Shown here: positions 1-64,000 of the stretch, one piece after another
Layout: every line of letters starts with the position of its first letter
Position numbering within the stretch: the first letter of the stretch is position 1
Assembly (NCBI GenBank): GCA_949282195.1
Contig: CASDOW010000005.1
Location: 1 to 64,000 of the forward strand
Origin: an uncultured bacterium
GTDB lineage: Bacteria; Cyanobacteriota; Vampirovibrionia; Gastranaerophilales; Gastranaerophilaceae
Reading direction: 5' to 3'
Length of the DNA: 64,000 nt
Made by a program: the position numbers and the translations under genes
The notes under the pieces: generated by a model
The model's database searches: none
What the model was told of the DNA's origin: nothing
The model's input: only the letters and a program-made list of their open reading frames with translations

Positions 1-2
1 TA

Positions 3-83
3 GAAGCAATGAGAGCTGAACTAGAAACTGTAAAAGAACAAATAAAATCTGATATAGACAGTTCAAAAATCAGTTTAAGCTAA
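3..83 (+). CDS. C-terminal end of a coiled-coil protein (partial)
   Basis: The window opens inside a gene whose last 26 codons are readable before a TAA stop. The tail is polar and helical, and its last 21 residues align without gaps to the last 21 residues of the protein encoded at 3129-3656. About 10 positions are identical and most others are conservative, and both end in an I-x-L-S motif directly before the stop. I infer that the two are paralogues. The start and most of the protein lie outside the window, so the function cannot be read. Confidence 0.6.
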   Translation, partial: EAMRAELETVKEQIKSDIDSSKISLS

Positions 84-104
84 TAAGATAGATTTATAAA
101 TAAA

Positions 105-629
105 CTAAATTTCGCCGATAAATTTCTTAAAAGACAAAAGAACTTTATCGGCTTCTTTTTTAAAAGACTCATAATCGGAATTATTTTCAACTGCAATATT
201 CCAATCAGAATAATTATCAAGCGCAGTTTCAGTATCGTCATCTTTATTAACAAGTATTCCTCTTTTTGCTCTATTTTGTTCATTTGACTCAACTCGAACC
301 AAAAAAGCTCCTAAATTTTTAAAATAATTCAATTCAGCCAAAACCCTAACATCAGGCACAATTATATTATCATATTGAGATAAATTTTTAAGCCAATAAT
401 CATCTCCCTGATTTCTGCCCCAATTACCCAATTCAATTAAATCTTTTCTATATAAATGTTTATTCTTCTCGATTTCATCAAAAGATAAACTCTTTCTTTT
501 GCCATATTCTAATTTAATCGCATCACCTATCCCAATTCGTTTAAAACTAGGAAGCATTTGCAATAATATTTTTGCAAGCGTATCTTTTCCGCTGTATTGT
601 TTTCCTGAAATTACAATAATCTTTTTCAT
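105..629 (-). CDS. Phosphomevalonate kinase / dNMP kinase-like P-loop protein
   Basis: A 174-residue P-loop kinase. The N-terminus carries G-K-Q-Y-S-G-K-D at residues 9-16. An RKDLIELG segment, a PDVRVLAELNYF segment and a late ALDNYSDWNIAVENN segment follow the order of the animal-type phosphomevalonate kinase family, to which bacterial and phage deoxynucleoside monophosphate kinases are also related. It should transfer phosphate from ATP to a small phosphorylated substrate, but which one cannot be told from sequence. I chose the ATG at 629 over an in-frame TTG at 635. There is no Shine-Dalgarno sequence, and a TATAAT lies 6 nt before this ATG, so the mRNA may be leaderless. No mevalonate genes are nearby. 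Confidence 0.75.
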   Translation of the reverse strand: MKKIIVISGKQYSGKDTLAKILLQMLPSFKRIGIGDAIKLEYGKRKSLSFDEIEKNKHLYRKDLIELGNWGRNQGDDYWLKNLSQYDNIIVPDVRVLAELNYFKNLGAFLVRVESNEQNRAKRGILVNKDDDTETALDNYSDWNIAVENNSDYESFKKEADKVLLSFKKFIGEI

Positions 630-635
630 AAACAA

Positions 636-641
636 ATTATA
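636..641 (-). promoter_or_regulatory. -10 box of a putative leaderless promoter
   Basis: TATAAT on the minus strand ends 6 nt before the ATG at 629. That would place the transcription start at or next to the start codon. No ribosome binding site is visible. Confidence 0.5.
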
Positions 642-787
642 TGATAAAAAAAGAGGTCATCTAAAATAAATTATTAAGTTTTGTTAAATTAAAAAATAAT
701 TTTTATCAATTATTTTTTTAAAAAAAACTTTACATAAATGTAGGAAGTTTAACTTTTATGTTTTACACACAAAACGGGGGAAAAATT

Positions 788-1027
788 ATGACAGGTTTAG
801 TAAATCAAAATGAAAAAAATCAAAGCAAAAAAGCAAGCTTTTATGCAAAACTTTATGAATATAAAATTTCAAAAAAATATCGATTTAGCTTAAAAAATAT
901 AGCATTTATCAGTGAAGCTGGTATAAATAATCAACATTTAAAATTATATTTAAATGATGAAATTAGTTTAAAAAAGGAAAATAACGCGCTAAATAAAAGC
1001 AATAGGGAAATAATTAAACTACTATAA
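788..1027 (+). CDS. Small basic hypothetical protein
   Basis: A 79-residue lysine- and asparagine-rich protein with no signal peptide or membrane segment and no family I recognise. The start at 788 is preferred over the in-frame ATG at 758 because a GGGGG run (776-780) sits 7 nt upstream of it as a ribosome binding site. The central part (KLYEYKISKKYRFSLKN) is amphipathic and the C-terminus looks helical. It is a single gene that ends at a strong shared terminator. Confidence 0.6.
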   Translation: MTGLVNQNEKNQSKKASFYAKLYEYKISKKYRFSLKNIAFISEAGINNQHLKLYLNDEISLKKENNALNKSNREIIKLL

Positions 1028-1030
1028 AAT

Positions 1031-1056
1031 AAAATGCCTGATTATTCAGGCATTTT
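1031..1056. terminator. Bidirectional terminator
   Basis: An 11-bp perfect stem (1031-1041 pairs with 1046-1056, loop TTAT) has A/T runs on both sides. It separates two convergent genes and overlaps the stop codon of the leftward oxidoreductase gene. Confidence 0.8.
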
Positions 1057-2419
1057 ATTTGTTTAATTTTTCTTTTAGTTTATATGCAGCTGTTAATATC
1101 GGATCAATAGAACCTGAAAACGGAGGTGCATAAGGTAAATCAAGATGCAATAAGTCATCAACTGTGGCCCTATTTTTTAATGCCGAAGCAACGGTATTAA
1201 TTCTCTGAGAGATATTATCCCTGCAGCCAATTCCTTGAGCGCCTAATAATTCACCGCTTCTTTTATCAGCAACGAGTTTTATTGTTATATCATTAACATT
1301 TGGCATATAACTTGCTTTATCTTTTTTGGTGACAGTAGCATAAATAGGAGCAAGATTAATTCTATCCTGATATCCAATTGCATCTTTATAAGTTAAACCT
1401 GTTTTTGATATAGTATATTCAAAAAATCTTGTAATTGTAGACTTTAAAACACCGTCAAACTTTTCAAAATATTCATCAGATGTGGCATTTATTGCGGCAA
1501 CCCTGCCTTCTTTATTTGCAATTGTACCAAGACCGATATATGTCGGAATTTTTGTAATTATGCAATAGGCTTCGGTGCAATCTCCGCAAGCATAGATATT
1601 TTTATAATTTGTGCGCATTTTACTATCCACATATATTGCACCTGTAGTACCAATATGTATTCCGGCTTTTTTTGCCAGTTCCACATTAGGAGATGCACCC
1701 GTTGCCAAAACGCAAAAATCAGCATATATTTCATCACCTTTATCTGTTATTGCACACTTAAAATTATAATTTTCATCAACTTCAAATTTGGTTATTCTTC
1801 TTGAAAAATAAGGTTCAATATGAGTATCACATTTTGAAACAATGATATCTTGAATTATTTTAGAAAAATCATCGTCAAAATCAGAGGCAAGCCTGTCTTT
1901 AAATTCAACAAGCTTAACATTTAACCCGTTTTTAATAAAAGCTTCCGTTAATTCAATACCAATATATCCGCCGCCAACCAATAATACACTTTTGGATTTT
2001 TGCATGATATTTTTAATATTAACGCCGTCTTCAAGGCTTCTTAGCGTGAAAATGTTTTTTGCATTTGCATTTTCAACCTTCGGAATATTAACCTTTGCAC
2101 CCAATGCCAAAATTAATTCATCATAGAAAATATGATTTCCGTTAATCAAAATACAATTTTTATCGGGGTAAATTTCCTGAGCTTCATGGTTTAAAAATAC
2201 GGGTATACCTTTATCAATAAAATCTTGAGGTGTTCTTATGATTAATTTATTTATATCATCAACACTTCCTTCTATATAATAAGGCAAACCACACAAAGAA
2301 TAAGCAATTTTATCCTCATTTGTGTATAATTCAACATGGTTATTAGGCTCTAATCTTTTGGCTTTTGAAGCTGCTTTAGCTCCTGCAGCACCGCCCCCTA
2401 TTACAACAATTTTTTTCAT
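1055..2419 (-). CDS. CoA-disulfide reductase / NADH oxidase-like flavoprotein
   Basis: A 454-residue FAD- and NAD(P)-dependent disulfide oxidoreductase with a single redox cysteine. The FAD fingerprint GGGAAG is at residues 8-13. The S-L-C-G-L-P-Y-Y motif places the cysteine at residue 43, the position used by CoA-disulfide reductases and NADH oxidases of the Nox/CoADR family. A second dinucleotide fold (GGGYIGIE) lies near residue 150 and a dimerisation domain follows residue 330. It probably reduces CoA disulfide, persulfide or oxygen with NAD(P)H in the cytoplasm. The ATG at 2419 was chosen because MKKIVVIGGG is the usual N-terminus; an in-frame TTG lies at 2437. It is divergent from rsmD, with about 30 bp between them. 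Confidence 0.85.
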   Translation of the reverse strand: MKKIVVIGGGAAGAKAASKAKRLEPNNHVELYTNEDKIAYSLCGLPYYIEGSVDDINKLIIRTPQDFIDKGIPVFLNHEAQEIYPDKNCILINGNHIFYDELILALGAKVNIPKVENANAKNIFTLRSLEDGVNIKNIMQKSKSVLLVGGGYIGIELTEAFIKNGLNVKLVEFKDRLASDFDDDFSKIIQDIIVSKCDTHIEPYFSRRITKFEVDENYNFKCAITDKGDEIYADFCVLATGASPNVELAKKAGIHIGTTGAIYVDSKMRTNYKNIYACGDCTEAYCIITKIPTYIGLGTIANKEGRVAAINATSDEYFEKFDGVLKSTITRFFEYTISKTGLTYKDAIGYQDRINLAPIYATVTKKDKASYMPNVNDITIKLVADKRSGELLGAQGIGCRDNISQRINTVASALKNRATVDDLLHLDLPYAPPFSGSIDPILTAAYKLKEKLNK

Positions 2420-2451
2420 GGTAAATTTATCATACAAAAAGGAGTAAAATT

Positions 2452-2988
2452 TTGTATCTGACAGGTGGGCAATTTAAAGGTCGTAAAATCGACATACCAA
2501 AAGACGCAAGACCTACACTTTCAAAAGTTAGAGAAAGCGTATTTAACATGCTCCAGCAATTTGACCTTCAAGACAACACTTTTCTTGATATGTTTGCAGG
2601 CAGCGCAATAATGGGGCTTGAAGCAATTTCAAGAGGATATAGCGTTGTTGAACTAGAAATTAATCCAAAAACAGGCGCAATAATAAAGAAAAACTACGAA
2701 AAAATAAAGCAAAAACCGAATATTATAATAACAGACAGCTTAAAATACAAAACAGACGATAGATTTAGCGTTATATATATTGATCCCCCTTGGCAAACAA
2801 ATTATGAACCAATAATAAAAAAAGCGCATTCATTGCTTGCACAAAACGGAATCATAATAGTTGAATATGACAATAAAAGCCAAATAGATATATCTAAAAT
2901 CATTTTTGATTTAAATATAAATCTTGAAATAATTAAATCCAAAAAATACGGAAGATGCCTAATAGCAATACTTAGAGCTGTAAAATAA
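2452..2988 (+). CDS. rsmD: 16S rRNA (guanine966-N2)-methyltransferase RsmD
   Basis: A 178-residue class I SAM-dependent methyltransferase. The N-terminal G-G-x-x-K-G-R segment and RPTLSKVRESVFNML are typical of RsmD. The SAM-binding motif DMFAGSAIMGLEA is at 46-58 and the catalytic motif DPPW at 111-114. RsmD methylates the N2 of G966 (E. coli numbering) in 16S rRNA during 30S assembly. The start is a TTG with a GGAG ribosome binding site 7 nt upstream; no better ATG exists near it. Confidence 0.93.
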   Translation: MYLTGGQFKGRKIDIPKDARPTLSKVRESVFNMLQQFDLQDNTFLDMFAGSAIMGLEAISRGYSVVELEINPKTGAIIKKNYEKIKQKPNIIITDSLKYKTDDRFSVIYIDPPWQTNYEPIIKKAHSLLAQNGIIIVEYDNKSQIDISKIIFDLNINLEIIKSKKYGRCLIAILRAVK

Positions 2989-3014
2989 ATACAATGTTAA
3001 GAAATGTTACAAAA

Positions 3015-3026
3015 GAGTATATACTC
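3015..3026. repeat. 12-bp perfect palindrome upstream of the coiled-coil gene
   Basis: GAGTATATACTC lies about 100 bp before the ATG at 3129 and just before a run of TATA-like sequence. It could be an operator half-site pair. In a genome this AT-rich it could also be chance. Confidence 0.25.
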
Positions 3027-3128
3027 CTTATATAACAAAGACAATATTTTTATACAAATTTTGTTTATTAATATAAGAAAAGAAATAACACACGTTACAC
3101 ACACTAAACTTTAAGAAAGAGGACAATT

Positions 3129-3656
3129 ATGGGTTGGGTTACACTGGCTTTAAGGAAAACGGAGTTAAAAAGAACTCACGCCGCCTATCAATTAGAAGAT
3201 TTACAAATCTCAAGAGAAAAAAGAAGAATGGCAAGAGAATACCATGCCGAACAGGTTGGAGTTGAAAACGACAAAAACGAACAAACAAGAAACATTCGCG
3301 ATAATTACAATTCGCAAAAACAAACAATTTATGATGATATGAGCGCACTAAGAGAAGCTGCAAAAGAAGCAGGAGAATCATCAACAGACTACGAATACAA
3401 CGGACAAACATTATCAGACTTACAAAGTCAACTTGATGATTTAAAAGAAAATTATACATATGAAAACAGCGAAGTTGAATCATACTGGGAAGATGAATTG
3501 GCAATGATTGAGGAAGAATCAAACGACCAAGAAACAACGCTTGATCAACAACAAGTTGAAATTGAAACCCTAATGGAAAACGTAAGTCAAGAAATGCAAT
3601 CAGTATCAGAAGCAATAAGCTCTGAAATTCAAAACTCAACAATTAAGCTCTCATAG
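3129..3656 (+). CDS. Acidic coiled-coil protein of unknown function
   Basis: A 175-residue, very polar, glutamate/glutamine-rich protein. Nearly the whole chain after residue 12 looks like coiled coil, and there is no signal peptide or membrane segment. An AGAGGA ribosome binding site precedes the ATG. Its C-terminal 21 residues match the C-terminus of the partial gene at 3-83, so it belongs to a small paralogous family. The N-terminal part (TLALRKTELKRTHAAYQLEDLQISREKR, written here as the segment near residues 5-32) is basic, while the rest is acidic. A structural or packing role is possible but unproven. Confidence 0.75.
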   Translation: MGWVTLALRKTELKRTHAAYQLEDLQISREKRRMAREYHAEQVGVENDKNEQTRNIRDNYNSQKQTIYDDMSALREAAKEAGESSTDYEYNGQTLSDLQSQLDDLKENYTYENSEVESYWEDELAMIEEESNDQETTLDQQQVEIETLMENVSQEMQSVSEAISSEIQNSTIKLS

Positions 3657-3684
3657 GCTAAAATGAAATCTTAAAGTATAGTGT

Positions 3685-3716
3685 AAAAAAGACGGAGTTT
3701 AAACTCCGTCTTTTTT
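3685..3716. terminator. Bidirectional terminator
   Basis: A perfect 16-bp inverted repeat with no loop bases between its arms (core GACGGAGTTT/AAACTCCGTC) is flanked by A6 and T6. It serves the convergent genes ending at 3656 and 3723. Confidence 0.85.
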
Positions 3717-3722
3717 AATTTA

Positions 3723-4262
3723 TTAGCCTCCAAAGACTCTATCTTCATTGTCAGAAGTAGATTCAGTATTATCTACTCTCGATTCGTAAAACATAGACAT
3801 TTGAGTCGGGTTTATTCTTGGATATTTTTCTTTAACGTCTTTAATTTCTTGATTTATTCTATATGCATTTATTTCACCTTGAGTTACTCTGCCGTCGTGG
3901 TTTGTGTCAATTTCAGTAAAATTAGATAAAACCGTATCTAACAAAGATGACATTGAAGACCCGCCTGAAACGCAAAGTTGAGATAATTCATTATAGGTCA
4001 TACCTTGTGAGCGCAATTTTGCAGAATAATTTGTCATATCTTCGGTTGTAATCAGACCGTCACCGTCAAGGTCAATCTGATTAAAATTTGTCATCAAATA
4101 GCTTCTGAAGGTTTGATTGACAGTATATTTTATTGTATCACTTTCGGGATTTAAAATATTTTCTAATGATAACCCGTTTGCGCCATTCAACATTAAAAGA
4201 TAATTTGCATTTAATCCTGAAATAGCACCTGTAAATAAACTCGAACCAATTAAATTAGCCAT
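3723..4262 (-). CDS. EF-hand calcium-binding protein
   Basis: A 179-residue protein with two EF-hand loops. The first spans residues 64-75 (DLDGDGLITTED, with Asp instead of Glu at position 12). The second spans residues 119-130 (DTNHDGRVTQGE). The N-terminal 35 residues are hydrophobic and glycine/leucine-rich but lack a clear signal peptidase site. A GAGG ribosome binding site supports the ATG at 4262. It is convergent with the coiled-coil gene. It probably binds Ca2+; its partner is unknown. Confidence 0.8.
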   Translation of the reverse strand: MANLIGSSLFTGAISGLNANYLLMLNGANGLSLENILNPESDTIKYTVNQTFRSYLMTNFNQIDLDGDGLITTEDMTNYSAKLRSQGMTYNELSQLCVSGGSSMSSLLDTVLSNFTEIDTNHDGRVTQGEINAYRINQEIKDVKEKYPRINPTQMSMFYESRVDNTESTSDNEDRVFGG

Positions 4263-4401
4263 AACTATACCTCATAATATAACTATATAAATTTTAATGT
4301 TATTTTTAAAAAAGTAAACCCAATATATGTATGAAAAATATAAAATAAAATAATTTATGTAACATATTAAAATAATAGTATTGAAAAGCTTGATAATAGT
4401 C

Positions 4402-4429
4402 TTGTTTATGAGATGATTATTAATATAAT
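4402..4429 (+). promoter_or_regulatory. Putative sigma-70 promoter of fusA
   Basis: TTGTTT (4402-4407), a 16-bp spacer and a perfect TATAAT (4424-4429), followed by a leader of about 28 nt with a GGAAA ribosome binding site before the fusA ATG. Confidence 0.5.
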
Positions 4430-4463
4430 AAAGGATACTATTTTTTAGAAAAGGAAATTAAAT

Positions 4464-6554
4464 ATGCCAAGAAAAACAGCACTGGAAAAAATCCGCAATA
4501 TTGGTATTGCTGCGCACATCGACGCAGGTAAAACTACCACAACAGAGCGTATTTTATTCTATACAGGTAAAACACATAAAATCGGCGAAGTGCACGACGG
4601 TGCTGCCGTAACCGACTTTATGGAACAAGAAAGAGAAAGAGGTATCACAATTCAATCAGCAGCCGTAACTGCTTCTTGGAAAGGACACCAAATTAACATC
4701 ATCGACACCCCCGGCCACGTTGACTTTACAATCGAAGTAGAACGTTCATTACGTGTATTAGACGGTGTTGTTGCCGTATTTTGTGCAGTAGGCGGTGTTC
4801 AATCTCAATCTGAAACAGTATGGCGCCAAGCAAACAGATACGAAGTACCAAGAATGGTATTCGTAAATAAAATGGATAGAACAGGTGCCGATTTCTATCG
4901 TGTAGTTGACCAAATCAAAAACAGACTTGGCGCAAATGCAGTTCCTATCCAGCTTCCAATCGGCGCTGAAGATCAATTTACAGGTCTTGTTGATTTAATG
5001 ACAATGAAAGCTGAAATTTATACAAATGACCTTGGAACAGATATAAAAGAAGAAGATATTCCTGCTGATTTAAAAGACAAAGCTCAAGAATACAGAGATG
5101 CAATGGTTGAAGCAATTGCAGCTGAAGATGATGCTTTAATGGAAAAATTCTTTGAAGATCCTTCTACAATCACTATTGAAGAATTAAAAGCAGGCTTAAG
5201 AAAAGCTGTTTGCAACAATAAAATTGTTCCTGTTTGCTGCGGTACAGCATTCAAAAACAAAGGTGTTCAATTATTATTGAACAATGTTGTAGACTATATG
5301 CCTTCTCCTGTTGACGTAAAAGCAATTGAAGGCGAACTTGAAGACGGAACAAAAACTGAGCGTCATTCATCAGATGATGAACCATTCTCAGCTCTTGCAT
5401 TCAAAGTTATGACAGACCCGTTTGTTGGACGTTTAACTTTCTTAAGAGTTTATTCAGGCTCAATTTCTTCCGGTTCATACGTTTTAAATGCAACAAACGG
5501 CAAAAAAGAACGTATTTCAAGATTGGTTAGAATGTATGCAGATCAACGTCTTGAAGAACAAGAAGTATACGCTGGCGACATCTGTGCAGCTGTTGGTTTA
5601 AAAGACACAACAACAGGCGATACTCTTTGTGACGAAAAAGCTCCAATCATCTTAGAAAGAATGAGCTTCCCTGAACCTGTTATTTCAGTTGCAATTGAGC
5701 CAAAAACAAAAGCCGACCAAGATAAAATGGGTATTGCACTTCAAAAACTTGCTGAAGAAGATCCTTCTTTCAGGGTTAAATCAGACACAGAAACAGGTCA
5801 AACAATCATATCAGGTATGGGTGAATTACACTTAGATATCATTGTTGACCGTATGTTAAGAGAATTTAAAGTTGAAGCTAATATCGGTAAACCTCAAGTT
5901 GCATATCGTGAAACAATTAGAGGCACTGCCGATCAAGACTCTAAATTCATCCGTCAATCAGGTGGTAAAGGTCAATATGGTCACGTTAAAATCAAAATTT
6001 CACCTGCGGGCGAAAACGAAGGTTTTGTATTTGAAAACAAAATCGTTGGTGGTGCAATTCCAAAAGAATACATTGAACCAGCAAGAAAAGGTATGGAAGA
6101 AGCTCTTGAAGGCGGTATCTTAGCCGGATATCCAATGATAGACGTTAAAGTTGAACTTTATGACGGAAGCTACCACGAAGTTGACTCTTCAGAAATGGCA
6201 TTCAAAATTGCAGGTTCAATGGCAATTAAAGAAGGTACTAAAAAAGCTCAACCTTGCATATTAGAACCAATGATGAAGGTTGAAATTGAAATTCCTGATG
6301 AATTTACAGGCACAATCATCGGTGATATCTCAAGACGTCGTGGTAGAGTTGAAGGTCAAGAACCTCAAGGAAATACCGGAAACGTTATCGTAAGAGCAAT
6401 TGTTCCTCTTGCAAATATGTTTGGTTACGCAACTGACTTGCGTTCAAATACACAAGGTAGAGGTACATTCTCTATGGAATTTAAATGTTATGAACAAGTT
6501 CCTGCTAATATTGAAAAAGAAATTATTTCAAAATCAGCAGCATCTGACAACTAA
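4464..6554 (+). CDS. fusA: Elongation factor G
   Basis: A 696-residue translational GTPase that drives ribosomal translocation. The G1 motif AHIDAGKT is at 17-24, the switch II motif DTPGH at 81-85 and the G4 motif NKMD at 135-138, followed by domains II-V of normal length. Codon use is more GC-rich at third positions near the 5' end than in neighbouring genes, as expected for a highly expressed gene. It stands alone between its own promoter and terminator rather than beside rpsL, rpsG and tuf. Confidence 0.98.
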
Positions 6555-6575
6555 TTAATAGTTATTTTTCAAAAT

Positions 6576-6613
6576 AAAAAAGACAGATATAATGTATATC
6601 TGTCTTTTTTTTG
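6576..6613 (+). terminator. fusA terminator
   Basis: An 11-bp stem (6581-6591 with 6595-6605, loop ATG) is followed by a T8 tract, downstream of the fusA stop codon. Confidence 0.85.
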
Positions 6614-6642
6614 CTAAAAAAAACTGCCTAAATTAAGGCAGT
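6614..6642 (-). terminator. Terminator of the leftward gene at 6696-6959
   Basis: On the minus strand a 7-bp stem (ACTGCCT/AGGCAGT, 6623-6629 with 6636-6642) is followed directly by a T7 run. Confidence 0.55.
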
Positions 6643-6695
6643 AATTTGTAAACCTAACTATAATCCCCCATTTCAGATAAATAATTATTCTCTAA

Positions 6696-6959
6696 TTATT
6701 TACATACATCTGATACAAAAGATATAAAATCGAAAAAGCTTTCTTTAATGAAATCTTTTGCTAAAGCTTTCAATGGTATATCTTCAACTCTACGAAAAGC
6801 CAAATTGATTGGATCTTGAGCACATTTAAATTTGCTCCTTATATCTCTTTGGTCAATTCTATCTAAATTTCTTCTTAAAGAAACAGTATTATCCTTCACC
6901 TCGAACGGATTAAACTCTTCTTCTTCAAATACGTTTCTGTAATTTCTTAATCGTGTCAT
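6696..6959 (-). CDS. Small charged hypothetical protein
   Basis: An 87-residue soluble protein rich in Arg, Asp, Glu and Phe, with no recognised domain. It has two cysteines (one mid-chain, one next to the C-terminal lysine). GAGAG lies 7 nt before the ATG as a ribosome binding site. Its promoter region carries a 34-bp element (6994-7027) that recurs upstream of the gene at 8347-8925, so the two may be co-regulated. Confidence 0.55.
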   Translation of the reverse strand: MTRLRNYRNVFEEEEFNPFEVKDNTVSLRRNLDRIDQRDIRSKFKCAQDPINLAFRRVEDIPLKALAKDFIKESFFDFISFVSDVCK

Positions 6960-6993
6960 TTTTTTACTCTCTTAATATATATCCTGTATATAT

Positions 6994-7027
6994 TAATAAA
7001 GTATTTTTTAAATAAAAAATTGCCTAA
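6994..7027. repeat. 34-bp intergenic element, copy 1
   Basis: Thirty-two of 34 positions are identical to 8951-8984. It begins TAATAAAGTATTTTTT and ends AAAAAATTGCCTAA. It lies between the divergent gene at 6696-6959 and the ECF sigma operon. Its right end supplies TTGCCT, which has TATATA 18 bp downstream (7044-7049) as a possible rightward promoter. Confidence 0.7.
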
Positions 7028-7118
7028 TTTGTTAAATATTTTTTATATAAATGCTATATAACAGCTGAAATACAGTCATAGCTTGAAATTAATATTAAGA
7101 AATATTAAGAAAAATATA

Positions 7119-7149
7119 TTGAACAAAACATGGATTTTATCGTTATAAT
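7119..7149 (+). promoter_or_regulatory. Putative promoter of the ECF sigma operon
   Basis: TTGAAC (7119-7124), a long 19-bp spacer and TATAAT (7144-7149). An AAGGA ribosome binding site follows before the ATG at 7168. The long spacer lowers confidence. Confidence 0.4.
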
Positions 7150-7167
7150 ATATGTAAGGAATAAAAT

Positions 7168-7395
7168 ATGGATACATTATCTGAATTAATCAAAGAAGCA
7201 AGACCGCTTTACAGACAAAGAAAAAGAAGAAAAGCAATGGCAAAATTATTTGTCGTGTTATTTATTCCCGCTTTTCTTTTCTCAAGTGCAATCAGCATAT
7301 ACAACCAAGGAAATGACTTATATTTGTCATTAAGCTCAAACACGCTTCAAAAACAACTCCTTGAAGATGAATTTGCACTTCAAAAGGTAAAATAA
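7168..7395 (+). CDS. Small single-pass membrane protein in the ECF sigma operon
   Basis: A 75-residue protein with a short charged N-terminus (LSELIKEARPLYRQRKRRK), one membrane helix near residues 25-45 and a C-terminal tail of about 30 residues. The basic stretch before the helix predicts the N-terminus inside. It lies directly upstream of the sigma factor gene, whose TTG start follows its stop codon without a gap. The position is suggestive of a membrane regulator such as a very small anti-sigma factor, but no zinc-binding anti-sigma motif is present, so the role is inference. Confidence 0.65.
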   Translation: MDTLSELIKEARPLYRQRKRRKAMAKLFVVLFIPAFLFSSAISIYNQGNDLYLSLSSNTLQKQLLEDEFALQKVK

Positions 7396-7899
7396 TTGAA
7401 AGATATAATTAACAAAAACAAACAAAAAATTCGTCAAATTATAAAAAAGTTCACAGGCACGCAAAATGAAGATTTAGAACAAGAAGTATACATAAAAACA
7501 TTTCTTCATCTTGATAAATACAAAGAACAAAATAAATTCTCGCAATGGATTTGCACAATAGCTGCAAATATATGTCGAGATTACTTGAAAAGCTCATATT
7601 TCAGAAATCAAAGCATTTCAACCAGAGATGACAATGTAATTAACTCAATTAAATCAAAACAAAATCCGGAAAAAGAACTAACAAATAAAGAAAGACAAAA
7701 AATAATTTTAAAGGAAATTAATGCACTTCCTAAAAAAATGAAGGAAGTTATAATTCTTTATGAATTTGAAGATTATTCATATGAAAAAATATCTCAAATT
7801 TTAAAAGTTCCTCAAGGAACAGTCAAATCAAGAATAAACAATGCAAGGAAAATACTAAAAGAAAAACTCAGTTTTTTAATGACAGAGGAAAAAAGCTAA
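7396..7899 (+). CDS. ECF-type RNA polymerase sigma factor
   Basis: A 167-residue sigma-70 family protein. Region 2 covers about residues 10-75 (EDLEQEVYIKTFLHLDKY and FSQWICTIAANICRDYLKSS). Region 4 covers about 105-160 and includes the helix-turn-helix YSYEKISQILKVPQGTVKSR. It has no sigma 3 domain, which is typical of extracytoplasmic-function sigma factors. The TTG start at 7396 directly abuts the upstream stop codon and has AGG about 8 nt before it. The stop codon overlaps the next ATG (TAATG), so the three genes are translationally coupled. The likely signal is envelope stress, judging from the Spy-like third gene. Confidence 0.9.
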   Translation: MKDIINKNKQKIRQIIKKFTGTQNEDLEQEVYIKTFLHLDKYKEQNKFSQWICTIAANICRDYLKSSYFRNQSISTRDDNVINSIKSKQNPEKELTNKERQKIILKEINALPKKMKEVIILYEFEDYSYEKISQILKVPQGTVKSRINNARKILKEKLSFLMTEEKS

Positions 7900-8357
7900 T
7901 GAAAAAAATTATTTTAAGCTTAATAATCACATTCTTATCAATTAATCTTTATGCTTTGGCTGATTTAAATCCGCCCATGCCCCACAAACCAAAACCAACG
8001 CACAAAGAACAAAAAGAATTTAGTCAATTGCTTGATGAAAGATTGAATTTTACCCCTGAACAAAAAGCAATTCTTAAACAAAATCGCAAAAAAAACAGAA
8101 AAGAAATGGAAAAAATCGTTAAAGAAATGGAAAAATTGCACAATGAAATAAAAGTTGTGTATCTTTCAGGTATTCCAAAATATCAAGCAGACATTAAAAC
8201 AAGCACCAAAAAAATACAGCTTGTATTGTTAAAACAAGAAGCAGATAATTTAAGAAAAAAACACAGAGAAGAATTTGAAAAAATTCTGACAGACGAACAA
8301 AAAGTTGAATTTGAAAAATTCAAAAAAGAACTTTTAATCAAAAAAACTAATCAATAA
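7899..8357 (+). CDS. Spy/CpxP-like periplasmic protein (LTXXQ family)
   Basis: A 152-residue exported protein with a signal peptide of about 21 residues followed by a proline-rich stretch. It has the two LTXXQ-type motifs of the Spy/CpxP/CnrX-like family, FTPEQ at 51-55 and LTDEQ at 130-134. Between them is a long charged helical hairpin. Family members are periplasmic chaperones or sensors of envelope stress or metals. Here it is translationally coupled to an ECF sigma factor, an arrangement known from Cnr-type metal sensing. Its 3' end overlaps the convergent gene by 11 nt. Confidence 0.85.
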   Translation: MKKIILSLIITFLSINLYALADLNPPMPHKPKPTHKEQKEFSQLLDERLNFTPEQKAILKQNRKKNRKEMEKIVKEMEKLHNEIKVVYLSGIPKYQADIKTSTKKIQLVLLKQEADNLRKKHREEFEKILTDEQKVEFEKFKKELLIKKTNQ

Positions 8358-8925
8358 ATCTTAAAGAAGTTTTTCCACTTCCGATATTATTTCCTGCTTT
8401 ATCAAAATAATCAACATCAACATTCATAGATGGTGCAGTTCGCTTTGGAATATTGTTTGCACTTTCAGCAGCTTGCCCTGCAGCATCTTTTGCTTTATTA
8501 ACAGCATCATCTGCCGCGTTTTTAGCTTTTTTAGCAGCTTCTTTGGCTGCATCTTTTGCTTTATGTGTTGCTTCTTTTGCTTTTGTCTTAAAGCTATTAA
8601 AGGCGTTTTTAAATGCTTCTTTAGCATTACCTGATTTTGCTGATGAATAAAATTCTTTTGCTTTATTTGCAGCGTTTTTAATTGTTTCCTTGTTCAACTT
8701 GCCTTTTTTAAACGCATAAACCAATGCACCGCCTGCTGCTAAAATTACGCCGATTGAAACAAATTTGTCAATTTTTGCTCTTGAACTTTTTTTGTTTTTA
8801 TAACAATCAGCTTTAACATTTCCAAGTCCCGTATACGCATTACCGGTTTGAATATATGCATTCAAAGACCCGCCCATGCCTAATACACGTCTACCTCCGA
8901 TGTCAGAAATTCTATTACCATACAT
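8347..8925 (-). CDS. Ala/Lys-rich LEA-like protein with a hydrophobic segment
   Basis: A 192-residue protein. An N-terminal glycine-rich region is followed by a hydrophobic stretch (VSIGVILAAGGALVYAF, about residues 55-75). Next comes a long low-complexity helix built from repeats of the AKxAA/KEAAKKAK type, resembling late-embryogenesis-abundant or histone H1-like sequences. The C-terminal 35 residues are non-repetitive. The ATG at 8925 is chosen over 8946 because AAGGA lies about 10 nt upstream and a TATAAT (8947-8952) sits correctly for a short leader. The function is unknown. Confidence 0.7.
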   Translation of the reverse strand: MYGNRISDIGGRRVLGMGGSLNAYIQTGNAYTGLGNVKADCYKNKKSSRAKIDKFVSIGVILAAGGALVYAFKKGKLNKETIKNAANKAKEFYSSAKSGNAKEAFKNAFNSFKTKAKEATHKAKDAAKEAAKKAKNAADDAVNKAKDAAGQAAESANNIPKRTAPSMNVDVDYFDKAGNNIGSGKTSLRFID

Positions 8926-8950
8926 ACTATATAATCCTTCAAACATATTA

Positions 8951-8984
8951 TAATAAAGTATTTTTTTATTAAAAAATTGCCTAA
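8951..8984. repeat. 34-bp intergenic element, copy 2
   Basis: The partner of 6994-7027, with only two mismatches. It again lies between a leftward hypothetical gene and a rightward gene. Its TTGCCT (8977-8982) is followed 18 bp later by TATAAA (9001-9006), the -10 box of the gene at 9013. Confidence 0.7.
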
Positions 8985-9006
8985 CAAAGAAAATATTTGT
9001 TATAAA
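8977..9006 (+). promoter_or_regulatory. Putative leaderless promoter of the membrane protein gene
   Basis: TTGCCT, an 18-bp spacer and an extended -10 (TG-T-TATAAA, ending at 9006), exactly 6 nt before the ATG at 9013. No Shine-Dalgarno sequence is present. Confidence 0.55.
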
Positions 9007-9012
9007 TTTTAA

Positions 9013-10593
9013 ATGAATAAATTAAAAGTACATATTTTTATAATCACAATAGTATTTATTATTTTTAGCATTTTTCTTTTTGGCAAAACAGGAAATATGC
9101 TGATTGATTTTTCAAGAGAAATTTATATTCCCTATCAACTTTTAAAAGGGGAGATATTATCCAAGGATATTTTTCAGATTTACGGATTTTGGGGATACTT
9201 TATAAATCAACTATTGTATAAAATTATTTTAAGCCCTAAAATTCTGATTTTAGAAGCACACATTTTGTCATATTTAACAGCAATAGGCTTTTACCTGATT
9301 TTAATTAACTATGTTAAAAAAAATTATGCGCTGATTTTTACACTCTTTTTTATCAGTATAAATATCTTTTCAAATTCAATTTTTTCTTTTGTAATCCCAT
9401 ATTCCTATGCAATGATTTGGGCGGTTTTTGCAAGCGTTTATATGCTGTATTTCACTCTTAAAAACAAACTAAATATTGCATTTTTATTTTTAGGCTTAAT
9501 TTTTGTAAATCGAATTGAATTATTTGTTTTATTTTCAACTTGGTTATTAATATATTTTCTAACTAAAAAAATAAATTTTATAAAAAATCTGCCTTTCTTA
9601 TTTATATTTCCGGCTTTTAACTTATTGTATCTATATTTTAATAACGTTACAATTAACGAAATTTTGAATAATTTTAATCTAATCAAGATAATGTCAAACA
9701 CAGAAGCAATCAAATATCTCTACAAGCTAACAGGTGCATTTTTTTCAAAAATCAGTTTTTTATACCATCTTAAAGAAACATTGATTTTACTTATACTGGT
9801 TTTTATCAGCTACTTTTTATTCAAAAAAAATCACAAAATAGCGTGCTACGCATTTTTAGCAATATCATTATTTCTTTTCAATCAAAACGGAGAACTCTTT
9901 CACCTTAATTTATTGATGTTGATTATATTAACATTAATAAACATTAGAAAATTAAATTCTAAAACTCTTTTAATAATTGGCTTTTCACTCATCTTATCCT
10001 CCAAAGCCATATTTAACAGTTCATTTTTTGGCTATGGAAATTTCGGGTATATTTTTGTTCTTTTTAGCATTTTTCTAATTTGCAAAAAATATATTTCAAC
10101 AAAATATCTAATAAATTTTTTAATAATATTTTTAATTATTCAAAATATTTTCAATTTCATTTACTTTAAGATTAACCCAAAATACAAAACAAAAACAAAC
10201 TGGGTATATCTTACCAAAGAATTTAGAGATATATTTGATAAAACAAACGAATTTATCGATAATAATATACCTGAAAATCAAAATTTCATTGTGGTTCCTG
10301 AAGGTCAAATTTTTAATTTAATACATAAAAAACCTTGGGGATTTTATAATTCAACATTCACCCCATTAGATTTTGAAACATTTAAAGAAGAGAACTTAAT
10401 AAAAAAATTAAAATCAAATAAAACACCATATATAATATTTTTTCCCAGAAACACATCAGATTACGGAAAAGCGCCGATTTGTTATAATTATGGAGTTGAT
10501 TTTTGTACATATGTTATGGATAATTATACAAGAATAACAATTTTAGATAGTAATAATTATAAGGTTTTGATTTTTAAAAGAAATGAAAAATAA
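9013..10593 (+). CDS. Polytopic membrane protein, possible GT-C glycosyltransferase
   Basis: A 526-residue protein with about 11-12 hydrophobic helices over residues 1-390 and a soluble C-terminal domain of about 130 residues. This layout, with an acidic first loop (near ID-FSREIYIPYQLLKGE), is that of GT-C fold glycosyltransferases that use lipid-linked sugars. No signature motif proves the activity. It overlaps rimO by 11 nt. A second protein of the same general layout is encoded at 44729-46594. Confidence 0.6.
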   Translation: MNKLKVHIFIITIVFIIFSIFLFGKTGNMLIDFSREIYIPYQLLKGEILSKDIFQIYGFWGYFINQLLYKIILSPKILILEAHILSYLTAIGFYLILINYVKKNYALIFTLFFISINIFSNSIFSFVIPYSYAMIWAVFASVYMLYFTLKNKLNIAFLFLGLIFVNRIELFVLFSTWLLIYFLTKKINFIKNLPFLFIFPAFNLLYLYFNNVTINEILNNFNLIKIMSNTEAIKYLYKLTGAFFSKISFLYHLKETLILLILVFISYFLFKKNHKIACYAFLAISLFLFNQNGELFHLNLLMLIILTLINIRKLNSKTLLIIGFSLILSSKAIFNSSFFGYGNFGYIFVLFSIFLICKKYISTKYLINFLIIFLIIQNIFNFIYFKINPKYKTKTNWVYLTKEFRDIFDKTNEFIDNNIPENQNFIVVPEGQIFNLIHKKPWGFYNSTFTPLDFETFKEENLIKKLKSNKTPYIIFFPRNTSDYGKAPICYNYGVDFCTYVMDNYTRITILDSNNYKVLIFKRNEK

Positions 10594-11887
10594 AGAAACA
10601 ATTGGAATTTTGCAATTTGGCTGCGCTAAAAATCTAATCGATTTAGAATTAATGATAGGTTTATTAGTCCAGAACGGATACAGATACAGCCTAAACCCTG
10701 ATGATAAAAACATAAAAACCGTAATAATAAACACTTGTTCATTTATCCATGATGCTGAAAAAGAAAGCGTTGAAGCAATTATGGATATGATAGCAAAAAA
10801 GAAAAGAATAATTCTTACAGGCTGTCTTGTTCAAAAATACCAAGAAAAGCTTGTTGAGTTATTACCCGAAGTAAAAAACTTCATTGGCGTTAGCAACTAC
10901 GACAAAATAATAGAAGCAATTGAAAACAAAAACTATGTAAATATATCCAAAGAACCAAGTTATTGTTATAGAGAAGACATAAAAAGAGAACAAATAACAG
11001 TAGGTTCATCCAGCTACATCAAAATAGCCGAAGGCTGCTACTACAATTGCGGATATTGCGTAATTCCGCAATTAAGAGGGTCGTATAAATCAAGAAAAAT
11101 TGAAAATATAGTAGAAGAAGCAAAAGAACTTGCAAAAAAAGGTGTATCTGAAATTATATTAATCGCACAAGACACAACAAGCTATGGACTTGATTTATAC
11201 AAAAAACCAATGCTTGCAAAACTCTTAGAAGAATTAAACAAAATAGAAGAAATAAACTGGATAAGAATAATGTATGCTTATCCGACAAATTTCAACGATG
11301 AATTGATTGATGCTATGGCAAAACTGGATAAAGTTGTGAAATATATAGATATCCCTTTGCAACATTCACACCCTGATGTTTTAAAAAGAATGAAACGCCC
11401 TGTAATAGATTATGAAAAATTCATTCAAAAAATAAGAAAAAAAATCAAAAATGTTGCAATAAGAACCAGTTTTATTGTGGGATATCCTGAAGAATCAGAA
11501 GAAGAATTTAAGCATTTATGTAATTTTGTAAAAAAAATAAAATTTGATAAAGTTGGAGTTTTTGCTTATTCAAGAGAAAAAAATACATACGCATACGCCC
11601 TAAAACCGCAAATAAAAGCTAATATTAAAAATAAAAGAAAAAAAGAATTGATGAAAATTCAAAAAGAAATTTCATATAGTATAAATAAAGGTTTTATAAA
11701 AAAAACTATTCCGTGTATAATAGAAGAACTCCACTCCGACGGAACAATTGTAGCAAGAAGTTACAAAGACGCACCTGAAGTGGACGGTCTTGTATATATT
11801 AAGTCAAACGAATATTTAACCCCCGGCGACATAGTCGACGTAAAAATAACCAAAGCAACATGCTATGATATGTATGGTGTGGTATAA
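10583..11887 (+). CDS. rimO: Ribosomal protein S12 methylthiotransferase RimO
   Basis: A 434-residue radical SAM methylthiotransferase. The N-terminal UPF0004 domain carries the three [4Fe-4S] cysteines C14 (in GCAKNLID), C52 and C81. The radical SAM cluster motif C-x3-C-x2-C is at C152, C156 and C159, and a TRAM domain forms the C-terminus. The GCAKN signature separates RimO from MiaB. It adds a methylthio group to the conserved aspartate of ribosomal protein S12. It starts inside the preceding gene. Confidence 0.93.
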   Translation: MKNKETIGILQFGCAKNLIDLELMIGLLVQNGYRYSLNPDDKNIKTVIINTCSFIHDAEKESVEAIMDMIAKKKRIILTGCLVQKYQEKLVELLPEVKNFIGVSNYDKIIEAIENKNYVNISKEPSYCYREDIKREQITVGSSSYIKIAEGCYYNCGYCVIPQLRGSYKSRKIENIVEEAKELAKKGVSEIILIAQDTTSYGLDLYKKPMLAKLLEELNKIEEINWIRIMYAYPTNFNDELIDAMAKLDKVVKYIDIPLQHSHPDVLKRMKRPVIDYEKFIQKIRKKIKNVAIRTSFIVGYPEESEEEFKHLCNFVKKIKFDKVGVFAYSREKNTYAYALKPQIKANIKNKRKKELMKIQKEISYSINKGFIKKTIPCIIEELHSDGTIVARSYKDAPEVDGLVYIKSNEYLTPGDIVDVKITKATCYDMYGVV

Positions 11888-11888
11888 T
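11880..11888 (+). promoter_or_regulatory. Extended -10 promoter of the HspR-like gene
   Basis: TGG-TATAAT overlaps the rimO stop codon, about 37 bp before the ATG at 11925. No good -35 box is visible, as is common for extended -10 promoters. Confidence 0.4.
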
Positions 11889-11924
11889 GTAAGAAAAAGA
11901 GATAACAGTAAATTGAGAATAGTT

Positions 11925-12317
11925 ATGCAAAAAAAATCAAAAACGGAATCAATAGACACAAAATTAGCAATTTTACCGATAAGTTCAGTAGCTCAATCCC
12001 TTAATATTCACCAAAGAACATTAAGAATTTACGACAAAGAAGGTATTTTATCGCCAAACAGAAGCGACAAAAATCGCAGAAACTACAGCATTGATGATTT
12101 AGAAAAAGCAAAACTTGTTTTATTTTTAACAAGAAATTTAGCTCTTAATCTTTCAGGCGTTAAAATTATTCTTGCTATTTTAGAGGAAAATAAAGTAGAA
12201 CCAAAAGACTATCTAAAATACATAAATAAAGTTGCAAAACTTGCCAAAATTGACAAGTCCACACAAGAAAATAATGTTGAAAAATCTTCCAACAGAGGAA
12301 GAAAAGCAAAAAAATAA
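11925..12317 (+). CDS. MerR-superfamily regulator, HspR-like
   Basis: A 130-residue protein with a MerR-type winged helix at about residues 15-85. The segments ISSVAQSLNIHQRTLRIYDKEGI and RRNYSIDDLEKAKLV are followed by a LALNLSGVKIIL stretch that is characteristic of HspR, the repressor of dnaK operons. The C-terminal tail is basic (GRKAKK). The start is the ATG at 11925; the upstream in-frame ATG lies inside rimO. No heat-shock gene lies in this window, so its target is unknown. Confidence 0.75.
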   Translation: MQKKSKTESIDTKLAILPISSVAQSLNIHQRTLRIYDKEGILSPNRSDKNRRNYSIDDLEKAKLVLFLTRNLALNLSGVKIILAILEENKVEPKDYLKYINKVAKLAKIDKSTQENNVEKSSNRGRKAKK

Positions 12318-12318
12318 A

Positions 12319-13197
12319 TTATTTTTCAATTATCTTTAAATAAGACTCATAAGCCTTATAAGAGCTTCTTGCCAAAGGAGCAACAATCGGCAATATTTTT
12401 GTGTTATTTTTAATAAAATCTTCTATTGCCTTGTATTCATCAAGAGTATAGTACTTTTCAACCTCAAGATGTTTCTTGGAAGGCTGAATATATTGACCCA
12501 CAGTCACAATATCAAGCCCAATCTTATCTAAATCAAAAACAAGCTCCTTGATTTCATCCATTGTTTCACCAAGTCCAAGCATAAAACCCGATTTTGTAAT
12601 CATTCCTTTTGATTTTGCATATTTCAAAACCTCAAGCGTACAATCGTAATCTGCCATAGCTCGAGCTATCGGATACAACCTTTTAACAGTTTCAATATTA
12701 TGGTTAAACACATCAGGTTTTTGATTAATTACTCTATCAAGCGCAATATGATTACCTTTAAAATCAGGAATTAAGACTTCAATTTTAATTTCGGAATTTA
12801 ATTTTCTAACTTCTTGCATTGTTTTTTCGTAATAAATTGAACCGTAATCATTATTTTCCTTTAAATCATCCCTCGTTACAGATGTTATAACACAATATTT
12901 TAAATTAAGCTCATTAGCTGCCCTAGCAACATTAAAGGGTTCATTTTCGTCTAATCCCAGTGGTGTTTTTTGAGAAATATTACAAAAAGCACAATTTCTT
13001 GTACAAGTATCACCTAAAATTAAAAAAGTAGCGGTTCTTGAAGAATAACATTCACATTTGTTAGGGCATCTGGCTCCGTCACAAACAGTATGAAGATTAT
13101 TTTTAGTGATAATTTTTTTAACAGCTTGAAATTCTTTGTTATCCAGTGAAGCAATTTTTGTTTTTAAATATTCAGGTAAACGCAATCTATCTGCCAT
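12319..13197 (-). CDS. lipA: Lipoyl synthase
   Basis: A 292-residue radical SAM enzyme that inserts two sulfur atoms into octanoyl groups on lipoyl domains. The auxiliary cluster cysteines are C39, C44 and C50 (CDGARCPNKCEC), and the radical SAM cluster is C65, C69 and C72. The ATG at 13197 has GAGG 8 nt upstream and overlaps lpd by 11 nt. It is the last gene of the folK/HI0933/lpd/lipA run. The E3 gene next to it suggests service to a lipoylated dehydrogenase or the glycine cleavage system. Confidence 0.95.
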   Translation of the reverse strand: MADRLRLPEYLKTKIASLDNKEFQAVKKIITKNNLHTVCDGARCPNKCECYSSRTATFLILGDTCTRNCAFCNISQKTPLGLDENEPFNVARAANELNLKYCVITSVTRDDLKENNDYGSIYYEKTMQEVRKLNSEIKIEVLIPDFKGNHIALDRVINQKPDVFNHNIETVKRLYPIARAMADYDCTLEVLKYAKSKGMITKSGFMLGLGETMDEIKELVFDLDKIGLDIVTVGQYIQPSKKHLEVEKYYTLDEYKAIEDFIKNNTKILPIVAPLARSSYKAYESYLKIIEK

Positions 13198-14503
13198 TTT
13201 TAATAACCTCATTTACAATTTCAGATAAGCTCGGGTGCGGAAATATCATATCATCAATTTCATCTATTGGAATTTTTTTATCAATTAATATATTGAAAAT
13301 TGCAATCAATAAATCAGCATCTTTAGAAACAATGTGGGCACCTTTTATTAAATTATCTTTGATGATTACCTTAACAAGTCCGTCCTGAGCATTATCACAC
13401 CAAGATTTTGCAACTGAGCTTATTAAAATTTTTTTAATCTGATAATTTTGTTTATCTTCTAAATCCTGTTCCCTTAAACCAATAGAAGCAATTTGAGGAG
13501 AAGTATATATAACAGAAGGTATTGGTTTTTTAGTTACGGAAACATCAAACAAAATCTTTTTCATAACGCTTTTTGCCTGATATGAAGCTGCATGCGCTAA
13601 CATCATTTCACAATTTGCATCACCTATTACATATAAATTATCAAAATCAGTTGAATAATCATCATAAACTTTTAATTTAAAATTCTCTTGACAGCCTGAA
13701 ATTGATATTTCGGGCAAAATCGGTTTTCTGCCGACACAAGATAATATTAAATCCGTTTCAAATGTAATTTCGGAATTTAGCGTAACTATATTTTTGTTGA
13801 TATCTTTTATAAAATCATCTTTGTAAAACTCAATATTTCGATTTTTTAAAATTCTCTCAAGTCTTTTTTGAACATCAATATCACACAAAGGAGCTAAATT
13901 AGGAGCTTTTTCAATTATTTTTACATTAACATTTAGTGATGAAAATATAATCGCCCATTCTAAACCAATAGCTCCTGAGCCAATAATTGTAATGCTTTTA
14001 GGTATTTTTTTTAAACCATATAAATCATCAGAATTAATTATAAATCTATGGTCAAATTCAAGCCCTTCTAACTCAACAGGCCTAGATCCCGTTGCAATAA
14101 TAACATTTTTTGCCTGATAATAATTATCATCAGCAGCAATTTGAACTTCGTCATCAATTACACAGATTTCCGCCTTTGCTTTTACAAGAGTTATATTTCT
14201 TTTTAAGGAAGGCTCTAAAACTTTGCTGAATTTAGCCACAATATCGGTTTTTCTTTCAAGTATCTTGTGCCAATCATAATTAGGTGATGAAAATAATTGT
14301 ATACCAAGTTTATCTGAGTCTTTCAATTCATTTAATAAATCGGCACAGTGCAAGATTGCTTTTGTGGGAATACATCCTTGGTTTAAACAAGTACCTCCAA
14401 TATCACCATTTTCAAATGCAATTACTTTTAAATTGTTCTTTATTGCAATATCGCAAGCCTCTAAACCGGCAGGACCCAGTCCAATTACAGCTAAATCATA
14501 CAT
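13187..14503 (-). CDS. lpdA: Dihydrolipoamide dehydrogenase (E3)
   Basis: A 438-residue FAD disulfide reductase. The redox motif GGTCLNQGCIPTK has its cysteines at 39 and 44. A GSGAIGLEW NAD-binding motif lies near residue 175, and the C-terminal catalytic segment PHPSLSE near residue 425 replaces the usual HAHPTLSE. It reoxidises dihydrolipoamide with NAD+. It is slightly shorter than typical E3 (about 460-475 residues). The GGAG ribosome binding site is 8 nt before the ATG, and 2 bp separate it from the upstream stop codon. Confidence 0.92.
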   Translation of the reverse strand: MYDLAVIGLGPAGLEACDIAIKNNLKVIAFENGDIGGTCLNQGCIPTKAILHCADLLNELKDSDKLGIQLFSSPNYDWHKILERKTDIVAKFSKVLEPSLKRNITLVKAKAEICVIDDEVQIAADDNYYQAKNVIIATGSRPVELEGLEFDHRFIINSDDLYGLKKIPKSITIIGSGAIGLEWAIIFSSLNVNVKIIEKAPNLAPLCDIDVQKRLERILKNRNIEFYKDDFIKDINKNIVTLNSEITFETDLILSCVGRKPILPEISISGCQENFKLKVYDDYSTDFDNLYVIGDANCEMMLAHAASYQAKSVMKKILFDVSVTKKPIPSVIYTSPQIASIGLREQDLEDKQNYQIKKILISSVAKSWCDNAQDGLVKVIIKDNLIKGAHIVSKDADLLIAIFNILIDKKIPIDEIDDMIFPHPSLSEIVNEVIKNGR

Positions 14504-14505
14504 TT

Positions 14506-15639
14506 TTATAACTCCAAACCATATTTTTTAATTATAAAACTAACTACGCTTTTTGCAACAACATAACCGCTCGACCAGCAATTTTGAAGATTGAAACCTC
14601 CGCAAAATCCGTCAATATTCATCACTTCGCCGCAAAACCAAAGATTATCTTGCAACCTTGATTTACAATCTTTATCTAATTCATTCAAATCCACTCCGCC
14701 GGCATTAACTATTTCACCCATAGAAGCCGTTGAGATAACTCTTAAATTAAGCTTAGAATATGAAATTAATTTTTTATTTGAAACTTCAGCAGCCTTTTTA
14801 TTTTCATCACCAATTAAAACCAACGCTAGCGATTTTGGAATAAAATTAGAAAGCAAATTTAAAATTGATTTTTTTGGAAATTCTTTGCAGGCTTTAATCA
14901 ATTCTTCACTGTCAAATAAATTAATAGCTATATTATAAGGAAATTCCTTATATGCATTAATTGAAGAAATTTTAAAAACCAAGGGGCCCGAAATGCCGTC
15001 TTTAGTGAAAATGAAATCACCGTCTAAAGATTTAACGCTAACCCCTTTAGGATACAATGACGCATTTTCTATTTTTAGCGCACAAAGTGCTTTTTTAAAT
15101 TCTACACATTTATGTCCAAAGCTTTTAATTAAAGTTTCGCTTCCTCTTGAACCGGTACAAATAACAACAATATCATAATTTTTAAGCTCATTTTTTGAAC
15201 TTATTTTTTTATTTATTAAATTAACATTTTTAAAAGATTTCAATTTACTAAATAACTTATTTCTAACATCTTTAGCGCTTTGAGATTTAGGAAAAATTCT
15301 GCTGTCAGACTCACATACAGTATCTATTCCGATTGACTTAAAAAAATCAATGCTGTCAAAATTTGAGTGTCTTGAAAATAAAGAATATAAAAATTTTTCT
15401 CCTCTAGGATAGTTTTTTGCAAATTCCTTTATATCATCAATAGCATTAGTAATATTACATCTGCCGTTTCCTGTGGGCAGAATTGTTCTTAAGACTTGAC
15501 CTTTATCAAACAAGTCTAACTCAAAGTTTGCAAACTTTATTTCAGACAACATTCCAAGAATATTAACAGCACAATATACCCCGCTTGGACCGGCGCCTAC
15601 AACAGCTATCTTGATTTTACTTTGGTAAGACTGTACCAT
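14506..15639 (-). CDS. HI0933-like (YhiN/BaiN family) flavoprotein
   Basis: A 377-residue NAD(P)/FAD-dependent oxidoreductase. The FAD motif GAGPSGVY lies at about residues 14-21 and the family signature TGNGRCNITN near residue 55. The C-terminal G-E-x-x-x-x-D-G-x-x-G-G-x-N segment (CGEVMNIDGFCGGFNLQ) closes the FAD site. The physiological substrate of this family is poorly known. I chose the ATG at 15639 because the upstream alternative at 15675 lies deep inside folK; a GAGGA lies about 12 nt before it. Confidence 0.85.
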   Translation of the reverse strand: MVQSYQSKIKIAVVGAGPSGVYCAVNILGMLSEIKFANFELDLFDKGQVLRTILPTGNGRCNITNAIDDIKEFAKNYPRGEKFLYSLFSRHSNFDSIDFFKSIGIDTVCESDSRIFPKSQSAKDVRNKLFSKLKSFKNVNLINKKISSKNELKNYDIVVICTGSRGSETLIKSFGHKCVEFKKALCALKIENASLYPKGVSVKSLDGDFIFTKDGISGPLVFKISSINAYKEFPYNIAINLFDSEELIKACKEFPKKSILNLLSNFIPKSLALVLIGDENKKAAEVSNKKLISYSKLNLRVISTASMGEIVNAGGVDLNELDKDCKSRLQDNLWFCGEVMNIDGFCGGFNLQNCWSSGYVVAKSVVSFIIKKYGLEL

Positions 15640-16120
15640 ATAAAAAAACATCCTCAGGATTTTGTAATTCATCATACAATTCAGAAATTGTTTTATTAAA
15701 AACAGGATGAACCAAGTCAGACTTCACTTCAAGCATTGGCACCAAAACAAAAGCTCTTTCATGCATAAAAGGATGCGGAATAGTTAAAATATCACCGTTT
15801 GAAATAATTTTGTCGTTATAAATCAAAATATCGATATCTATAATTCTTTGACCCCATTTTTCGGTTTTAACTCTGCCTAATTTTAATTCAATAGTTTTAC
15901 AATACTCCAACAATTCCATTGGAGTATACTCGGTATCAATAGCAAGTGCAGCATTAACAAACCAATTTTGATTTTTATTTCCCCAAGGCTCTGTTTCATA
16001 AAAAGATGAGGTTTTTACAACTTTAATTTTATCACTCATATTAAGCAAACCGACCGCATGCTGAATATTTGCCGCTCTATCATCCATATTGGAGCCGATA
16101 GATAAAAAAACTCTTGCCAT
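15617..16120 (-). CDS. folK: Dihydropterin pyrophosphokinase (HPPK)
   Basis: A 167-residue folate biosynthesis enzyme that transfers pyrophosphate from ATP to 6-hydroxymethyl-dihydropterin. The FLSIGSNM N-terminus, the YETEPWG pterin segment, the LKLGR and RIIDIDILIY metal-binding segment and the PHPFMHERAFVLVPM segment are all present. AAGGA precedes the ATG. It is the first gene of a leftward operon and overlaps the next gene by about 23 nt. Confidence 0.95.
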   Translation of the reverse strand: MARVFLSIGSNMDDRAANIQHAVGLLNMSDKIKVVKTSSFYETEPWGNKNQNWFVNAALAIDTEYTPMELLEYCKTIELKLGRVKTEKWGQRIIDIDILIYNDKIISNGDILTIPHPFMHERAFVLVPMLEVKSDLVHPVFNKTISELYDELQNPEDVFLYGTVLPK

Positions 16121-16144
16121 TAATCACATTCCTTTGTCATATAT

Positions 16145-16173
16145 TTAACATTTTATAATTCTTTTGTTATAAT
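16145..16173 (+). promoter_or_regulatory. Promoter of ftsH
   Basis: TTAACA (16145-16150), a 17-bp spacer and an extended -10 TG-T-TATAAT (16165-16173). AGGAG lies about 5 nt before the ftsH ATG. Confidence 0.65.
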
Positions 16174-16203
16174 ATCAATATAATAGTTTTTCAAGAGGAG
16201 TCT

Positions 16204-18120
16204 ATGAACAAAAATCAATCAACGGGCATCATCGTAATTGTTGCTATTATTTTAATAGCCTTACTTTCAATAGCCTTTGAAGGCCCGCAAACATCAACAA
16301 GCGAGATATCTTACACACAATTTTTAAACAAAGTGCAAATGGGTTCAATAGAAAGTGTTGTTATATCTAAAGATACACTTCTTGCAACACCTAAAGAAAC
16401 TCAAGACAACAAAAAAACGCAAGAAAATACAAAAGAAAACAATAATTTAGAAAAAACAACAAACCCTCTAAATATTAATAAAATTCAATCTAAAACACCA
16501 AAAGCACAATACAGGGTTGAAATTCCCAACAACGACGAAGATCTATATGACATACTTAAAGACTCAAATGTTGAAATCAACATCCAAAAACCTCAAGACG
16601 GTTCTTGGATGAGTATTTTAGGTACGGTAATCATACCTATTGTATTTGTTGCAATAATGATTATCTTAATTTTAAAAGGAATTCAACAAACAGGCTCATC
16701 CGCACTAAACTTTGGAAAATCCAAAGCAAAAATGCTGGCTGACGATAAAGTTAAAATAACCTTTAAAGATGTCGCCGGTATTGACGAAGAACGACAAGAG
16801 CTTGAAGAAATAGTGGATTTTCTTAAAAACAGCGAAAAATACACAAAGCTCGGCGCAAAAATTCCAAAAGGTGTACTTTTAGTTGGTGCCCCCGGTACAG
16901 GTAAAACATTAATGGCAAAAGCTGTTGCAGGCGAAGCCGGAGTTCCCTTCTTTTCAATTTCGGGCTCAGATTTTGTTGAAATGTTTGTCGGTGTCGGCGC
17001 AAGCAGAGTAAGAGATTTATTTGAACAAGCAAAAAAACATCAACCATGTATGATTTTTATAGATGAAATCGATGCGGTAGGTCGTCAAAGAGGCGCCGGC
17101 ATGGGCGGCGGACATGACGAACGTGAACAAACACTAAACCAATTACTTGTTGAAATGGATGGTTTTGATGAAAACACAAATATAATAGTTATTGCAGCCA
17201 CAAACAGACCCGATATTTTAGATAGTGCATTATTAAGACCCGGACGCTTTGACAGACAAATATATGTTAACGAACCTGATGTTAAAGGCAGAGAAGAAAT
17301 TTTGAAAGTACATGCTAAAAACAAAAAATTAGCTCCGGATGTTGATTTAAAAGCATTGGCAAAAAGAGTTCCGGGCTTTACAGGTGCTGATTTAAAAAAT
17401 CTTTTAAATGAAGCTGCTCTTTTAGCAGCAAGAAATGACGGCGAAGTTATAACAATGAATGATATTGATAAATCAATCGATAGAGTTATCGCTGGTATTG
17501 AAAAGAAATCCACAGTGCTAACTCAAGAAGATAAAGAAAGAACAAGCTATCATGAAGCAGGTCACGCAGTTATTTTAAAACTTCTTGAAGATTGCGAAGA
17601 AGTACAAAAAATATCAATAATTCCAAGGGGCAGAGCACTTGGTTTAACTTGGTACACGCCAAAAGACGACTCAAAACATCAAACAAAAAGAAAACTTTTA
17701 GCCCATATTACAGATCTATTAGGCGGCAGAGTTGCTGAAGAACTTGTATATGGCGACAATGTTTCCACAGGCGCTTCAAATGATATGCAAAGAGCAACAA
17801 AAATAGCAAGAAAAATGGTTAGCCAGTGGGGCATGTCAGATAAAATGGGTAGTATGACATATGGTGAACCTCAAGAACATGTATTTATGGGGCGTGATTT
17901 CGGTCAAACAAAAGACTACTCGGAACAAGTTGCCTATGAACTTGATACAGAAGTCAAAAAAATAATTGACGACAAATATCTTCTTGCAAAAAGAATTCTA
18001 ACAGCAAACAGGGACATACTTGACGAATTAGCAATGTCATTATTAGAACACGAAACAATAAGCGCAGAAGAATTTGACGAGATAATCGAAAAAGTAAAAC
18101 AAAGACGTGAAAATAAATAA
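16204..18120 (+). CDS. ftsH: ATP-dependent zinc metalloprotease FtsH
   Basis: A 638-residue membrane-anchored AAA+ protease. Two membrane helices lie at about residues 8-25 and 139-158, flanking a periplasmic domain with a Lys/Asn-rich insertion. Walker A GAPGTGKT is at 228-235 and Walker B IFIDEID near 285, followed by the second region of homology ending in RPGRFDR. The zinc motif HEAGH is at 450-454. It degrades misassembled membrane proteins and regulatory proteins. Confidence 0.97.
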
Positions 18121-18123
18121 CTT

Positions 18124-18150
18124 AAAAACCCTCCCAAAAGGAGGGCTTTT
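18124..18150 (+). terminator. ftsH terminator
   Basis: CCCTCC/GGAGGG stem (18129-18134 with 18140-18145) with a T-rich tail, directly after the stop codon. Confidence 0.8.
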
Positions 18151-18182
18151 AATAACTTTTGTAACAAATATCAAATAAACCA

Positions 18183-18210
18183 TAAAGTTCTTAATAAAAA
18201 ATGCCGTTAA
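18183..18210 (+). promoter_or_regulatory. Putative sigma-28 (FliA) promoter
   Basis: TAAAGTTC, a 12-bp spacer and GCCGTTAA differ by one base in each box from the FliA consensus TAAAGTTT/GCCGATAA. The spacer is one base longer than the usual 11. It lies 37 bp before the ATG at 18248. A 13-bp motif TAACTAAAAAGGT (18208-18220) follows, and it recurs with one mismatch at 46662-46674. Confidence 0.5.
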
Positions 18211-18247
18211 CTAAAAAGGTAAGAGTATATTAGCGAGCGTGGTGTTT

Positions 18248-18499
18248 ATGATTAGTTTCAACGGCGGGGATTACTTACAATACTTTAGAGCAAGCCAACA
18301 AGAAAGCAATACACAAATTACAAAAAAACCAAACGTGCTAACCAACCAAGAAGCAAACAAGCTACAAGAAGAAATTTTAGAATTTCATTCTTCAAGAAAC
18401 TCTAATAAAGCTCTTGAAGAAGCAACATCAAACATGCTGGATGAAAGTCTTGCAAATGAAGTTGCAACAGCTCTAAACAGAAATGAATGGTTTGCTTAA
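18248..18499 (+). CDS. Small polar hypothetical protein under a putative FliA promoter
   Basis: An 83-residue glutamine/asparagine/glutamate-rich protein, predicted helical, with no signal peptide, membrane segment or known domain. The only aromatic cluster is GGDYLQYF near the N-terminus. An in-frame GTG at 18239 is an alternative start, 7 nt after a TATATT. No clear ribosome binding site is seen for the ATG at 18248. The stop codon overlaps that of the convergent zinc-ribbon gene. The sigma-28-like promoter suggests a link to the flagellar late-gene programme. Confidence 0.55.
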   Translation: MISFNGGDYLQYFRASQQESNTQITKKPNVLTNQEANKLQEEILEFHSSRNSNKALEEATSNMLDESLANEVATALNRNEWFA

Positions 18500-20472
18500 T
18501 CAGTTTCTTTAGGTGGTTCAATTGATTGTTCAGGCGGAGGAGTTAACAACTCCTCATTTTTTACTTCCATTTTTGGTTTCAATTCTTGTTTTATTTTTGG
18601 CATAATATTTGGTTTATATTCAACATTTGAATTTTGTTCATCATTTGCAGTTTTTTCATCATATTGCACATACTGAACATCGTCATTTTTAATTTGTTCT
18701 TGTGGTGCATTTTTTGTATAAATTATAATTTTGTAAGTAGGTAGGTTCTCAGATGTTTCCTCAGGGTTTACATCTTTCCCATGGAAAGATATCACTACTT
18801 CGCTATCGCTTATCACTCCAAACATATTAGGCAAAAGTAAGTTTGAAATACTTCCTTTTGTAGGCGTTAAAACATAAGAAGAAAAGCCCTGTGAATATTT
18901 TGAAAGCACAATATAATTGGATTTTTCATTAAGTTTTTCAATTGCAATATTATAATCATTATATGAATCAATATTTATAACATTAATCCCCGGAAAAATA
19001 GATGAAACATCTGATGCAGTCAAATTCATAATATTAAAAGTCTTAGAGTTAAATGTAACTTTTGAGATAGCTAATTTATCGGAGTTATAAATATATAATC
19101 CGTTATTTACAAGAAATAATTTAGAATATTTTGAAATATTTAATTCCTGCAATGGTGAAAACCTGTTGTTATAAATAAAGATATTATTGTTTTCATCAGG
19201 CTCCGAAATAACAAACTCAGTATTTTTCAAATCTATACCTTGTTTGTATTCACTCCAAGAATTATTTTGAAAATTATAAACATAGGACAATTTTAAATCT
19301 GCAATATTGGAAAAAATATTTTTTCTTAATTGAGCAAAAACATCAGATAAAATAGAATTTTCGACATTCTCTTCAAAGCTGACCTCAGGAATTATATAAG
19401 GATAATCACTTTTGAAATTTTCCTCGCTATAACTTCTTTTTTTATCCAAATAACTCATAACAACCGAGCATAATGCTGAATTTTTCTTAGTTTTTATGTA
19501 GTAATTATATGCATTTTTAAAATCATTTTTCATCTCTTGCGTAGTAGTTGCATAGATTTCAGGAGAAAATATAAATTTTCTAAAATCAAAATATAAAAAT
19601 TCAAACATCTTATCCTTAACATATAGATTTTGGTTTTCATTTGCAACTTCTTCAAAAGCTGCAATTTTGTCTGCTATTTTTTTAGGTTTAATGTACAACT
19701 CTAAGCCGACTGAAACAGGAGCATTATATTTTGCCCTTACATCAAGATATTGTTTAAACGAATAAGATACATATTTAGAATATTTTTCTTTTATATAATT
19801 AAAATCAGGATATAAATACAAAATATTCTTATTTCCATACACAACAACACCGGTATTTTTAAACTTTTTATTTAAAAGGCCTGTACAAGATTTAATCTTT
19901 GAAGAAGATAAAACACCGCCGCAGCCGGTTAAATCCTCTTTTAATATACTTTCATTTGAAAGGTGGGGCAATTTATCCATTTCAGTTAAATATGCCGCAA
20001 ATACTTGTTCTTTTTTTTCAATTGAATCAGGCGAATATTTTAAATACAATCTTAAAAAAGCTTCCACATCAGACAAATTATTAATTAAATCGCTATAACG
20101 ATTTGGCTCTTTTAATTCAGGAATTTGCTGAGGATTATTCATATAATTTTTGAATTTTAAAACCAACTTTTGTTCATTATAACGATTTAGAGAAAAATAC
20201 ACGCAACCAACAACGACAAAACATGCAATAAGCAAAAATATTGCAAAATTTGCCATCATGTCATTGTCTTTTGGTTTTAAATCGGAATTGAAAAATTCAA
20301 AACGTCTTTGAGAAGGTTTTTTTTCGGGCTCTTTATTCTTGTGCTCAAATACGGATAAATCAGGAGTGTTATCTGTATTTAATTCTTCTTTTACAATTTT
20401 TGCACCGCACCTAGAGCAATATACATCAAATTCACCATATTCATATCCACAATTTTGACATTTATTTGTCAT
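18496..20472 (-). CDS. Zinc-ribbon membrane protein with a large extracytoplasmic domain
   Basis: A 658-residue protein. It starts with a zinc ribbon (C5, C8, C19, C22), then an acidic linker, then one membrane helix at about residues 74-94. A region of about 560 residues outside the membrane follows, and the C-terminus is rich in proline, glutamine and glutamate. Similar zinc-ribbon-plus-helix N-termini occur in many uncharacterised bacterial membrane proteins. The ectodomain shows no family I recognise. AGG precedes the ATG. Confidence 0.7.
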   Translation of the reverse strand: MTNKCQNCGYEYGEFDVYCSRCGAKIVKEELNTDNTPDLSVFEHKNKEPEKKPSQRRFEFFNSDLKPKDNDMMANFAIFLLIACFVVVGCVYFSLNRYNEQKLVLKFKNYMNNPQQIPELKEPNRYSDLINNLSDVEAFLRLYLKYSPDSIEKKEQVFAAYLTEMDKLPHLSNESILKEDLTGCGGVLSSSKIKSCTGLLNKKFKNTGVVVYGNKNILYLYPDFNYIKEKYSKYVSYSFKQYLDVRAKYNAPVSVGLELYIKPKKIADKIAAFEEVANENQNLYVKDKMFEFLYFDFRKFIFSPEIYATTTQEMKNDFKNAYNYYIKTKKNSALCSVVMSYLDKKRSYSEENFKSDYPYIIPEVSFEENVENSILSDVFAQLRKNIFSNIADLKLSYVYNFQNNSWSEYKQGIDLKNTEFVISEPDENNNIFIYNNRFSPLQELNISKYSKLFLVNNGLYIYNSDKLAISKVTFNSKTFNIMNLTASDVSSIFPGINVINIDSYNDYNIAIEKLNEKSNYIVLSKYSQGFSSYVLTPTKGSISNLLLPNMFGVISDSEVVISFHGKDVNPEETSENLPTYKIIIYTKNAPQEQIKNDDVQYVQYDEKTANDEQNSNVEYKPNIMPKIKQELKPKMEVKNEELLTPPPEQSIEPPKETD

Positions 20473-20582
20473 AAATAACCTACCTTGTAGTTTTAATTAT
20501 GTCATATTTATAACATAAACAAAGATATAAACCTATAAAAAGTAGTTTAAAATACAAATAAAGCAAAATTATTTATAAAGAA

Positions 20583-20993
20583 TTATTTTAAAATAATCAA
20601 ATTACTTACTGTAGGATGTTTTATATCTTTAACAGCTTTATAGCAGGTATGAACAACCGAATCATAAGTAACGGGCTCTAATTTTGCAGTTTTATTTAGC
20701 GCAATATTGGCATAATCTCCGTTTAAAGAGGTATATTCGGATTCATTATATGCTTTTATTCTTGCAGAAAAAGGGTGCTTGATACCTGACTGCATTGTAA
20801 TAATCACAGGGGTATTTCTATTATCGTTAATAAATTTAATATTGTAAAAATAATAACCGTCGATTTCAGAAACACTGTCCATATCCAGTGCAACATTTTT
20901 TCCGTTAGGCGTTACTAAATTTACCCATTCAATAGCAAAAACATTTACTTGATTAAATAGCAAAAACAAGACTAAACACAAAAACCTTTTCAC
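20583..20993 (-). CDS. Secreted hypothetical protein under a putative FliA promoter
   Basis: A 136-residue protein with an N-terminal signal peptide (cleavage after about residue 20). The mature part is beta-rich (WVNLVTPNGKNVALDMDSV and so on) and recalls small adhesin-E-like periplasmic domains, though only by pattern. It starts at a GTG with GGAGGA 6 nt upstream. Its promoter is the best sigma-28 match in the window (TAAAGTTT-N11-GCCGACGT), so it may be co-expressed with late flagellar genes. Confidence 0.65.
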   Translation of the reverse strand: MKRFLCLVLFLLFNQVNVFAIEWVNLVTPNGKNVALDMDSVSEIDGYYFYNIKFINDNRNTPVIITMQSGIKHPFSARIKAYNESEYTSLNGDYANIALNKTAKLEPVTYDSVVHTCYKAVKDIKHPTVSNLIILK

Positions 20994-21021
20994 TTATTGT
21001 CCTCCAATATGTACTTTAATG

Positions 21022-21048
21022 ACGTCGGCAAAATTGCAAAAAACTTTA
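21022..21048 (-). promoter_or_regulatory. Putative sigma-28 (FliA) promoter, best match
   Basis: On the minus strand, a perfect TAAAGTTT (21048-21041), an 11-bp spacer and GCCGACGT (21029-21022). The predicted start near 21015 leaves a leader of about 22 nt with GGAGGA before the GTG at 20993. It overlaps the divergent rmuC promoter. Confidence 0.6.
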
Positions 21049-21062
21049 GAAAAAGATATAAT
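21034..21062 (+). promoter_or_regulatory. Promoter of rmuC
   Basis: TTGCAA (21034-21039), a 17-bp spacer and TATAAT (21057-21062). The -35 box lies inside the spacer of the opposing sigma-28-like site, so the two promoters probably exclude each other. Confidence 0.6.
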
Positions 21063-21088
21063 TTATTAATAAATATTAAGGAGTTATT

Positions 21089-22072
21089 TTGCAAGGCTAC
21101 ATTTCAACAAGCGTAATATTTTTTATATTAGGTTTTTTATGTCACTTTTTTCTTGTTAAATTCAAAAAAGAAAATTCGACACTTTTTATACTCTTAAACG
21201 ACTTTAAAAAATCTATTGATGATTATAAATTACAAAATGAACTAAATACAAAAGAAGTAAAAGACGCAATAAAATCATCACAAGAGCTGGTTAAAATCTT
21301 AACCACAAATCAAAATCTAAAAGGTCAATATGGTGAAGATTGCCTTGAAAACGTCATCAAAACAATTTACCCTCAAGAAAATATAAACTATATTAAACAA
21401 TTTGAAACACAAAACGACGAAAACAAAACAATAAGACCCGATTTTTTAATTAAATTACCTAATAACAAATCAATTATAATAGATTGCAAATTAAATCTTG
21501 AAAAATATATCGACTACAAGGAATGCTGTGACGAAATAAAACTCCAAAAGAAAAATGACTTTATTAAAGACTTAAATTCAACCATTAACAACCTTGCAAA
21601 CAAAAAATATGCAACTGCAACACATATAAATCAACCAAATTTCATTTTAATGTATATACCCTTAGAACCGGTATTAACCCTAATATACACAGATAAAGAC
21701 TTTTTAGGCGTAATTAAAAATTCTCAAGAAAAAAATATAATAATTGTGGGTAATTCATCTGTATTGACCACAATTAAACTGGTTAAACTTCTTTGGGCGC
21801 AAGATACACAAGAAAAAAATATTGAAGACATAATAAACATTTCGCAAAACATCTATGAATTAATTGCTCAACATTCTCAAAATCTCCACAAAATAAAAGA
21901 ACAAATGCAAAACAATGTAGATTTATTTGACAAAGAATATAAAAAACTAACACAAGAAAATAAAATCTTCAAATCTGCTCATATGCTAAAAGAATATGGC
22001 ATAAAACCTCTAAACAAAAGAACAGGCAAAAAACTAAACGAAATAACAATTCATAACGATTTTTTAAGTTAA
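21089..22072 (+). CDS. rmuC: RmuC-family DNA recombination protein
   Basis: A 327-residue protein with an N-terminal membrane anchor (residues 5-24), a coiled coil, and the RmuC nuclease-like core (LKGQYGEDCLENVI, IRPDFLIKLPNNKSIIIDCKLNLEKY). The core D-x-K motif is that of restriction-endonuclease-like folds. RmuC proteins limit DNA inversions in E. coli; the exact activity is unproven. The TTG start has AAGGAG 7-8 nt upstream. It is shorter than E. coli RmuC. Confidence 0.88.
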   Translation: MQGYISTSVIFFILGFLCHFFLVKFKKENSTLFILLNDFKKSIDDYKLQNELNTKEVKDAIKSSQELVKILTTNQNLKGQYGEDCLENVIKTIYPQENINYIKQFETQNDENKTIRPDFLIKLPNNKSIIIDCKLNLEKYIDYKECCDEIKLQKKNDFIKDLNSTINNLANKKYATATHINQPNFILMYIPLEPVLTLIYTDKDFLGVIKNSQEKNIIIVGNSSVLTTIKLVKLLWAQDTQEKNIEDIINISQNIYELIAQHSQNLHKIKEQMQNNVDLFDKEYKKLTQENKIFKSAHMLKEYGIKPLNKRTGKKLNEITIHNDFLS

Positions 22073-22102
22073 TTTATGTAAATTTTTAGTTAATATTTGA
22101 TG

Positions 22103-22124
22103 ATATCCTCCATATAGAGGATAT
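22103..22124. repeat. 8-bp inverted repeat, possible operator
   Basis: ATATCCTC (22103-22110) and GAGGATAT (22117-22124) flank a 6-nt loop. The repeat abuts a TATATT (22124-22129) that lies 6 nt before the ATG at 22136, so it occupies the -10/-35 spacer of that putative promoter. It could also fold as a weak hairpin after rmuC. Confidence 0.4.
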
Positions 22125-22135
22125 ATATTAATATA

Positions 22136-22342
22136 ATGGAAATCATTAAATTACTTAAAGATTACCCCAAAACAAGACGACAAAAAGCATTGAGCACTTA
22201 TTTAATACAAGAGCTTGATACCCAAATTTGTCGTGAAAAGATAAAAAACAAGAAATTTATGATTAAATATCTTCAACCGATTAATGATTTCATAATCCAT
22301 ACAACAGCACTTCCATGCTGTAATGTCAGAAGAATGTTTTAG
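22136..22342 (+). CDS. Small basic hypothetical protein
   Basis: A 68-residue lysine-rich protein with three cysteines, two of them adjacent near the C-terminus (LPCCNVRRMF). There is no signal peptide or known domain. It lacks a ribosome binding site but has TATATT exactly 6 nt before the ATG. Its stop codon overlaps that of rnhA on the other strand. It could be a chance reading frame; the regular promoter spacing is the main support. Confidence 0.4.
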   Translation: MEIIKLLKDYPKTRRQKALSTYLIQELDTQICREKIKNKKFMIKYLQPINDFIIHTTALPCCNVRRMF

Positions 22343-22824
22343 CCTTTATAACCTTCATCAATCTCAAGATTCGAAGAATTTCTTGCACTGACAGCTAATT
22401 TATCACACAAATCGTTATATTTATTTGAAGCATGCCCCTTAACCCAAAAATAGTTAATTTGATGACGTTTTCTGGCAGACAAATATTTTTTCCATAAATC
22501 AATATTTTTAACCGGATTTTTTGAATGTATTTTCCAGTTTTTTTCTTGCCAAGACTCAAGCCACTTTTGATTTATAGCGTCAATTACATATTTTGAATCA
22601 GAGTAGAGCGATATTTTACAAGGCATTTTAACTAAATTCAGAGCATCAATTACCGCCAGCAGCTCCATTCTGTTGTTGGTTGTATTTTTAAAACCCTTGG
22701 AAAACTCTTTTTGGTGGGTTATCCCATTTTTATCTTTATACAACATAACTATGCCATAACCCCCCGGCCCGGGGTTAGAAGAGCATGCTCCGTCTGTATA
22801 AATTTCAATTGCAGGCATTGTCAT
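22339..22824 (-). CDS. rnhA: Ribonuclease HI
   Basis: A 161-residue RNase H. The first catalytic aspartate lies in YTDGACSSNPGPGG, the glutamate in NRMELLAVIDAL and the second aspartate in LYSDSKYVIDAI. The basic HQINYFWVKGHASNKYNDLCD segment carries the late histidine and aspartate. It cleaves RNA in RNA-DNA hybrids. I chose the ATG at 22824; the open frame extends to 22863 but adds an atypical hydrophobic tail. TATTAT lies exactly 6 nt before this ATG and no ribosome binding site is seen. Confidence 0.93.
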   Translation of the reverse strand: MTMPAIEIYTDGACSSNPGPGGYGIVMLYKDKNGITHQKEFSKGFKNTTNNRMELLAVIDALNLVKMPCKISLYSDSKYVIDAINQKWLESWQEKNWKIHSKNPVKNIDLWKKYLSARKRHQINYFWVKGHASNKYNDLCDKLAVSARNSSNLEIDEGYKG

Positions 22825-22830
22825 AAAAAA

Positions 22831-22839
22831 ATAATACCA
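22831..22839 (-). promoter_or_regulatory. Extended -10 of a putative leaderless rnhA promoter
   Basis: TG-G-TATTAT on the minus strand, followed by six T residues and then the ATG at 22824. Confidence 0.5.
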
Positions 22840-22934
22840 TAAAACAACATTTCTTAATAACATATATACAGATAATCATATTTGTGTTTGAATGGTTAAT
22901 GCGACTAATACTCAAAGACTGGAGATAACAACTT

Positions 22935-23972
22935 ATGATTATTGTAATGGAACATAATGCAACTATCGAACAATTAAATCGTGTTATTAAATATGTTGAA
23001 GACAGAGGGTTAAGAACACAGGTTAATAACGGCGAAATGCTAAATGTTGTTGCAGTATTAGGTGACAAAAAGGATTTAAATGCCGAAAATATAGCAGCAT
23101 TAGACGGTGTTAGAGAAGTTAAAAAAATCCAAGAACCATACACTCTTGTTTCTCGCGTTGCTCATCCGGATGATACGGTAATCAAATTCCCAAACGGCGT
23201 TAAAATCGGAGGGCTTGAAAGACCGGTTTTAATGGTGGGACCATGTTCCGTTGAAAAAGATTTCGAAGGATTGTTACAAGTTGCAACAGCAGCAAAAGAA
23301 ATGGGCTGCCAGTTCTTAAGAGGCGGCGCTTTTAAACCGAGAACAAGCCCTTATGATTTTCAAGGACTTGAAGAAAAAGGATTACAATACCTTGCAAAAG
23401 CAAGAGAAAAAACAGGGCTTTTGGTTGTAACAGAAGTAATGGACACTATGGACATAGCTATGTTATGCAAATATGCCGATGTTTTGCAAGTTGGCGCAAG
23501 AAATATGCAAAACTTCAAGCTATTAAAAGCTCTGGGCAGAATTAAAAAACCCGTAATGATTAAAAGAGGTCCTGCCGCAACAATAAAAGAATTTTTATTA
23601 GCCGCAGAATATGTTGTATCAAACGGCAACCCAAATGTAATTCTTTGCGAAAGAGGGGTTAAGGGTTTTGATACACAATTTTCAAGAAACGTGCTTGATA
23701 TAGCAGCCGTTCCGATAATCAGAAAATACTCACATCTTCCAATTATTGTTGACCCATCTCATGGTACAGGCAAAAGATACTTAATTGAACCTATGGGAAA
23801 AGCAGCGCTTGTTGCAGGTGCACACGGCTTAATGTTTGAAGTACACCATGACCCTGATAATGCATTATGTGACGGAGCTCAAAGCTTAAACATAGAACAA
23901 TTTAAATCAGTAGCCAAACAATTAAACAAATTAATCGGAAGAATAGACTACGATAATAAAAATCAAAAATAG
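22935..23972 (+). CDS. aroF: 3-deoxy-7-phosphoheptulonate synthase (DAHP synthase)
   Basis: A 345-residue type I-beta DAHP synthase. A ferredoxin-like regulatory domain occupies residues 1-70 and the (beta/alpha)8 barrel follows. The barrel shows VGPCSVE, GGAFKPRTSPYDFQG, QVGARNMQNF, IKRGPAATIKEF and VDPSHGTGKR. It condenses PEP with erythrose 4-phosphate in the first step of the shikimate pathway. The N-terminal domain usually senses an aromatic amino acid. GGAG lies about 11 nt before the ATG. Confidence 0.95.
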   Translation: MIIVMEHNATIEQLNRVIKYVEDRGLRTQVNNGEMLNVVAVLGDKKDLNAENIAALDGVREVKKIQEPYTLVSRVAHPDDTVIKFPNGVKIGGLERPVLMVGPCSVEKDFEGLLQVATAAKEMGCQFLRGGAFKPRTSPYDFQGLEEKGLQYLAKAREKTGLLVVTEVMDTMDIAMLCKYADVLQVGARNMQNFKLLKALGRIKKPVMIKRGPAATIKEFLLAAEYVVSNGNPNVILCERGVKGFDTQFSRNVLDIAAVPIIRKYSHLPIIVDPSHGTGKRYLIEPMGKAALVAGAHGLMFEVHHDPDNALCDGAQSLNIEQFKSVAKQLNKLIGRIDYDNKNQK

Positions 23973-24000
23973 TTGCACATAATTACATTTGTAATATTAT
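23973..24000 (+). promoter_or_regulatory. Putative glyQ promoter
   Basis: TTGCAC (23973-23978), a 16-bp spacer and TATTAT (23995-24000). The predicted start leaves only about 10 nt of leader, with AGG as a weak ribosome binding site. Confidence 0.4.
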
Positions 24001-24016
24001 AGAATTTAGGTAAAAA

Positions 24017-24892
24017 ATGGCTTTAACATTTCAAGAATTAATATTAAATCTTTCTAAATATTGGTCTGATAACGGTTGCGTTATACAACAGCCTTATGAT
24101 ATCGAAAAAGGCGCAAGCACGATGAACCCTGCAACTTTCTTAAGAGCATTAGGTCCTGAGCCTTTCAATTGCGCAATGGTTGAGCCTTGCCGACGCCCGA
24201 CAGACGCAAGATATGGCGAAAACCCAAACAGACTGGGGCATTATTTTCAATATCAAGTTATCCTAAAACCTTCTCCTGATAACGCTCAAGATTTATATTT
24301 AAATTCATTATCTGCAATGGGGATAGATTTAAATAAACACGATGTGCGTTTCGTTGAAGACAACTGGGAATCTCCTACATTAGGCGCAGCAGGAGTTGGC
24401 TGGGAAGTTTGGCTTGACGGAATGGAGATTACTCAATTTACTTATTTTCAACAAGTGGGCGGTTTAGAAGTTAAACCTGTTGTACTTGAAATAACCTACG
24501 GACTTGAACGTATAGCTATGTATCTTCAAGATGTAGATAGTGTTTTTGACATCAAATGGAATGAAAATCTTAAATATGGAGATATTTACCTTCAAAACGA
24601 AATAGAACAATCAAAATATAATTTTGAATATTCAAACCCCGAAAGACTTTTTAAGCTGTTTGATTTAGCTTCTCAAGAAGCAAACAGCTGTATGGAAAAA
24701 GGAATTGTATTACCTGCATACGATTGGGTTTTAAAATGTTCACATACATTTAATCTATTAGACGCAAGAGGCGTAATATCCAAAGATGAACGTGTAAATT
24801 ACATCAACAGAGTGCGTACTCTGGCTTCAAAAGTAGCAAAACTATACGTAGAACAAAGGGAAAAATTGGGCTTCCCTTTAATTAAAAAATAG
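24017..24892 (+). CDS. glyQ: Glycyl-tRNA synthetase alpha subunit
   Basis: A 291-residue class II catalytic subunit of the tetrameric (alpha2beta2) bacterial GlyRS. It shows the family's [24 protein letters not shown] start, the [19 protein letters not shown] segment and the [14 protein letters not shown] motif 3 region. The beta subunit gene glyS, often next to glyQ, is absent from the window; two permease genes follow instead. Confidence 0.96.
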
Positions 24893-24906
24893 AGAGAAGA
24901 ATAAAC

Positions 24907-26508
24907 ATGAGCATTAACAACAACGAGGATTTAGTGTCAAATTTTGAGGAAAAAAAAGAAATAAATATACTTAAAAATTTTGCCAAAAATTTGATGACAT
25001 TAAAAAATCCCGACAACATGATTAAACAAGCAAATGACGGCGGACTCAAAAAAACACTTGGCGCATTTGATTTAATCATTTTGGGCGTAGGTGCAATCAT
25101 AGGAAGCGGAATATTTACGGTTGTAGGTATTGCTGCAGCAGGCTCGGCAGAATCCGCAGGAGCAGGCCCCGGACTTGTTATTTCAATGATATTAGCTTCT
25201 TTGGCCTGCGTATTTTCAGCCCTATGTTATAGTGAATTTGCTTCCATGATTCCTGTTGCAGGAAGTGCATACTTATACACATATGCCACAATGGGAGAAT
25301 TTATGGCTTGGCTTATAGGCTGGGTTTTAATGCTTGAATATCTTGTGGGCTACATTGCCGTTGTGAGTGCATGGAGCGGATATTTTATGCAATTTATAAG
25401 AGGGTTTACTTTTCTGCCTGAATGGCTTACAAATCCCCCTATTTATCTAATCCATGACTATTCAACAGTTGTAAGAGAACTTTCAAGTCAAGGAATAGAT
25501 GTAAATACCGCAGTTCCACATTTTCTTGGAATTCCGATTTGTATTAATATTCCGGGTATATTAATCACGTTATATATTATTGCAACATTAATTAAAGGCA
25601 TGCAAGAATCCACAAAAATGGCGGGCGTAATGGTTGCCATAAAGCTTGGCGTTGTTGGACTTTTTATTTTAACAGGCATTTTTTATATTAAACCTGAAAA
25701 CTGGGTACCTTTTGCTCCAAACGGTTTAAACGGAATATTTATGGGTGCATTTATAATATTCTTTGCATATATCGGCTTTGATGCAATTGCAACAGCAGCA
25801 GAAGAAACAAAAAACCCTCAAAGAAATCTTCCTATCGGCATAATCGGCTCATTAGGCGTTTGCACCATAATCTATGTTCTTGTTGCACTTGTTCTAACAG
25901 GTGTTGTACCAATATCTCAAATTGATACGCACGCACCTATTGCTTCCGCTATGGCAATGGTAGGGCAAAATTGGGTAGCAGGGCTAATCTCAATAGGTGC
26001 TCTGACCGGTTTAACATCGGTATTATTGGTGTTAATGCTTGCAGGCACAAGAATTCTATACGCAATGAGCAGAGACAGATTTTTGCCTTCAATATTACAA
26101 ACTCTACATCCTAAATACAAAACTCCGCATATTTTAACTTTAATAGTTGGGGCAATATGTATTTTAGGCTCGTTATTATTAAATATTTCAACAGCAGCAG
26201 AGCTATGCAACTTTGGTACATTTGCATCATTTATTATAGTTTGCGTTGCAGTATTAATATTAAGAAAAACAGATCCCGAAAGACCAAGACCTTTTAAAGT
26301 GCCCTTTTCACCATTTCTGCCTTTAATGGGCATAATATGTTGTTCAGGTCTTATGATATATTCTATGCAATTTTTAAAAACTTCAAGAATATTATTCCCG
26401 ATATGGGTAATCTTGGGAATAATTTATTATTTTACATACAGCTATAAACAACAAAGACTCGCCCAAAAAGATACAACAAACGAAGGGGATAAAACAAACA
26501 ATGATTAA
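24907..26508 (+). CDS. APC-family amino acid permease (first of a tandem pair)
   Basis: A 533-residue transporter with about 12-14 membrane helices and a polar 40-residue N-terminus. The first helix region (GAFDLIILGVGAIIGSGIF) has the broken-helix GAIIGSGI motif of APC-superfamily permeases. Length and helix pattern resemble the cationic amino acid transporter (CAT/YfnA) subgroup. The substrate cannot be read. It follows glyQ by 14 bp and overlaps the next gene by 8 nt, so it is part of one transcription unit. Confidence 0.9.
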   Translation: MSINNNEDLVSNFEEKKEINILKNFAKNLMTLKNPDNMIKQANDGGLKKTLGAFDLIILGVGAIIGSGIFTVVGIAAAGSAESAGAGPGLVISMILASLACVFSALCYSEFASMIPVAGSAYLYTYATMGEFMAWLIGWVLMLEYLVGYIAVVSAWSGYFMQFIRGFTFLPEWLTNPPIYLIHDYSTVVRELSSQGIDVNTAVPHFLGIPICINIPGILITLYIIATLIKGMQESTKMAGVMVAIKLGVVGLFILTGIFYIKPENWVPFAPNGLNGIFMGAFIIFFAYIGFDAIATAAEETKNPQRNLPIGIIGSLGVCTIIYVLVALVLTGVVPISQIDTHAPIASAMAMVGQNWVAGLISIGALTGLTSVLLVLMLAGTRILYAMSRDRFLPSILQTLHPKYKTPHILTLIVGAICILGSLLLNISTAAELCNFGTFASFIIVCVAVLILRKTDPERPRPFKVPFSPFLPLMGIICCSGLMIYSMQFLKTSRILFPIWVILGIIYYFTYSYKQQRLAQKDTTNEGDKTNND

Positions 26509-28006
26509 AAAAATCGCCTCCAATTTATCTACAAGAAAAACAGCTCAAGAGCTTATAGAAAGAGCAAAAACAGGTTCTCTAAAAAAAACCCTTAATGCTT
26601 TTGATTTGTTTATAATTGGTATTGGCGCTGTTGTGGGAACAGGAATTTTAACCATTGTTGGTACGGCAATACAAGGAACTCCGGAAAGCCCAGGGGCAGG
26701 ACCTGCCATAATCATATCTATGGTACTTGCAGCAATTGCCTGTCTTTTTTCAGCACTTTGTTACAGTGAAGTTGCATCAATTATTCCCGTATCGGGAAGT
26801 GTTTACACCTATTGCTATGCAACCTTAGGCGAATTTGCAGCTTGGATAATAGGCTGGGTATTAATGCTTAATTATGTTATAGGGAATGTAACAGTAGCAA
26901 GTTCATGGTGTGGTTATTTAACACAGCTTTTAAAAGGGTTTTCGAATTATTTGCCTTCGTTTATAGTAAATTTTCCTCTTTGGCTTAGAAGCGACGTACG
27001 TTCAATATACAACATGTGCTCAAAATACGGGCTTGATGTGCATGATAAAATGCCGTTTTTATTTGACAAAATCCCTGTAGCAATTAATATACCCGTAATT
27101 TTACTGACTCTTGTTGTAACAATAATTTTAATCAAAGGCATTAAAGAATCGACGAGATTTGCAACCATAATGGTTTGCTTAAATTTATTTATGATTTTAT
27201 CTTTTGTCATAGTCGGAGCATTTTATGTAAAACCTGAAAACTGGATTCCCTTTGCTCCAAACGGCGCAACAGGAATATTAATGGGCGCTTTTATAATATT
27301 TTTTGCCTATATCGGTTTTGATGCCGTATCAACGGCAGCAGAAGAAACAAAAAATCCGCAAAAAGACTTACCAATTGCAATATTGGGAACATTATTATTT
27401 TGTACAATATTATACATACTTGTTGCGCTTGTTTTAACAGGAATTGCGCCTATTAGTCAAATTAATTCTTCAGCGCCGATTGCAGCAGCGCTCCACATGA
27501 TAAACAAAGACTATTTGGCAGGTTTTATTTCTGTTGCTGCCGTTTGTGCTTTAGCAAGCGTATTTTTAATATGTCAATTAGCTTCAACAAGAATTCTTTA
27601 CGCTATGAGCAGAGATAGATTTTTACCAAGAGTTCTAAGAGTAATCCACAAAAAACACAGAACTCCGCATGTTTTAACCTGGAGTGTGGGTCTGGTTATA
27701 ATCGCATGCAGTTTATTTATGGACTTAAATATATCCGCCGAATTATGTAACTATGGCACATTCACAGCCTTTATAGCAATCTGTATAGCAGTAATAATAC
27801 TAAGAAAAACAGAACCAAACTTAAAAAGACCCTTTAAGGTTCCTTTTGTACCTTTATTTCCAATATTAGGAATAATCTCTTGCACCGGTTTAATGGTATA
27901 TTCGCTAAAACAACTTACATCGAGCGCTATAATGTTTCCTATTTGGATTTTAATAGGAATTATAATATACATCAAATTTAGCTATAAAAACCTTAGAAAA
28001 AATTAA
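26501..28006 (+). CDS. APC-family amino acid permease (second of a tandem pair)
   Basis: A 501-residue paralogue of the preceding permease, with long stretches of near identity such as FIIFFAYIGFDA, TRILYAMSRDRFLP and RPFKVPF. The GAVVGTGI segment replaces GAIIGSGI in the first helix, which lines the substrate site in APC proteins. The two may therefore differ in substrate. The pair clearly arose by tandem duplication. Confidence 0.9.
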   Translation: MIKKIASNLSTRKTAQELIERAKTGSLKKTLNAFDLFIIGIGAVVGTGILTIVGTAIQGTPESPGAGPAIIISMVLAAIACLFSALCYSEVASIIPVSGSVYTYCYATLGEFAAWIIGWVLMLNYVIGNVTVASSWCGYLTQLLKGFSNYLPSFIVNFPLWLRSDVRSIYNMCSKYGLDVHDKMPFLFDKIPVAINIPVILLTLVVTIILIKGIKESTRFATIMVCLNLFMILSFVIVGAFYVKPENWIPFAPNGATGILMGAFIIFFAYIGFDAVSTAAEETKNPQKDLPIAILGTLLFCTILYILVALVLTGIAPISQINSSAPIAAALHMINKDYLAGFISVAAVCALASVFLICQLASTRILYAMSRDRFLPRVLRVIHKKHRTPHVLTWSVGLVIIACSLFMDLNISAELCNYGTFTAFIAICIAVIILRKTEPNLKRPFKVPFVPLFPILGIISCTGLMVYSLKQLTSSAIMFPIWILIGIIIYIKFSYKNLRKN

Positions 28007-28383
28007 TCATCCTGTTTCAAAACAAAAGTAGATTTAACATTACGAGAAGCAGGTTCGTAAGTATTCAAGATTTTTTTAGTTTTCTTTGTTTTTTTTAACT
28101 CTTTTTCGAGCTGTTGACGCTTTTCAACAATTAAAGCAATATTTGCTTTTTCAAGCTCGATAAGTTTCAAACGCTTCTTATTTAGCTCATCATTATCTTT
28201 AATTTCAGACAGCCTTGGCTTTTCAAAAAAAATAATCTGGCGCATTAGGGCTTCTTTTTCCTTAACAGCTGTCTCTATATCATCCCAGTTGCCCTGATTA
28301 ATAATATCTCTAATATATAAATTCTTTTTTAAAAATTCATCATACAAAAGCTTAAGATGATTATAGTCGTGAATGCTCAGCAT
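28003..28383 (-). CDS. FliT-like flagellar export chaperone
   Basis: A 126-residue, almost wholly helical, charged protein. It is encoded directly after fliS, and its ATG overlaps the fliS stop codon (TAATG). The helical N-terminus with a conserved-looking E-K-E-A-L-M/E-L-E-K heptad pattern fits the FliT/FlgN type of small chaperone. The family is too divergent to prove by eye, so the call rests mainly on position, size and helix content. The 3' end overlaps that of the permease gene by 4 nt. Confidence 0.55.
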   Translation of the reverse strand: MLSIHDYNHLKLLYDEFLKKNLYIRDIINQGNWDDIETAVKEKEALMRQIIFFEKPRLSEIKDNDELNKKRLKLIELEKANIALIVEKRQQLEKELKKTKKTKKILNTYEPASRNVKSTFVLKQDD

Positions 28384-28859
28384 TAATCTTCATCCTCGCA
28401 GTCTTCTTCATCATCTTCATCATCGTCTTCATCGTCATATGAATCATAATAATCAACAGAAGACTGTTTAAGCTCTTGTGCTTGTTCTTTTTGAGCTAAT
28501 TCAATCGCCTTTTCCCAAGTTGCTTTTAGGCTTTTTAAATATTTTAAAACTTCGTCAATAGGTTCAATTTGTTTTTTGACATTTGCATAAACCAGACGCC
28601 TGATAAAGTACTCATATAGACTTATCAAGTTTTCTGCAAGCTGCGGCGCAACTTCTCTATCCATGGAATTAATGAATTCTTGAATAATATTTTGAGCCCC
28701 CATAAGATTATTATGAGTTTGTTCAATTTGCTTATTTTGCATCGCAACTTTTGCTTTATTCAAAAATTGAATTGCACCATCATAAAGCATAATTAAAATT
28801 TGTTCACGCGAAGCAGTTTCTATGCTTGATTTTTGATATTGTTTAACATACTGGTTCAT
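28383..28859 (-). CDS. fliS: Flagellin export chaperone FliS, with an acidic tail
   Basis: A 158-residue protein. Residues 1-125 are FliS: the Y-x-x-x-x-I-x-T-A-S-x-x-x-x-I-x-M-L-Y-D-G-A motif at the N-terminus, the IIQEFINSMDRE segment and a final LRxTW-like KATWEKA. FliS binds the flagellin C-terminus and prevents premature polymerisation. The last 25 residues are an unusual run of Asp and Glu (DDEDDDEDDEEDCEDED). It lies between flaG and the FliT-like gene, and the client flagellin is encoded at the right end of the window. Confidence 0.9.
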   Translation of the reverse strand: MNQYVKQYQKSSIETASREQILIMLYDGAIQFLNKAKVAMQNKQIEQTHNNLMGAQNIIQEFINSMDREVAPQLAENLISLYEYFIRRLVYANVKKQIEPIDEVLKYLKSLKATWEKAIELAQKEQAQELKQSSVDYYDSYDDEDDDEDDEEDCEDED

Positions 28860-28860
28860 A

Positions 28861-29277
28861 CTAAAATTTCCTATTTACAATGGCACCTTGTGAATTTGCA
28901 AGATAGTAGACAAGTTTTGATAATTCTTTTGCATTTATTTTTTCTACTACTTTGTTAGTTGCTTTTTCGGTTATTAAAATATCATTTGTATCATCATTTA
29001 TTTTTAATAAATATTTATCGGTTTGAGATAAGTCATATTTGACAACCTCTTCTTGAACATCATCATGGGTTTCATCTTCATTATTAGTTTCGCCAAAAAA
29101 ATCTCCTGAATTATTATTATGGCTTTCTTTATCAGGATCAACCTTTTGACCTTCGGATAAACCATCAACAATCTTAACATCGCTCGCAGGGCTAAAGCTG
29201 TTAACATTATTCAACTCAGCAGAGTTAAATTCCGGCGTTATCCTTAATTGATTTATCGAAATTCCATCTAAACCCAT
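28861..29277 (-). CDS. flaG: FlaG-like flagellar protein
   Basis: A 138-residue protein. The N-terminal two thirds are disordered and acidic. The C-terminal 50 residues (YLLKINDDTNDILITEKATNKVVEKINAKEL, read as the segment near 85-115) match the FlaG domain pattern that ends in a short G-A-I-V-N-R-K. FlaG affects filament length in other bacteria. The ATG at 29277 was chosen; the longer frame would need a TTG. It heads the flaG-fliS-fliT-like operon. The promoter region holds a TATAAT near 29299 but no sigma-28-like site. Confidence 0.75.
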   Translation of the reverse strand: MGLDGISINQLRITPEFNSAELNNVNSFSPASDVKIVDGLSEGQKVDPDKESHNNNSGDFFGETNNEDETHDDVQEEVVKYDLSQTDKYLLKINDDTNDILITEKATNKVVEKINAKELSKLVYYLANSQGAIVNRKF

Positions 29278-29391
29278 AATTAATTCTTTCGTAAACAATT
29301 ATAACTTACTTCACACATACCACAATAAATTATATAATGTATTTGTAAAAAAAACCAGATTATATATAATTAAAATAAAAAGGGTAGATTA

Positions 29392-30138
29392 ATGCAAAAA
29401 ACATCGGAATTATTTATTCAAAACATAAGAAATCTTCCTATATGGGTTAAACAGGTTATAACCAAAGAAATACTAGAAGACCTTAGAAAAAAACTGGATG
29501 AATTCTCTCAATTGGTTGAAGAGGATGATTTATTTCAATATATGTGTCCGAAATTAACCTTTAAAGGCAAACAAGAGCTTCAAGAAAGAAATCTAAGGCT
29601 ATCTGAAGGTTATTACATATTTTTAAAAGATTTATCCGAAGAAAACAATATATTTGAAATCACTGTTAAAAACAACTGGACTTTTGCTGATAGTGCAAAA
29701 ATATTTTGCAGATTAAATGAACTTGAATTCCTGCAAATAGATGACTATTTAACAAATAAAAATATTGCACTTGCCCTTTTTATTGCCGGAAAAATAAAAA
29801 CAGGCGAATTTCTAAAAAGAATTGGTAAAATTAACGCAATTCAATTAGAACAAGCAATCCGCTATCAAAAAAAACTAAACGAAGAAGGTCGACACATCAA
29901 AATGGCAAGCATACTCATTAAAATGGGTTTTATAACGGATAAAGGACTTGATAGCCTTCTTTTATTAAAAGATGAAGCCAAGAAACATTTATCTTTTGGG
30001 GTTGGGTTGACTTCAGTAAAATTGCCGGATGGCTCTCAAAGTGACGATCAAATTATAAGACTGCAAAGAGAAATTGCGCGTTTAGAAAACGAAAATATTA
30101 TAATGAAAAAACGTCTTAAAAAACTTCTAAATCTGTAA
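29392..30138 (+). CDS. Hypothetical protein with a type II secretion ATPase N-domain-like segment
   Basis: A 248-residue soluble protein. The segment near residues 140-200 (GEFLKRIGKINAIQLEQAIRYQ, then ILIKMGFIT) follows the GspE/PilB N-terminal (MshEN) pattern of 'low-level helix, G-x-I, Q-x-x-x-A-L-x-x-Q'. The C-terminal 35 residues form a short coiled coil. It has a GGGTAG-type ribosome binding site and couples to the next gene by overlapping stop and start codons (TAATG). The function is unknown; the domain match is by pattern only. Confidence 0.65.
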   Translation: MQKTSELFIQNIRNLPIWVKQVITKEILEDLRKKLDEFSQLVEEDDLFQYMCPKLTFKGKQELQERNLRLSEGYYIFLKDLSEENNIFEITVKNNWTFADSAKIFCRLNELEFLQIDDYLTNKNIALALFIAGKIKTGEFLKRIGKINAIQLEQAIRYQKKLNEEGRHIKMASILIKMGFITDKGLDSLLLLKDEAKKHLSFGVGLTSVKLPDGSQSDDQIIRLQREIARLENENIIMKKRLKKLLNL

Positions 30139-31073
30139 TGAAAAATAATGCCTCAATTCTACTTTCAACAACAAGAAATAACTGCATAGATTCAACATAC
30201 TACGGCAGCATTTATTTGGCATCTAAAGATAAAATTTACAGAACAATAGGATTTAACAGAAAAACAAAATTCTACATGCGCTCACTTGCAAAACCCCTGC
30301 AAGCTTCAGTTATGTGCGATTGTAATATTATAAACGATTTTAATTTTTCAAACCAAGAACTCGCTATATTTTGTGCTTCGCATGCAGGAAGTAATAGTCA
30401 CATAAGCATCTTAAAAAACATTTTAAAAAAACACAATTTAAATATAAAAGATATTGATATAGAACCGCAAATTCCGCTCGATATAAGACATTTTAACGGC
30501 AGAAAAACTAAATTACACAATAACTGCTCAGCAAAACACATCATGATGCTTTTAGTGTCCAAATATAAAGGATATGATTTAAAAGACTATACCGACATAA
30601 ACCACCCGATACAACAGCTAATAAAACAAAGACAAGAATTCCTTTCGGGGGAAAAATGTACAGAATTTAGTTTTGACGGATGCGGCACACCACTATGGGC
30701 GATAAGCATTGAAGGTATTATAAAATCATATTTTAACCTAGTTAAAGATAAAAAGTTTAAACCCATATTAAGCTCAATTCTAAAACACCCTGATATTTTT
30801 GGCGGGTATGACAGGCTTGACAGCGATATAATTAAATTATCAAAAGGAAAGTTATTCTCAAAAGTGGGAGCAGGCGGTTTTGTAATTGTTTACAACATTA
30901 AAAAAGATGAGATTTTGCTTGTTAAAATGACACAAAACAACAATGAAGCAAGAAAATTAATAACACTTGATGCCCTAAACAAGCTAAATTGGCTAAATAT
31001 AGAACCTATTGAATATGAACTTAATCAAAAAAAACAAAAAGTTGCAAAATATTGTTACGAATTTAAACTATAA
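30138..31073 (+). CDS. L-asparaginase II-type protein
   Basis: A 311-residue member of the asparaginase II family (PF06089 type, distinct from the AnsA/AnsB fold). Motifs present are FYMRSLAKPLQA, the CASHAGS segment, NCSAKHIMML, FDGCGTPLWAIS and a late VGAGGF. Members have been linked to asparagine breakdown, but few are studied biochemically. No signal peptide is seen. It is the second gene of a two-gene unit. Confidence 0.8.
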   Translation: MKNNASILLSTTRNNCIDSTYYGSIYLASKDKIYRTIGFNRKTKFYMRSLAKPLQASVMCDCNIINDFNFSNQELAIFCASHAGSNSHISILKNILKKHNLNIKDIDIEPQIPLDIRHFNGRKTKLHNNCSAKHIMMLLVSKYKGYDLKDYTDINHPIQQLIKQRQEFLSGEKCTEFSFDGCGTPLWAISIEGIIKSYFNLVKDKKFKPILSSILKHPDIFGGYDRLDSDIIKLSKGKLFSKVGAGGFVIVYNIKKDEILLVKMTQNNNEARKLITLDALNKLNWLNIEPIEYELNQKKQKVAKYCYEFKL

Positions 31074-31097
31074 TGATATAAAAAAACAAATTTAGGT

Positions 31098-31103
31098 TAG
31101 AAT
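31098..31103 (+). promoter_or_regulatory. -10 box of a putative leaderless promoter (DivIC-like gene)
   Basis: TAGAAT ends exactly 6 nt before the ATG at 31110. There is no ribosome binding site at the usual distance. Confidence 0.4.
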
Positions 31104-31109
31104 TGTTTT

Positions 31110-31559
31110 ATGAATAACGGTTATATGAATTTAAAGTCAAGAGTACAAAAACAACAAAAGAAAAAAATAAGAAAAATCAGATTTTATCACTCATTTTTAA
31201 CAATAGTTTTGTTGTTGTGCGTTTGCCAAATCAGCTACAGTGCACTTTTAAATTTAGCTAAAATTGTTGTATATCAAACAAAAATAGTAAAAGCACAAGA
31301 GCTAAAATCCCAAGCTGAAGAAAGAAACAAACACCTTAAAAGCGAAATTAAAAATTTCTCATCAATGTATAAAGTTGAATCTATTGCAAGAAACAACCTT
31401 AAAATGGCAGCCAAAGATGAAGTCTTGATTATAATAAATCAACAAAACGAAGAAGAAAAAAAGCCTGAAAATATACAAACAAATAAATTTGTTAAATTTT
31501 TAGAAACTTTTTCCTCAAAATTTAATAGAGATATTTCAACAGAAAAAACTCAAGAATAA
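31110..31559 (+). CDS. DivIC/FtsB-like septum formation protein
   Basis: A 149-residue bitopic membrane protein with a basic N-terminus, one helix at about residues 30-50, then a coiled coil and the E-x-x-A-R-x-x-L-x-M segment (VESIARNNLKMAAKDEVLII) of the DivIC/FtsB/FtsL family. These proteins link the divisome to septal peptidoglycan synthesis. A polar tail of about 45 residues is longer than in most FtsB proteins. It could equally be FtsL-like. Confidence 0.75.
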   Translation: MNNGYMNLKSRVQKQQKKKIRKIRFYHSFLTIVLLLCVCQISYSALLNLAKIVVYQTKIVKAQELKSQAEERNKHLKSEIKNFSSMYKVESIARNNLKMAAKDEVLIIINQQNEEEKKPENIQTNKFVKFLETFSSKFNRDISTEKTQE

Positions 31560-31560
31560 A

Positions 31561-31704
31561 CTATTTGACCAGCCTGATTCTTTGACTGTCGCATGACACA
31601 TTTATAATAGCGCTAACAGAAAGCCTTCTTCTTTTCAACATGGCTTTTTCTATTACCTCGCAAGCTGTTATTTTATTTTTTGCTCTTAAGGACAAATTAA
31701 ACAT
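31561..31704 (-). CDS. Short gene (47 codons) under a putative FliA promoter
   Basis: The reading frame gives a basic 47-residue protein that starts MFNLSLRAKNKITACEV and ends SCDSQRIRLVK. It lies in the otherwise empty gap before trmFO. GGGTGG lies 3-7 nt before the ATG, and a TAAAGAAA-N11-GCCGAATA site is 32 bp upstream. There are two cysteines and no membrane segment. No family is recognised. The case rests on promoter, ribosome binding site and plausible codon use together. Confidence 0.4.
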   Translation of the reverse strand: MFNLSLRAKNKITACEVIEKAMLKRRRLSVSAIINVSCDSQRIRLVK

Positions 31705-31735
31705 ATGCCACCCGATATTTCACTCTTACTATTTA

Positions 31736-31762
31736 TATTCGGCAAATTTTTATTTTTCTTTA
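31736..31762 (-). promoter_or_regulatory. Putative sigma-28 (FliA) promoter
   Basis: On the minus strand, TAAAGAAA (31762-31755), an 11-bp spacer and GCCGAATA (31743-31736). It points at the 47-codon gene starting at 31704. Confidence 0.4.
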
Positions 31763-31807
31763 GGTATATATTAAGATATATTAAGAAAACTTTTATTGTT
31801 TTTAATG

Positions 31808-31813
31808 TATAAT
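31808..31813 (+). promoter_or_regulatory. -10 box of a putative leaderless trmFO promoter
   Basis: A perfect TATAAT ends exactly 6 nt before the ATG at 31820. No Shine-Dalgarno sequence is present. Confidence 0.55.
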
Positions 31814-31819
31814 TGTTAT

Positions 31820-33151
31820 ATGAATAAAATAAGAGTGATAGGGGCAGGATTGGCAGGCAGCGAAGCTGCAATATATCTGGCAAAAAAAGGGTATGATGTT
31901 GAGCTTTTTGAAATGCGTCCAAAATATCAAACAGGAGCACATACAACTGATTATCCGGCCGAATTTGTATGTTCTAACTCTCTTGGCTCAACAGATATTC
32001 TATCGGCTTCAGGACTTTTAAAACAAGAAGCCATAAATTTGGGGTCAACTCTTTTTCCCATAGCAATAAAAAACAAAGTTCCTTCAGGGAACTCCCTTTC
32101 AATAGACAGGTTTGGATTTTGCAAAGAAATCAACGAAATAATAAATTCATTTAGCAATATCAAGAAAATAAATGAAAAATATGAAAAAATCGACACATCA
32201 ACCCCGACAATCATTGCAACAGGACCGTTAAGCGCAAAAGAATTAGCGCAAAACATCAAAGAAGAATTCGGAGAAAACGATTTTCATTTTTACGATGCTA
32301 TTGCGCCAATAATCGAAAAAGATTCAATTGACTTCAATAAAGCATTTTACGCCTCAAGATGGGATAAAGGAGAAGCAGACTTTATTAACTGCCCCATGAC
32401 AAAAGAAGAATACGAAAATTTTTACAATATTTTGATTAATGCCCAAAGGGCACCGCTAAAAGAATTTGAAGCTAATTATTTTGAAGGCTGTATGCCAATA
32501 GAAGTTATGGCTTCACGAGGAATTGATACTTTAAGGTTTGGACCAATGAAGCCTGTCGGGCTTTTTGACAAAAGAATAGAAACACAATTCAAAAAAAATC
32601 AATTCTATGCAGTTGTACAGTTAAGACAAGATGACAAAATGGCAAATTTATATAATCTTGTTGGTTTTCAAACTAATCTAAAATGGGGTGAACAAAAAAA
32701 ATTAATTCAAAGTATACCTTCACTGGAAAACGCAACAATAACAAGATATGGCGTAATGCACGCCAATACCTTTATAAATTCACCAAAAATATTAAATAAA
32801 CATCTTCAAACAAAAAAATACAAAAACCTCTTTTTTGCAGGACAAATAACAGGGGTTGAAGGATATTGCGAAAGTATATCAACAGGGCTTTTTGCAGCAA
32901 TTAATATGGATAGATTTCTTAATAATAAGCCAATGGTTGAATTAGATAACAAAACCATGCTTGGAGCATTAATAGAATATATAACCTTTGAAAATCATAA
33001 AAAATTTCAGCCAATAAATTCCAATTGGGGGATAACAAAAGAAATAGAAGGCGATAAAAAAAAGTTAAAAGATAAAAAATATAAAAATGAATTGCGCTCA
33101 AAAAGAGCACTTGATGAGATAGAAAAAATAAAAAATATTATAGGAGAGTAA
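31820..33151 (+). CDS. trmFO: tRNA (uracil-5-)-methyltransferase TrmFO
   Basis: A 443-residue folate/FAD-dependent enzyme that makes 5-methyluridine at position 54 of tRNA, using methylenetetrahydrofolate. The FAD motif GAGLAGSEAA is at residues 7-16. The family-typical EMRP, FVCSNSLGS, PSGNSLSIDR and ATGPLS segments follow, as does FAGQITGVEGYCES near the C-terminus. The ATG at 31820 is preferred over an upstream in-frame start because it gives the usual MNKIRVIGAG N-terminus. Confidence 0.95.
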   Translation: MNKIRVIGAGLAGSEAAIYLAKKGYDVELFEMRPKYQTGAHTTDYPAEFVCSNSLGSTDILSASGLLKQEAINLGSTLFPIAIKNKVPSGNSLSIDRFGFCKEINEIINSFSNIKKINEKYEKIDTSTPTIIATGPLSAKELAQNIKEEFGENDFHFYDAIAPIIEKDSIDFNKAFYASRWDKGEADFINCPMTKEEYENFYNILINAQRAPLKEFEANYFEGCMPIEVMASRGIDTLRFGPMKPVGLFDKRIETQFKKNQFYAVVQLRQDDKMANLYNLVGFQTNLKWGEQKKLIQSIPSLENATITRYGVMHANTFINSPKILNKHLQTKKYKNLFFAGQITGVEGYCESISTGLFAAINMDRFLNNKPMVELDNKTMLGALIEYITFENHKKFQPINSNWGITKEIEGDKKKLKDKKYKNELRSKRALDEIEKIKNIIGE

Positions 33152-33155
33152 CGCA

Positions 33156-34643
33156 ATGAGATTTTTAACCAAGAAAACAAAAGAATTTACGGCAGATACC
33201 GTTATTTGTTTTGTTTGGGAAGACTATAAAACCGATACGGAGTTATTAAAATATTTAAATTCACTATCAAACGGCGAACTTATGAACCAAATTGAAACAT
33301 ATAAAATATTTAATGGTGAATTTATGCAAACGTTTAAACTTGCCATTAATGAAGATACAAAAGTATTGTTGGCAGGTCTTGGCAAAAAAGATAAATTGAC
33401 AAGGCAAAAATTCTCTCAAATAGTCGCAAATGCCGCAAGAACAGCCAAAACCATGACAAAAAACAACTCAATTGCCGTTGAATTAATAGAAAACACAAAT
33501 GAATGCAGTAACATAACAAATAATTTCAACAAAGAAGACAGTGCAAAGATAACTCTGTGCTCTTTAAGAATAGGCTTATATGAATTCGACAAGTACGTAT
33601 CAGAAAAAAAGCCAAAAATTGAAACAATAGAATTACTAAATGATGATTATACAAAAGAATTGGAACGTGCAGCGGAAATTGGCGCATATACATCATTTGC
33701 AATGAAATTCACAAAAGATCTTGTAAATGAACAAGCTCAAATTGCCACACCGCAATATATTGCGAATATAGCCGCTCAAATCGCCAAAGAACACAAAATT
33801 GAAGCAAAGATTTACGATAAAAATCAAATCAAAGAACTAAACATGAACGCATTTTTAGCTGTAGGTCAAGGAAGTGTACATGAGCCAAAATTCGTACATT
33901 TAACATATAAACCAAAATGCACGCCAAGAAAAAAAGTAGCATTAGTAGGTAAAGGTATAACATTTGACGCGGGCGGAATGAATATAAAACCGGCAACTTC
34001 AATGCTCACAATGAAAGATGATATGACAGGAGCTGCAAGCGTTCTTGGTATAATTCAAGCTATGGCGAAATTAGAAAGCGACATTGAGCTGCATGCAATT
34101 TGTGCTCTTTGTGAAAACATGACTTCAGGTTCTGCCTATAAACAAGGTGACATCTTAACAGCAATGAACGGAAAAACAATTGAAGTAGATAACACAGACG
34201 CAGAAGGAAGGATTACACTTGCTGACGCATTATGTTACTGCGATAAATTAAATGTAGATGAAGTAATAGATATTGCAACCCTGACAGGCGCAGTTATAGT
34301 TTCACTTGGAAACAATATAACAGGAGTTATGGGAAATAATCAAAAACAAATAGATAAATTTATTGAAACATCAAAAAAATCAGCAGAAAACACTTGGCAA
34401 ATGCCAATATTAGACGAATTAAAAGATAACCTAAAATCAAACATAGCAGATATGAAAAATACAGGCGGCAGACAAGCAGGGACTTCAACTGCTGCTTGGT
34501 TTTTATCCAACTTCACAAAATCAAAAGCCTGGATGCATTTAGATATAGCAGGAACAGCTTATTTAGATAAATCCAACAAAGAAACCTTACAAGGTCCGAC
34601 AGGTGTAATGATTAGAACATTAATAAATTACTTATTATCATAG
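33156..34643 (+). CDS. pepA: Leucyl aminopeptidase (M17 family)
   Basis: A 495-residue metallo-aminopeptidase. The N-terminal domain is divergent. The C-terminal catalytic domain has the metal-binding lysine in VGKGITFDAGG (near residue 265), the MKDDMTGAA segment and the signature NTDAEGR near residue 345. It removes N-terminal residues from peptides, using two metal ions, as a hexamer. GGAGAG precedes the ATG, and the gene follows trmFO by 4 bp. Confidence 0.94.
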   Translation: MRFLTKKTKEFTADTVICFVWEDYKTDTELLKYLNSLSNGELMNQIETYKIFNGEFMQTFKLAINEDTKVLLAGLGKKDKLTRQKFSQIVANAARTAKTMTKNNSIAVELIENTNECSNITNNFNKEDSAKITLCSLRIGLYEFDKYVSEKKPKIETIELLNDDYTKELERAAEIGAYTSFAMKFTKDLVNEQAQIATPQYIANIAAQIAKEHKIEAKIYDKNQIKELNMNAFLAVGQGSVHEPKFVHLTYKPKCTPRKKVALVGKGITFDAGGMNIKPATSMLTMKDDMTGAASVLGIIQAMAKLESDIELHAICALCENMTSGSAYKQGDILTAMNGKTIEVDNTDAEGRITLADALCYCDKLNVDEVIDIATLTGAVIVSLGNNITGVMGNNQKQIDKFIETSKKSAENTWQMPILDELKDNLKSNIADMKNTGGRQAGTSTAAWFLSNFTKSKAWMHLDIAGTAYLDKSNKETLQGPTGVMIRTLINYLLS

Positions 34644-34660
34644 CTAAAAAGGAGGAAAGT

Positions 34661-34948
34661 ATGAAAAAGATTTTATCAATTATGGCACTAATGATGCTAT
34701 TAACAATGGCTACCCCCGTATTTGCAGCAGGAACACATGGTACAGATGGACACGTATCAGCAAGAAGCGTTGGAGCTTCATTGTGTTCACTATTAGTATG
34801 GCCGGGAATAGGTCAAGCAATTAACGGTCAAACTGCAGAAAAAAATATCACTCATGCTGTTTTGGGTTTAACAGGTGTGTTTAGACTATGGTCTTTCTAT
34901 GACGCAATTATTGACAGACAAGGCGGAGTTTGGCATAACAGAATTTAA
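34661..34948 (+). CDS. Small exported or membrane protein
   Basis: A 95-residue protein with a clear signal peptide ending at about VFAAG (residue 23). The mature part has a hydrophobic stretch with the pattern SLLVWPGIGQAINGQ, then ITHAVLGLTGVFRLWSFYDAIIDRQGG. This resembles small two-helix membrane proteins with a P-G-x-G-Q turn. AGGAGG lies about 6 nt before the ATG, one of the strongest ribosome binding sites in the window. The function is unknown. Confidence 0.75.
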   Translation: MKKILSIMALMMLLTMATPVFAAGTHGTDGHVSARSVGASLCSLLVWPGIGQAINGQTAEKNITHAVLGLTGVFRLWSFYDAIIDRQGGVWHNRI

Positions 34949-34970
34949 TAATAAAATTACTATAGACAAT

Positions 34971-34999
34971 AAAAAAGCCCTGAAATACAGGGCTTTTTT
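34971..34999. terminator. Bidirectional terminator
   Basis: A 12-bp perfect stem (34971-34982 with 34988-34999) with A6 and T6 arms. It serves the genes ending at 34948 and 35019. Confidence 0.85.
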
Positions 35000-35018
35000 A
35001 TTTATACTTTAATTCAGA

Positions 35019-35873
35019 TTAAAAGAAACTTGGCTTTTTAACTGATTGAGTGCCTTGCATAGCTTCCCAGTTTGCAGCCATAATCTTTTTAAATGATTTT
35101 AGGGCTGTATCTTCAAGTTCGCCAAGTTCTTCTGCATTGATAATCAATTCACGAAGAGGCAACAATGCTCTTTGATCACGTAAAACACCAAGAGCAGCAG
35201 CTGCACCTGCACGAACTAAGTCGTTTTCTTTTTCATTTTTCATAACTTCAATAAGTCCGGGAACTGCCTTTTTATCGTTCAATTTGCCCAATGAAGTTAC
35301 GGCATAAATTCTAACATTTACCCATTCATCTTTTAACATGTTGATGATTTTATCAACACATTTTGGATTTCCGATTTCGCCTAACGCTCTTGTTGCATCA
35401 CAACGAACATTAACTTTTTCATGATCCAATGAAGCAATTAAAGCATCAGTAGCAACATCGCCGATTTCAATTAAAGCTTCAGTTGCAGTAATGCAAACTT
35501 GGGGATTTTCATCATTAAGAGCTTCAACTAAAGGTTCAACAACAACTTCACCGCCTAAACGACCAAGAGCACGAGCGGCACGAACACGAACATCAACATT
35601 TCTGTCTAAACGCAAAGAGTCGATTAAAGGTTGAGTTGCTGTAACATCACCAAGCTCACCTAAAGCGCGAGCAGCATATAAGCGAACAGAACCGTTTTTA
35701 TCATTTTTCAATACATCAATTAAAGGTTCAACTGCATTAAAATCACCCATTTCGCCAAGTATTCTGGCTGCATTATATCTAACTTTTTCAGAATTAGAGG
35801 TTCTTAAATCATTTACTAACTCATCAAAAGATTTCTTGCTGGATTTTTTGCGATTGTTCACACTAATTGTCAT
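35019..35873 (-). CDS. HEAT-repeat (PBS lyase-like) protein
   Basis: A 284-residue protein with about seven HEAT-like repeats of some 31 residues. They have the pattern V-R-x-x-A-A-R-A-L-G-E-x-G-D, then A-V-E-P-L-I-x-x-L, as in phycobilisome lyase HEAT-like repeats. Such solenoids bind proteins. Cyanobacterial relatives attach bilins, but no pigment genes are seen here, so a scaffold role is more likely. GGAGG lies 6 nt before the ATG. It has a very long AT-rich upstream region. Confidence 0.88.
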   Translation of the reverse strand: MTISVNNRKKSSKKSFDELVNDLRTSNSEKVRYNAARILGEMGDFNAVEPLIDVLKNDKNGSVRLYAARALGELGDVTATQPLIDSLRLDRNVDVRVRAARALGRLGGEVVVEPLVEALNDENPQVCITATEALIEIGDVATDALIASLDHEKVNVRCDATRALGEIGNPKCVDKIINMLKDEWVNVRIYAVTSLGKLNDKKAVPGLIEVMKNEKENDLVRAGAAAALGVLRDQRALLPLRELIINAEELGELEDTALKSFKKIMAANWEAMQGTQSVKKPSFF

Positions 35874-36285
35874 TGATTTCCTCCAATAACATTTTACACA
35901 CTATTACCTATATATTTATAAAATATTTTTGTTAAACATAATTGCCATTTTTGTTGTTAATTTTTAAAATTTGTTACGAATAATATTTTTTTATATTTAT
36001 GTTTATTGTATACTGTATTATTTTGCCGTTTACTCAAACGTTGCTTAGATATAGTAACATTTTTTTTATAGTTTGTCTTACATTATTTGATTTAGAAGAT
36101 AATTTTTAATAATTATTTAAGTAAAGATACTGAACATTATTGATTTTTAATTAAATTCAATTTTACATTTCTTAACATAAACTGACATTTTTTTCTTATT
36201 TGTGCATGGCTATAAAATTATGCGCATGATAATAAATACGATTATAACAATTTTTCATATCAAACTTAATTAATCCATTAGGCAA
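35874..36285. other. AT-rich gap with no gene seen
   Basis: About 410 bp of roughly 80% A+T separate the HEAT-repeat gene and tRNA-Leu, both leftward. I see no reading frame with a ribosome binding site, no strong hairpin and no RNA family. It presumably contains the promoter and a long leader of the HEAT-repeat gene. Confidence 0.5.
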
Positions 36286-36312
36286 TAAAAAAACTCCTGT
36301 TAAGGAGTTTTA
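36286..36312 (-). terminator. Terminator of tRNA-Leu
   Basis: On the minus strand an 8-bp stem (36303-36310 with 36291-36298, loop of 4) runs into a T-rich stretch just downstream of the tRNA. Confidence 0.75.
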
Positions 36313-36315
36313 AAA

Positions 36316-36403
36316 TGCCCTGGGCCAGACTTGAACTGGCACGAAGTTATTAGCCTCATCGGATTTTAAGTCCGACGTGTCTACCGATTCCACCACCAGG
36401 GCA
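36316..36403 (-). tRNA. tRNA-Leu (anticodon UAA)
   Basis: An 88-nt class II tRNA on the minus strand. The acceptor stem is TGCCCTG/CAGGGCA. The anticodon stem TCGGA/TCCGA encloses loop CTTAAAA with anticodon TAA. A long variable arm follows, then the T arm with GTTCAAGTC. The CCA end is not encoded. Confidence 0.95.
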
Positions 36404-36458
36404 TATATTTAATTTTCAAACACGAAACTGTGCTTAGTCATAATACTATGAAAAAAAA

Positions 36459-36671
36459 TTATTGTCCAGCACTTTTTTCAATTACTTCATTCATGGCCTT
36501 AACCATTTCATCAGGGTCGATTCCATGAACTTTTGCACCTGCTTCAAGGTTTTCAAATCTGGCAGCAGCACAGCCAATGCAGCCCATGTTATATTGAGCA
36601 AAAACCTCTAACGTTTCAGGATGTGCTGTTACAATATCCATTATTCCCATATCTTTTGAAATTTTATCCAT
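36459..36671 (-). CDS. DUF1858 domain protein
   Basis: A 70-residue protein that is one DUF1858 domain. Its pattern is I-x-x-D-M-G-I-M-D-I-V-x-x-H-P-E-T, then the C-x-x-C pair at C31 and C34 (MGCIGCAAA), then a helix. The domain is found alone or attached to hybrid-cluster and ScdA-like proteins, mainly in anaerobes, and probably binds metal or has a redox role. It is encoded upstream of tRNA-Leu on the same strand. Confidence 0.88.
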   Translation of the reverse strand: MDKISKDMGIMDIVTAHPETLEVFAQYNMGCIGCAAARFENLEAGAKVHGIDPDEMVKAMNEVIEKSAGQ

Positions 36672-36812
36672 TTTTTTTGCCTTTTTTAAATTTTACATTA
36701 ATAAGATACCATGGAAAACAAAAATAATACAACATTTTATTCAATCGGCTTAAGAGCAATCAGAAAAAAATATCTGAAACAATGCCTCAGCTTTAATGAC
36801 ACAAGGTGGAGT

Positions 36813-37325
36813 TTATTGATCGGATTCAAAATTCTTTTTCAATAATTTTTCGAAATCTGAAGGCTTAATATCTTGAATGAAGTTTTTAAACTCTTGTGCT
36901 TCCTGTTCATCTTTTTCAACATCCGTTGAAACAGAGCCGACTGCTAAAACCGCAGAGCTGACAAAAATCGGAACATCTGCCCTAAGCGCAATTGCAATAG
37001 CATCGGAAGGACGTGAGTCAATTTGAAGTTCTTTTTGTAATTTTGAATTATACATATAAATTGTTGAAAAATAAGTTTGATCATCAACATCATTAATTTC
37101 AACTTTTGTTATTAAAAATTCGGACTGTTTTGCAATATCCAAAAATAAATCATGGGTCATGGGTCTTGATGAAGGAATATTTTCGATTTTTCTTATAATC
37201 GCGCTTGCTTCAGCAGAACCAATCCAAATTGGCAGTGCTTTTCTGTTGTCTAAATCGTTTAGAACCACAATCGGCGAACCTGAACGAGTATCTAATGCTA
37301 TACCCATGACTCTCATTTCAATCAT
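36813..37325 (-). CDS. Bifunctional nuclease family protein (DUF151)
   Basis: A 170-residue protein of the BFN/DUF151 family. Its features are the LPIWIGSAEASAI segment, TRPMTHDL-like SSRPMTHDLFLD, and the conserved SRPSDAIAIALRADVPIFV segment at about residues 103-121. Plant and bacterial relatives have RNase/DNase activity. AGGAGA precedes the ATG. It is divergent from the acyl-CoA synthetase gene. Confidence 0.9.
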   Translation of the reverse strand: MIEMRVMGIALDTRSGSPIVVLNDLDNRKALPIWIGSAEASAIIRKIENIPSSRPMTHDLFLDIAKQSEFLITKVEINDVDDQTYFSTIYMYNSKLQKELQIDSRPSDAIAIALRADVPIFVSSAVLAVGSVSTDVEKDEQEAQEFKNFIQDIKPSDFEKLLKKNFESDQ

Positions 37326-37462
37326 TGATAATATCTCCTTTAAAATATAAAAATTATATCATTAAAAAAATAATAAATTTACAAATATTTAGACTATTTT
37401 TCAAAGAATTAATATATAATATAGATAACACTTTACTTTTAGGGGAGAATAACAAAAAGCAT

Positions 37463-39121
37463 ATGGAAACAACAAACTTACTATCTTTTATTGAAAAAAG
37501 AACCAAAGAACTGGAAGATCATATTGCCTTAGGAATACGCTCCAATTTAGGCTGGAATGAAATGACTTTCAAAGGCTTAAGTATTTTATCAAGAAAACTT
37601 GCAAGCTATATGATTGATATTGGGCTTAAAAAAGGAGATAAAGTTGCAATATTATCAGAGTCAATGCCTGAATTAGGCGCAACATTATTTGCAAATGTAT
37701 TATCAGGAGTTGTTAGCGTACCGTTAGATATTAAACTTACCATACATGAATTAAATCATATTCTTTCAGATTGTATGCCAAGAGCAATTTTGGTATCAAG
37801 CTCCCATTTAAGCGATGCAGTTAAATTAAAAGAAATGATTTCATCTATTGAACATATCATAATTATTGACGGCAAGGGTGCCAACAAAAACTATGTAAAT
37901 TTGCACACTCTTGAAGATATGCCGGATAAAAAATGGCGCCACAGAAGCCTTGATAAAACCGCTTTAATTGTTTACACATCAGGCACAACAGGAAACCCGA
38001 AAGGTGTTGAAATTACATATCGAAATATATTGTCCCAAGTAATCGCAGTGGGTAAATGTTTTGATTTTAATTCAGAGGACTCCATGCTCTCGATTCTCCC
38101 AATGAATCATCTTTTTGAAATTTCAGTGGGCTTTATGTCATTTTTAAATAAAGGCGCATCGATATACTACTCAAACAGCTTAAAACCCAAAGATATTTTC
38201 CAAATTATGCAAGAGAAAAAAATCACATTCATGGTTGCCGTTCCAGCATTTTTAAAACTCATGAAAACAACCCTGGAAACAGAAATAAGACAATATGGCC
38301 CATTTAAGAAAATGTGGTTTAATTTTAAATATGCAATCGGAAGAGCAGCAAAAACAAGATGGCTTTCAAAAATTATGTTTAGCGAGCTAAGAAGAAAATT
38401 CGGAGGCAAATTCAAAGGGTTTATGTCAGGGGGTGCACCTTTAGACATTGAAGTTGCAAAATTCTTTGAAGCAATCGGAATTAGCATTTATGAAGTATAT
38501 GGATTATCCGAAGCAAGCCCTATAATCACAATGAACACAGAAAAACACAGAAAACTGGGCTCAGTAGGTAAGCCGATAAGCAACGTCAAAGTGCGTATTG
38601 ACAAAGAAACCCATGAATTACAAATGTTTGGCGACAATATCATGAAAGGTTACTACAATAAACCTGAATTAACAAAAGAAGCAATCATGGAAGACGGTTG
38701 GCTAAGAACAGGTGATATTGCTAAAATCGACTCTCATGGCTATATTTATATTACAGGCAGAATTAAAAATATGATTGTTTTATCAGGCGGAAAAAAGGTC
38801 TTCCCCGAAGAAGTTGAAGCAGTTTTAGCAAAAAGCCCCATAATTGAAGAAACTCTTGTATATTCTGATGTTATTAAAACCGGCTCAAAACAGGGAACAG
38901 AAGAAATAGCCGTTAAAATATATCCAAAAAAAGAAATAGTCGAAAAATATCCCGACGACGAAGAATTAAACAAATTAATAAGAGCAGAAGTTAAAAAATT
39001 GTCTTTGGAATTATCAAGCTACAAACGACCAAATACAATAATAGTCACAAGACAACCACTTCCAAGAACAGGAATTTCTAAAATCTCAAGAAAAAAAGAA
39101 AAAGTTGCTCAACCCGTATAA
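37463..39121 (+). CDS. AMP-dependent long-chain acyl-CoA synthetase
   Basis: A 552-residue ANL-superfamily ligase. The ATP-binding motif YTSGTTGNPKG is near residue 172, YEVYGLSEASP near 345, and the TGDIAKID and GRIKNMIVLSGGKKVFPEEVE segments mark the C-terminal subdomain. The length fits a short FadD-like enzyme that activates fatty acids as AMP esters, probably for phospholipid incorporation. I chose the ATG at 37463; the open frame extends upstream to 37325, but that part is poor in coding signal and holds the promoter. Confidence 0.85.
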   Translation: METTNLLSFIEKRTKELEDHIALGIRSNLGWNEMTFKGLSILSRKLASYMIDIGLKKGDKVAILSESMPELGATLFANVLSGVVSVPLDIKLTIHELNHILSDCMPRAILVSSSHLSDAVKLKEMISSIEHIIIIDGKGANKNYVNLHTLEDMPDKKWRHRSLDKTALIVYTSGTTGNPKGVEITYRNILSQVIAVGKCFDFNSEDSMLSILPMNHLFEISVGFMSFLNKGASIYYSNSLKPKDIFQIMQEKKITFMVAVPAFLKLMKTTLETEIRQYGPFKKMWFNFKYAIGRAAKTRWLSKIMFSELRRKFGGKFKGFMSGGAPLDIEVAKFFEAIGISIYEVYGLSEASPIITMNTEKHRKLGSVGKPISNVKVRIDKETHELQMFGDNIMKGYYNKPELTKEAIMEDGWLRTGDIAKIDSHGYIYITGRIKNMIVLSGGKKVFPEEVEAVLAKSPIIEETLVYSDVIKTGSKQGTEEIAVKIYPKKEIVEKYPDDEELNKLIRAEVKKLSLELSSYKRPNTIIVTRQPLPRTGISKISRKKEKVAQPV

Positions 39122-39123
39122 TT

Positions 39124-39149
39124 AAAAAGCCCTTATCAAAGGGCTTTTT
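39124..39149. terminator. Bidirectional terminator
   Basis: An 11-bp perfect stem AAAAAGCCCTT/AAGGGCTTTTT with loop ATCA, between convergent genes. Confidence 0.85.
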
Positions 39150-39159
39150 AATTTATAAT

Positions 39160-40380
39160 TTATTTTGAAACTAATTCATCTATACTTGTTTTAATTGCCT
39201 TTGCAAGTTCGATAACCTCAGTTTCTTGATTTTCTTTTATTGTTGATTTAATCGTCAGCTTATTTTCTATAAAATTGCTTCCCTTAACTTCAGACAATTT
39301 ATCCTTAATAGAACAACCGCAATTGCAAGCCCAAGAACCATTTTCAATAATAGCATAGGTTCTGTTTTGAAGGTTATGTTTAACAATATCTGAAATAAAA
39401 TGTTCCATATTAACAAAAATTCCATTATTGTATGTTGTTGAAGCAATTACAATATGAGAATATTTAAAAGCATCAGATAAAATGTATGACCTATGGGTTT
39501 TTGAAACATCATAAATTTTCATGTTTTTAACACCCAAATCGGATAATTTATAGCTTAAAACTTCAGCAGCATTTTGTGTACCGCCATATACACTCGCATA
39601 CACAATTAAAACCGATTTTTCTTCAGGAAGATAATTTGCCCAAAGAATATATTTTTCAAATATTTTAGCTATATTTTTTCGAATAATTAGCCCATGCAAA
39701 GGACAAATCATTTCAATTTCAAGATTTTTTGCTTTGTTTAAAAGCATATTCACCTGAGCACCGTATTTACCGACAATATTTGTATAATATCTTCGATATT
39801 CAGGGATTTTGCTCATGAAATTAACTTCATCATCAAAAATATTACCATTAAGCGCGCCAAAAGAACCAAAAGCGTCAGCAGAAAATAAAATACAATCTGT
39901 TTTATCATAGCTAACCATAACTTCCGGCCAGTGCACCATTGGTGCCATTATAAATACAAATTCATGCTTACCTGTTTTTATTGTGTCACCTTCTTTTACA
40001 ATATAAAAATTATCTTCAATATCAGCACTAAAATCAAAAAATTGATATAACATTTGCTTAATTTTTACATTAGCAACAATTTTTACAGACGGATATTTAT
40101 CAACAACTTCTTTAATTAACGCACCATGGTCAGGCTCAAGATGATGTAAAAATAAATAATCAAGAGGTTTACCATTAAGCAAATATTCAAGGTTTTCAAA
40201 AAATTGAATTGCAACATGCTTATCAATAGTATCAAACAAAACTGTTTTTTCATCATTTAAAAAATAAGTATTATATGAAACACCGTCATCAACAGGATAC
40301 ACATTTTCAAATAATGCTATTCTTCTGTCATTGCAGCCGATATAGTATAAGTCATCAGTTATTTTTTTAATATTTTTCAT
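39160..40380 (-). CDS. Flavodiiron protein (FprA/ROO type)
   Basis: A 406-residue class A flavodiiron protein. The N-terminal metallo-beta-lactamase domain has the diiron ligands in H80-x-E82-x-D84-H85, followed by APMVHWPE and SADAFGSFG. A flavodoxin domain begins near residue 253 (VYASVYGGTQN). These enzymes reduce oxygen to water or NO to N2O, typical of anaerobes needing oxygen defence. AGGAGG lies 5 nt before the ATG. No rubredoxin gene is adjacent. Confidence 0.94.
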   Translation of the reverse strand: MKNIKKITDDLYYIGCNDRRIALFENVYPVDDGVSYNTYFLNDEKTVLFDTIDKHVAIQFFENLEYLLNGKPLDYLFLHHLEPDHGALIKEVVDKYPSVKIVANVKIKQMLYQFFDFSADIEDNFYIVKEGDTIKTGKHEFVFIMAPMVHWPEVMVSYDKTDCILFSADAFGSFGALNGNIFDDEVNFMSKIPEYRRYYTNIVGKYGAQVNMLLNKAKNLEIEMICPLHGLIIRKNIAKIFEKYILWANYLPEEKSVLIVYASVYGGTQNAAEVLSYKLSDLGVKNMKIYDVSKTHRSYILSDAFKYSHIVIASTTYNNGIFVNMEHFISDIVKHNLQNRTYAIIENGSWACNCGCSIKDKLSEVKGSNFIENKLTIKSTIKENQETEVIELAKAIKTSIDELVSK

Positions 40381-40420
40381 TTTTTCCTCCAGATAATAAC
40401 ATTTTATCATAAAGAAAAAT

Positions 40421-42955
40421 TTAAAAACTTAACTGAACCTGAGAGCCAAAATCTGTCTTTGTTGTTAAAATTCTGTTTTGTATTCTTGTTTTTAAATCAT
40501 CAACATGAGAAATTATCCCAACCAACTTATTTGATGAAGTTAATTCAATTATAACATCCAAAGCAGTTTGCAAAGTTTCAGAATCCAAAGAGCCAAAACC
40601 CTCATCAATAAACAATGCATCAATCGACACATTTGAATATGCGCTGATACAATCAGATAAACCTAAAGCCAAGCTTAGGGCAGCCATAAAACTTTCGCCG
40701 CCCGAGAGAGTTTTTGTGCTTCGTTTCTTAAATGTATGAAAATCCATTACTTCTAATTCCAAACTTTCTTTAGATTGAATTGAAGTAAAGTCTTTTTTTC
40801 TTAGCAATCTATATCTGTTTTTAGTCATTACATTAAGTCTTTTATTAGCTTCAAATAAAACCATATCAAGATAATAGCCTTGAATATATTGCTCAAATTC
40901 TATTTTTGGCCTGCCTGAAATATCTCCATTAGCACATTTTGATAAAATATCATGTTCAAGATAGTTCTTTTCTGTTTCAAGATATTTTTTATAAGCTTGA
41001 ACAAGATTATTAAACAGTTTTTCATTATTCAATAATTTAGCGTTAAGCGAATTAAAAATTGATGTTTTTTCTTCTTTTTCGGTATTATATTTTATAATAA
41101 TAGTTTTTAGTTCATCTATTTCTAAACTATCAATTTTAGAAATTTCATCAATTTGCTTTTCGATTAATTCCAATTTAGATTTTAGAGAAGCAAATAGTTC
41201 ATTTTCTTTTTGATAAAGCTCTTTTATTTGTTTAATTTCGGCAGAAATTGCTTCTTTTTGAGTTTTTAAGGTTTCATAAATCTCTAAAATCTGATTTATA
41301 TTTGAAAAATTAAGATTTTGACTTAGGGTTTTAATTTTTGCATTATTTTTTTCAATTTCTAATTTTATTAAATCAATATTTTTAATATTATCATCTTTTA
41401 ATTTTTCATTTTTTTCAATTTCTAATAAATAATCTAATTTTAAAACATTGTATTTATCTAATTCGATTTTTATTTTTAATCTTTTTGACTCATTTTTAAA
41501 TTCCAAAAGTTTTTGTTCTTTTTTTTCATTCAACAATGAACAATTTTTAGATTTTTCGGCTAAAATTTCAGATAATTTATCAAGATTTTCTTTTTTTAAA
41601 TCAAGTTCTTCTTTTGAAATTACTTCATCAGATAATTTTGCGATATTCGGATGAACCTTTGAACCACAAACAGGACAAGGAGAATTTTCTTTTAAAGTTT
41701 TGGCTAAAACCCCCGCTTGGCTTGAAATATAGTTATTATAAGCAAGAACATAAATATTATTAAATTCATTGTAATCATCTTTCAACTTCAAAAACTCATT
41801 TTGAGATTTTTCCAATAATTCAACAAAATTAAAATATTCATTTGAAATAAATTTTAAATAATCATTTTTAAAATTTAAAATTTTTTCTTCATTTTCTTTT
41901 AATTTTTTTTCAATTTCACAAATATTTTTTAAATAATTTTTATTTTTTTCTTCAAGTTCTTTTATTAAAATTGAATTTTCATAATCCTGTTTTGATTTTT
42001 CAATTTTTAAAATTAACTCTTTTTCTTCTTTTTCTTTTTTGTCTAATTCCTGATATTCATCTTTTATTTTTTCAAAAGATATTTTTTGAACATCTAACTT
42101 TTTAATTAAATCTTCTTTTTCTAAAAATAAATTTTGCTTATTTATTGCAATCTGCAATGTTTTTTCTTGTTCAATTATATCCTTATTTAATTTATCAAGA
42201 ACAATTTTTAAATCAGCCAGATTTTTATTATCTTCTTTGTTTTCCTCTTTTAACAGTTTCAAAAACTCGTCAAATTCAACAATAGAATTTGAAGAAGAAT
42301 AATTTTCAATATAGCTTTTAGTTTTTTCATTTTTTGAATCAACTTGTGAAGAATATTGGATAATCGAATTTTTTATTTCATCGTAGGATTTTCTATAAAA
42401 AGCTGCAGCTGACTTTAATTTTTCCTGAAAAACTTTATAATCGGAGGTTTTAAAGATATTTCTAAAAATCTCACTTCTTGTTTTTGTATCGGAATTTAAT
42501 AATTTCATAAATTCCCCTTGCGCTAAAAGCGCAATTTGACTGAATTGCGAAGCATTTATGCCAAGTAAATCCACAATAAAATTATCAACTTCTTTATTTC
42601 CAATAACAGTTTTTGAATTAGGCAAAGTAATAATTGCAGAAGTTTTGATTTTACCCTTATTTATTTTTATATCTCTAAAAACTCTGTATTTTTCGCCTTT
42701 ATAAAGAAAATCAAACTGCACATAGGTTTCTTTATCATCAGAAGCAAAATGACTTCTTAAATTTTGATTTTTTCTGTATTGCCCCGAAGGCAAGGAAAAT
42801 AAAGCATAAGAAATTGCGTCAAATATTGTTGTTTTGCCTGAACCGGTCATACCATGGATTAAATAAATGTTGTTAATTCCTAAATTTTCAAAAGGAATTT
42901 CAATTTTATCAGGATATGCTCCAAAAGCCTGCAAGGTAAGTTTTATTGGGCGCAT
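40421..42955 (-). CDS. sbcC: Exonuclease subunit SbcC
   Basis: An 844-residue SMC-like ATPase. Walker A GMTGSGKT is at 35-42. Two long coiled coils flank the zinc hook CPVCG near residue 425. The signature LSGGESF and Walker B (ALFIDEGFGSLD) are near the C-terminus. With SbcD it opens hairpins and processes DNA ends. It is shorter than E. coli SbcC (1048) because of shorter coils. It overlaps sbcD by 13 nt and has an AGGAGG site. Confidence 0.95.
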   Translation of the reverse strand: MRPIKLTLQAFGAYPDKIEIPFENLGINNIYLIHGMTGSGKTTIFDAISYALFSLPSGQYRKNQNLRSHFASDDKETYVQFDFLYKGEKYRVFRDIKINKGKIKTSAIITLPNSKTVIGNKEVDNFIVDLLGINASQFSQIALLAQGEFMKLLNSDTKTRSEIFRNIFKTSDYKVFQEKLKSAAAFYRKSYDEIKNSIIQYSSQVDSKNEKTKSYIENYSSSNSIVEFDEFLKLLKEENKEDNKNLADLKIVLDKLNKDIIEQEKTLQIAINKQNLFLEKEDLIKKLDVQKISFEKIKDEYQELDKKEKEEKELILKIEKSKQDYENSILIKELEEKNKNYLKNICEIEKKLKENEEKILNFKNDYLKFISNEYFNFVELLEKSQNEFLKLKDDYNEFNNIYVLAYNNYISSQAGVLAKTLKENSPCPVCGSKVHPNIAKLSDEVISKEELDLKKENLDKLSEILAEKSKNCSLLNEKKEQKLLEFKNESKRLKIKIELDKYNVLKLDYLLEIEKNEKLKDDNIKNIDLIKLEIEKNNAKIKTLSQNLNFSNINQILEIYETLKTQKEAISAEIKQIKELYQKENELFASLKSKLELIEKQIDEISKIDSLEIDELKTIIIKYNTEKEEKTSIFNSLNAKLLNNEKLFNNLVQAYKKYLETEKNYLEHDILSKCANGDISGRPKIEFEQYIQGYYLDMVLFEANKRLNVMTKNRYRLLRKKDFTSIQSKESLELEVMDFHTFKKRSTKTLSGGESFMAALSLALGLSDCISAYSNVSIDALFIDEGFGSLDSETLQTALDVIIELTSSNKLVGIISHVDDLKTRIQNRILTTKTDFGSQVQLSF

Positions 42956-44079
42956 TCACCCTCCTTAAGAGAATTAAAAGCATTGAGTAAGATTTGTTTT
43001 TTATATTCATCAGGCTCATTAGAAAATTGCATTGAATAAAAGTCACAAAAATGTTCAAAAAGGTTCTTTCTTTCTTTTAAATTAACTTCAAAATCATTAT
43101 TCAAACCCCTTGTAAAAGTATTATCAAAATCCAAAAGCATAATATTAGGATAAACCGAAGATAGTTTTGCCTTTGCGTCAATAACGTTTTCATCAAGCAA
43201 AGTAAAATGAATATAATCATCTTTATTTATTTTTGAATAAAAATCCTTATTCAAAAATTCATCTATATAACCTCTATATTCTTTCATATCGTGCTTTTGA
43301 GAAATAGAGAAAAGATTAATTTTTAAACTGTCTTTTAATTTAAAATCTACAACACAAAAACTCTTTTTTTGATTGATTTCACTAAAAGAATACTTTAAAA
43401 GGGATCCGCCATATCGAATTTTATCTAAGCCCACCTTTTGAGGACAATGAAGATGTCCTAGGGCAACATAGTCAAACTTTTTAAAAATTTTATAATCAAC
43501 TTCATCAACACCACCCACGCTTTTTTGCTCACTTTGCGATAAAACAGGAACTTTAGATGAAACAACAAATTGATGAGCCAGTAAAATATTTATTTTTTTA
43601 GAATTAAGTTTTGTATTTTTAATTAAAACATCAATTGCATCGGAATAATTTGAAATTTTTTCATCAGGATAATATTTTCTTATCAAAGCGGGATAAACAT
43701 AAGGCAGAAGATAAATATCAGCTTCATCCAATGAATGACATTCTATATTGCCGCAAAAAGGTTTAGAAATAAATATATTTGACTTATACAATAAATCAGA
43801 TAAATAAGCTAACCTGTCCATATTATCGTGATTACCTGAGATAATAAAAACCTTGACTTTAAGAGAATTTAATTCAGATAAAAAAGTGCTAAAAACTTCC
43901 ATAGCCTCAATCGGAGGAATAGCTCTGTCAAAAACATCTCCTGCAATCAAAACAGAAGTTATATTTTCATTTTTTATCAATTGAACAGCAGCATTTAGCG
44001 CAAATTTCTGCTCATCAATCATAGAAATTCCGTTAACTTTTTTACCTATATGCAAATCTGAAAGGTGTAAAAATTTCAT
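42943..44079 (-). CDS. sbcD: Exonuclease subunit SbcD
   Basis: A 378-residue Mre11-type phosphoesterase. The metal ligands are visible in LSDLHIGK (residues 6-13), GDVFDR, SGNHDN, a later LLAHQF and GHLH. It forms the nuclease of the SbcCD complex. No ribosome binding site precedes the ATG at 44079. A TTTAAT with an upstream TG lies exactly 6 nt before it, so the operon mRNA may be leaderless. Confidence 0.95.
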   Translation of the reverse strand: MKFLHLSDLHIGKKVNGISMIDEQKFALNAAVQLIKNENITSVLIAGDVFDRAIPPIEAMEVFSTFLSELNSLKVKVFIISGNHDNMDRLAYLSDLLYKSNIFISKPFCGNIECHSLDEADIYLLPYVYPALIRKYYPDEKISNYSDAIDVLIKNTKLNSKKINILLAHQFVVSSKVPVLSQSEQKSVGGVDEVDYKIFKKFDYVALGHLHCPQKVGLDKIRYGGSLLKYSFSEINQKKSFCVVDFKLKDSLKINLFSISQKHDMKEYRGYIDEFLNKDFYSKINKDDYIHFTLLDENVIDAKAKLSSVYPNIMLLDFDNTFTRGLNNDFEVNLKERKNLFEHFCDFYSMQFSNEPDEYKKQILLNAFNSLKEGECAQ

Positions 44080-44085
44080 AAAAAA

Positions 44086-44094
44086 ATTAAATCA
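44086..44094 (-). promoter_or_regulatory. Extended -10 of a putative leaderless sbcDC promoter
   Basis: TG-A-TTTAAT on the minus strand, then six T residues, then the ATG at 44079. Confidence 0.4.
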
Positions 44095-44249
44095 CAAAGA
44101 CAAATTAATTAACAGTTAAAATTATTGTTATAAGTGTATTTTGTACCATATTTAGTTTTGTAATAGTTTAAATATATTATGGATTTTTTAGCTAAAATTT
44201 GATAAAATAAATATAGAAGTTGTGTTGAAATAGAAAAGAGTTGATAACA

Positions 44250-44690
44250 ATGAAAGTTCCGCAAATTAATTATTTGGGTAGTTTTGGTGCGCTTAAAACA
44301 AAAATCAAAAAAACAGTAGACGAGCCTAACGACAAACCCCTGCCTATCGGATATGATACAGTTGTGTTTAGTGCAAAATCTAAATATGTTAAAAAATACA
44401 ACACTCTTCCAAAAGAAATAAAAGAAGTTTTGAGTCCTAAAGACGCGATTGATATGTTTCAAAACATAGATTTTATAACAAAAGGGCAAACAAAAGGAAA
44501 GGAAATCGGACAAGGAGATTCATCAACGGTATATGAAAATCCTTGGCTTAAGGGATATGATTTACTAATTCTTAACAATCCAAAATCCAACGAACAAATC
44601 ATATATTCAACAGCAACTCTTGGTAATTCGGTTTGGTATGACACAGAAAATCCGAACGTGCAAATAATCAGAAACATCTCAGCCGGTTAA
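44250..44690 (+). CDS. Hypothetical protein with a kinase-like glycine loop
   Basis: A 146-residue soluble protein. Its start KVPQINYLGSFGAL and the segment DTVVFSAKSKYVKKY look like conserved lead segments. In the middle, IGQGDSSTVYENPW matches the glycine-rich loop pattern G-x-G-x-x-S-x-V-Y of protein kinases. The chain ends about 55 residues later, without a catalytic loop or DFG. It may be a degenerate or unrelated domain. The ATG at 44250 is chosen over a TTG 9 nt upstream. Confidence 0.6.
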   Translation: MKVPQINYLGSFGALKTKIKKTVDEPNDKPLPIGYDTVVFSAKSKYVKKYNTLPKEIKEVLSPKDAIDMFQNIDFITKGQTKGKEIGQGDSSTVYENPWLKGYDLLILNNPKSNEQIIYSTATLGNSVWYDTENPNVQIIRNISAG

Positions 44691-44716
44691 AATTTGGCAT
44701 TTTAAAAGTATTCATA

Positions 44717-44722
44717 TATACT
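44717..44722 (+). promoter_or_regulatory. -10 box of a putative leaderless promoter
   Basis: TATACT ends exactly 6 nt before the ATG at 44729. No ribosome binding site is present. Confidence 0.45.
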
Positions 44723-44728
44723 TAAATT

Positions 44729-46594
44729 ATGAAAATTAATGAAAAATCAAAATATATTTTATATATTGTACTTTTCATGATATTTGCACTGGTTAGGTTT
44801 GGCTATATTTTTTCAACAACAGGTATTACTGAAACCGATTTTAAAAGTATAGCAATAGCTTCAACGTCGTTTCCTTTTGAGATAATAAAAAACTGTGCAA
44901 TTATGGATTGTTTTTCGCCATTTTATTATTTTTTACTCCATTTTATACTTTTAATTTGCAAAAATGAAATTTTTATACGCTCATTTAATGCCCTTATAGG
45001 GCTAATTAATATATTTGTTTTTATTGACATAGGAAAAAAACTCCAAGGAAGAAAACTTGGCATTTTTCTTGCAATATTTTTATCCATTAATCATTTTTAT
45101 CTTTATTATAGTAATCTAATTGCACCGTACTGCCTCGATTTTCTAGTTGGCAGTCTTTTAATTAATTCATTAATTGATTTTATAAAAAAACCGAATAAAA
45201 AACATTTTAAATGGCTAAATATATTTAATTGTTCATTTATTTTAATTAATCCGCTAAACTCTCTATATATAATCGCTGAATTTATAATATTTTACTTTTT
45301 GACAGAAAAAAGACGCTATATAAGAAAATTAATCGCAAAACTCGGTTTTAGTTCAATTATAACTTTTGCTTTTGTATTTCCGCTCGCAATAGTACAATAT
45401 GCAATTATTAATAAAATGCCCATCCCTATTAATTTAGACGGTATCGGGCTTAACTTATCAAGCCTCGGATTGATGATAAATGAATACATAAGCCCGTATT
45501 TAAGCTTTTTGACCCCTGAAACACAAACGAAAAGCACCCTTGGGATGTTATACAGCTTCTTTTTAAATCCGGACATTAAAAATATCAATACAATTAAAAT
45601 TTTAATAACTCTATTCTACAGTTCAATTTTACCTTTATTTATAGCAATAATTTTCACAATAAAAGCCTATAAAAAAGACTACAGGCTGAGAATATTATTT
45701 TTATGCGCAGCAATAAATCTCGGATTTATATTGATTTTAAATATATATGAAACACTGGACACAAACCCGATATACTGCAGCCAGTTTTTCATTACCTGCA
45801 TAATATTATTAGGATATGGAATATTCAATATTAAAGATATTTTAATTCAATCATTAGTTATTTTTTGCATTTTGACAATACAATTTATCAACCCTGAAAT
45901 TAATTCCTTCAACATAACAACAAATAAAAAGTACGCAACCATAAATGTCCTAAGTACATTTACAAAAAGCTATGAATTAAATAGCGAAGATATAATTATT
46001 ATGCCTTATTTAGGCAACTTTGCAAAATTGTATTATAAAGACCTAAACTTCTTTAATTTTGATTATTCAATGCTTCAAAAAAACTCAAAAAACTCACTAA
46101 TAAAAGATTTAATTACCAAAAAAGCAAAAACAGTAAATAAAAACAATATTTTTTATCTTGTTAATGATTATTTGACTTATAAAAGAGAAAATGATGTCAT
46201 AACAAAATATTTTATTGAAAAGTGCATGGAAAATTCACAGCTTGAAGGAAGAATTATTTTATTCGTAGATAAATTAAATTCAAAACCCTTAACACCAAAT
46301 AGCATTGAAAAATTTGCACAATCGGATAAATATTCGCCAAAACTCAGAAAAATTAACTTTTCAAGCTCTGAAATACCAAAAAATCAGTCAAAAATGCTGT
46401 TTGATGCCCTGAAATCAAAAACACTGTATGAATTTTTAAATTTACTACAACACAACTTTTATTGCAGCAAAATAATTGAATACAGAAAAATTGACAATGA
46501 ATACTATGAAATTAAAAACAATTCAAAAAATATTTCAAGAGCAGTTAACTCATACGATAGCGATTACATCTTTATAATTTTTCAAAAAATATAA
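44729..46594 (+). CDS. Polytopic membrane protein, GT-C glycosyltransferase-like
   Basis: A 621-residue protein with about 11-12 membrane helices over residues 1-390 and a soluble C-terminal part of about 220 residues. The first loop has the acidic ITETDF segment at the place where ArnT/PMT-type enzymes keep their catalytic acidic residues. It probably moves a sugar from a polyprenyl-phosphate donor to a glycan or protein, but this is inference. It resembles the protein at 9013-10593 in layout, not clearly in sequence. Confidence 0.65.
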   Translation: MKINEKSKYILYIVLFMIFALVRFGYIFSTTGITETDFKSIAIASTSFPFEIIKNCAIMDCFSPFYYFLLHFILLICKNEIFIRSFNALIGLINIFVFIDIGKKLQGRKLGIFLAIFLSINHFYLYYSNLIAPYCLDFLVGSLLINSLIDFIKKPNKKHFKWLNIFNCSFILINPLNSLYIIAEFIIFYFLTEKRRYIRKLIAKLGFSSIITFAFVFPLAIVQYAIINKMPIPINLDGIGLNLSSLGLMINEYISPYLSFLTPETQTKSTLGMLYSFFLNPDIKNINTIKILITLFYSSILPLFIAIIFTIKAYKKDYRLRILFLCAAINLGFILILNIYETLDTNPIYCSQFFITCIILLGYGIFNIKDILIQSLVIFCILTIQFINPEINSFNITTNKKYATINVLSTFTKSYELNSEDIIIMPYLGNFAKLYYKDLNFFNFDYSMLQKNSKNSLIKDLITKKAKTVNKNNIFYLVNDYLTYKRENDVITKYFIEKCMENSQLEGRIILFVDKLNSKPLTPNSIEKFAQSDKYSPKLRKINFSSSEIPKNQSKMLFDALKSKTLYEFLNLLQHNFYCSKIIEYRKIDNEYYEIKNNSKNISRAVNSYDSDYIFIIFQKI

Positions 46595-46632
46595 TTTTAT
46601 GTAAACTTTTATTACAAAATTTTTAATTTTTC

Positions 46633-46659
46633 TAATTTTTTTTAAAAAACTGCCGAAAA
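46633..46659 (+). promoter_or_regulatory. Putative sigma-28 (FliA) promoter
   Basis: TAATTTTT, an 11-bp spacer and GCCGAAAA. The -10 box matches at 7 of 8 positions, the -35 box is weaker. The motif TAACTAAGAAGGT follows at 46662-46674, shared with the site at 18.2 kb. Confidence 0.4.
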
Positions 46660-46693
46660 ACTAACTAAGAAGGTTGACTTTAAGGTTAGTTTT
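46657..46693 (+). repeat. 9-bp inverted repeat in the leader of the gene at 46720
   Basis: AAAACTAAC (46657-46665) and GTTAGTTTT (46685-46693) flank 19 nt. If transcribed from the sigma-28-like site, only part of the left arm would be in the RNA. It may be an operator or leader structure. Confidence 0.35.
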
Positions 46694-46719
46694 ATTAAAT
46701 TAGGAAAAGAGAAAGTAAA

Positions 46720-47223
46720 ATGACAATAAGTTCTGTAAATTTAGCAATGAGCGCTTCATCATATGGAGCATACAATCAAAAATTAACTTCTGCAACAAAG
46801 GCAGAGTTAGAAAAGCTTGGAATTGTTTATGACCCAAACATCACAGAAGCTGAAGGAAAAAAATTAATTCAACAGAAAAAAACTCAAGACACTCAAAAAA
46901 ATTCACAGCAAAATTTAGGTCAAAACTCTGATAGCAACAGTCTTTTTGAAAAGGCGAAAAAACTAGCTCAAGAGCTTGGAATTAAAGTAGATGAAAAACA
47001 AAATTTTGACACATTATTGTCAATTATTGAAAGCACGCTTGAACAAAAAATTCAAGTTAATTCAACAAACGAAGAAATGCTGAAAAAACTTGAAGGCTTA
47101 AGCAGGGAACTTGCAAATATCCAAGCTCAATCAAGCGGTTCATCAGGATATAATTCAACAAACCAAGCACTTATGAAAAGTCTTGAAATGCTTTCACAAT
47201 ATAATAAAACATTTCTTTACTAA
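46720..47223 (+). CDS. Gln/Asn/Ser-rich hypothetical protein
   Basis: A 167-residue soluble protein. The N-terminus (SSVNLAMSASSYGAYNQ) is followed by a short segment with YDPNITEAEGKKLIQ, a Q/N-rich linker (residues 55-75), a helix around LAQELGIKVDEKQNF and a final coiled coil. It has no signal peptide. The YDP-N-I-T-E-A-E-G-K-x-L-I pattern looks like a conserved helix-turn unit but I cannot name it. It sits under a sigma-28-like promoter, so it may be made with late flagellar genes. Its stop codon overlaps the convergent gene's stop codon. Confidence 0.65.
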   Translation: MTISSVNLAMSASSYGAYNQKLTSATKAELEKLGIVYDPNITEAEGKKLIQQKKTQDTQKNSQQNLGQNSDSNSLFEKAKKLAQELGIKVDEKQNFDTLLSIIESTLEQKIQVNSTNEEMLKKLEGLSRELANIQAQSSGSSGYNSTNQALMKSLEMLSQYNKTFLY

Positions 47224-47966
47224 AAGAAATAAAAGTTTGTTGAAAAATTAATACTTTCGCTATGCGCACCACTTTGCTGCTGAGTGGTACCCGCATACAC
47301 ACCAAAATCAAGAGCTTTAGATTTAAAAGGCGAAACACTTAACCCAATATCATGGTCTTGGGAATGATTTGAAGTATCAAATTTATTATGAAAGCTAATT
47401 GAAAATTTATCCCCGAAACTCAACACAGGAGTAAAATACAGCTTTCTTGAATTAGGATTTTGATCATACCCTCTATAGTTTGTTTCAAGACCACCTGTAA
47501 ATTTTAAAAAATTACATATTTTATATTCTGCACCCGCCAAAATACGATAATCATTACTGTTATATTTGTTTCTGAATTGCAAAGTGTCTTGCATAAAACT
47601 AAATCTATCGCCTACAGGAATTAATGTTTTAGAATTTTCTTTAATATAACTTTGAGAATATTTGCCCACGTCATAGTTTTCAATCTTTAGTTTAAAAGGT
47701 TCATAATTATCTGAAATTACATCTTCATCCCTATTTTCTTCAGGAGAAACAGGTAATTCATCTAAAGTTATCTCATCTTTTTCTTTTTGCTTCTTTGCTT
47801 CCTGTTCTTTTTGATAATCACAAGAAGCGCATTCAATCAAATAATCAAAATATTCTTGAGAATATAAAGTATCATTTTCATATTCTTCTTGCTGAGTTTT
47901 AGCACAACAAAATTGACTTACAAAAGCCAAAACAAGAACTATTAAACAAATAAAATTTTTTCTCAT
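47220..47966 (-). CDS. Outer membrane beta-barrel-like protein
   Basis: A 248-residue protein with a signal peptide (residues 1-23), an acidic and lysine-rich region of about 70 residues, then alternating hydrophobic beta strands. It ends in aromatic residues (NFYFF), as outer membrane barrels do. Strand segments such as YRILAGAEYKICNFLKFTGG look like amphipathic barrel strands. It has TATTAT exactly 6 nt before the ATG and no ribosome binding site. The barrel is small (about 8-10 strands). Confidence 0.65.
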   Translation of the reverse strand: MRKNFICLIVLVLAFVSQFCCAKTQQEEYENDTLYSQEYFDYLIECASCDYQKEQEAKKQKEKDEITLDELPVSPEENRDEDVISDNYEPFKLKIENYDVGKYSQSYIKENSKTLIPVGDRFSFMQDTLQFRNKYNSNDYRILAGAEYKICNFLKFTGGLETNYRGYDQNPNSRKLYFTPVLSFGDKFSISFHNKFDTSNHSQDHDIGLSVSPFKSKALDFGVYAGTTQQQSGAHSESINFSTNFYFF

Positions 47967-47972
47967 ACCAGA

Positions 47973-47978
47973 ATAATA
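47973..47978 (-). promoter_or_regulatory. -10 box of a putative leaderless promoter
   Basis: TATTAT on the minus strand ends 6 nt before the ATG at 47966. Confidence 0.45.
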
Positions 47979-48020
47979 TTATAATTTTAAATCTGATTAG
48001 TTTCAAACTAATTTATAAAA

Positions 48021-49034
48021 TCATTCATTATACGTATTTTTAATTTGAATAAATTTATCATATGCACTGCCATTTTCAATTGTCTTTTTAGCAATCTCAA
48101 TTCCATCCATGATAGAGTTTGCTTTTTTTGAAATATATAAAGCTAAGGCAGCATTTAAAATAACGCAATCTTTTTTTGCACCTTGAAGTTTATTTTGCAG
48201 CAACAACACCAATTCAGAAGCATTTGTTTCATAATCTGAACATATTAAATCAACTATAGGATATTCCTTAAAACCTAATAATTCAGGAGTTAGAACATAT
48301 GTAAAAATCTTATTTTTCCATGCTTCAGCAACATAAGTTTCACCGCTCGGGCAAACATAAGGAAAAGAATTATTGCCTGATAAAACAATCGTATTTGAAT
48401 TATTTAATCTAAGAGCAATATTTGCAAAAAATTCAACTTTTTGTTTATCATTTAAACCGATTATTTGATTTTTAGCACAATACGGATTTAACATTTTTTC
48501 CAATATTTTTAAAATATTATCAAATTCAAGACTTCTTGAAAGATGATTTGAATACTTGTAGAATTTTTCATCTGCACCTAACACAAAATATCCGAAATTT
48601 AATCTTTCAAAATCTCTTATGATATTATGAGAATTTTCAAACCTTACGCCCATAAGCTTTAATAATTCAAAAGACTTATTTTTTTCAAAACAATTGTTAA
48701 ATGTATATCTTAAAACCCCTAATGAATTTGCACTGCAAATTAAATCAACTGCCAATTTGATATCAAAATAACCGTCGTCACTTACCAAAATAACGCTTTC
48801 AAAAAAATTGTTTAAATCGCCTCCAAGACTAATTTTATTAACAAATTCACGACTGGAAAGAATAGCAGCAATAATTTCATCCATTGTTTCATTTTTAATT
48901 TTTAGAGCCGTAATAAACGAAGAAGCAGTAATTTCATCTGCTAAACCTGAAAAAATTTCATCAAACGCCTCTTTTGTTTCAATTTCATCAAGATTATCTT
49001 TTAAAATCAATTTATTAATTAAACTTTTTATCAT
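48021..49034 (-). CDS. TrpD-like phosphoribosyltransferase-fold protein with lost active-site motifs
   Basis: A 337-residue protein of the anthranilate phosphoribosyltransferase fold. The helical N-domain, the NPYCAKNQIIG segment (residues 183-193) and the C-terminal VILNAALALYISKK and IENGSAYDKF segments match TrpD. But the PRPP-binding GTGGD is replaced by VSDDG (84-88), and the KHGNR loop by YTFNN (110-114). It is probably not an anthranilate PRTase. TrpD2/YbiB-type relatives bind nucleic acid. No trp gene is nearby. The ATG at 49034 is preferred; the frame reaches 49136. Confidence 0.75.
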   Translation of the reverse strand: MIKSLINKLILKDNLDEIETKEAFDEIFSGLADEITASSFITALKIKNETMDEIIAAILSSREFVNKISLGGDLNNFFESVILVSDDGYFDIKLAVDLICSANSLGVLRYTFNNCFEKNKSFELLKLMGVRFENSHNIIRDFERLNFGYFVLGADEKFYKYSNHLSRSLEFDNILKILEKMLNPYCAKNQIIGLNDKQKVEFFANIALRLNNSNTIVLSGNNSFPYVCPSGETYVAEAWKNKIFTYVLTPELLGFKEYPIVDLICSDYETNASELVLLLQNKLQGAKKDCVILNAALALYISKKANSIMDGIEIAKKTIENGSAYDKFIQIKNTYNE

Positions 49035-49040
49035 AGAACT

Positions 49041-49049
49041 AATATAGCA
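49041..49049 (-). promoter_or_regulatory. Extended -10 of a putative leaderless promoter (TrpD-like gene)
   Basis: TG-C-TATATT on the minus strand ends 6 nt before the ATG at 49034. Confidence 0.45.
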
Positions 49050-49154
49050 TATTATTAAATTATTTAACAAATAACTTTTTGTTATACTTGCAAAATAAAT
49101 ATGTTTATAGTTTGATAGAAATAAGACAGTACACATAAAAAGGAATTTAATAAA

Positions 49155-49517
49155 GTGATTAAAATCAGACTAAAAAGACTAGGTTATAAAAAGAACCCAA
49201 GTTACAGAATAATCGCAATAGACAGCCGTTGCAAACGCGAAGGTGCTCCTATTGAAGAATTAGGTTTTTACAATCCTAAAACAAAAGAAATGAAATTAAA
49301 TGTTAAAAGAGCTAAAGTAAGATTATCTCAAGGTGCTCAAGCAACAGAAACAGTTATGTACCTTATCAATAATGCAAACGAAGACGGTACTTTAAACTAT
49401 AAAAAATCAGAAAAAACAAAATTATCTAAAAAAGCTCTAGCTAAATTAGAAGAAGAAAAAGCTGCCCAAGCTGCTGCCGCCGCCCAAGAAGCGGAAGCTC
49501 CTGCTGCTGAGGCATAA
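49155..49517 (+). CDS. rpsP: 30S ribosomal protein S16
   Basis: A 120-residue ribosomal protein. Residues 1-85 are S16 (IRLKRLGYKKNPSYRIIAID, EELGFYNPKT). A 35-residue Lys/Ala/Glu-rich tail (AAQAAAAAQEAEAPAAEA) extends it beyond the usual 80-90 residues. The start is GTG with AAGGA about 12 nt upstream. It is followed by its own terminator, without the rimM-trmD neighbours that are common in other bacteria. Confidence 0.95.
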   Translation: MIKIRLKRLGYKKNPSYRIIAIDSRCKREGAPIEELGFYNPKTKEMKLNVKRAKVRLSQGAQATETVMYLINNANEDGTLNYKKSEKTKLSKKALAKLEEEKAAQAAAAAQEAEAPAAEA

Positions 49518-49535
49518 TAAGGGTTTAAAACACTC

Positions 49536-49567
49536 AAAGAGCCTCATTTTATGAGGCTCTTTTTTTA
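49536..49567 (+). terminator. rpsP terminator
   Basis: A 12-bp perfect stem (49536-49547 with 49551-49562, loop TTT) followed by a T run. Confidence 0.88.
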
Positions 49568-49607
49568 TAACAAAGTTTTTTAAAATAATTTAGCGAAAGG
49601 GAAAAAG

Positions 49608-50801
49608 ATGGAAACTAAAAAAATTAATATTACACCTGCAAACAGAATAACAAACATGCCAAAATACATTTTTGCACAACTGGCAGAATTAAAACAAAAA
49701 GCAATCGCAAATGGTGTTGATGTAATAGATATTTCTATCGGAAATCCCGACGGAGCTACCCCCGACCCTGTTGTAAAAGTTGCGCTTGAAGCAATTCAAA
49801 ATCCGATTAACCACGGATATCCCAACTTCAGAGGAAAACCTGAATTAAGACAAGCAATAGCCGATTGGATGAAAAGAAGATATTTTGTTGATGTTGACCC
49901 AGATAGAGAGGTTCAAACCCTAATAGGAGAAAAGGAAGGGCTTGCAAATATCGCTATGGCGTATACAAACCCCGATGACATCAATATAATTCCTGACCCT
50001 TATTATCCGGTATTATGCAGAGGAACGCTAATTGCGGGCGGAAAACCATTCTTTGTTAATTTAAAAGAAGAAAACAGGTTTTTAATCGATTTAAATGAAA
50101 TTCCTCAAGATGTTGCAAAACAAGCAAAAATGTTTTTTATAAACTATCCCAACAACCCAACAGGAGCAGTTGCACCTAAAAGCTTTCTTACTGATGTTGT
50201 AAATTTCTGTCGTGAATATAATATTTTACTTGTATCAGATTTAGCATACGGCGAAGTATGTTTTTCAAATTACAGACCATACTCAATATTTAATATTCAA
50301 GGCGCAAAAGATATAGCAATCGAATTTCATTCATTTACAAAAACCTTCAATATGGCAGGCTGGAGATGTGGTTTTGCAGTCGGCAAGGAAGAATTTATTT
50401 CAAATCTTTATGCAATGAAATCAAATATTGACTACGGAACATCCACCATAGTTCAAGATGCTTGTATAGCAGCCCTTACAATGCCTCAAGATTATGTTAA
50501 AGGAATTATGGATAAATATGATGCAAGAAGAGAAATAGTAGCACAAGGCTTTAAAGACCTCGGTTTTTACGCACCAAGATCGGATGCTACAATGTATTTC
50601 TGGATAAAAATTCCTTCAAACTTTAATTCTTCTATGGACTTCTGCAAATACGTTCTTGATAAAACAGGGGTTCTATTAACCCCCGGAAGTGCTTTTGGGC
50701 AAATGAGCGACGACCATTTCAGAGTGTCTTTAGTTCAACCGATTTTAAGACTTCAAGAAGTATTCAAAAGATTTAAAGAAGCAGGAATTAAATACGAATA
50801 A
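49608..50801 (+). CDS. dapL: LL-diaminopimelate aminotransferase-like PLP enzyme
   Basis: A 397-residue fold type I aminotransferase. The PLP lysine lies in SFTKTFNMAGWRCGF near residue 245. The IGNPDG, NYPNNPTGA and VSDLAYGE segments bind cofactor and substrate, and the late arginine is in FRVSLV. The N-terminal and active-site patterns resemble the DapL family, which makes LL-diaminopimelate from tetrahydrodipicolinate in one step, for lysine and cell wall. An alanine or aspartate aminotransferase is the alternative. Confidence 0.8.
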   Translation: METKKINITPANRITNMPKYIFAQLAELKQKAIANGVDVIDISIGNPDGATPDPVVKVALEAIQNPINHGYPNFRGKPELRQAIADWMKRRYFVDVDPDREVQTLIGEKEGLANIAMAYTNPDDINIIPDPYYPVLCRGTLIAGGKPFFVNLKEENRFLIDLNEIPQDVAKQAKMFFINYPNNPTGAVAPKSFLTDVVNFCREYNILLVSDLAYGEVCFSNYRPYSIFNIQGAKDIAIEFHSFTKTFNMAGWRCGFAVGKEEFISNLYAMKSNIDYGTSTIVQDACIAALTMPQDYVKGIMDKYDARREIVAQGFKDLGFYAPRSDATMYFWIKIPSNFNSSMDFCKYVLDKTGVLLTPGSAFGQMSDDHFRVSLVQPILRLQEVFKRFKEAGIKYE

Positions 50802-50824
50802 AAAAGAGGCTCAGTCCTCTTTTT
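50801..50824. terminator. Bidirectional terminator
   Basis: A 9-bp stem AAAAAGAGG/CCTCTTTTT with a 6-nt loop, overlapping the stop codons of the two convergent genes. Confidence 0.8.
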
Positions 50825-51269
50825 TATTTAAATATTCACAAAATTTTTTATTAACATCAAAATAAAAACCGCACTCATCAAGCATTTCAACACCGCCATA
50901 AATTAAATCAGGATTGACATCTGGATAATTTCTGCAAAATATCGGTCTAATTGGATAAATTAAACATTTATTATTTTTTGAAATGAACTTACATTCAAAT
51001 GTTAAGGCGCCATTTTGAAATTCCTGTTTATTTTCAACTACTCCTGAAATCCTAAAATTTCTATAATAGCGATATTTTTTCTGCATATCATAAAATAATT
51101 CTTTTGACTTAACATATCCGTCTTGAGTGCTAAAAAGAATATTTCGACAACAATTTCCGCATTTTTTACATTTGCCTTTCAAAACATACCTTGAAGAAAA
51201 AAATTTATTATGAATGTCAAAAAAACAATCCTCTATAAAATTTTTAATTTTTAAAATAATATTACTCAT
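50811..51269 (-). CDS. YkgJ-family cysteine-cluster protein
   Basis: A 152-residue protein with the CxxCxxCC-type cluster (CKKCGNCC at about residues 36-43), a second cysteine in FECKF, and the C-x(6-9)-P-x-x-C-R-x-Y-P segment (CLIYPIRPIFCRNYP). The family probably binds a zinc or iron-sulfur centre; its function is unknown. It overlaps the upstream secreted-protein gene by 8 nt. GGGTGG precedes the ATG. Confidence 0.85.
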   Translation of the reverse strand: MSNIILKIKNFIEDCFFDIHNKFFSSRYVLKGKCKKCGNCCRNILFSTQDGYVKSKELFYDMQKKYRYYRNFRISGVVENKQEFQNGALTFECKFISKNNKCLIYPIRPIFCRNYPDVNPDLIYGGVEMLDECGFYFDVNKKFCEYLNKKED

Positions 51270-51693
51270 CAACCACCCTAAAAGCACCCATAACAACTTC
51301 TTTGTTTAAATCAACAACATCAAATATTTGAAGAAAATATTTTCCACATTCACTTAGTACAAAATAATCAGTATAGTAATTTTTGTTTTTCAATCTTACG
51401 GTTTTATTTCTAATTCTTGTATATCCGCCCACGAAAGCATTATCATCCTGTTTAACAATCTGATATTTTACATAATTTGATTTAAAGCCGTTTGGTTCAT
51501 AGACTAAAAAATATATTCTGCTATTAAGCTTAAATACGCTATCTTGCCTAATTTGAACATCATAATTTTTATCATCAAAAGGGTTTGTTGAAGTAATATA
51601 TAAAGACGCTTTTTGTTTTTTAGCCCAAGCAAAACAACCTTGGCTAAAAACTAAAAGAAATACAATTAATAAAAAACTACTCAGCTTTTTCAT
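51262..51693 (-). CDS. Secreted hypothetical protein
   Basis: A 143-residue protein with a signal peptide (residues 1-22, with a cysteine near the cleavage region in SQGCFAWA, so a lipoprotein is possible). The mature part is beta-rich and basic. It is encoded between a large TPR protein, which it overlaps by 17 nt, and the YkgJ protein. No family is recognised. Confidence 0.65.
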   Translation of the reverse strand: MKKLSSFLLIVFLLVFSQGCFAWAKKQKASLYITSTNPFDDKNYDVQIRQDSVFKLNSRIYFLVYEPNGFKSNYVKYQIVKQDDNAFVGGYTRIRNKTVRLKNKNYYTDYFVLSECGKYFLQIFDVVDLNKEVVMGAFRVVDE

Positions 51694-53512
51694 TTACAAT
51701 AGAATCGTATAATTTTTTAACTCTTAACTGAACCTTAGACTTTGTTTCTTCATCATCAGACAGTTCTATGTACTTTTCATAAGCAAAAATAGCACCTTGA
51801 TTATTATTTAATGCTTCTAAAATCATACCTTGCAGATAATTATAATCAACATCATTTGCATTTATCAAAAGTGCTTTTTTAATATCACTGTCTGCTAAAT
51901 CAAATTTTTCTTTTTCGTATTCAATTAAAGCTTTATTGTAATACAATTTATCATCTTTGGAATTATTTTCAATCGCCTTATCTAAGACTATTAACGCTGT
52001 ATCGTAATCTTTTAATTCATACAATGCCTGAGCATAATGAATAAGTGCATCTTGATTTGTATTATCAATTTGGATTGCAAGCTCATAGTAATTTTTAGCA
52101 TAAGTATGCATATTTAAAGCTAAAGAACTATCAGCCAATCCGATATAAATTCGATAATCATCCTTCTTTTGAGTAAGCAATTTTTCATATATTGCTTTGG
52201 CTTTCTTGTAATCACCGTTATTATAGCAATTTTGAGCCATTTTAATCTGATTTTCTATGGCATCATTTTGAATATCTGCAAAATAAATATTATCTTTTGC
52301 TAAAATATTTTCATCCATTTTTAAAAGGTCATTGTAAATATTTGAAGCTTCTTGATATTGTCCAAGTTCACTATCTACAACCGCTTTATTATATAATGCT
52401 ACCGCATTTGTCTTATCTAGCGCCAATACTTCATTATAGTATTTAATAGCGTCGTTAAATTCTGCATTGTTTTGATACATTTTAGCCAATTGCAACTTAA
52501 CAGAATTTTCATCCGGTTTAACTTTTAAGGCATTATTTAAAACATCAATAGCTGAATTATAATCATTTTCTTTGGCATATAAATTAGCTAAAGAAATATA
52601 TGCAGCCATTTGTGTCGGATATTCTTTAATAAACAAATCATACTGCTCAATTGCCTGCATATATTTATTCTGCTTTTCTAATAATTGAGCATAATCATAT
52701 CTTATCGAATGTAAATCACTATCTAAACTTAGAGCATTTTTAAATGATAAAAGTGCTTCGTCTGTTTTATCTTGCTTCATCTGAACAATAGCCAAATTAG
52801 CATAACTCATTGAATCGTTTTTATTGATACCTACGGCACTTTTAAAAGCAATCTCGGCTTTTGGAAAATCACCATTTCTCATGAGCGCTAGACCATAATT
52901 AGAATAATCTCTAAAGTCTTTCGGATTGTTTTTTAAAGCATCAGCAAAATTTTCTATTGCTTTTTGATAGTCTTGGTTTTCAAGATATATATTTGCAATT
53001 GCACACTGTCCTTCTAAATCATTAGGATAAGCAGCCAAAAACTGCTGATAAGAACTAATAGCACCTTGAGAATCTTTTAGAAGATATTTTGCATTTGCAA
53101 TATTAATATAGTTGTATTTATAATCAGGAAGCAAAGTTTGCGCTTTTTCATAATTAATTAAAGCGTTTTGGTAATCATATTGATTTAAATATAGATTTGC
53201 AAGGCTAACATATAAAAACCCATCATTAGGTCTTAAACTGATTGCTTTTTGATAAGCTTTTATTGCCTCAGGATAATTGCCCAAGCTTTCTTGAATACCT
53301 GCAAGCTTAATATTTAAAACAGCGTCATCAGGAGAATATTGAAGCGCTTTATCAATATAGTTCAATGCCTGCTGATAGTTGCCGTCTTGCTCTTGAAGAA
53401 GGGCGCTATTATACAATTGATTAGATTTTGCACTCATTTTTGCATATGTCGGATTAACCGATAGTGATAAACATGATAAAAAAAACAGTGCGGTCAAAAT
53501 TTTCTTATTCAT
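51677..53512 (-). CDS. Exported TPR-repeat protein
   Basis: A 611-residue protein with a signal peptide (residues 1-24) and about 16 consecutive tetratricopeptide repeats covering residues 28-600 (for example NYQQALNYIDKALQYSPDD, NYPEAIKAYQKAISLRPND). The solenoid should bind partner proteins in the periplasm or at the outer membrane. It heads a leftward three-gene unit. A weaker -10-like AATAAT lies 6 nt before the ATG, and no ribosome binding site is clear. Confidence 0.88.
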   Translation of the reverse strand: MNKKILTALFFLSCLSLSVNPTYAKMSAKSNQLYNSALLQEQDGNYQQALNYIDKALQYSPDDAVLNIKLAGIQESLGNYPEAIKAYQKAISLRPNDGFLYVSLANLYLNQYDYQNALINYEKAQTLLPDYKYNYINIANAKYLLKDSQGAISSYQQFLAAYPNDLEGQCAIANIYLENQDYQKAIENFADALKNNPKDFRDYSNYGLALMRNGDFPKAEIAFKSAVGINKNDSMSYANLAIVQMKQDKTDEALLSFKNALSLDSDLHSIRYDYAQLLEKQNKYMQAIEQYDLFIKEYPTQMAAYISLANLYAKENDYNSAIDVLNNALKVKPDENSVKLQLAKMYQNNAEFNDAIKYYNEVLALDKTNAVALYNKAVVDSELGQYQEASNIYNDLLKMDENILAKDNIYFADIQNDAIENQIKMAQNCYNNGDYKKAKAIYEKLLTQKKDDYRIYIGLADSSLALNMHTYAKNYYELAIQIDNTNQDALIHYAQALYELKDYDTALIVLDKAIENNSKDDKLYYNKALIEYEKEKFDLADSDIKKALLINANDVDYNYLQGMILEALNNNQGAIFAYEKYIELSDDEETKSKVQLRVKKLYDSIVNEKAE

Positions 53513-53638
53513 AATAACATTATTATTAAACCGATATGGATAAAATGCAACTATATAAATGTAAAAAATATCCTAATGTTTATTTTCTTTAGTTCAATTT
53601 TATATTAAAATAGTCATGACTTTTGCGAGGTAGAATTT

Positions 53639-55669
53639 TTGTATTTTAAAAAAATTAGAAAAACAATTTTAACAATTTTTATTTTACAACTGGCTTTAAT
53701 AAGCCCTTCATATTCCTATGCCCAAAAAACAGATGAACTTGATGTCATAAGAACAGAACTTTCCTATATAAAAGATAAAAATTCACCCCAATATATCAAA
53801 ACAAAACAAAAATTACAAAAATTTATTACCCAAAACAAAATCGACTACTCTCAAAATGCAAGATTAGAAGATGTTTTAAGATTAATAAGTCAACAAAAAT
53901 ATAACTGCGCAGTATGGGAATTAAATGACTTAATTGAAGAAGGATACAAACTTTCAACCTGTTATGAGCTTCTTGGTGATATTGCCTATAAAACAGCTCA
54001 ACCACCTAAAAAACTTGCATATTACTACAAATTATCCCTAGAAAATGACAACGACAATCAAAGTGTCTTATTTAAACTTGCAAAAATTTATCTAAAAGAA
54101 AATAAAAACATACTTGGAATTGAATATTTAAAAGATTTAGCTATAAAAACCAATGACAGCAATATTCTTATGACTATTGAAAAAATGGTTCAAAACAATA
54201 TAACACCAAAAAACAAATATGAAGCAAATAATCTTTATGAAATTCTCGGAATAATTTATCTTAAAACAGGCAAAACTCAAGACTCGCTAAACGCATATAA
54301 TAAAGCTATTATATTAAACCCTGACGATATTTACCTTAAATATCAGCTTGGAGATTTATACTACAATTTAAATTGCTCTAATGATGCAATAGAAGTATAT
54401 GATTCAATTTTAAAAGAAAATATAAACGATTCACAAATCAGATTAACAAAAGCGGAATTACTGCTAAAAAAAGGAAATCTTTTAGCTGCAAATAAAGAAT
54501 ATGTTTCAATTTTAGAGGATTATCCAAACTCAGCAGCCGCCAAATATGGCATATATAAAATATATGAAAGAAAATTGTCACCTGAAAAAATAGTAACCAA
54601 AATTAATACTATTGAAAACAAAAATTACACCCCAACAAAAGCCGACATTTTAGCTTTTGCAACATTCCTTGAACAGATGAATGATATTGAAGGAGCAAAA
54701 AATTTCAGAAACTATATATCTGAAATTGAAAAACAAAATTTAATCTCACAAAAACAAGACGAACCCAAAAAACAAACAAAACCAAATACAACAGTCCAAA
54801 AACAAGATAAAAAACAAACAATTAATAAAGAAAAGCAAAGTCAAATTGCCGCAAAGAAAAAACAAGAAGAATTAAAAAAACAACAAGAACAAAAGCTTAA
54901 AAAAGAAGAACAAAAAAGACAACAAGAAATAAAACAGAATGAATACGAGCAAAAAGCAATTGCAGCAGAAAGACAAAAAGCAATAAACAAAGACCCTAAA
55001 AAATATCAAGAATATAAAAAAATTATAGATAAATATCTGGCTCAAAACCCAAAAGATACAGCTGTTTATTGTGCAATCGCAAATACATACAGACAAATGG
55101 GCGAACCTACAAGTGCTCTAAAGTATTACAAAACAGCACTAAAACAAGACCCGACAAACTCAGATATATATTATAACATGGGGCTTGTATATTTAGAATT
55201 AAACAGCCTTGAAACCGCAAAGGCAAATCTCATAAAGGCAATCAACCTAAATAAGGAAAACACAAAAGCTTTAACCCTTTTATCTTTTGTAAATCAAAAA
55301 ATAATAACCGGAATTTTAAATAATGCTTACTCAAAATTTGAATCAAAAAAATATCTTGAAGCACTCAAAATACTGGATGACGGAATAAAATATTATCCTA
55401 AAAATGCTCAAATATATTACTACAGAGCTTTAGTGTATAATGCCATGGATAGAAACGCAGCAAGCATAATTGACCTACAAAAAGCAATAGATATTGACCC
55501 AAGTTACTATATGGCATATTATCAATTAGGTAAGACTTATGAAAAAATCGGAGATGAAAGAAGTGCCCTAATTGCTTGGGAAAGATTTTTATCAATAGAA
55601 CCCGATGAAAAAGAGTTAATTCAAGAAATTCAAAAAAAAGTTATATCACTTGGTGAAAAGTATTATTAG
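53639..55669 (+). CDS. Exported TPR-repeat protein with a Lys/Gln/Glu-rich linker
   Basis: A 676-residue protein with a signal peptide ending near YSYAQ (residue 29). TPR repeats lie at residues 50-360. A highly charged KQ/KE-rich linker covers about residues 375-460 and a second TPR block covers 460-660. The TTG start has GCGAGG about 8 nt upstream and no nearby ATG. It is divergent from the other TPR gene, and kdsB follows 11 bp after its stop codon. Confidence 0.85.
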   Translation: MYFKKIRKTILTIFILQLALISPSYSYAQKTDELDVIRTELSYIKDKNSPQYIKTKQKLQKFITQNKIDYSQNARLEDVLRLISQQKYNCAVWELNDLIEEGYKLSTCYELLGDIAYKTAQPPKKLAYYYKLSLENDNDNQSVLFKLAKIYLKENKNILGIEYLKDLAIKTNDSNILMTIEKMVQNNITPKNKYEANNLYEILGIIYLKTGKTQDSLNAYNKAIILNPDDIYLKYQLGDLYYNLNCSNDAIEVYDSILKENINDSQIRLTKAELLLKKGNLLAANKEYVSILEDYPNSAAAKYGIYKIYERKLSPEKIVTKINTIENKNYTPTKADILAFATFLEQMNDIEGAKNFRNYISEIEKQNLISQKQDEPKKQTKPNTTVQKQDKKQTINKEKQSQIAAKKKQEELKKQQEQKLKKEEQKRQQEIKQNEYEQKAIAAERQKAINKDPKKYQEYKKIIDKYLAQNPKDTAVYCAIANTYRQMGEPTSALKYYKTALKQDPTNSDIYYNMGLVYLELNSLETAKANLIKAINLNKENTKALTLLSFVNQKIITGILNNAYSKFESKKYLEALKILDDGIKYYPKNAQIYYYRALVYNAMDRNAASIIDLQKAIDIDPSYYMAYYQLGKTYEKIGDERSALIAWERFLSIEPDEKELIQEIQKKVISLGEKYY

Positions 55670-55680
55670 AAAGTAAAAAA

Positions 55681-56409
55681 ATGACAAAAACAGCAATTAT
55701 AATCCCTGCCAGATACGCTTCTACAAGATTGCCCGCAAAACCATTATTAGAAGTGAAAAACAAGCCAATAATACAATATGTATATGAAGCTGCAATTAAA
55801 TCAAAACTTGCAGATGAAGTTATAATTGCAACAGATGATGAAAGAATAAAAAAAACAGCAGAAAAGTTCAATGCGAACTGCGAAATGACAAAGGTAGACC
55901 ATAAATGCGGTTCAGACAGAATTGCAGAAGTTGCGCTAAGGCATGATGAATTTGACAATATCCTCAACCTTCAGGGGGATGAACCTCAAATAACTCCGGA
56001 AGTTATTGATTTAGCAATCGAAACGCTTTTAAAAGACAAAAATACAGATATTTCTACTCTTGTTCGAGAAATTAAAGACGAAAATCAAATAAACAACCCA
56101 AACTGTGTCAAATGTGTATTTGATAAAGATTTTAATGCGCTATATTTCTCAAGATGTCCTATTCCGTATGAAAGAAACAAAAACTGTTCCCCATATTACG
56201 CACATATCGGTATATATGGCTATAAAAAAAAATCATTAATTAAAATGACACAATTAAATCAAGCCCCTTTTGAAAAACAAGAAAGCCTTGAACAATTAAG
56301 AGCCTTATATAACGGAATGAAAATAAAAGTTGCAATCACAGACTTAAACCCAACAGGAATAGATACCATTGAAGACTTTGAAAAATTCAAGAAAATAATT
56401 GAAGGTTGA
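55681..56409 (+). CDS. kdsB: 3-deoxy-manno-octulosonate cytidylyltransferase
   Basis: A 242-residue CMP-Kdo synthetase. The nucleotide motif IIPARYASTRLPAKPL is at residues 6-21. The family segments IATDDERI, CGSDRIAEVA, LQGDEPQI and IGIYGYKK follow. It activates Kdo for the lipid A core, so the organism makes Kdo-type lipopolysaccharide. It follows the TPR gene in one unit and is convergent with the LptD-like gene. Confidence 0.96.
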   Translation: MTKTAIIIPARYASTRLPAKPLLEVKNKPIIQYVYEAAIKSKLADEVIIATDDERIKKTAEKFNANCEMTKVDHKCGSDRIAEVALRHDEFDNILNLQGDEPQITPEVIDLAIETLLKDKNTDISTLVREIKDENQINNPNCVKCVFDKDFNALYFSRCPIPYERNKNCSPYYAHIGIYGYKKKSLIKMTQLNQAPFEKQESLEQLRALYNGMKIKVAITDLNPTGIDTIEDFEKFKKIIEG

Positions 56410-56411
56410 TA

Positions 56412-58430
56412 TTAAATATTTTCAGGTTCTTCTATCTTAACTCTTTTTGCATTTCTGTAAAAATCTCGTTTTTGTTCTCTCGAGTCTATATTTTTGGTTG
56501 TTAATTTATCAAAATTAATTTTTGCAGCTTCTGTACCTAACAAGAACATGAAGTCGAAATGGGCAATATCTCTAACAAAATCATAAGATAAAATCATTTT
56601 TAAATCTTGCGGTCCAAAAATTACATAAAAACGAGATTCTGTCATTAAATCGTTTTCGTAGTTATCTTTTAAGGGCGTAAATGTAGCTCTGTAGCCTATT
56701 GCAAACTTATTATTAAAATTATATCTTTCGTTAACCATAATGGCGTGTTTACCATATCGATATTTATCAAAAATAAACGGGCTGTCACCATGTGTACCTG
56801 CGATTAAATATCCGATGCTTGATTCCCAGCCTTTCAATTTTGTCGACACTATAGGACCAAAACGCGCAATTCCAACGGTTTCACCGGAACCATATATAGT
56901 AGCTTGTGCTTGAGAAAGAAGACCAAAATTGAAACCTAATTCTTGTTCTTTATTTTGGTAACTAAACAAATTCTTGCTAATTTCTGCCATGTAACGAAAT
57001 CTTGTTGTTGCATAAGCATTTTCCTGATCATGCTCTTGATAATCACTAAAAATACCCGCATATACGCCATGATTAAAAGCAATATCTAAATCTCTGTTGA
57101 AATAAGATTTTTCATATTGCAATTGTGCAGCGTATCCTGAGCGCCTTGCACCCATAAATCCTTCCGGCATATATGCATTTCTACCATAATTTAACACTAG
57201 GCTATCGCTAAAACGATATTTACCTCTTGCCACAAGATTAGTTGTAGAAGTTGCATAACCTGCCTCTAACATACTGTTTTTAGAGCGATGTCTTGCAACT
57301 AAACCAACACCGATATTGCTATCTCCATAAACCAATGCGGGCATTAATTTTAAAATTTGACCTTTAGGCAATTTATGTACAAAACCATAACCGATATATG
57401 TACCAAATGCCCTCATTGTACCACCTTCAGGTGAGTTTGTATCAATTACTTGATTTTTCTTATCAGACAATATTTCTATATCGGAATTTTTAATTATCTT
57501 ATGTTTGCCGTAATAAATATCAGAATTTTTCAATACAATTGAGTTGTGTTCTTTATAGCTAGTAACAACAATTTCTTTTGCATCAATTTTATAAACCTGC
57601 TTACGAGATACATCAGATGATTCCCTTATAATGTCTTTATTCCTAACGGCATCCCACGCTGTATTATCTAACCTCATGAAACCTGAAGTTTGTAAAACTA
57701 TGTCTTTTTTTTCAGAACTTTTAATAGTACCGTTTAACATTTGAATATCATTTGCTATTAAATAACCCTCTTGAGCATTAATAACAAAAGAATAAGCCTT
57801 CATCGAAGGATTGTCCATAAGAATATTTTGCTCGTTTAAATCAACAAGCATATATTCACCTGACATTTCCGTACCGTCTTTTAATATTTTAACATTATCA
57901 GTCAGTTTTATTGTTTGAGAAGGTTTGTCCAACACCGCATTATCAGCTTTTAGTGTAACTCCTTGAGATTTTGCAATTATCTCAACATGCCCTTTTGCGT
58001 AAACATTTCCTTCTTCATCATCATAAGTTATTTCATCAGCATTAATCTGAAATCTGTTTTTTTCTTCAACAGGTTCATCCTCGTTATCAACCGCCCTAAC
58101 TGAACCTTTTGCTGTTCCTGATTCATTTATATCTTCAGAAACGATATCTTTATCTTCTTTTATTTTTTTGCTTTTTCTTTTATCCAAAAAAGAACTGATT
58201 TTTTTCTCCAATAAAGAACTGACACTGTCTTCCTGAGAAAAGTTTGGTAAATCAGGATCGTTAAAAGTGCTAACTTCCGCGTCAGTATTTACTTCGGTAA
58301 TATTTTCATTATCAACCGTTCTTGCTTTTATGACATCATATTGAGCATAAACTTCATTACTAAATTCAAAACCAATCAGTAATGAAATTAAAAATAAATA
58401 TGTTACAGACTTCTTTATGTAACTATACAA
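56412..58430 (-). CDS. LptD/OstA-like outer membrane protein
   Basis: A 672-residue protein with a signal peptide (residues 1-29). A polar region with a KKISSFLDKRKSKKIKED segment follows. An OstA/LptA-like beta-jellyroll comes next (INADEITYDDEEGNVYAKGHV, then VTLKADNAVLDKPSQTI, about residues 125-260). A C-terminal part (about 370-650) shows barrel-type strands. LptD places LPS in the outer leaflet; here the barrel is shorter than usual. It could be the LptD of this lineage. The TTG start has GAGGA about 8 nt upstream. Confidence 0.7.
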   Translation of the reverse strand: MYSYIKKSVTYLFLISLLIGFEFSNEVYAQYDVIKARTVDNENITEVNTDAEVSTFNDPDLPNFSQEDSVSSLLEKKISSFLDKRKSKKIKEDKDIVSEDINESGTAKGSVRAVDNEDEPVEEKNRFQINADEITYDDEEGNVYAKGHVEIIAKSQGVTLKADNAVLDKPSQTIKLTDNVKILKDGTEMSGEYMLVDLNEQNILMDNPSMKAYSFVINAQEGYLIANDIQMLNGTIKSSEKKDIVLQTSGFMRLDNTAWDAVRNKDIIRESSDVSRKQVYKIDAKEIVVTSYKEHNSIVLKNSDIYYGKHKIIKNSDIEILSDKKNQVIDTNSPEGGTMRAFGTYIGYGFVHKLPKGQILKLMPALVYGDSNIGVGLVARHRSKNSMLEAGYATSTTNLVARGKYRFSDSLVLNYGRNAYMPEGFMGARRSGYAAQLQYEKSYFNRDLDIAFNHGVYAGIFSDYQEHDQENAYATTRFRYMAEISKNLFSYQNKEQELGFNFGLLSQAQATIYGSGETVGIARFGPIVSTKLKGWESSIGYLIAGTHGDSPFIFDKYRYGKHAIMVNERYNFNNKFAIGYRATFTPLKDNYENDLMTESRFYVIFGPQDLKMILSYDFVRDIAHFDFMFLLGTEAAKINFDKLTTKNIDSREQKRDFYRNAKRVKIEEPENI

Positions 58431-58491
58431 ATTAAATCCTCAAAACTAGTTTTATATAACTAATTTACACCAAAAACAATTCATATACAAA

Positions 58492-59655
58492 CTATCTTAT
58501 GAAATTTAATGGATTTACAGGATTACCTTTTTGACGCACCTCAAAGTGTAGATGAGGCCCTGTAGAATAACCTGTAGTACCAACTTTTCCAATTACTGAA
58601 CCTTTTGCAACATTTGCGCCTTGCTTAACTGTTGCAACAGACATATGGGCATATAAAGTAGTTGTCGGAATACCATTAATATTACCATGATTTATAATAA
58701 CAACTCTTCCATATCCGCTATACCAGCCCACAAATATTACTCTTCCGGAATTTGCAGCATGGATTGGTGTTCCATATGCAGCACCAATATCAACTCCTGA
58801 GTGGAATATTTTTCTTTTAAATATAGGATGCATTCTCCAACCGAAGGGGGAGGTAATTCTGCCTGAAACAGGACGTGTAAATCCGCTTGTAACTACAACA
58901 CTTGTACCTTCTTTTTGATTGCGTTTCATTTCTTGGTTAATCATTTGACTGATTGCCCTTGATTGGCGTGCCAAATCTTTTTCCGCCTTTTCCCAAGTTG
59001 CCCTATCGGTTTTTAATTTTTCAATTAACTTCTCGTTTTTTGAAATTGCGTCTTGAATATCTTCCTGCTGCCTGTTTATGCTTGCAATTGATGATTCAAG
59101 GTTTCTTTTTTGCATTTCAATCCTTGCTTTAACGGCCAAAATTTCCTTAGCTACAACACGAGTTTCTTCAAGGCGTTTTTTATCATATGAGATAATAATA
59201 TTCTCAAAATACAACCTATCCAAAAAAGCGTTTATATCTTCAGAATTTAAAAGAAAATCTATGTAATTATTTCTTTTATGTTTAAATATTTGAACCAATC
59301 TTTTAGATGTATAAGCCTGATGACGCTTATTTTCTGCCAATAAAACATCTAGTTTTCGCTCCAGATTATTTACTTCATTTTTTGCATTATCATATTCTTT
59401 TTGACTTCTTAATAAGCTATGCTGCGTATATTCAAGTTTTTGCTGATTTCTGTATAGCCTATTTGTTTCAATTTTTTCTAAAAGCTTTAATTTATGAATT
59501 TCTTTTTTAGCATGCCCCCTTTGAACTTCTATTTGATTTTTTTGTTCATTTAATTTAGGGCTTGCAGCATAAACTTCATTCCCGACAAAAATAAATAATG
59601 CCAAGCATGCAATAAGTAAAAATATTTTATTGTTTTTAATTATCTTACAATTCAT
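58492..59655 (-). CDS. M23 peptidase / EnvC-like murein hydrolase activator
   Basis: A 387-residue protein with an N-terminal signal or anchor segment (residues 9-29), a long coiled coil (30-245) and a C-terminal M23 domain. The zinc ligands appear intact: H-S-G-V-D near residue 284, and HMSVAT and HLHFE near residue 368. It either cleaves peptidoglycan cross-links or activates amidases. The 34-codon gene ending 10 bp upstream is likely co-transcribed. Confidence 0.9.
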   Translation of the reverse strand: MNCKIIKNNKIFLLIACLALFIFVGNEVYAASPKLNEQKNQIEVQRGHAKKEIHKLKLLEKIETNRLYRNQQKLEYTQHSLLRSQKEYDNAKNEVNNLERKLDVLLAENKRHQAYTSKRLVQIFKHKRNNYIDFLLNSEDINAFLDRLYFENIIISYDKKRLEETRVVAKEILAVKARIEMQKRNLESSIASINRQQEDIQDAISKNEKLIEKLKTDRATWEKAEKDLARQSRAISQMINQEMKRNQKEGTSVVVTSGFTRPVSGRITSPFGWRMHPIFKRKIFHSGVDIGAAYGTPIHAANSGRVIFVGWYSGYGRVVIINHGNINGIPTTTLYAHMSVATVKQGANVAKGSVIGKVGTTGYSTGPHLHFEVRQKGNPVNPLNFIR

Positions 59656-59665
59656 ATTATTAAAT

Positions 59666-59770
59666 TTATAATATAACGCTTAAAAATGCACCTATACCAA
59701 CCATCCAAGCAACCAAAAATACGGTTAAAATAATTACAATAATCTTTCTATGTCTTCTAAAAAATTCCAT
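59666..59770 (-). CDS. 34-residue single-pass membrane protein
   Basis: This short frame begins MEFFRRHRKIIVIILTVFLV and ends GAFLSVIL. It has a basic N-terminus and one membrane helix that covers most of the protein. AAGGA lies 7 nt before the ATG, a proper ribosome binding site. It stops 10 bp before the M23 gene on the same strand, so the two probably form an operon. No family is known to me. The ribosome binding site and hydrophobic pattern make a chance frame unlikely. Confidence 0.65.
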   Translation of the reverse strand: MEFFRRHRKIIVIILTVFLVAWMVGIGAFLSVIL

Positions 59771-59850
59771 TTTTTTATCCTTATGCGTTATTTATATACA
59801 ATATAATAACAAAAACACTCAACTCAATGCAAATGACTTAACATTATAAA

Positions 59851-61665
59851 TTACTTATTTATCCTGCATCCTTCATCTTCTTTATCAATTTTCCCGTCAT
59901 AATTATTATCAATTCCGTCAAAACAAGAATTTTTAGACTCAATTCCTTCTGCTCTTGGAATATAATTTAAAAATTTCTTGTCGATAGAATTAAACAAAAA
60001 TAAATAATAATCACGATAAAATAAAGCTATTTCAGGATTTACGATTTTAAGCACGTTTTCATCATTTTTAATAAATCCGTTTTTTGAAAAATTGCAACTA
60101 CCCAATATTAAAACCTTAGTATCAATCATGATAGTTTTTTCATGGTTTTTTCCACCCCAATTTTCAACAATAGTCGGAATTGAATTATTCCTCAATAAAT
60201 ATACTCTATCTTTAAAGTTGTTAGCAGCAACACTATCCATTAAAACCATGACATTAACATTTCTTCTTTTTGCATTTATTAACTCATTTATTAAAGTTTT
60301 ATCCGTTAAATAAAATGCAGAAACAAATATTTCTTTTTTAGCGTTTTTAATTTCAGGTAGTATAACACTTTCTAAAATATTATCTTGCGGAGAAAAATAA
60401 GCATTTACAATTGAATTATCAACACTCACGGAAGAATTTTGTGTTTTTTGTTTAAATGTTGAAAACTTTGAAAGGTACATCTTCTCAAATTCTGTTTTAT
60501 AAATTTCAGCTAATTTAGAAGAATTAACTAAAACCGCAATATTTGCATTATATCCTCCGCTATCTGTTGAAGAAATATTAGCTGAACCTGTTAACACTTT
60601 TTTATTATCAAAAATAAAAAATTTATCATGCATGATTATTTCATTTTTATCCGTAACCGAATTAAAATCTTGAATAAACTTTCTTGTATTTGGATAAACA
60701 GTGTCCATATTTTTTGAATAATCAACAACAGTCCTGATTTTCACATTTCTTTCACGAGCTTTTAATAAAGCATTATAAATATCCTTTTGGCTGCCCATGC
60801 CATATAAAGCAATATCAATTGATTTTTCAGACCGATTAATTTCTCTTATTATCGCTCTACAAAAAACATTCTTACAATCATCATTCGGTCTTGAAAATTC
60901 CAAAGGATTAATTAAAAATAGCTCAATATTTCCAAATTTTTTGCTTAGTGTCTTTGGGTAAAATAAATCCGATTTTAAAACTTTTAAATCAAAACCCGAG
61001 TTTTTAGAAAAACAAATCGAACATTGTTTATAATTATTTAAATATTTTTTAGAAATAATTGCTGCATTTGAAATTAATCTTGCATATTCACAGTTTATTT
61101 TATGTACGGTATCATTTCTCAAATTAACAATATAAAAAGGTATTTTTGAAATTTCTAAAGCATTTAACTTTACTTGCCTTGGATTATACAACTCTAAATA
61201 ATCAGTGTCTTTTGTTTCTTTATATAAATAAGCAAGTCCGTTTTTAAGCAAAAATTCACCTAAATCAGAATTGTTATATTTTATTTTTATACATCTTATG
61301 GGTTTATCTTTATTAAATAAAGGCAATTTTGACTCTATATAAACATTCTTATCTGATAAATTCCTTATTGCCCATTGTCTTGCGCAAAAGCCCGCCTTTA
61401 AATATTCATCAATATCTAAACCCAAAGAAACAACAATTTCATCTGTTTTTTTATTTTTATATGGCTTATAAGCTATTACATCTTTTAATTTAAAATGTTC
61501 ATCTTCGCCGATAGCATTATCGTCATTCAAATCAATAAAAAATTCATCCGCTTCAACAACTTTTAGTATTTTATGACTTGAAGGCTTTATATGATAACAT
61601 CTCAACAACACAAACCCGCAAAACAATAAGAATAAAACCAAAACTGTCAAACACTTGCTTCTCAT
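59851..61665 (-). CDS. Phospholipase D-like protein with a nuclease-like N-domain
   Basis: A 604-residue protein with an N-terminal membrane anchor or signal (residues 5-25). A region at about 30-215 recalls a staphylococcal-nuclease-type fold (AGFCARQWAIRNLSDKNV, LGEFLLKNGLAYLY). Two PLD motifs follow: H-D-K-F-F-I-F-D near residue 345 and H-E-K-T-I-M-I-D near residue 508. The C-terminus ends in a DGIDNNYDGKIDKEDEGC calcium-site-like repeat. The family includes phospholipases and nucleases; the combination suggests an exported nuclease or lipase. Confidence 0.75.
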   Translation of the reverse strand: MRSKCLTVLVLFLLFCGFVLLRCYHIKPSSHKILKVVEADEFFIDLNDDNAIGEDEHFKLKDVIAYKPYKNKKTDEIVVSLGLDIDEYLKAGFCARQWAIRNLSDKNVYIESKLPLFNKDKPIRCIKIKYNNSDLGEFLLKNGLAYLYKETKDTDYLELYNPRQVKLNALEISKIPFYIVNLRNDTVHKINCEYARLISNAAIISKKYLNNYKQCSICFSKNSGFDLKVLKSDLFYPKTLSKKFGNIELFLINPLEFSRPNDDCKNVFCRAIIREINRSEKSIDIALYGMGSQKDIYNALLKARERNVKIRTVVDYSKNMDTVYPNTRKFIQDFNSVTDKNEIIMHDKFFIFDNKKVLTGSANISSTDSGGYNANIAVLVNSSKLAEIYKTEFEKMYLSKFSTFKQKTQNSSVSVDNSIVNAYFSPQDNILESVILPEIKNAKKEIFVSAFYLTDKTLINELINAKRRNVNVMVLMDSVAANNFKDRVYLLRNNSIPTIVENWGGKNHEKTIMIDTKVLILGSCNFSKNGFIKNDENVLKIVNPEIALFYRDYYLFLFNSIDKKFLNYIPRAEGIESKNSCFDGIDNNYDGKIDKEDEGCRINK

Positions 61666-61672
61666 GTCGAGT

Positions 61673-61678
61673 ATTATA
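61673..61678 (-). promoter_or_regulatory. -10 box of a putative leaderless promoter (PLD-like gene)
   Basis: TATAAT on the minus strand ends 7 nt before the ATG at 61665. Confidence 0.4.
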
Positions 61679-61802
61679 ATTTAATTAAACAAAATTAAAA
61701 AATAAACTTTTGTTAATAAATCTTTACCTAAAGTACTTGTTTATTAATTTTGTTTAATATATTATGGAATATGCTAGAACAACTAACAAAAAGGACGAAA
61801 AA

Positions 61803-62156
61803 ATGAATCCCATCATTGATGAATTAGAAAAAGAATATACGCAAAAAGAAATGCCTGAAATCAACACAGGCGATACTGTTAAAGTTTTCGTTAGAATTAT
61901 CGAAGGAAACAAAGAAAGAACTCAAGCATTCGAAGGCACTGTTATTAAAAAACATGGAAGTTTAATCAATAAAACAATTACAGTTAGAAAAGTATTTCAA
62001 GGCGTTGGCGTAGAGCGTGTGTTTGCAATTTACTCTCCAAGAATTGAAAAAATCCAAGTTCTTAGAAAAGGTGATGTAAGAAGAGCAAAATTATACTACT
62101 TGAGAGAACGCTCAGGCAAAGCTACACGTATTAGAGAAAAAATGGAAAAAAGATAA
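61803..62156 (+). CDS. rplS: 50S ribosomal protein L19
   Basis: A 117-residue ribosomal protein with the usual L19 segments (GDTVKVFVRIIEGNKERTQ, FEGTVI, GVGVERVF, KIQVLRKGDVRRAKLYYLR). The ATG at 61803 was chosen because AAAAAGGA lies 5-6 nt upstream and the length then fits the family. An upstream ATG at 61764 adds 13 atypical residues. Confidence 0.96.
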   Translation: MNPIIDELEKEYTQKEMPEINTGDTVKVFVRIIEGNKERTQAFEGTVIKKHGSLINKTITVRKVFQGVGVERVFAIYSPRIEKIQVLRKGDVRRAKLYYLRERSGKATRIREKMEKR

Positions 62157-62176
62157 TTTTTTTCAAAGAAAATTTT

Positions 62177-62220
62177 ATAATGCCTTGGATTGTCGCAGTT
62201 TGCAAAATTCAAGGCATTAT
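62177..62220. repeat. 11-bp inverted repeat between rplS and rbgA
   Basis: ATAATGCCTTG (62177-62187) and CAAGGCATTAT (62210-62220) flank 22 nt. No T-run follows, so it is not a classical terminator. It may be a leader structure of rbgA or a processing site. Confidence 0.5.
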
Positions 62221-62237
62221 TAATATAAAGGCAAATT

Positions 62238-63095
62238 ATGAACCACATTCATTGGTACCCCGGGCACATCGCAAAAGCCCAAAGGCAGCTAAAAGAAAAA
62301 CTAAACCTTGTTGACGTCATAATAGAAGTATTAGACGCAAGAATTCCCTATTCAAGCTGGTACAAAAATACAGCTGAGCTTTGCCCAAATAAACCAAGAT
62401 TAATTTTGATGAATAAAGCTGACGTATCGGATGAAAAATTTAATAAATCTTGGGCAAAATTTTTAAATATCAAAACAGGTTGTAAGGTAATTACAACAAG
62501 CCTTTCAAACAAATCCGATACAAATTTAATTATTTCTGAAATCATTAACCTGTCAAAAGAAATAATGCAAAAAAGAATAATAAAAGGCTTGCTTCCCCGT
62601 CCCACAAGAACCATGGTAATAGGCATGCCAAATGTCGGTAAATCAAGCACTATTAACCGACTTGTTAAAAGAGCCAAAACAAAAACAGGGGCAAAGGCAG
62701 GCGTAACACGACAACAACAATGGGTTAGAATTAATGAAAAAGTTGAATTACTGGACACACCGGGGATAATTCCAACAATCCAAGACGACCAATTTCAAGC
62801 TCTTAAATTAGCTTGTGTTAACTCAATCGGAGAAAATGCATATGATAGCGAATTTGTAGCAAATGAATTAATCAACATTCTAATTAGATTGTATGATGAC
62901 GAATTTAGAAAATATTTTAATTTTTCCGCCAACGAAGAAATAAGCCTTAATTCAATTGCACTTAAGAAAAATTGGATATTAAAAAACTCAATTCCTGACG
63001 CAAAAAGAGCTTCATTAATCTTATTGTCAAATTTCAGAGATGGAAAAATCGGAAAATTCACACTGGAGCGAATTGAAGAATATGACACTATTTAG
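62238..63095 (+). CDS. rbgA: Ribosome biogenesis GTPase RbgA (YlqF)
   Basis: A 285-residue circularly permuted GTPase needed for late 50S assembly. The order of motifs is G4 (NKAD, 59-62), then G1 (GMPNVGKS, 129-136), then G3 (DTPGI, 173-177). The N-terminal WYPGHIAKAQR segment is typical. It lies between rplS and rnhB, a common neighbourhood for this gene. It overlaps rnhB by 14 nt. Confidence 0.95.
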   Translation: MNHIHWYPGHIAKAQRQLKEKLNLVDVIIEVLDARIPYSSWYKNTAELCPNKPRLILMNKADVSDEKFNKSWAKFLNIKTGCKVITTSLSNKSDTNLIISEIINLSKEIMQKRIIKGLLPRPTRTMVIGMPNVGKSSTINRLVKRAKTKTGAKAGVTRQQQWVRINEKVELLDTPGIIPTIQDDQFQALKLACVNSIGENAYDSEFVANELINILIRLYDDEFRKYFNFSANEEISLNSIALKKNWILKNSIPDAKRASLILLSNFRDGKIGKFTLERIEEYDTI

Positions 63096-63714
63096 TTTTG
63101 ATAACGAAGAAAAAATCAATAATAGAGTAAATTTTATCATTGGAACGGATGAAGCAGGAAGAGGCCCTGCGGCTGGTGGAGTTTGGGCGGCAGCAGTATG
63201 TTTTTGCGAAAATATTGATGAAAAACTTTTTGAATCGCTTAATGACTCTAAAAAACTTACACCCAAAAAAAGAGAATTATTATATGACGTCATTAAAGAA
63301 AACTCAATTTGGGCAATTAAAGCTGTTACGGTTGAAAAAATTGAAGAAATAAATATACTTCAAGCTTCATTATTGGCGATGAAATATGCAGTATCAGAAG
63401 TAATTACAAAACTAAATAATGACAATACCTTGACTTTAATTGACGGAAATAAATTAATAAAAGACTTTGACAGAATGCAAAAATTTGTAATCAAAGGCGA
63501 CTCAAAATCAGCCTCAATAGCCGCAGCAAGCATATTGGCAAAAGTTTCAAGAGATAGATACATGGATAAAATTCATCTTGAATTTCCGCAATATGATTGG
63601 CATAAAAATAAAGGCTATCTTACAAAAACACACATTAACGCCATACAAAAATACGGCGCAACAAAATATCACAGACTATCATTTTTAAAAAACATAATAA
63701 AAACCTCCGAATAA
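63082..63714 (+). CDS. rnhB: Ribonuclease HII
   Basis: A 210-residue RNase HII. The catalytic DEAGRGP is at residues 23-29, with a second metal ligand in the LTLIDGNK segment and SIAAASILAKVSRD carrying the family signature. It removes ribonucleotides from DNA. The ATG at 63082 is chosen because the 14 extra residues of the longer frame come from the rbgA 3' end read in another frame. Confidence 0.95.
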   Translation: MTLFSFDNEEKINNRVNFIIGTDEAGRGPAAGGVWAAAVCFCENIDEKLFESLNDSKKLTPKKRELLYDVIKENSIWAIKAVTVEKIEEINILQASLLAMKYAVSEVITKLNNDNTLTLIDGNKLIKDFDRMQKFVIKGDSKSASIAAASILAKVSRDRYMDKIHLEFPQYDWHKNKGYLTKTHINAIQKYGATKYHRLSFLKNIIKTSE

Positions 63715-63725
63715 AATTCGGAGGT
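63703..63725 (-). terminator. Terminator of the flagellin gene
   Basis: A 10-bp perfect stem ACCTCCGAAT/ATTCGGAGGT with loop AAA. It runs into TTTTATT on the minus strand and overlaps the rnhB stop codon. Confidence 0.75.
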
Positions 63726-63750
63726 AAATAATTATTTATATAATTATTTA

Positions 63751-64000
63751 TTATACTAAGCTTAATGCGATTGATGGTGCTTGATTTGCTTGTGCCAACA
63801 ATGAAGTTGATACTTGTTGAAGTATTTGTTGTTGAGTGAAGTTTGAAGCTTCAGAAGCAATATCAGCGTCAGTTATGATTGATTTTGCGCTTGATAAATT
63901 TTCATATTGAGTTGTTAGGGTATCAAGAGCTGATTCAAGACGATTTTGAACTGAACCGATTTGAGATTTTCTGCTTGTAATATCATCGATTGCTTTATCA
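63751..64000 (-). CDS. fliC: Flagellin, C-terminal part (partial)
   Basis: The last 82 codons of a flagellin gene that continues past the right edge. The C-terminal D1/D0 helices are typical: IGSVQNRLESALDTL, ENLSSAKSIITDADIASEAS, and the ending QQQILQQVSTSLLAQANQAP followed by SIALSLV. It forms the flagellar filament after export, guided by FliS (28.4 kb). The promoter lies outside the window. Confidence 0.97.
   Translation of the reverse strand, partial: DKAIDDITSRKSQIGSVQNRLESALDTLTTQYENLSSAKSIITDADIASEASNFTQQQILQQVSTSLLAQANQAPSIALSLV

Follow-up and report, generated by a model that had tools for sequence, protein, structure and literature searches.

Candidate sigma-28 promoters in the window

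The window, that is, the whole 64,000-nucleotide stretch of DNA analysed here, comes from a Candidatus Gastranaerophilales bacterium and carries four sites, boxes 1 to 4, in the form of promoters read by the flagellar sigma factor FliA (sigma-28). The original prediction had proposed that they drive four uncharacterised genes made together with the flagellar filament, and re-reading of the window bore out the letters and coordinates of all four. Each box lies before one real gene, with its -35 and -10 elements separated by 11-12 bp and the -10 approximately 28-60 nt from the start codon (Table 1).

Table 1. Candidate promoters and neighbouring genes in the window.
Feature	Position	Strand	Description
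Box 1	21048-21022	-	TAAAGTTT-N11-GCCGACGT; putative sigma-28 promoter for the secreted-protein gene; score of at least 15 with the outside-trained matrix
Box 2	18183-18210	+	TAAAGTTC-N12-GCCGTTAA; TAAAG and CCG kept in L294-L297
Box 3	31762-31736	-	TAAAGAAA-N11-GCCGAATA; counterparts in four congeners
Box 4	46633-46659	+	TAATTTTT-N11-GCCGAAAA; TAAAGTTT-N11/12-[GT]CCGATA-like in 27/30 homologs
Secreted-protein gene	20583..20993	-	136 aa, signal-peptide-like N terminus
Sigma70-type promoter toward rmuC	21034..21062	+	TTGCAA-N17-TATAAT; identical in L294-L298; overlaps box 1
RmuC-family gene	21089..22072	+	PF02646, 171 bits; divergent from the box 1 gene
83-aa leaderless protein gene	18248..18499	+	start moved from GTG 18239 to ATG 18248
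47-aa conserved small ORF	31704-31561	-	downstream of box 3
167-aa leaderless protein gene (46720 family)	46720..47223	+	homologs in 56/146 family genomes

The pattern TAAAG-N14..16-GCCG occurs four times in the window for 0.70 expected (1 of 100 shuffles equalled this count), one occurrence, at 35439, being inside an ORF and not one of the four boxes. With a matrix trained outside the own genome, four window sites reached a score of at least 15 for 0.65 expected, namely boxes 1, 2 and 4 and a site at 22156, and box 3 scored 8.3; among 305 other upstream regions, scores of 8 and 12 are reached by 1% and 0.3%, respectively. When the plain E. coli consensus was used, with no trained matrix, each of the four gene sets gave its highest mean match with the two elements 11 or 12 bp apart. 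Over the own genome, no excess of the loose pattern TAAAG-N13..15-GCCG was found (40 matches versus 43 in the reversed control); the count alone therefore proves little, and the argument is carried by the conservation of the boxes and by the strict pattern described below.

Several candidates were set aside. The site at 22156 (+; TAAAGATT-N12-GACGACAA, score 15.6) is inside a 68-aa ORF (22136-22342, +) and was not taken up. A site before the flaG ORF (29428-29403, -; TTATGTTT-N12-TCCGATGT) has similar sites in three congeners and falls within a divergent ORF (29392-30138), so that its conservation may be coding. A first covariance model (R1), for which 150 of 7082 candidates were scored, gave mostly local matches, many of them within genes.

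The original prediction had set conservation in relatives as a test, and it was found for all four boxes, which keep an 11-12 bp gap upstream of the orthologous genes; for box 1 this is limited to the nearest species. For box 4, a TAAAG-N11/12-[GT]CCGA-like site lies 53-87 nt before the match start in 27 of the 30 scanned homologs of the 46720 family, a count made with a matrix fitted to those same sequences; an independent check of this set with the E. coli consensus gave means of 11.97 (gap 12) and 11.33 (gap 11) of 16, against 9.6-10.4 for other gaps. In front of some homologs of this family, the stretch from the -10 to the start also contains an inverted repeat resembling TTGACTTA...TAAGTCAA (upstream regions L072, L073 and L082). 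The gene behind box 2 has orthologs 70-82% identical in the four nearest relatives (L294-L297), and a search of 146 family genomes gave no homolog of it outside its own genome; the box is present in all four relatives as TAAAG-N14/15-CCG and is kept in all five sequences while the flanks differ. At the same position in L298, a different small ORF is preceded by TAAAGCAA-N11-ACCGATAT, as read from the sequence. Box 3 faces away from the long ORFs, and an early view that it points at no gene was abandoned when it was seen to face into a conserved 47-aa ORF. This ORF is 54-60% identical in G107, G127 and G057, a similar one occupies the equivalent place in G084, and the box is present in all four congeners having it, in the forms TAAAGAAA-N12-GCCGAATA, TAAAGTTT-N11-GTCGACAA, TAAAGATT-N12-GCCGAGAA and TAAAGTAT-N12-GCCGTATA.

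The case of box 1 is more intricate. The four nearest relatives (L294-L297) retain its form TAAAGTTT-N11-G[CAT]CG, which is absent from the more distant congeners compared, several of the remoter ones having TTGCAA-N16/17-TANAAT (sigma70-type) toward the secreted-protein gene in its place. Furthermore, the -35 of box 1 sits within the spacer of the conserved rmuC promoter, and GCCGACGT has a poor -10 tail. These features are in agreement with box 1 being a by-product, its GCCG coincidental and its conserved letters part of the sigma70 promoter of rmuC, a reading that we take seriously and nevertheless find somewhat doubtful: G-N-CG forms an island of identity across the five nearest species with differing flanks, these species have no sigma70 -10 toward the secreted-protein gene, and a gap of 11 fits best for the box 1 set. 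Box 1 looks like a lineage-specific switch, though some of its conservation could be due to the rmuC promoter alone. An early view of the box as spurious was dropped once nearer relatives were found. Named the best site in the original prediction, box 1 is the best-scoring of the four and also the least clean; it is conserved in the four nearest species only and looks evolutionarily the youngest. The palindromic TTGCAA at 21034-21039, which is the -35 of rmuC, also fits in the more distant congeners as the -35 of the divergent secreted-protein gene, in which case two sigma70-type promoters would use one -35.

Searched against Pfam and NCBIfam, the boxed proteins, the 136-aa one included, gave nothing at or above the curated cut-offs. 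The predicted model of the 136-aa protein has a mean pLDDT of 77, and a fold search of this model against the PDB gave nothing at E <= 0.001, Haemophilus protein E ranking first with E 0.32. Its seven named relatives come from six Candidatus Gastranaerophilales bins and one uncultured bacterium.

The sigma factor and its candidate regulon

The absence of a fliA gene would have spoken against the original prediction. One FliA/WhiG-family sigma factor was found above the cut-off in the own genome (C21:1796-2458; TIGR02479, 243.2 bits for a cut-off of 189.6), together with eight other matches to the sigma family. Compared with PDB sequences, it matches best 6pfv and 6pfj (189 and 185 bits), named "RNA polymerase sigma factor" in the table and presumably the Streptomyces factor WhiG; an entry named FliA follows with 149 bits. 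With the sigma factor present and the boxes conserved, the resemblance of the boxes to sigma-28 promoters of four uncharacterised genes stands, and their assignment as candidate sigma-28-type promoters is well supported.

The distribution of this sigma factor does not follow that of flagellin. It is above the cut-off in 140 of the 146 family genomes; flagellin was found in 59 genomes, and 83 of the 87 without it keep the sigma factor. The own genome is flagellated, with five PF00669 matches and a flagellar FlhA. Among the 56 genomes with a 46720 homolog, 44 have no flagellin match, and a box-like site precedes 22 of the 23 scanned homologs from flagellin-less genomes. Most of the flagellin genes sampled are without the strict box; a weaker TAAAG-N11-TTCG-like form was seen before 11 of 29 sampled family flagellins and before one flagellin match of the own genome. 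The proposal that the boxed genes are made together with the filament is not supported in that form, the sigma factor and the boxes both occurring in flagellin-less genomes, and a sigma-28 regulon independent of flagellin appears well supported by this distribution.

Beyond the window, the strict pattern TAAAGTTTN{11,12}KCCGA gave 120 matches in 27 genomes versus 48 in the reversed control (binomial p ~1e-8, computed with 122 versus 49), and the 19 flagellin-less genomes scanned accounted for approximately 100 versus 37 in the control. Outside ORFs of at least 100 aa were 104 of the 118 distinct strict sites, most of them 20-75 nt before recurring families. Clustering of 93 downstream proteins, three of which were added from the window, yielded 13 clusters with at least two members, led in size by SASQARF (17), MALSVSQ (9), a TPR family (8), whose members are mostly 315-343 nt downstream of the box, and the 46720 family (7, the window's own included). 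According to a simple heuristic, 82 of the 93 proteins are without a signal-peptide-like start, and some boxed genes, those of the TPR family and of box 1, have signal peptides. What the strict boxes precede is for the most part leaderless families that recur, mainly in genomes without flagellin.

A second FlhA-type export gate

PF00771 (FHIPEP) was found in 145 of the 146 family genomes, in two score classes. The flagellar class (848-885 bits) is confined to flagellin carriers, and the second (approximately 715-736 bits) is found in flagellin-positive and flagellin-less genomes alike. The own genome holds both, at C5:76879 (866 bits) and C6:31421 (719 bits). Against PDB sequences, the flagellar gate scored 559 bits with FlhA versus 435 with the low calcium response protein; for the second gate the two scores were similar (434 and 422 bits, respectively). 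In the loci inspected, the second FlhA/SctV-type gate is accompanied by FliE, FliF and FliH homologs: it is preceded in G000 by SLT, FliE, FliF-like, unknown and FliH ORFs, the FliF-like one being assigned by position and likeness to homologs, in G145 by SLT, FliE, FliF, unknown and FliH ORFs, with FlhB further upstream, and in G073 by FliE, FliF, unknown and FliH. FlhB was seen only in G145, which is flagellated. Homologs of rod proteins are found close to the sigma gene in the flagellin-less genomes G073 (by Pfam match), G006 and G076 (both by eye), and in G076 a SASQARF-type protein adjoins the apparatus operon.

Upstream of the second export operon itself the search revealed no box; in its 20-kb piece, the sole site scoring at least 11 is inside the FliF-like ORF. 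Since the sigma factor and the second gate are both near-universal, their co-occurrence cannot link them. Two side observations were made during this survey. A third FHIPEP match, to the C-terminal half of the profile only, is a 483-aa ORF (153.8 bits; L278:1146-2597, -; G000:C6:15173-16213). In L159:10955-15311 (G021:C2), a 1017-aa ORF with a Cas9 RuvC-like start is followed by 307-aa and 115-aa ORFs resembling, by eye, Cas1 and Cas2.

Role of the regulon and comparison with known systems

As the boxes are preserved in relatives, including many without flagellin, the switch appears to work for a machine that is not the flagellum but resembles it. The explanation that we favour, with moderate confidence, is a sigma-28 regulon uncoupled from flagella and probably tied to the second export apparatus. 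Three steps could be envisaged: (i) RNA polymerase carrying the FliA/WhiG-type factor of C21 would bind the four boxes, each driving the transcription of one short gene; (ii) the sigma-28 regulon of Gastranaerophilales would be more than a flagellar late-gene set, persisting in flagellin-less species with largely leaderless proteins; and (iii) it would control when the second flagellum-related type III export apparatus, through which some products may be exported, is supplied with substrates, chaperones or structural parts. The service of the regulon to this machine is plausible, and the leaderless state of the boxed proteins does not prove type III export. In a broader formulation, offered tentatively, nearly all Gastranaerophilales, flagellated or not, would have a second basal-body-like type III machine, independent and not a remnant, with substrates switched by the FliA/WhiG-type factor and including the leaderless SASQARF, MALSVSQ and 46720 families.

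The regulon could also be driven by sigma-28 with products unrelated to type III export, for example in a developmental or surface programme, as for WhiG in Streptomyces. Both the closer match of the sigma factor to 6pfv/6pfj than to E. coli-type FliA and the signal peptides of some boxed genes are consistent with this view, which we judge rather unlikely: the boxed proteins are mostly leaderless, the second gate is near-universal in the family and one boxed-type family adjoins it. A classical flagellar late regulon, of which flagellin-less relatives would keep a decaying remnant, would agree with the flagellated state of the own genome, with the weaker box of some flagellins and with the interpretation of partial flagellar sets as loss by Soo et al. 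2014 (PMC4040986). It appears improbable in view of the retention of the sigma factor and the excess of strict boxes in flagellin-less genomes, and of the recurrence of most boxed genes as full-length families; moreover, single genomes contain both the flagellar FHIPEP class and the second one, which is therefore not a remnant of the first. A chance origin of all four boxes within the AT-rich gaps, as the loose genome-wide count might suggest, is very improbable given the same-spacing equivalents before orthologous genes in several species, the excess of the strict pattern and the rarity of such scores in the other upstream regions.

The preferred explanation, a regulon uncoupled from flagella, would show a sigma-28 switch, and perhaps a flagellum-like export machine, outliving the flagellum in a gut lineage that is mostly flagellin-less among the sampled genomes. 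It also provides a concrete promoter pattern with which uncultured gut bacteria related to cyanobacteria can be searched for that machine's products. No description of a flagellum-uncoupled sigma-28 regulon or apparatus of Gastranaerophilales was found in the open literature, most subscription journals being outside the scope of the search.

The system resembles the FliA class III regulon of E. coli and Salmonella by its TAAAGTTT-N11-GCCGATAA-type boxes, its FliA-family sigma factor and the short distance to the start codon. Several features set it apart: gaps of 11 and 12 are equally common, the -10 frequently opens with T, genomes without flagellin keep the regulon, and the strict box is missing from most sampled flagellin genes. 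WhiG of Streptomyces belongs to the same FliA/WhiG family and is a flagellum-independent use of such a factor; unlike in Streptomyces, no sporulation programme is known in Gastranaerophilales. In Chlamydia trachomatis, sigma-28 is likewise kept in a non-flagellated bacterium with type III export genes. Its regulon was defined by Hatch and Ouellette 2023 (PMC10597470) as two genes, hctB and tsp, whereas the regulon here takes in numerous genes and families and belongs to another lineage. Finally, most Gastranaerophilales genomes were found by Soo et al. to hold only a subset of flagellar genes, which was read as flagellar loss. Our data indicate that this subset includes a separate export-gate class coexisting with the flagellar one, and the reading of these partial flagellar gene sets would shift from decay to a possibly working apparatus.
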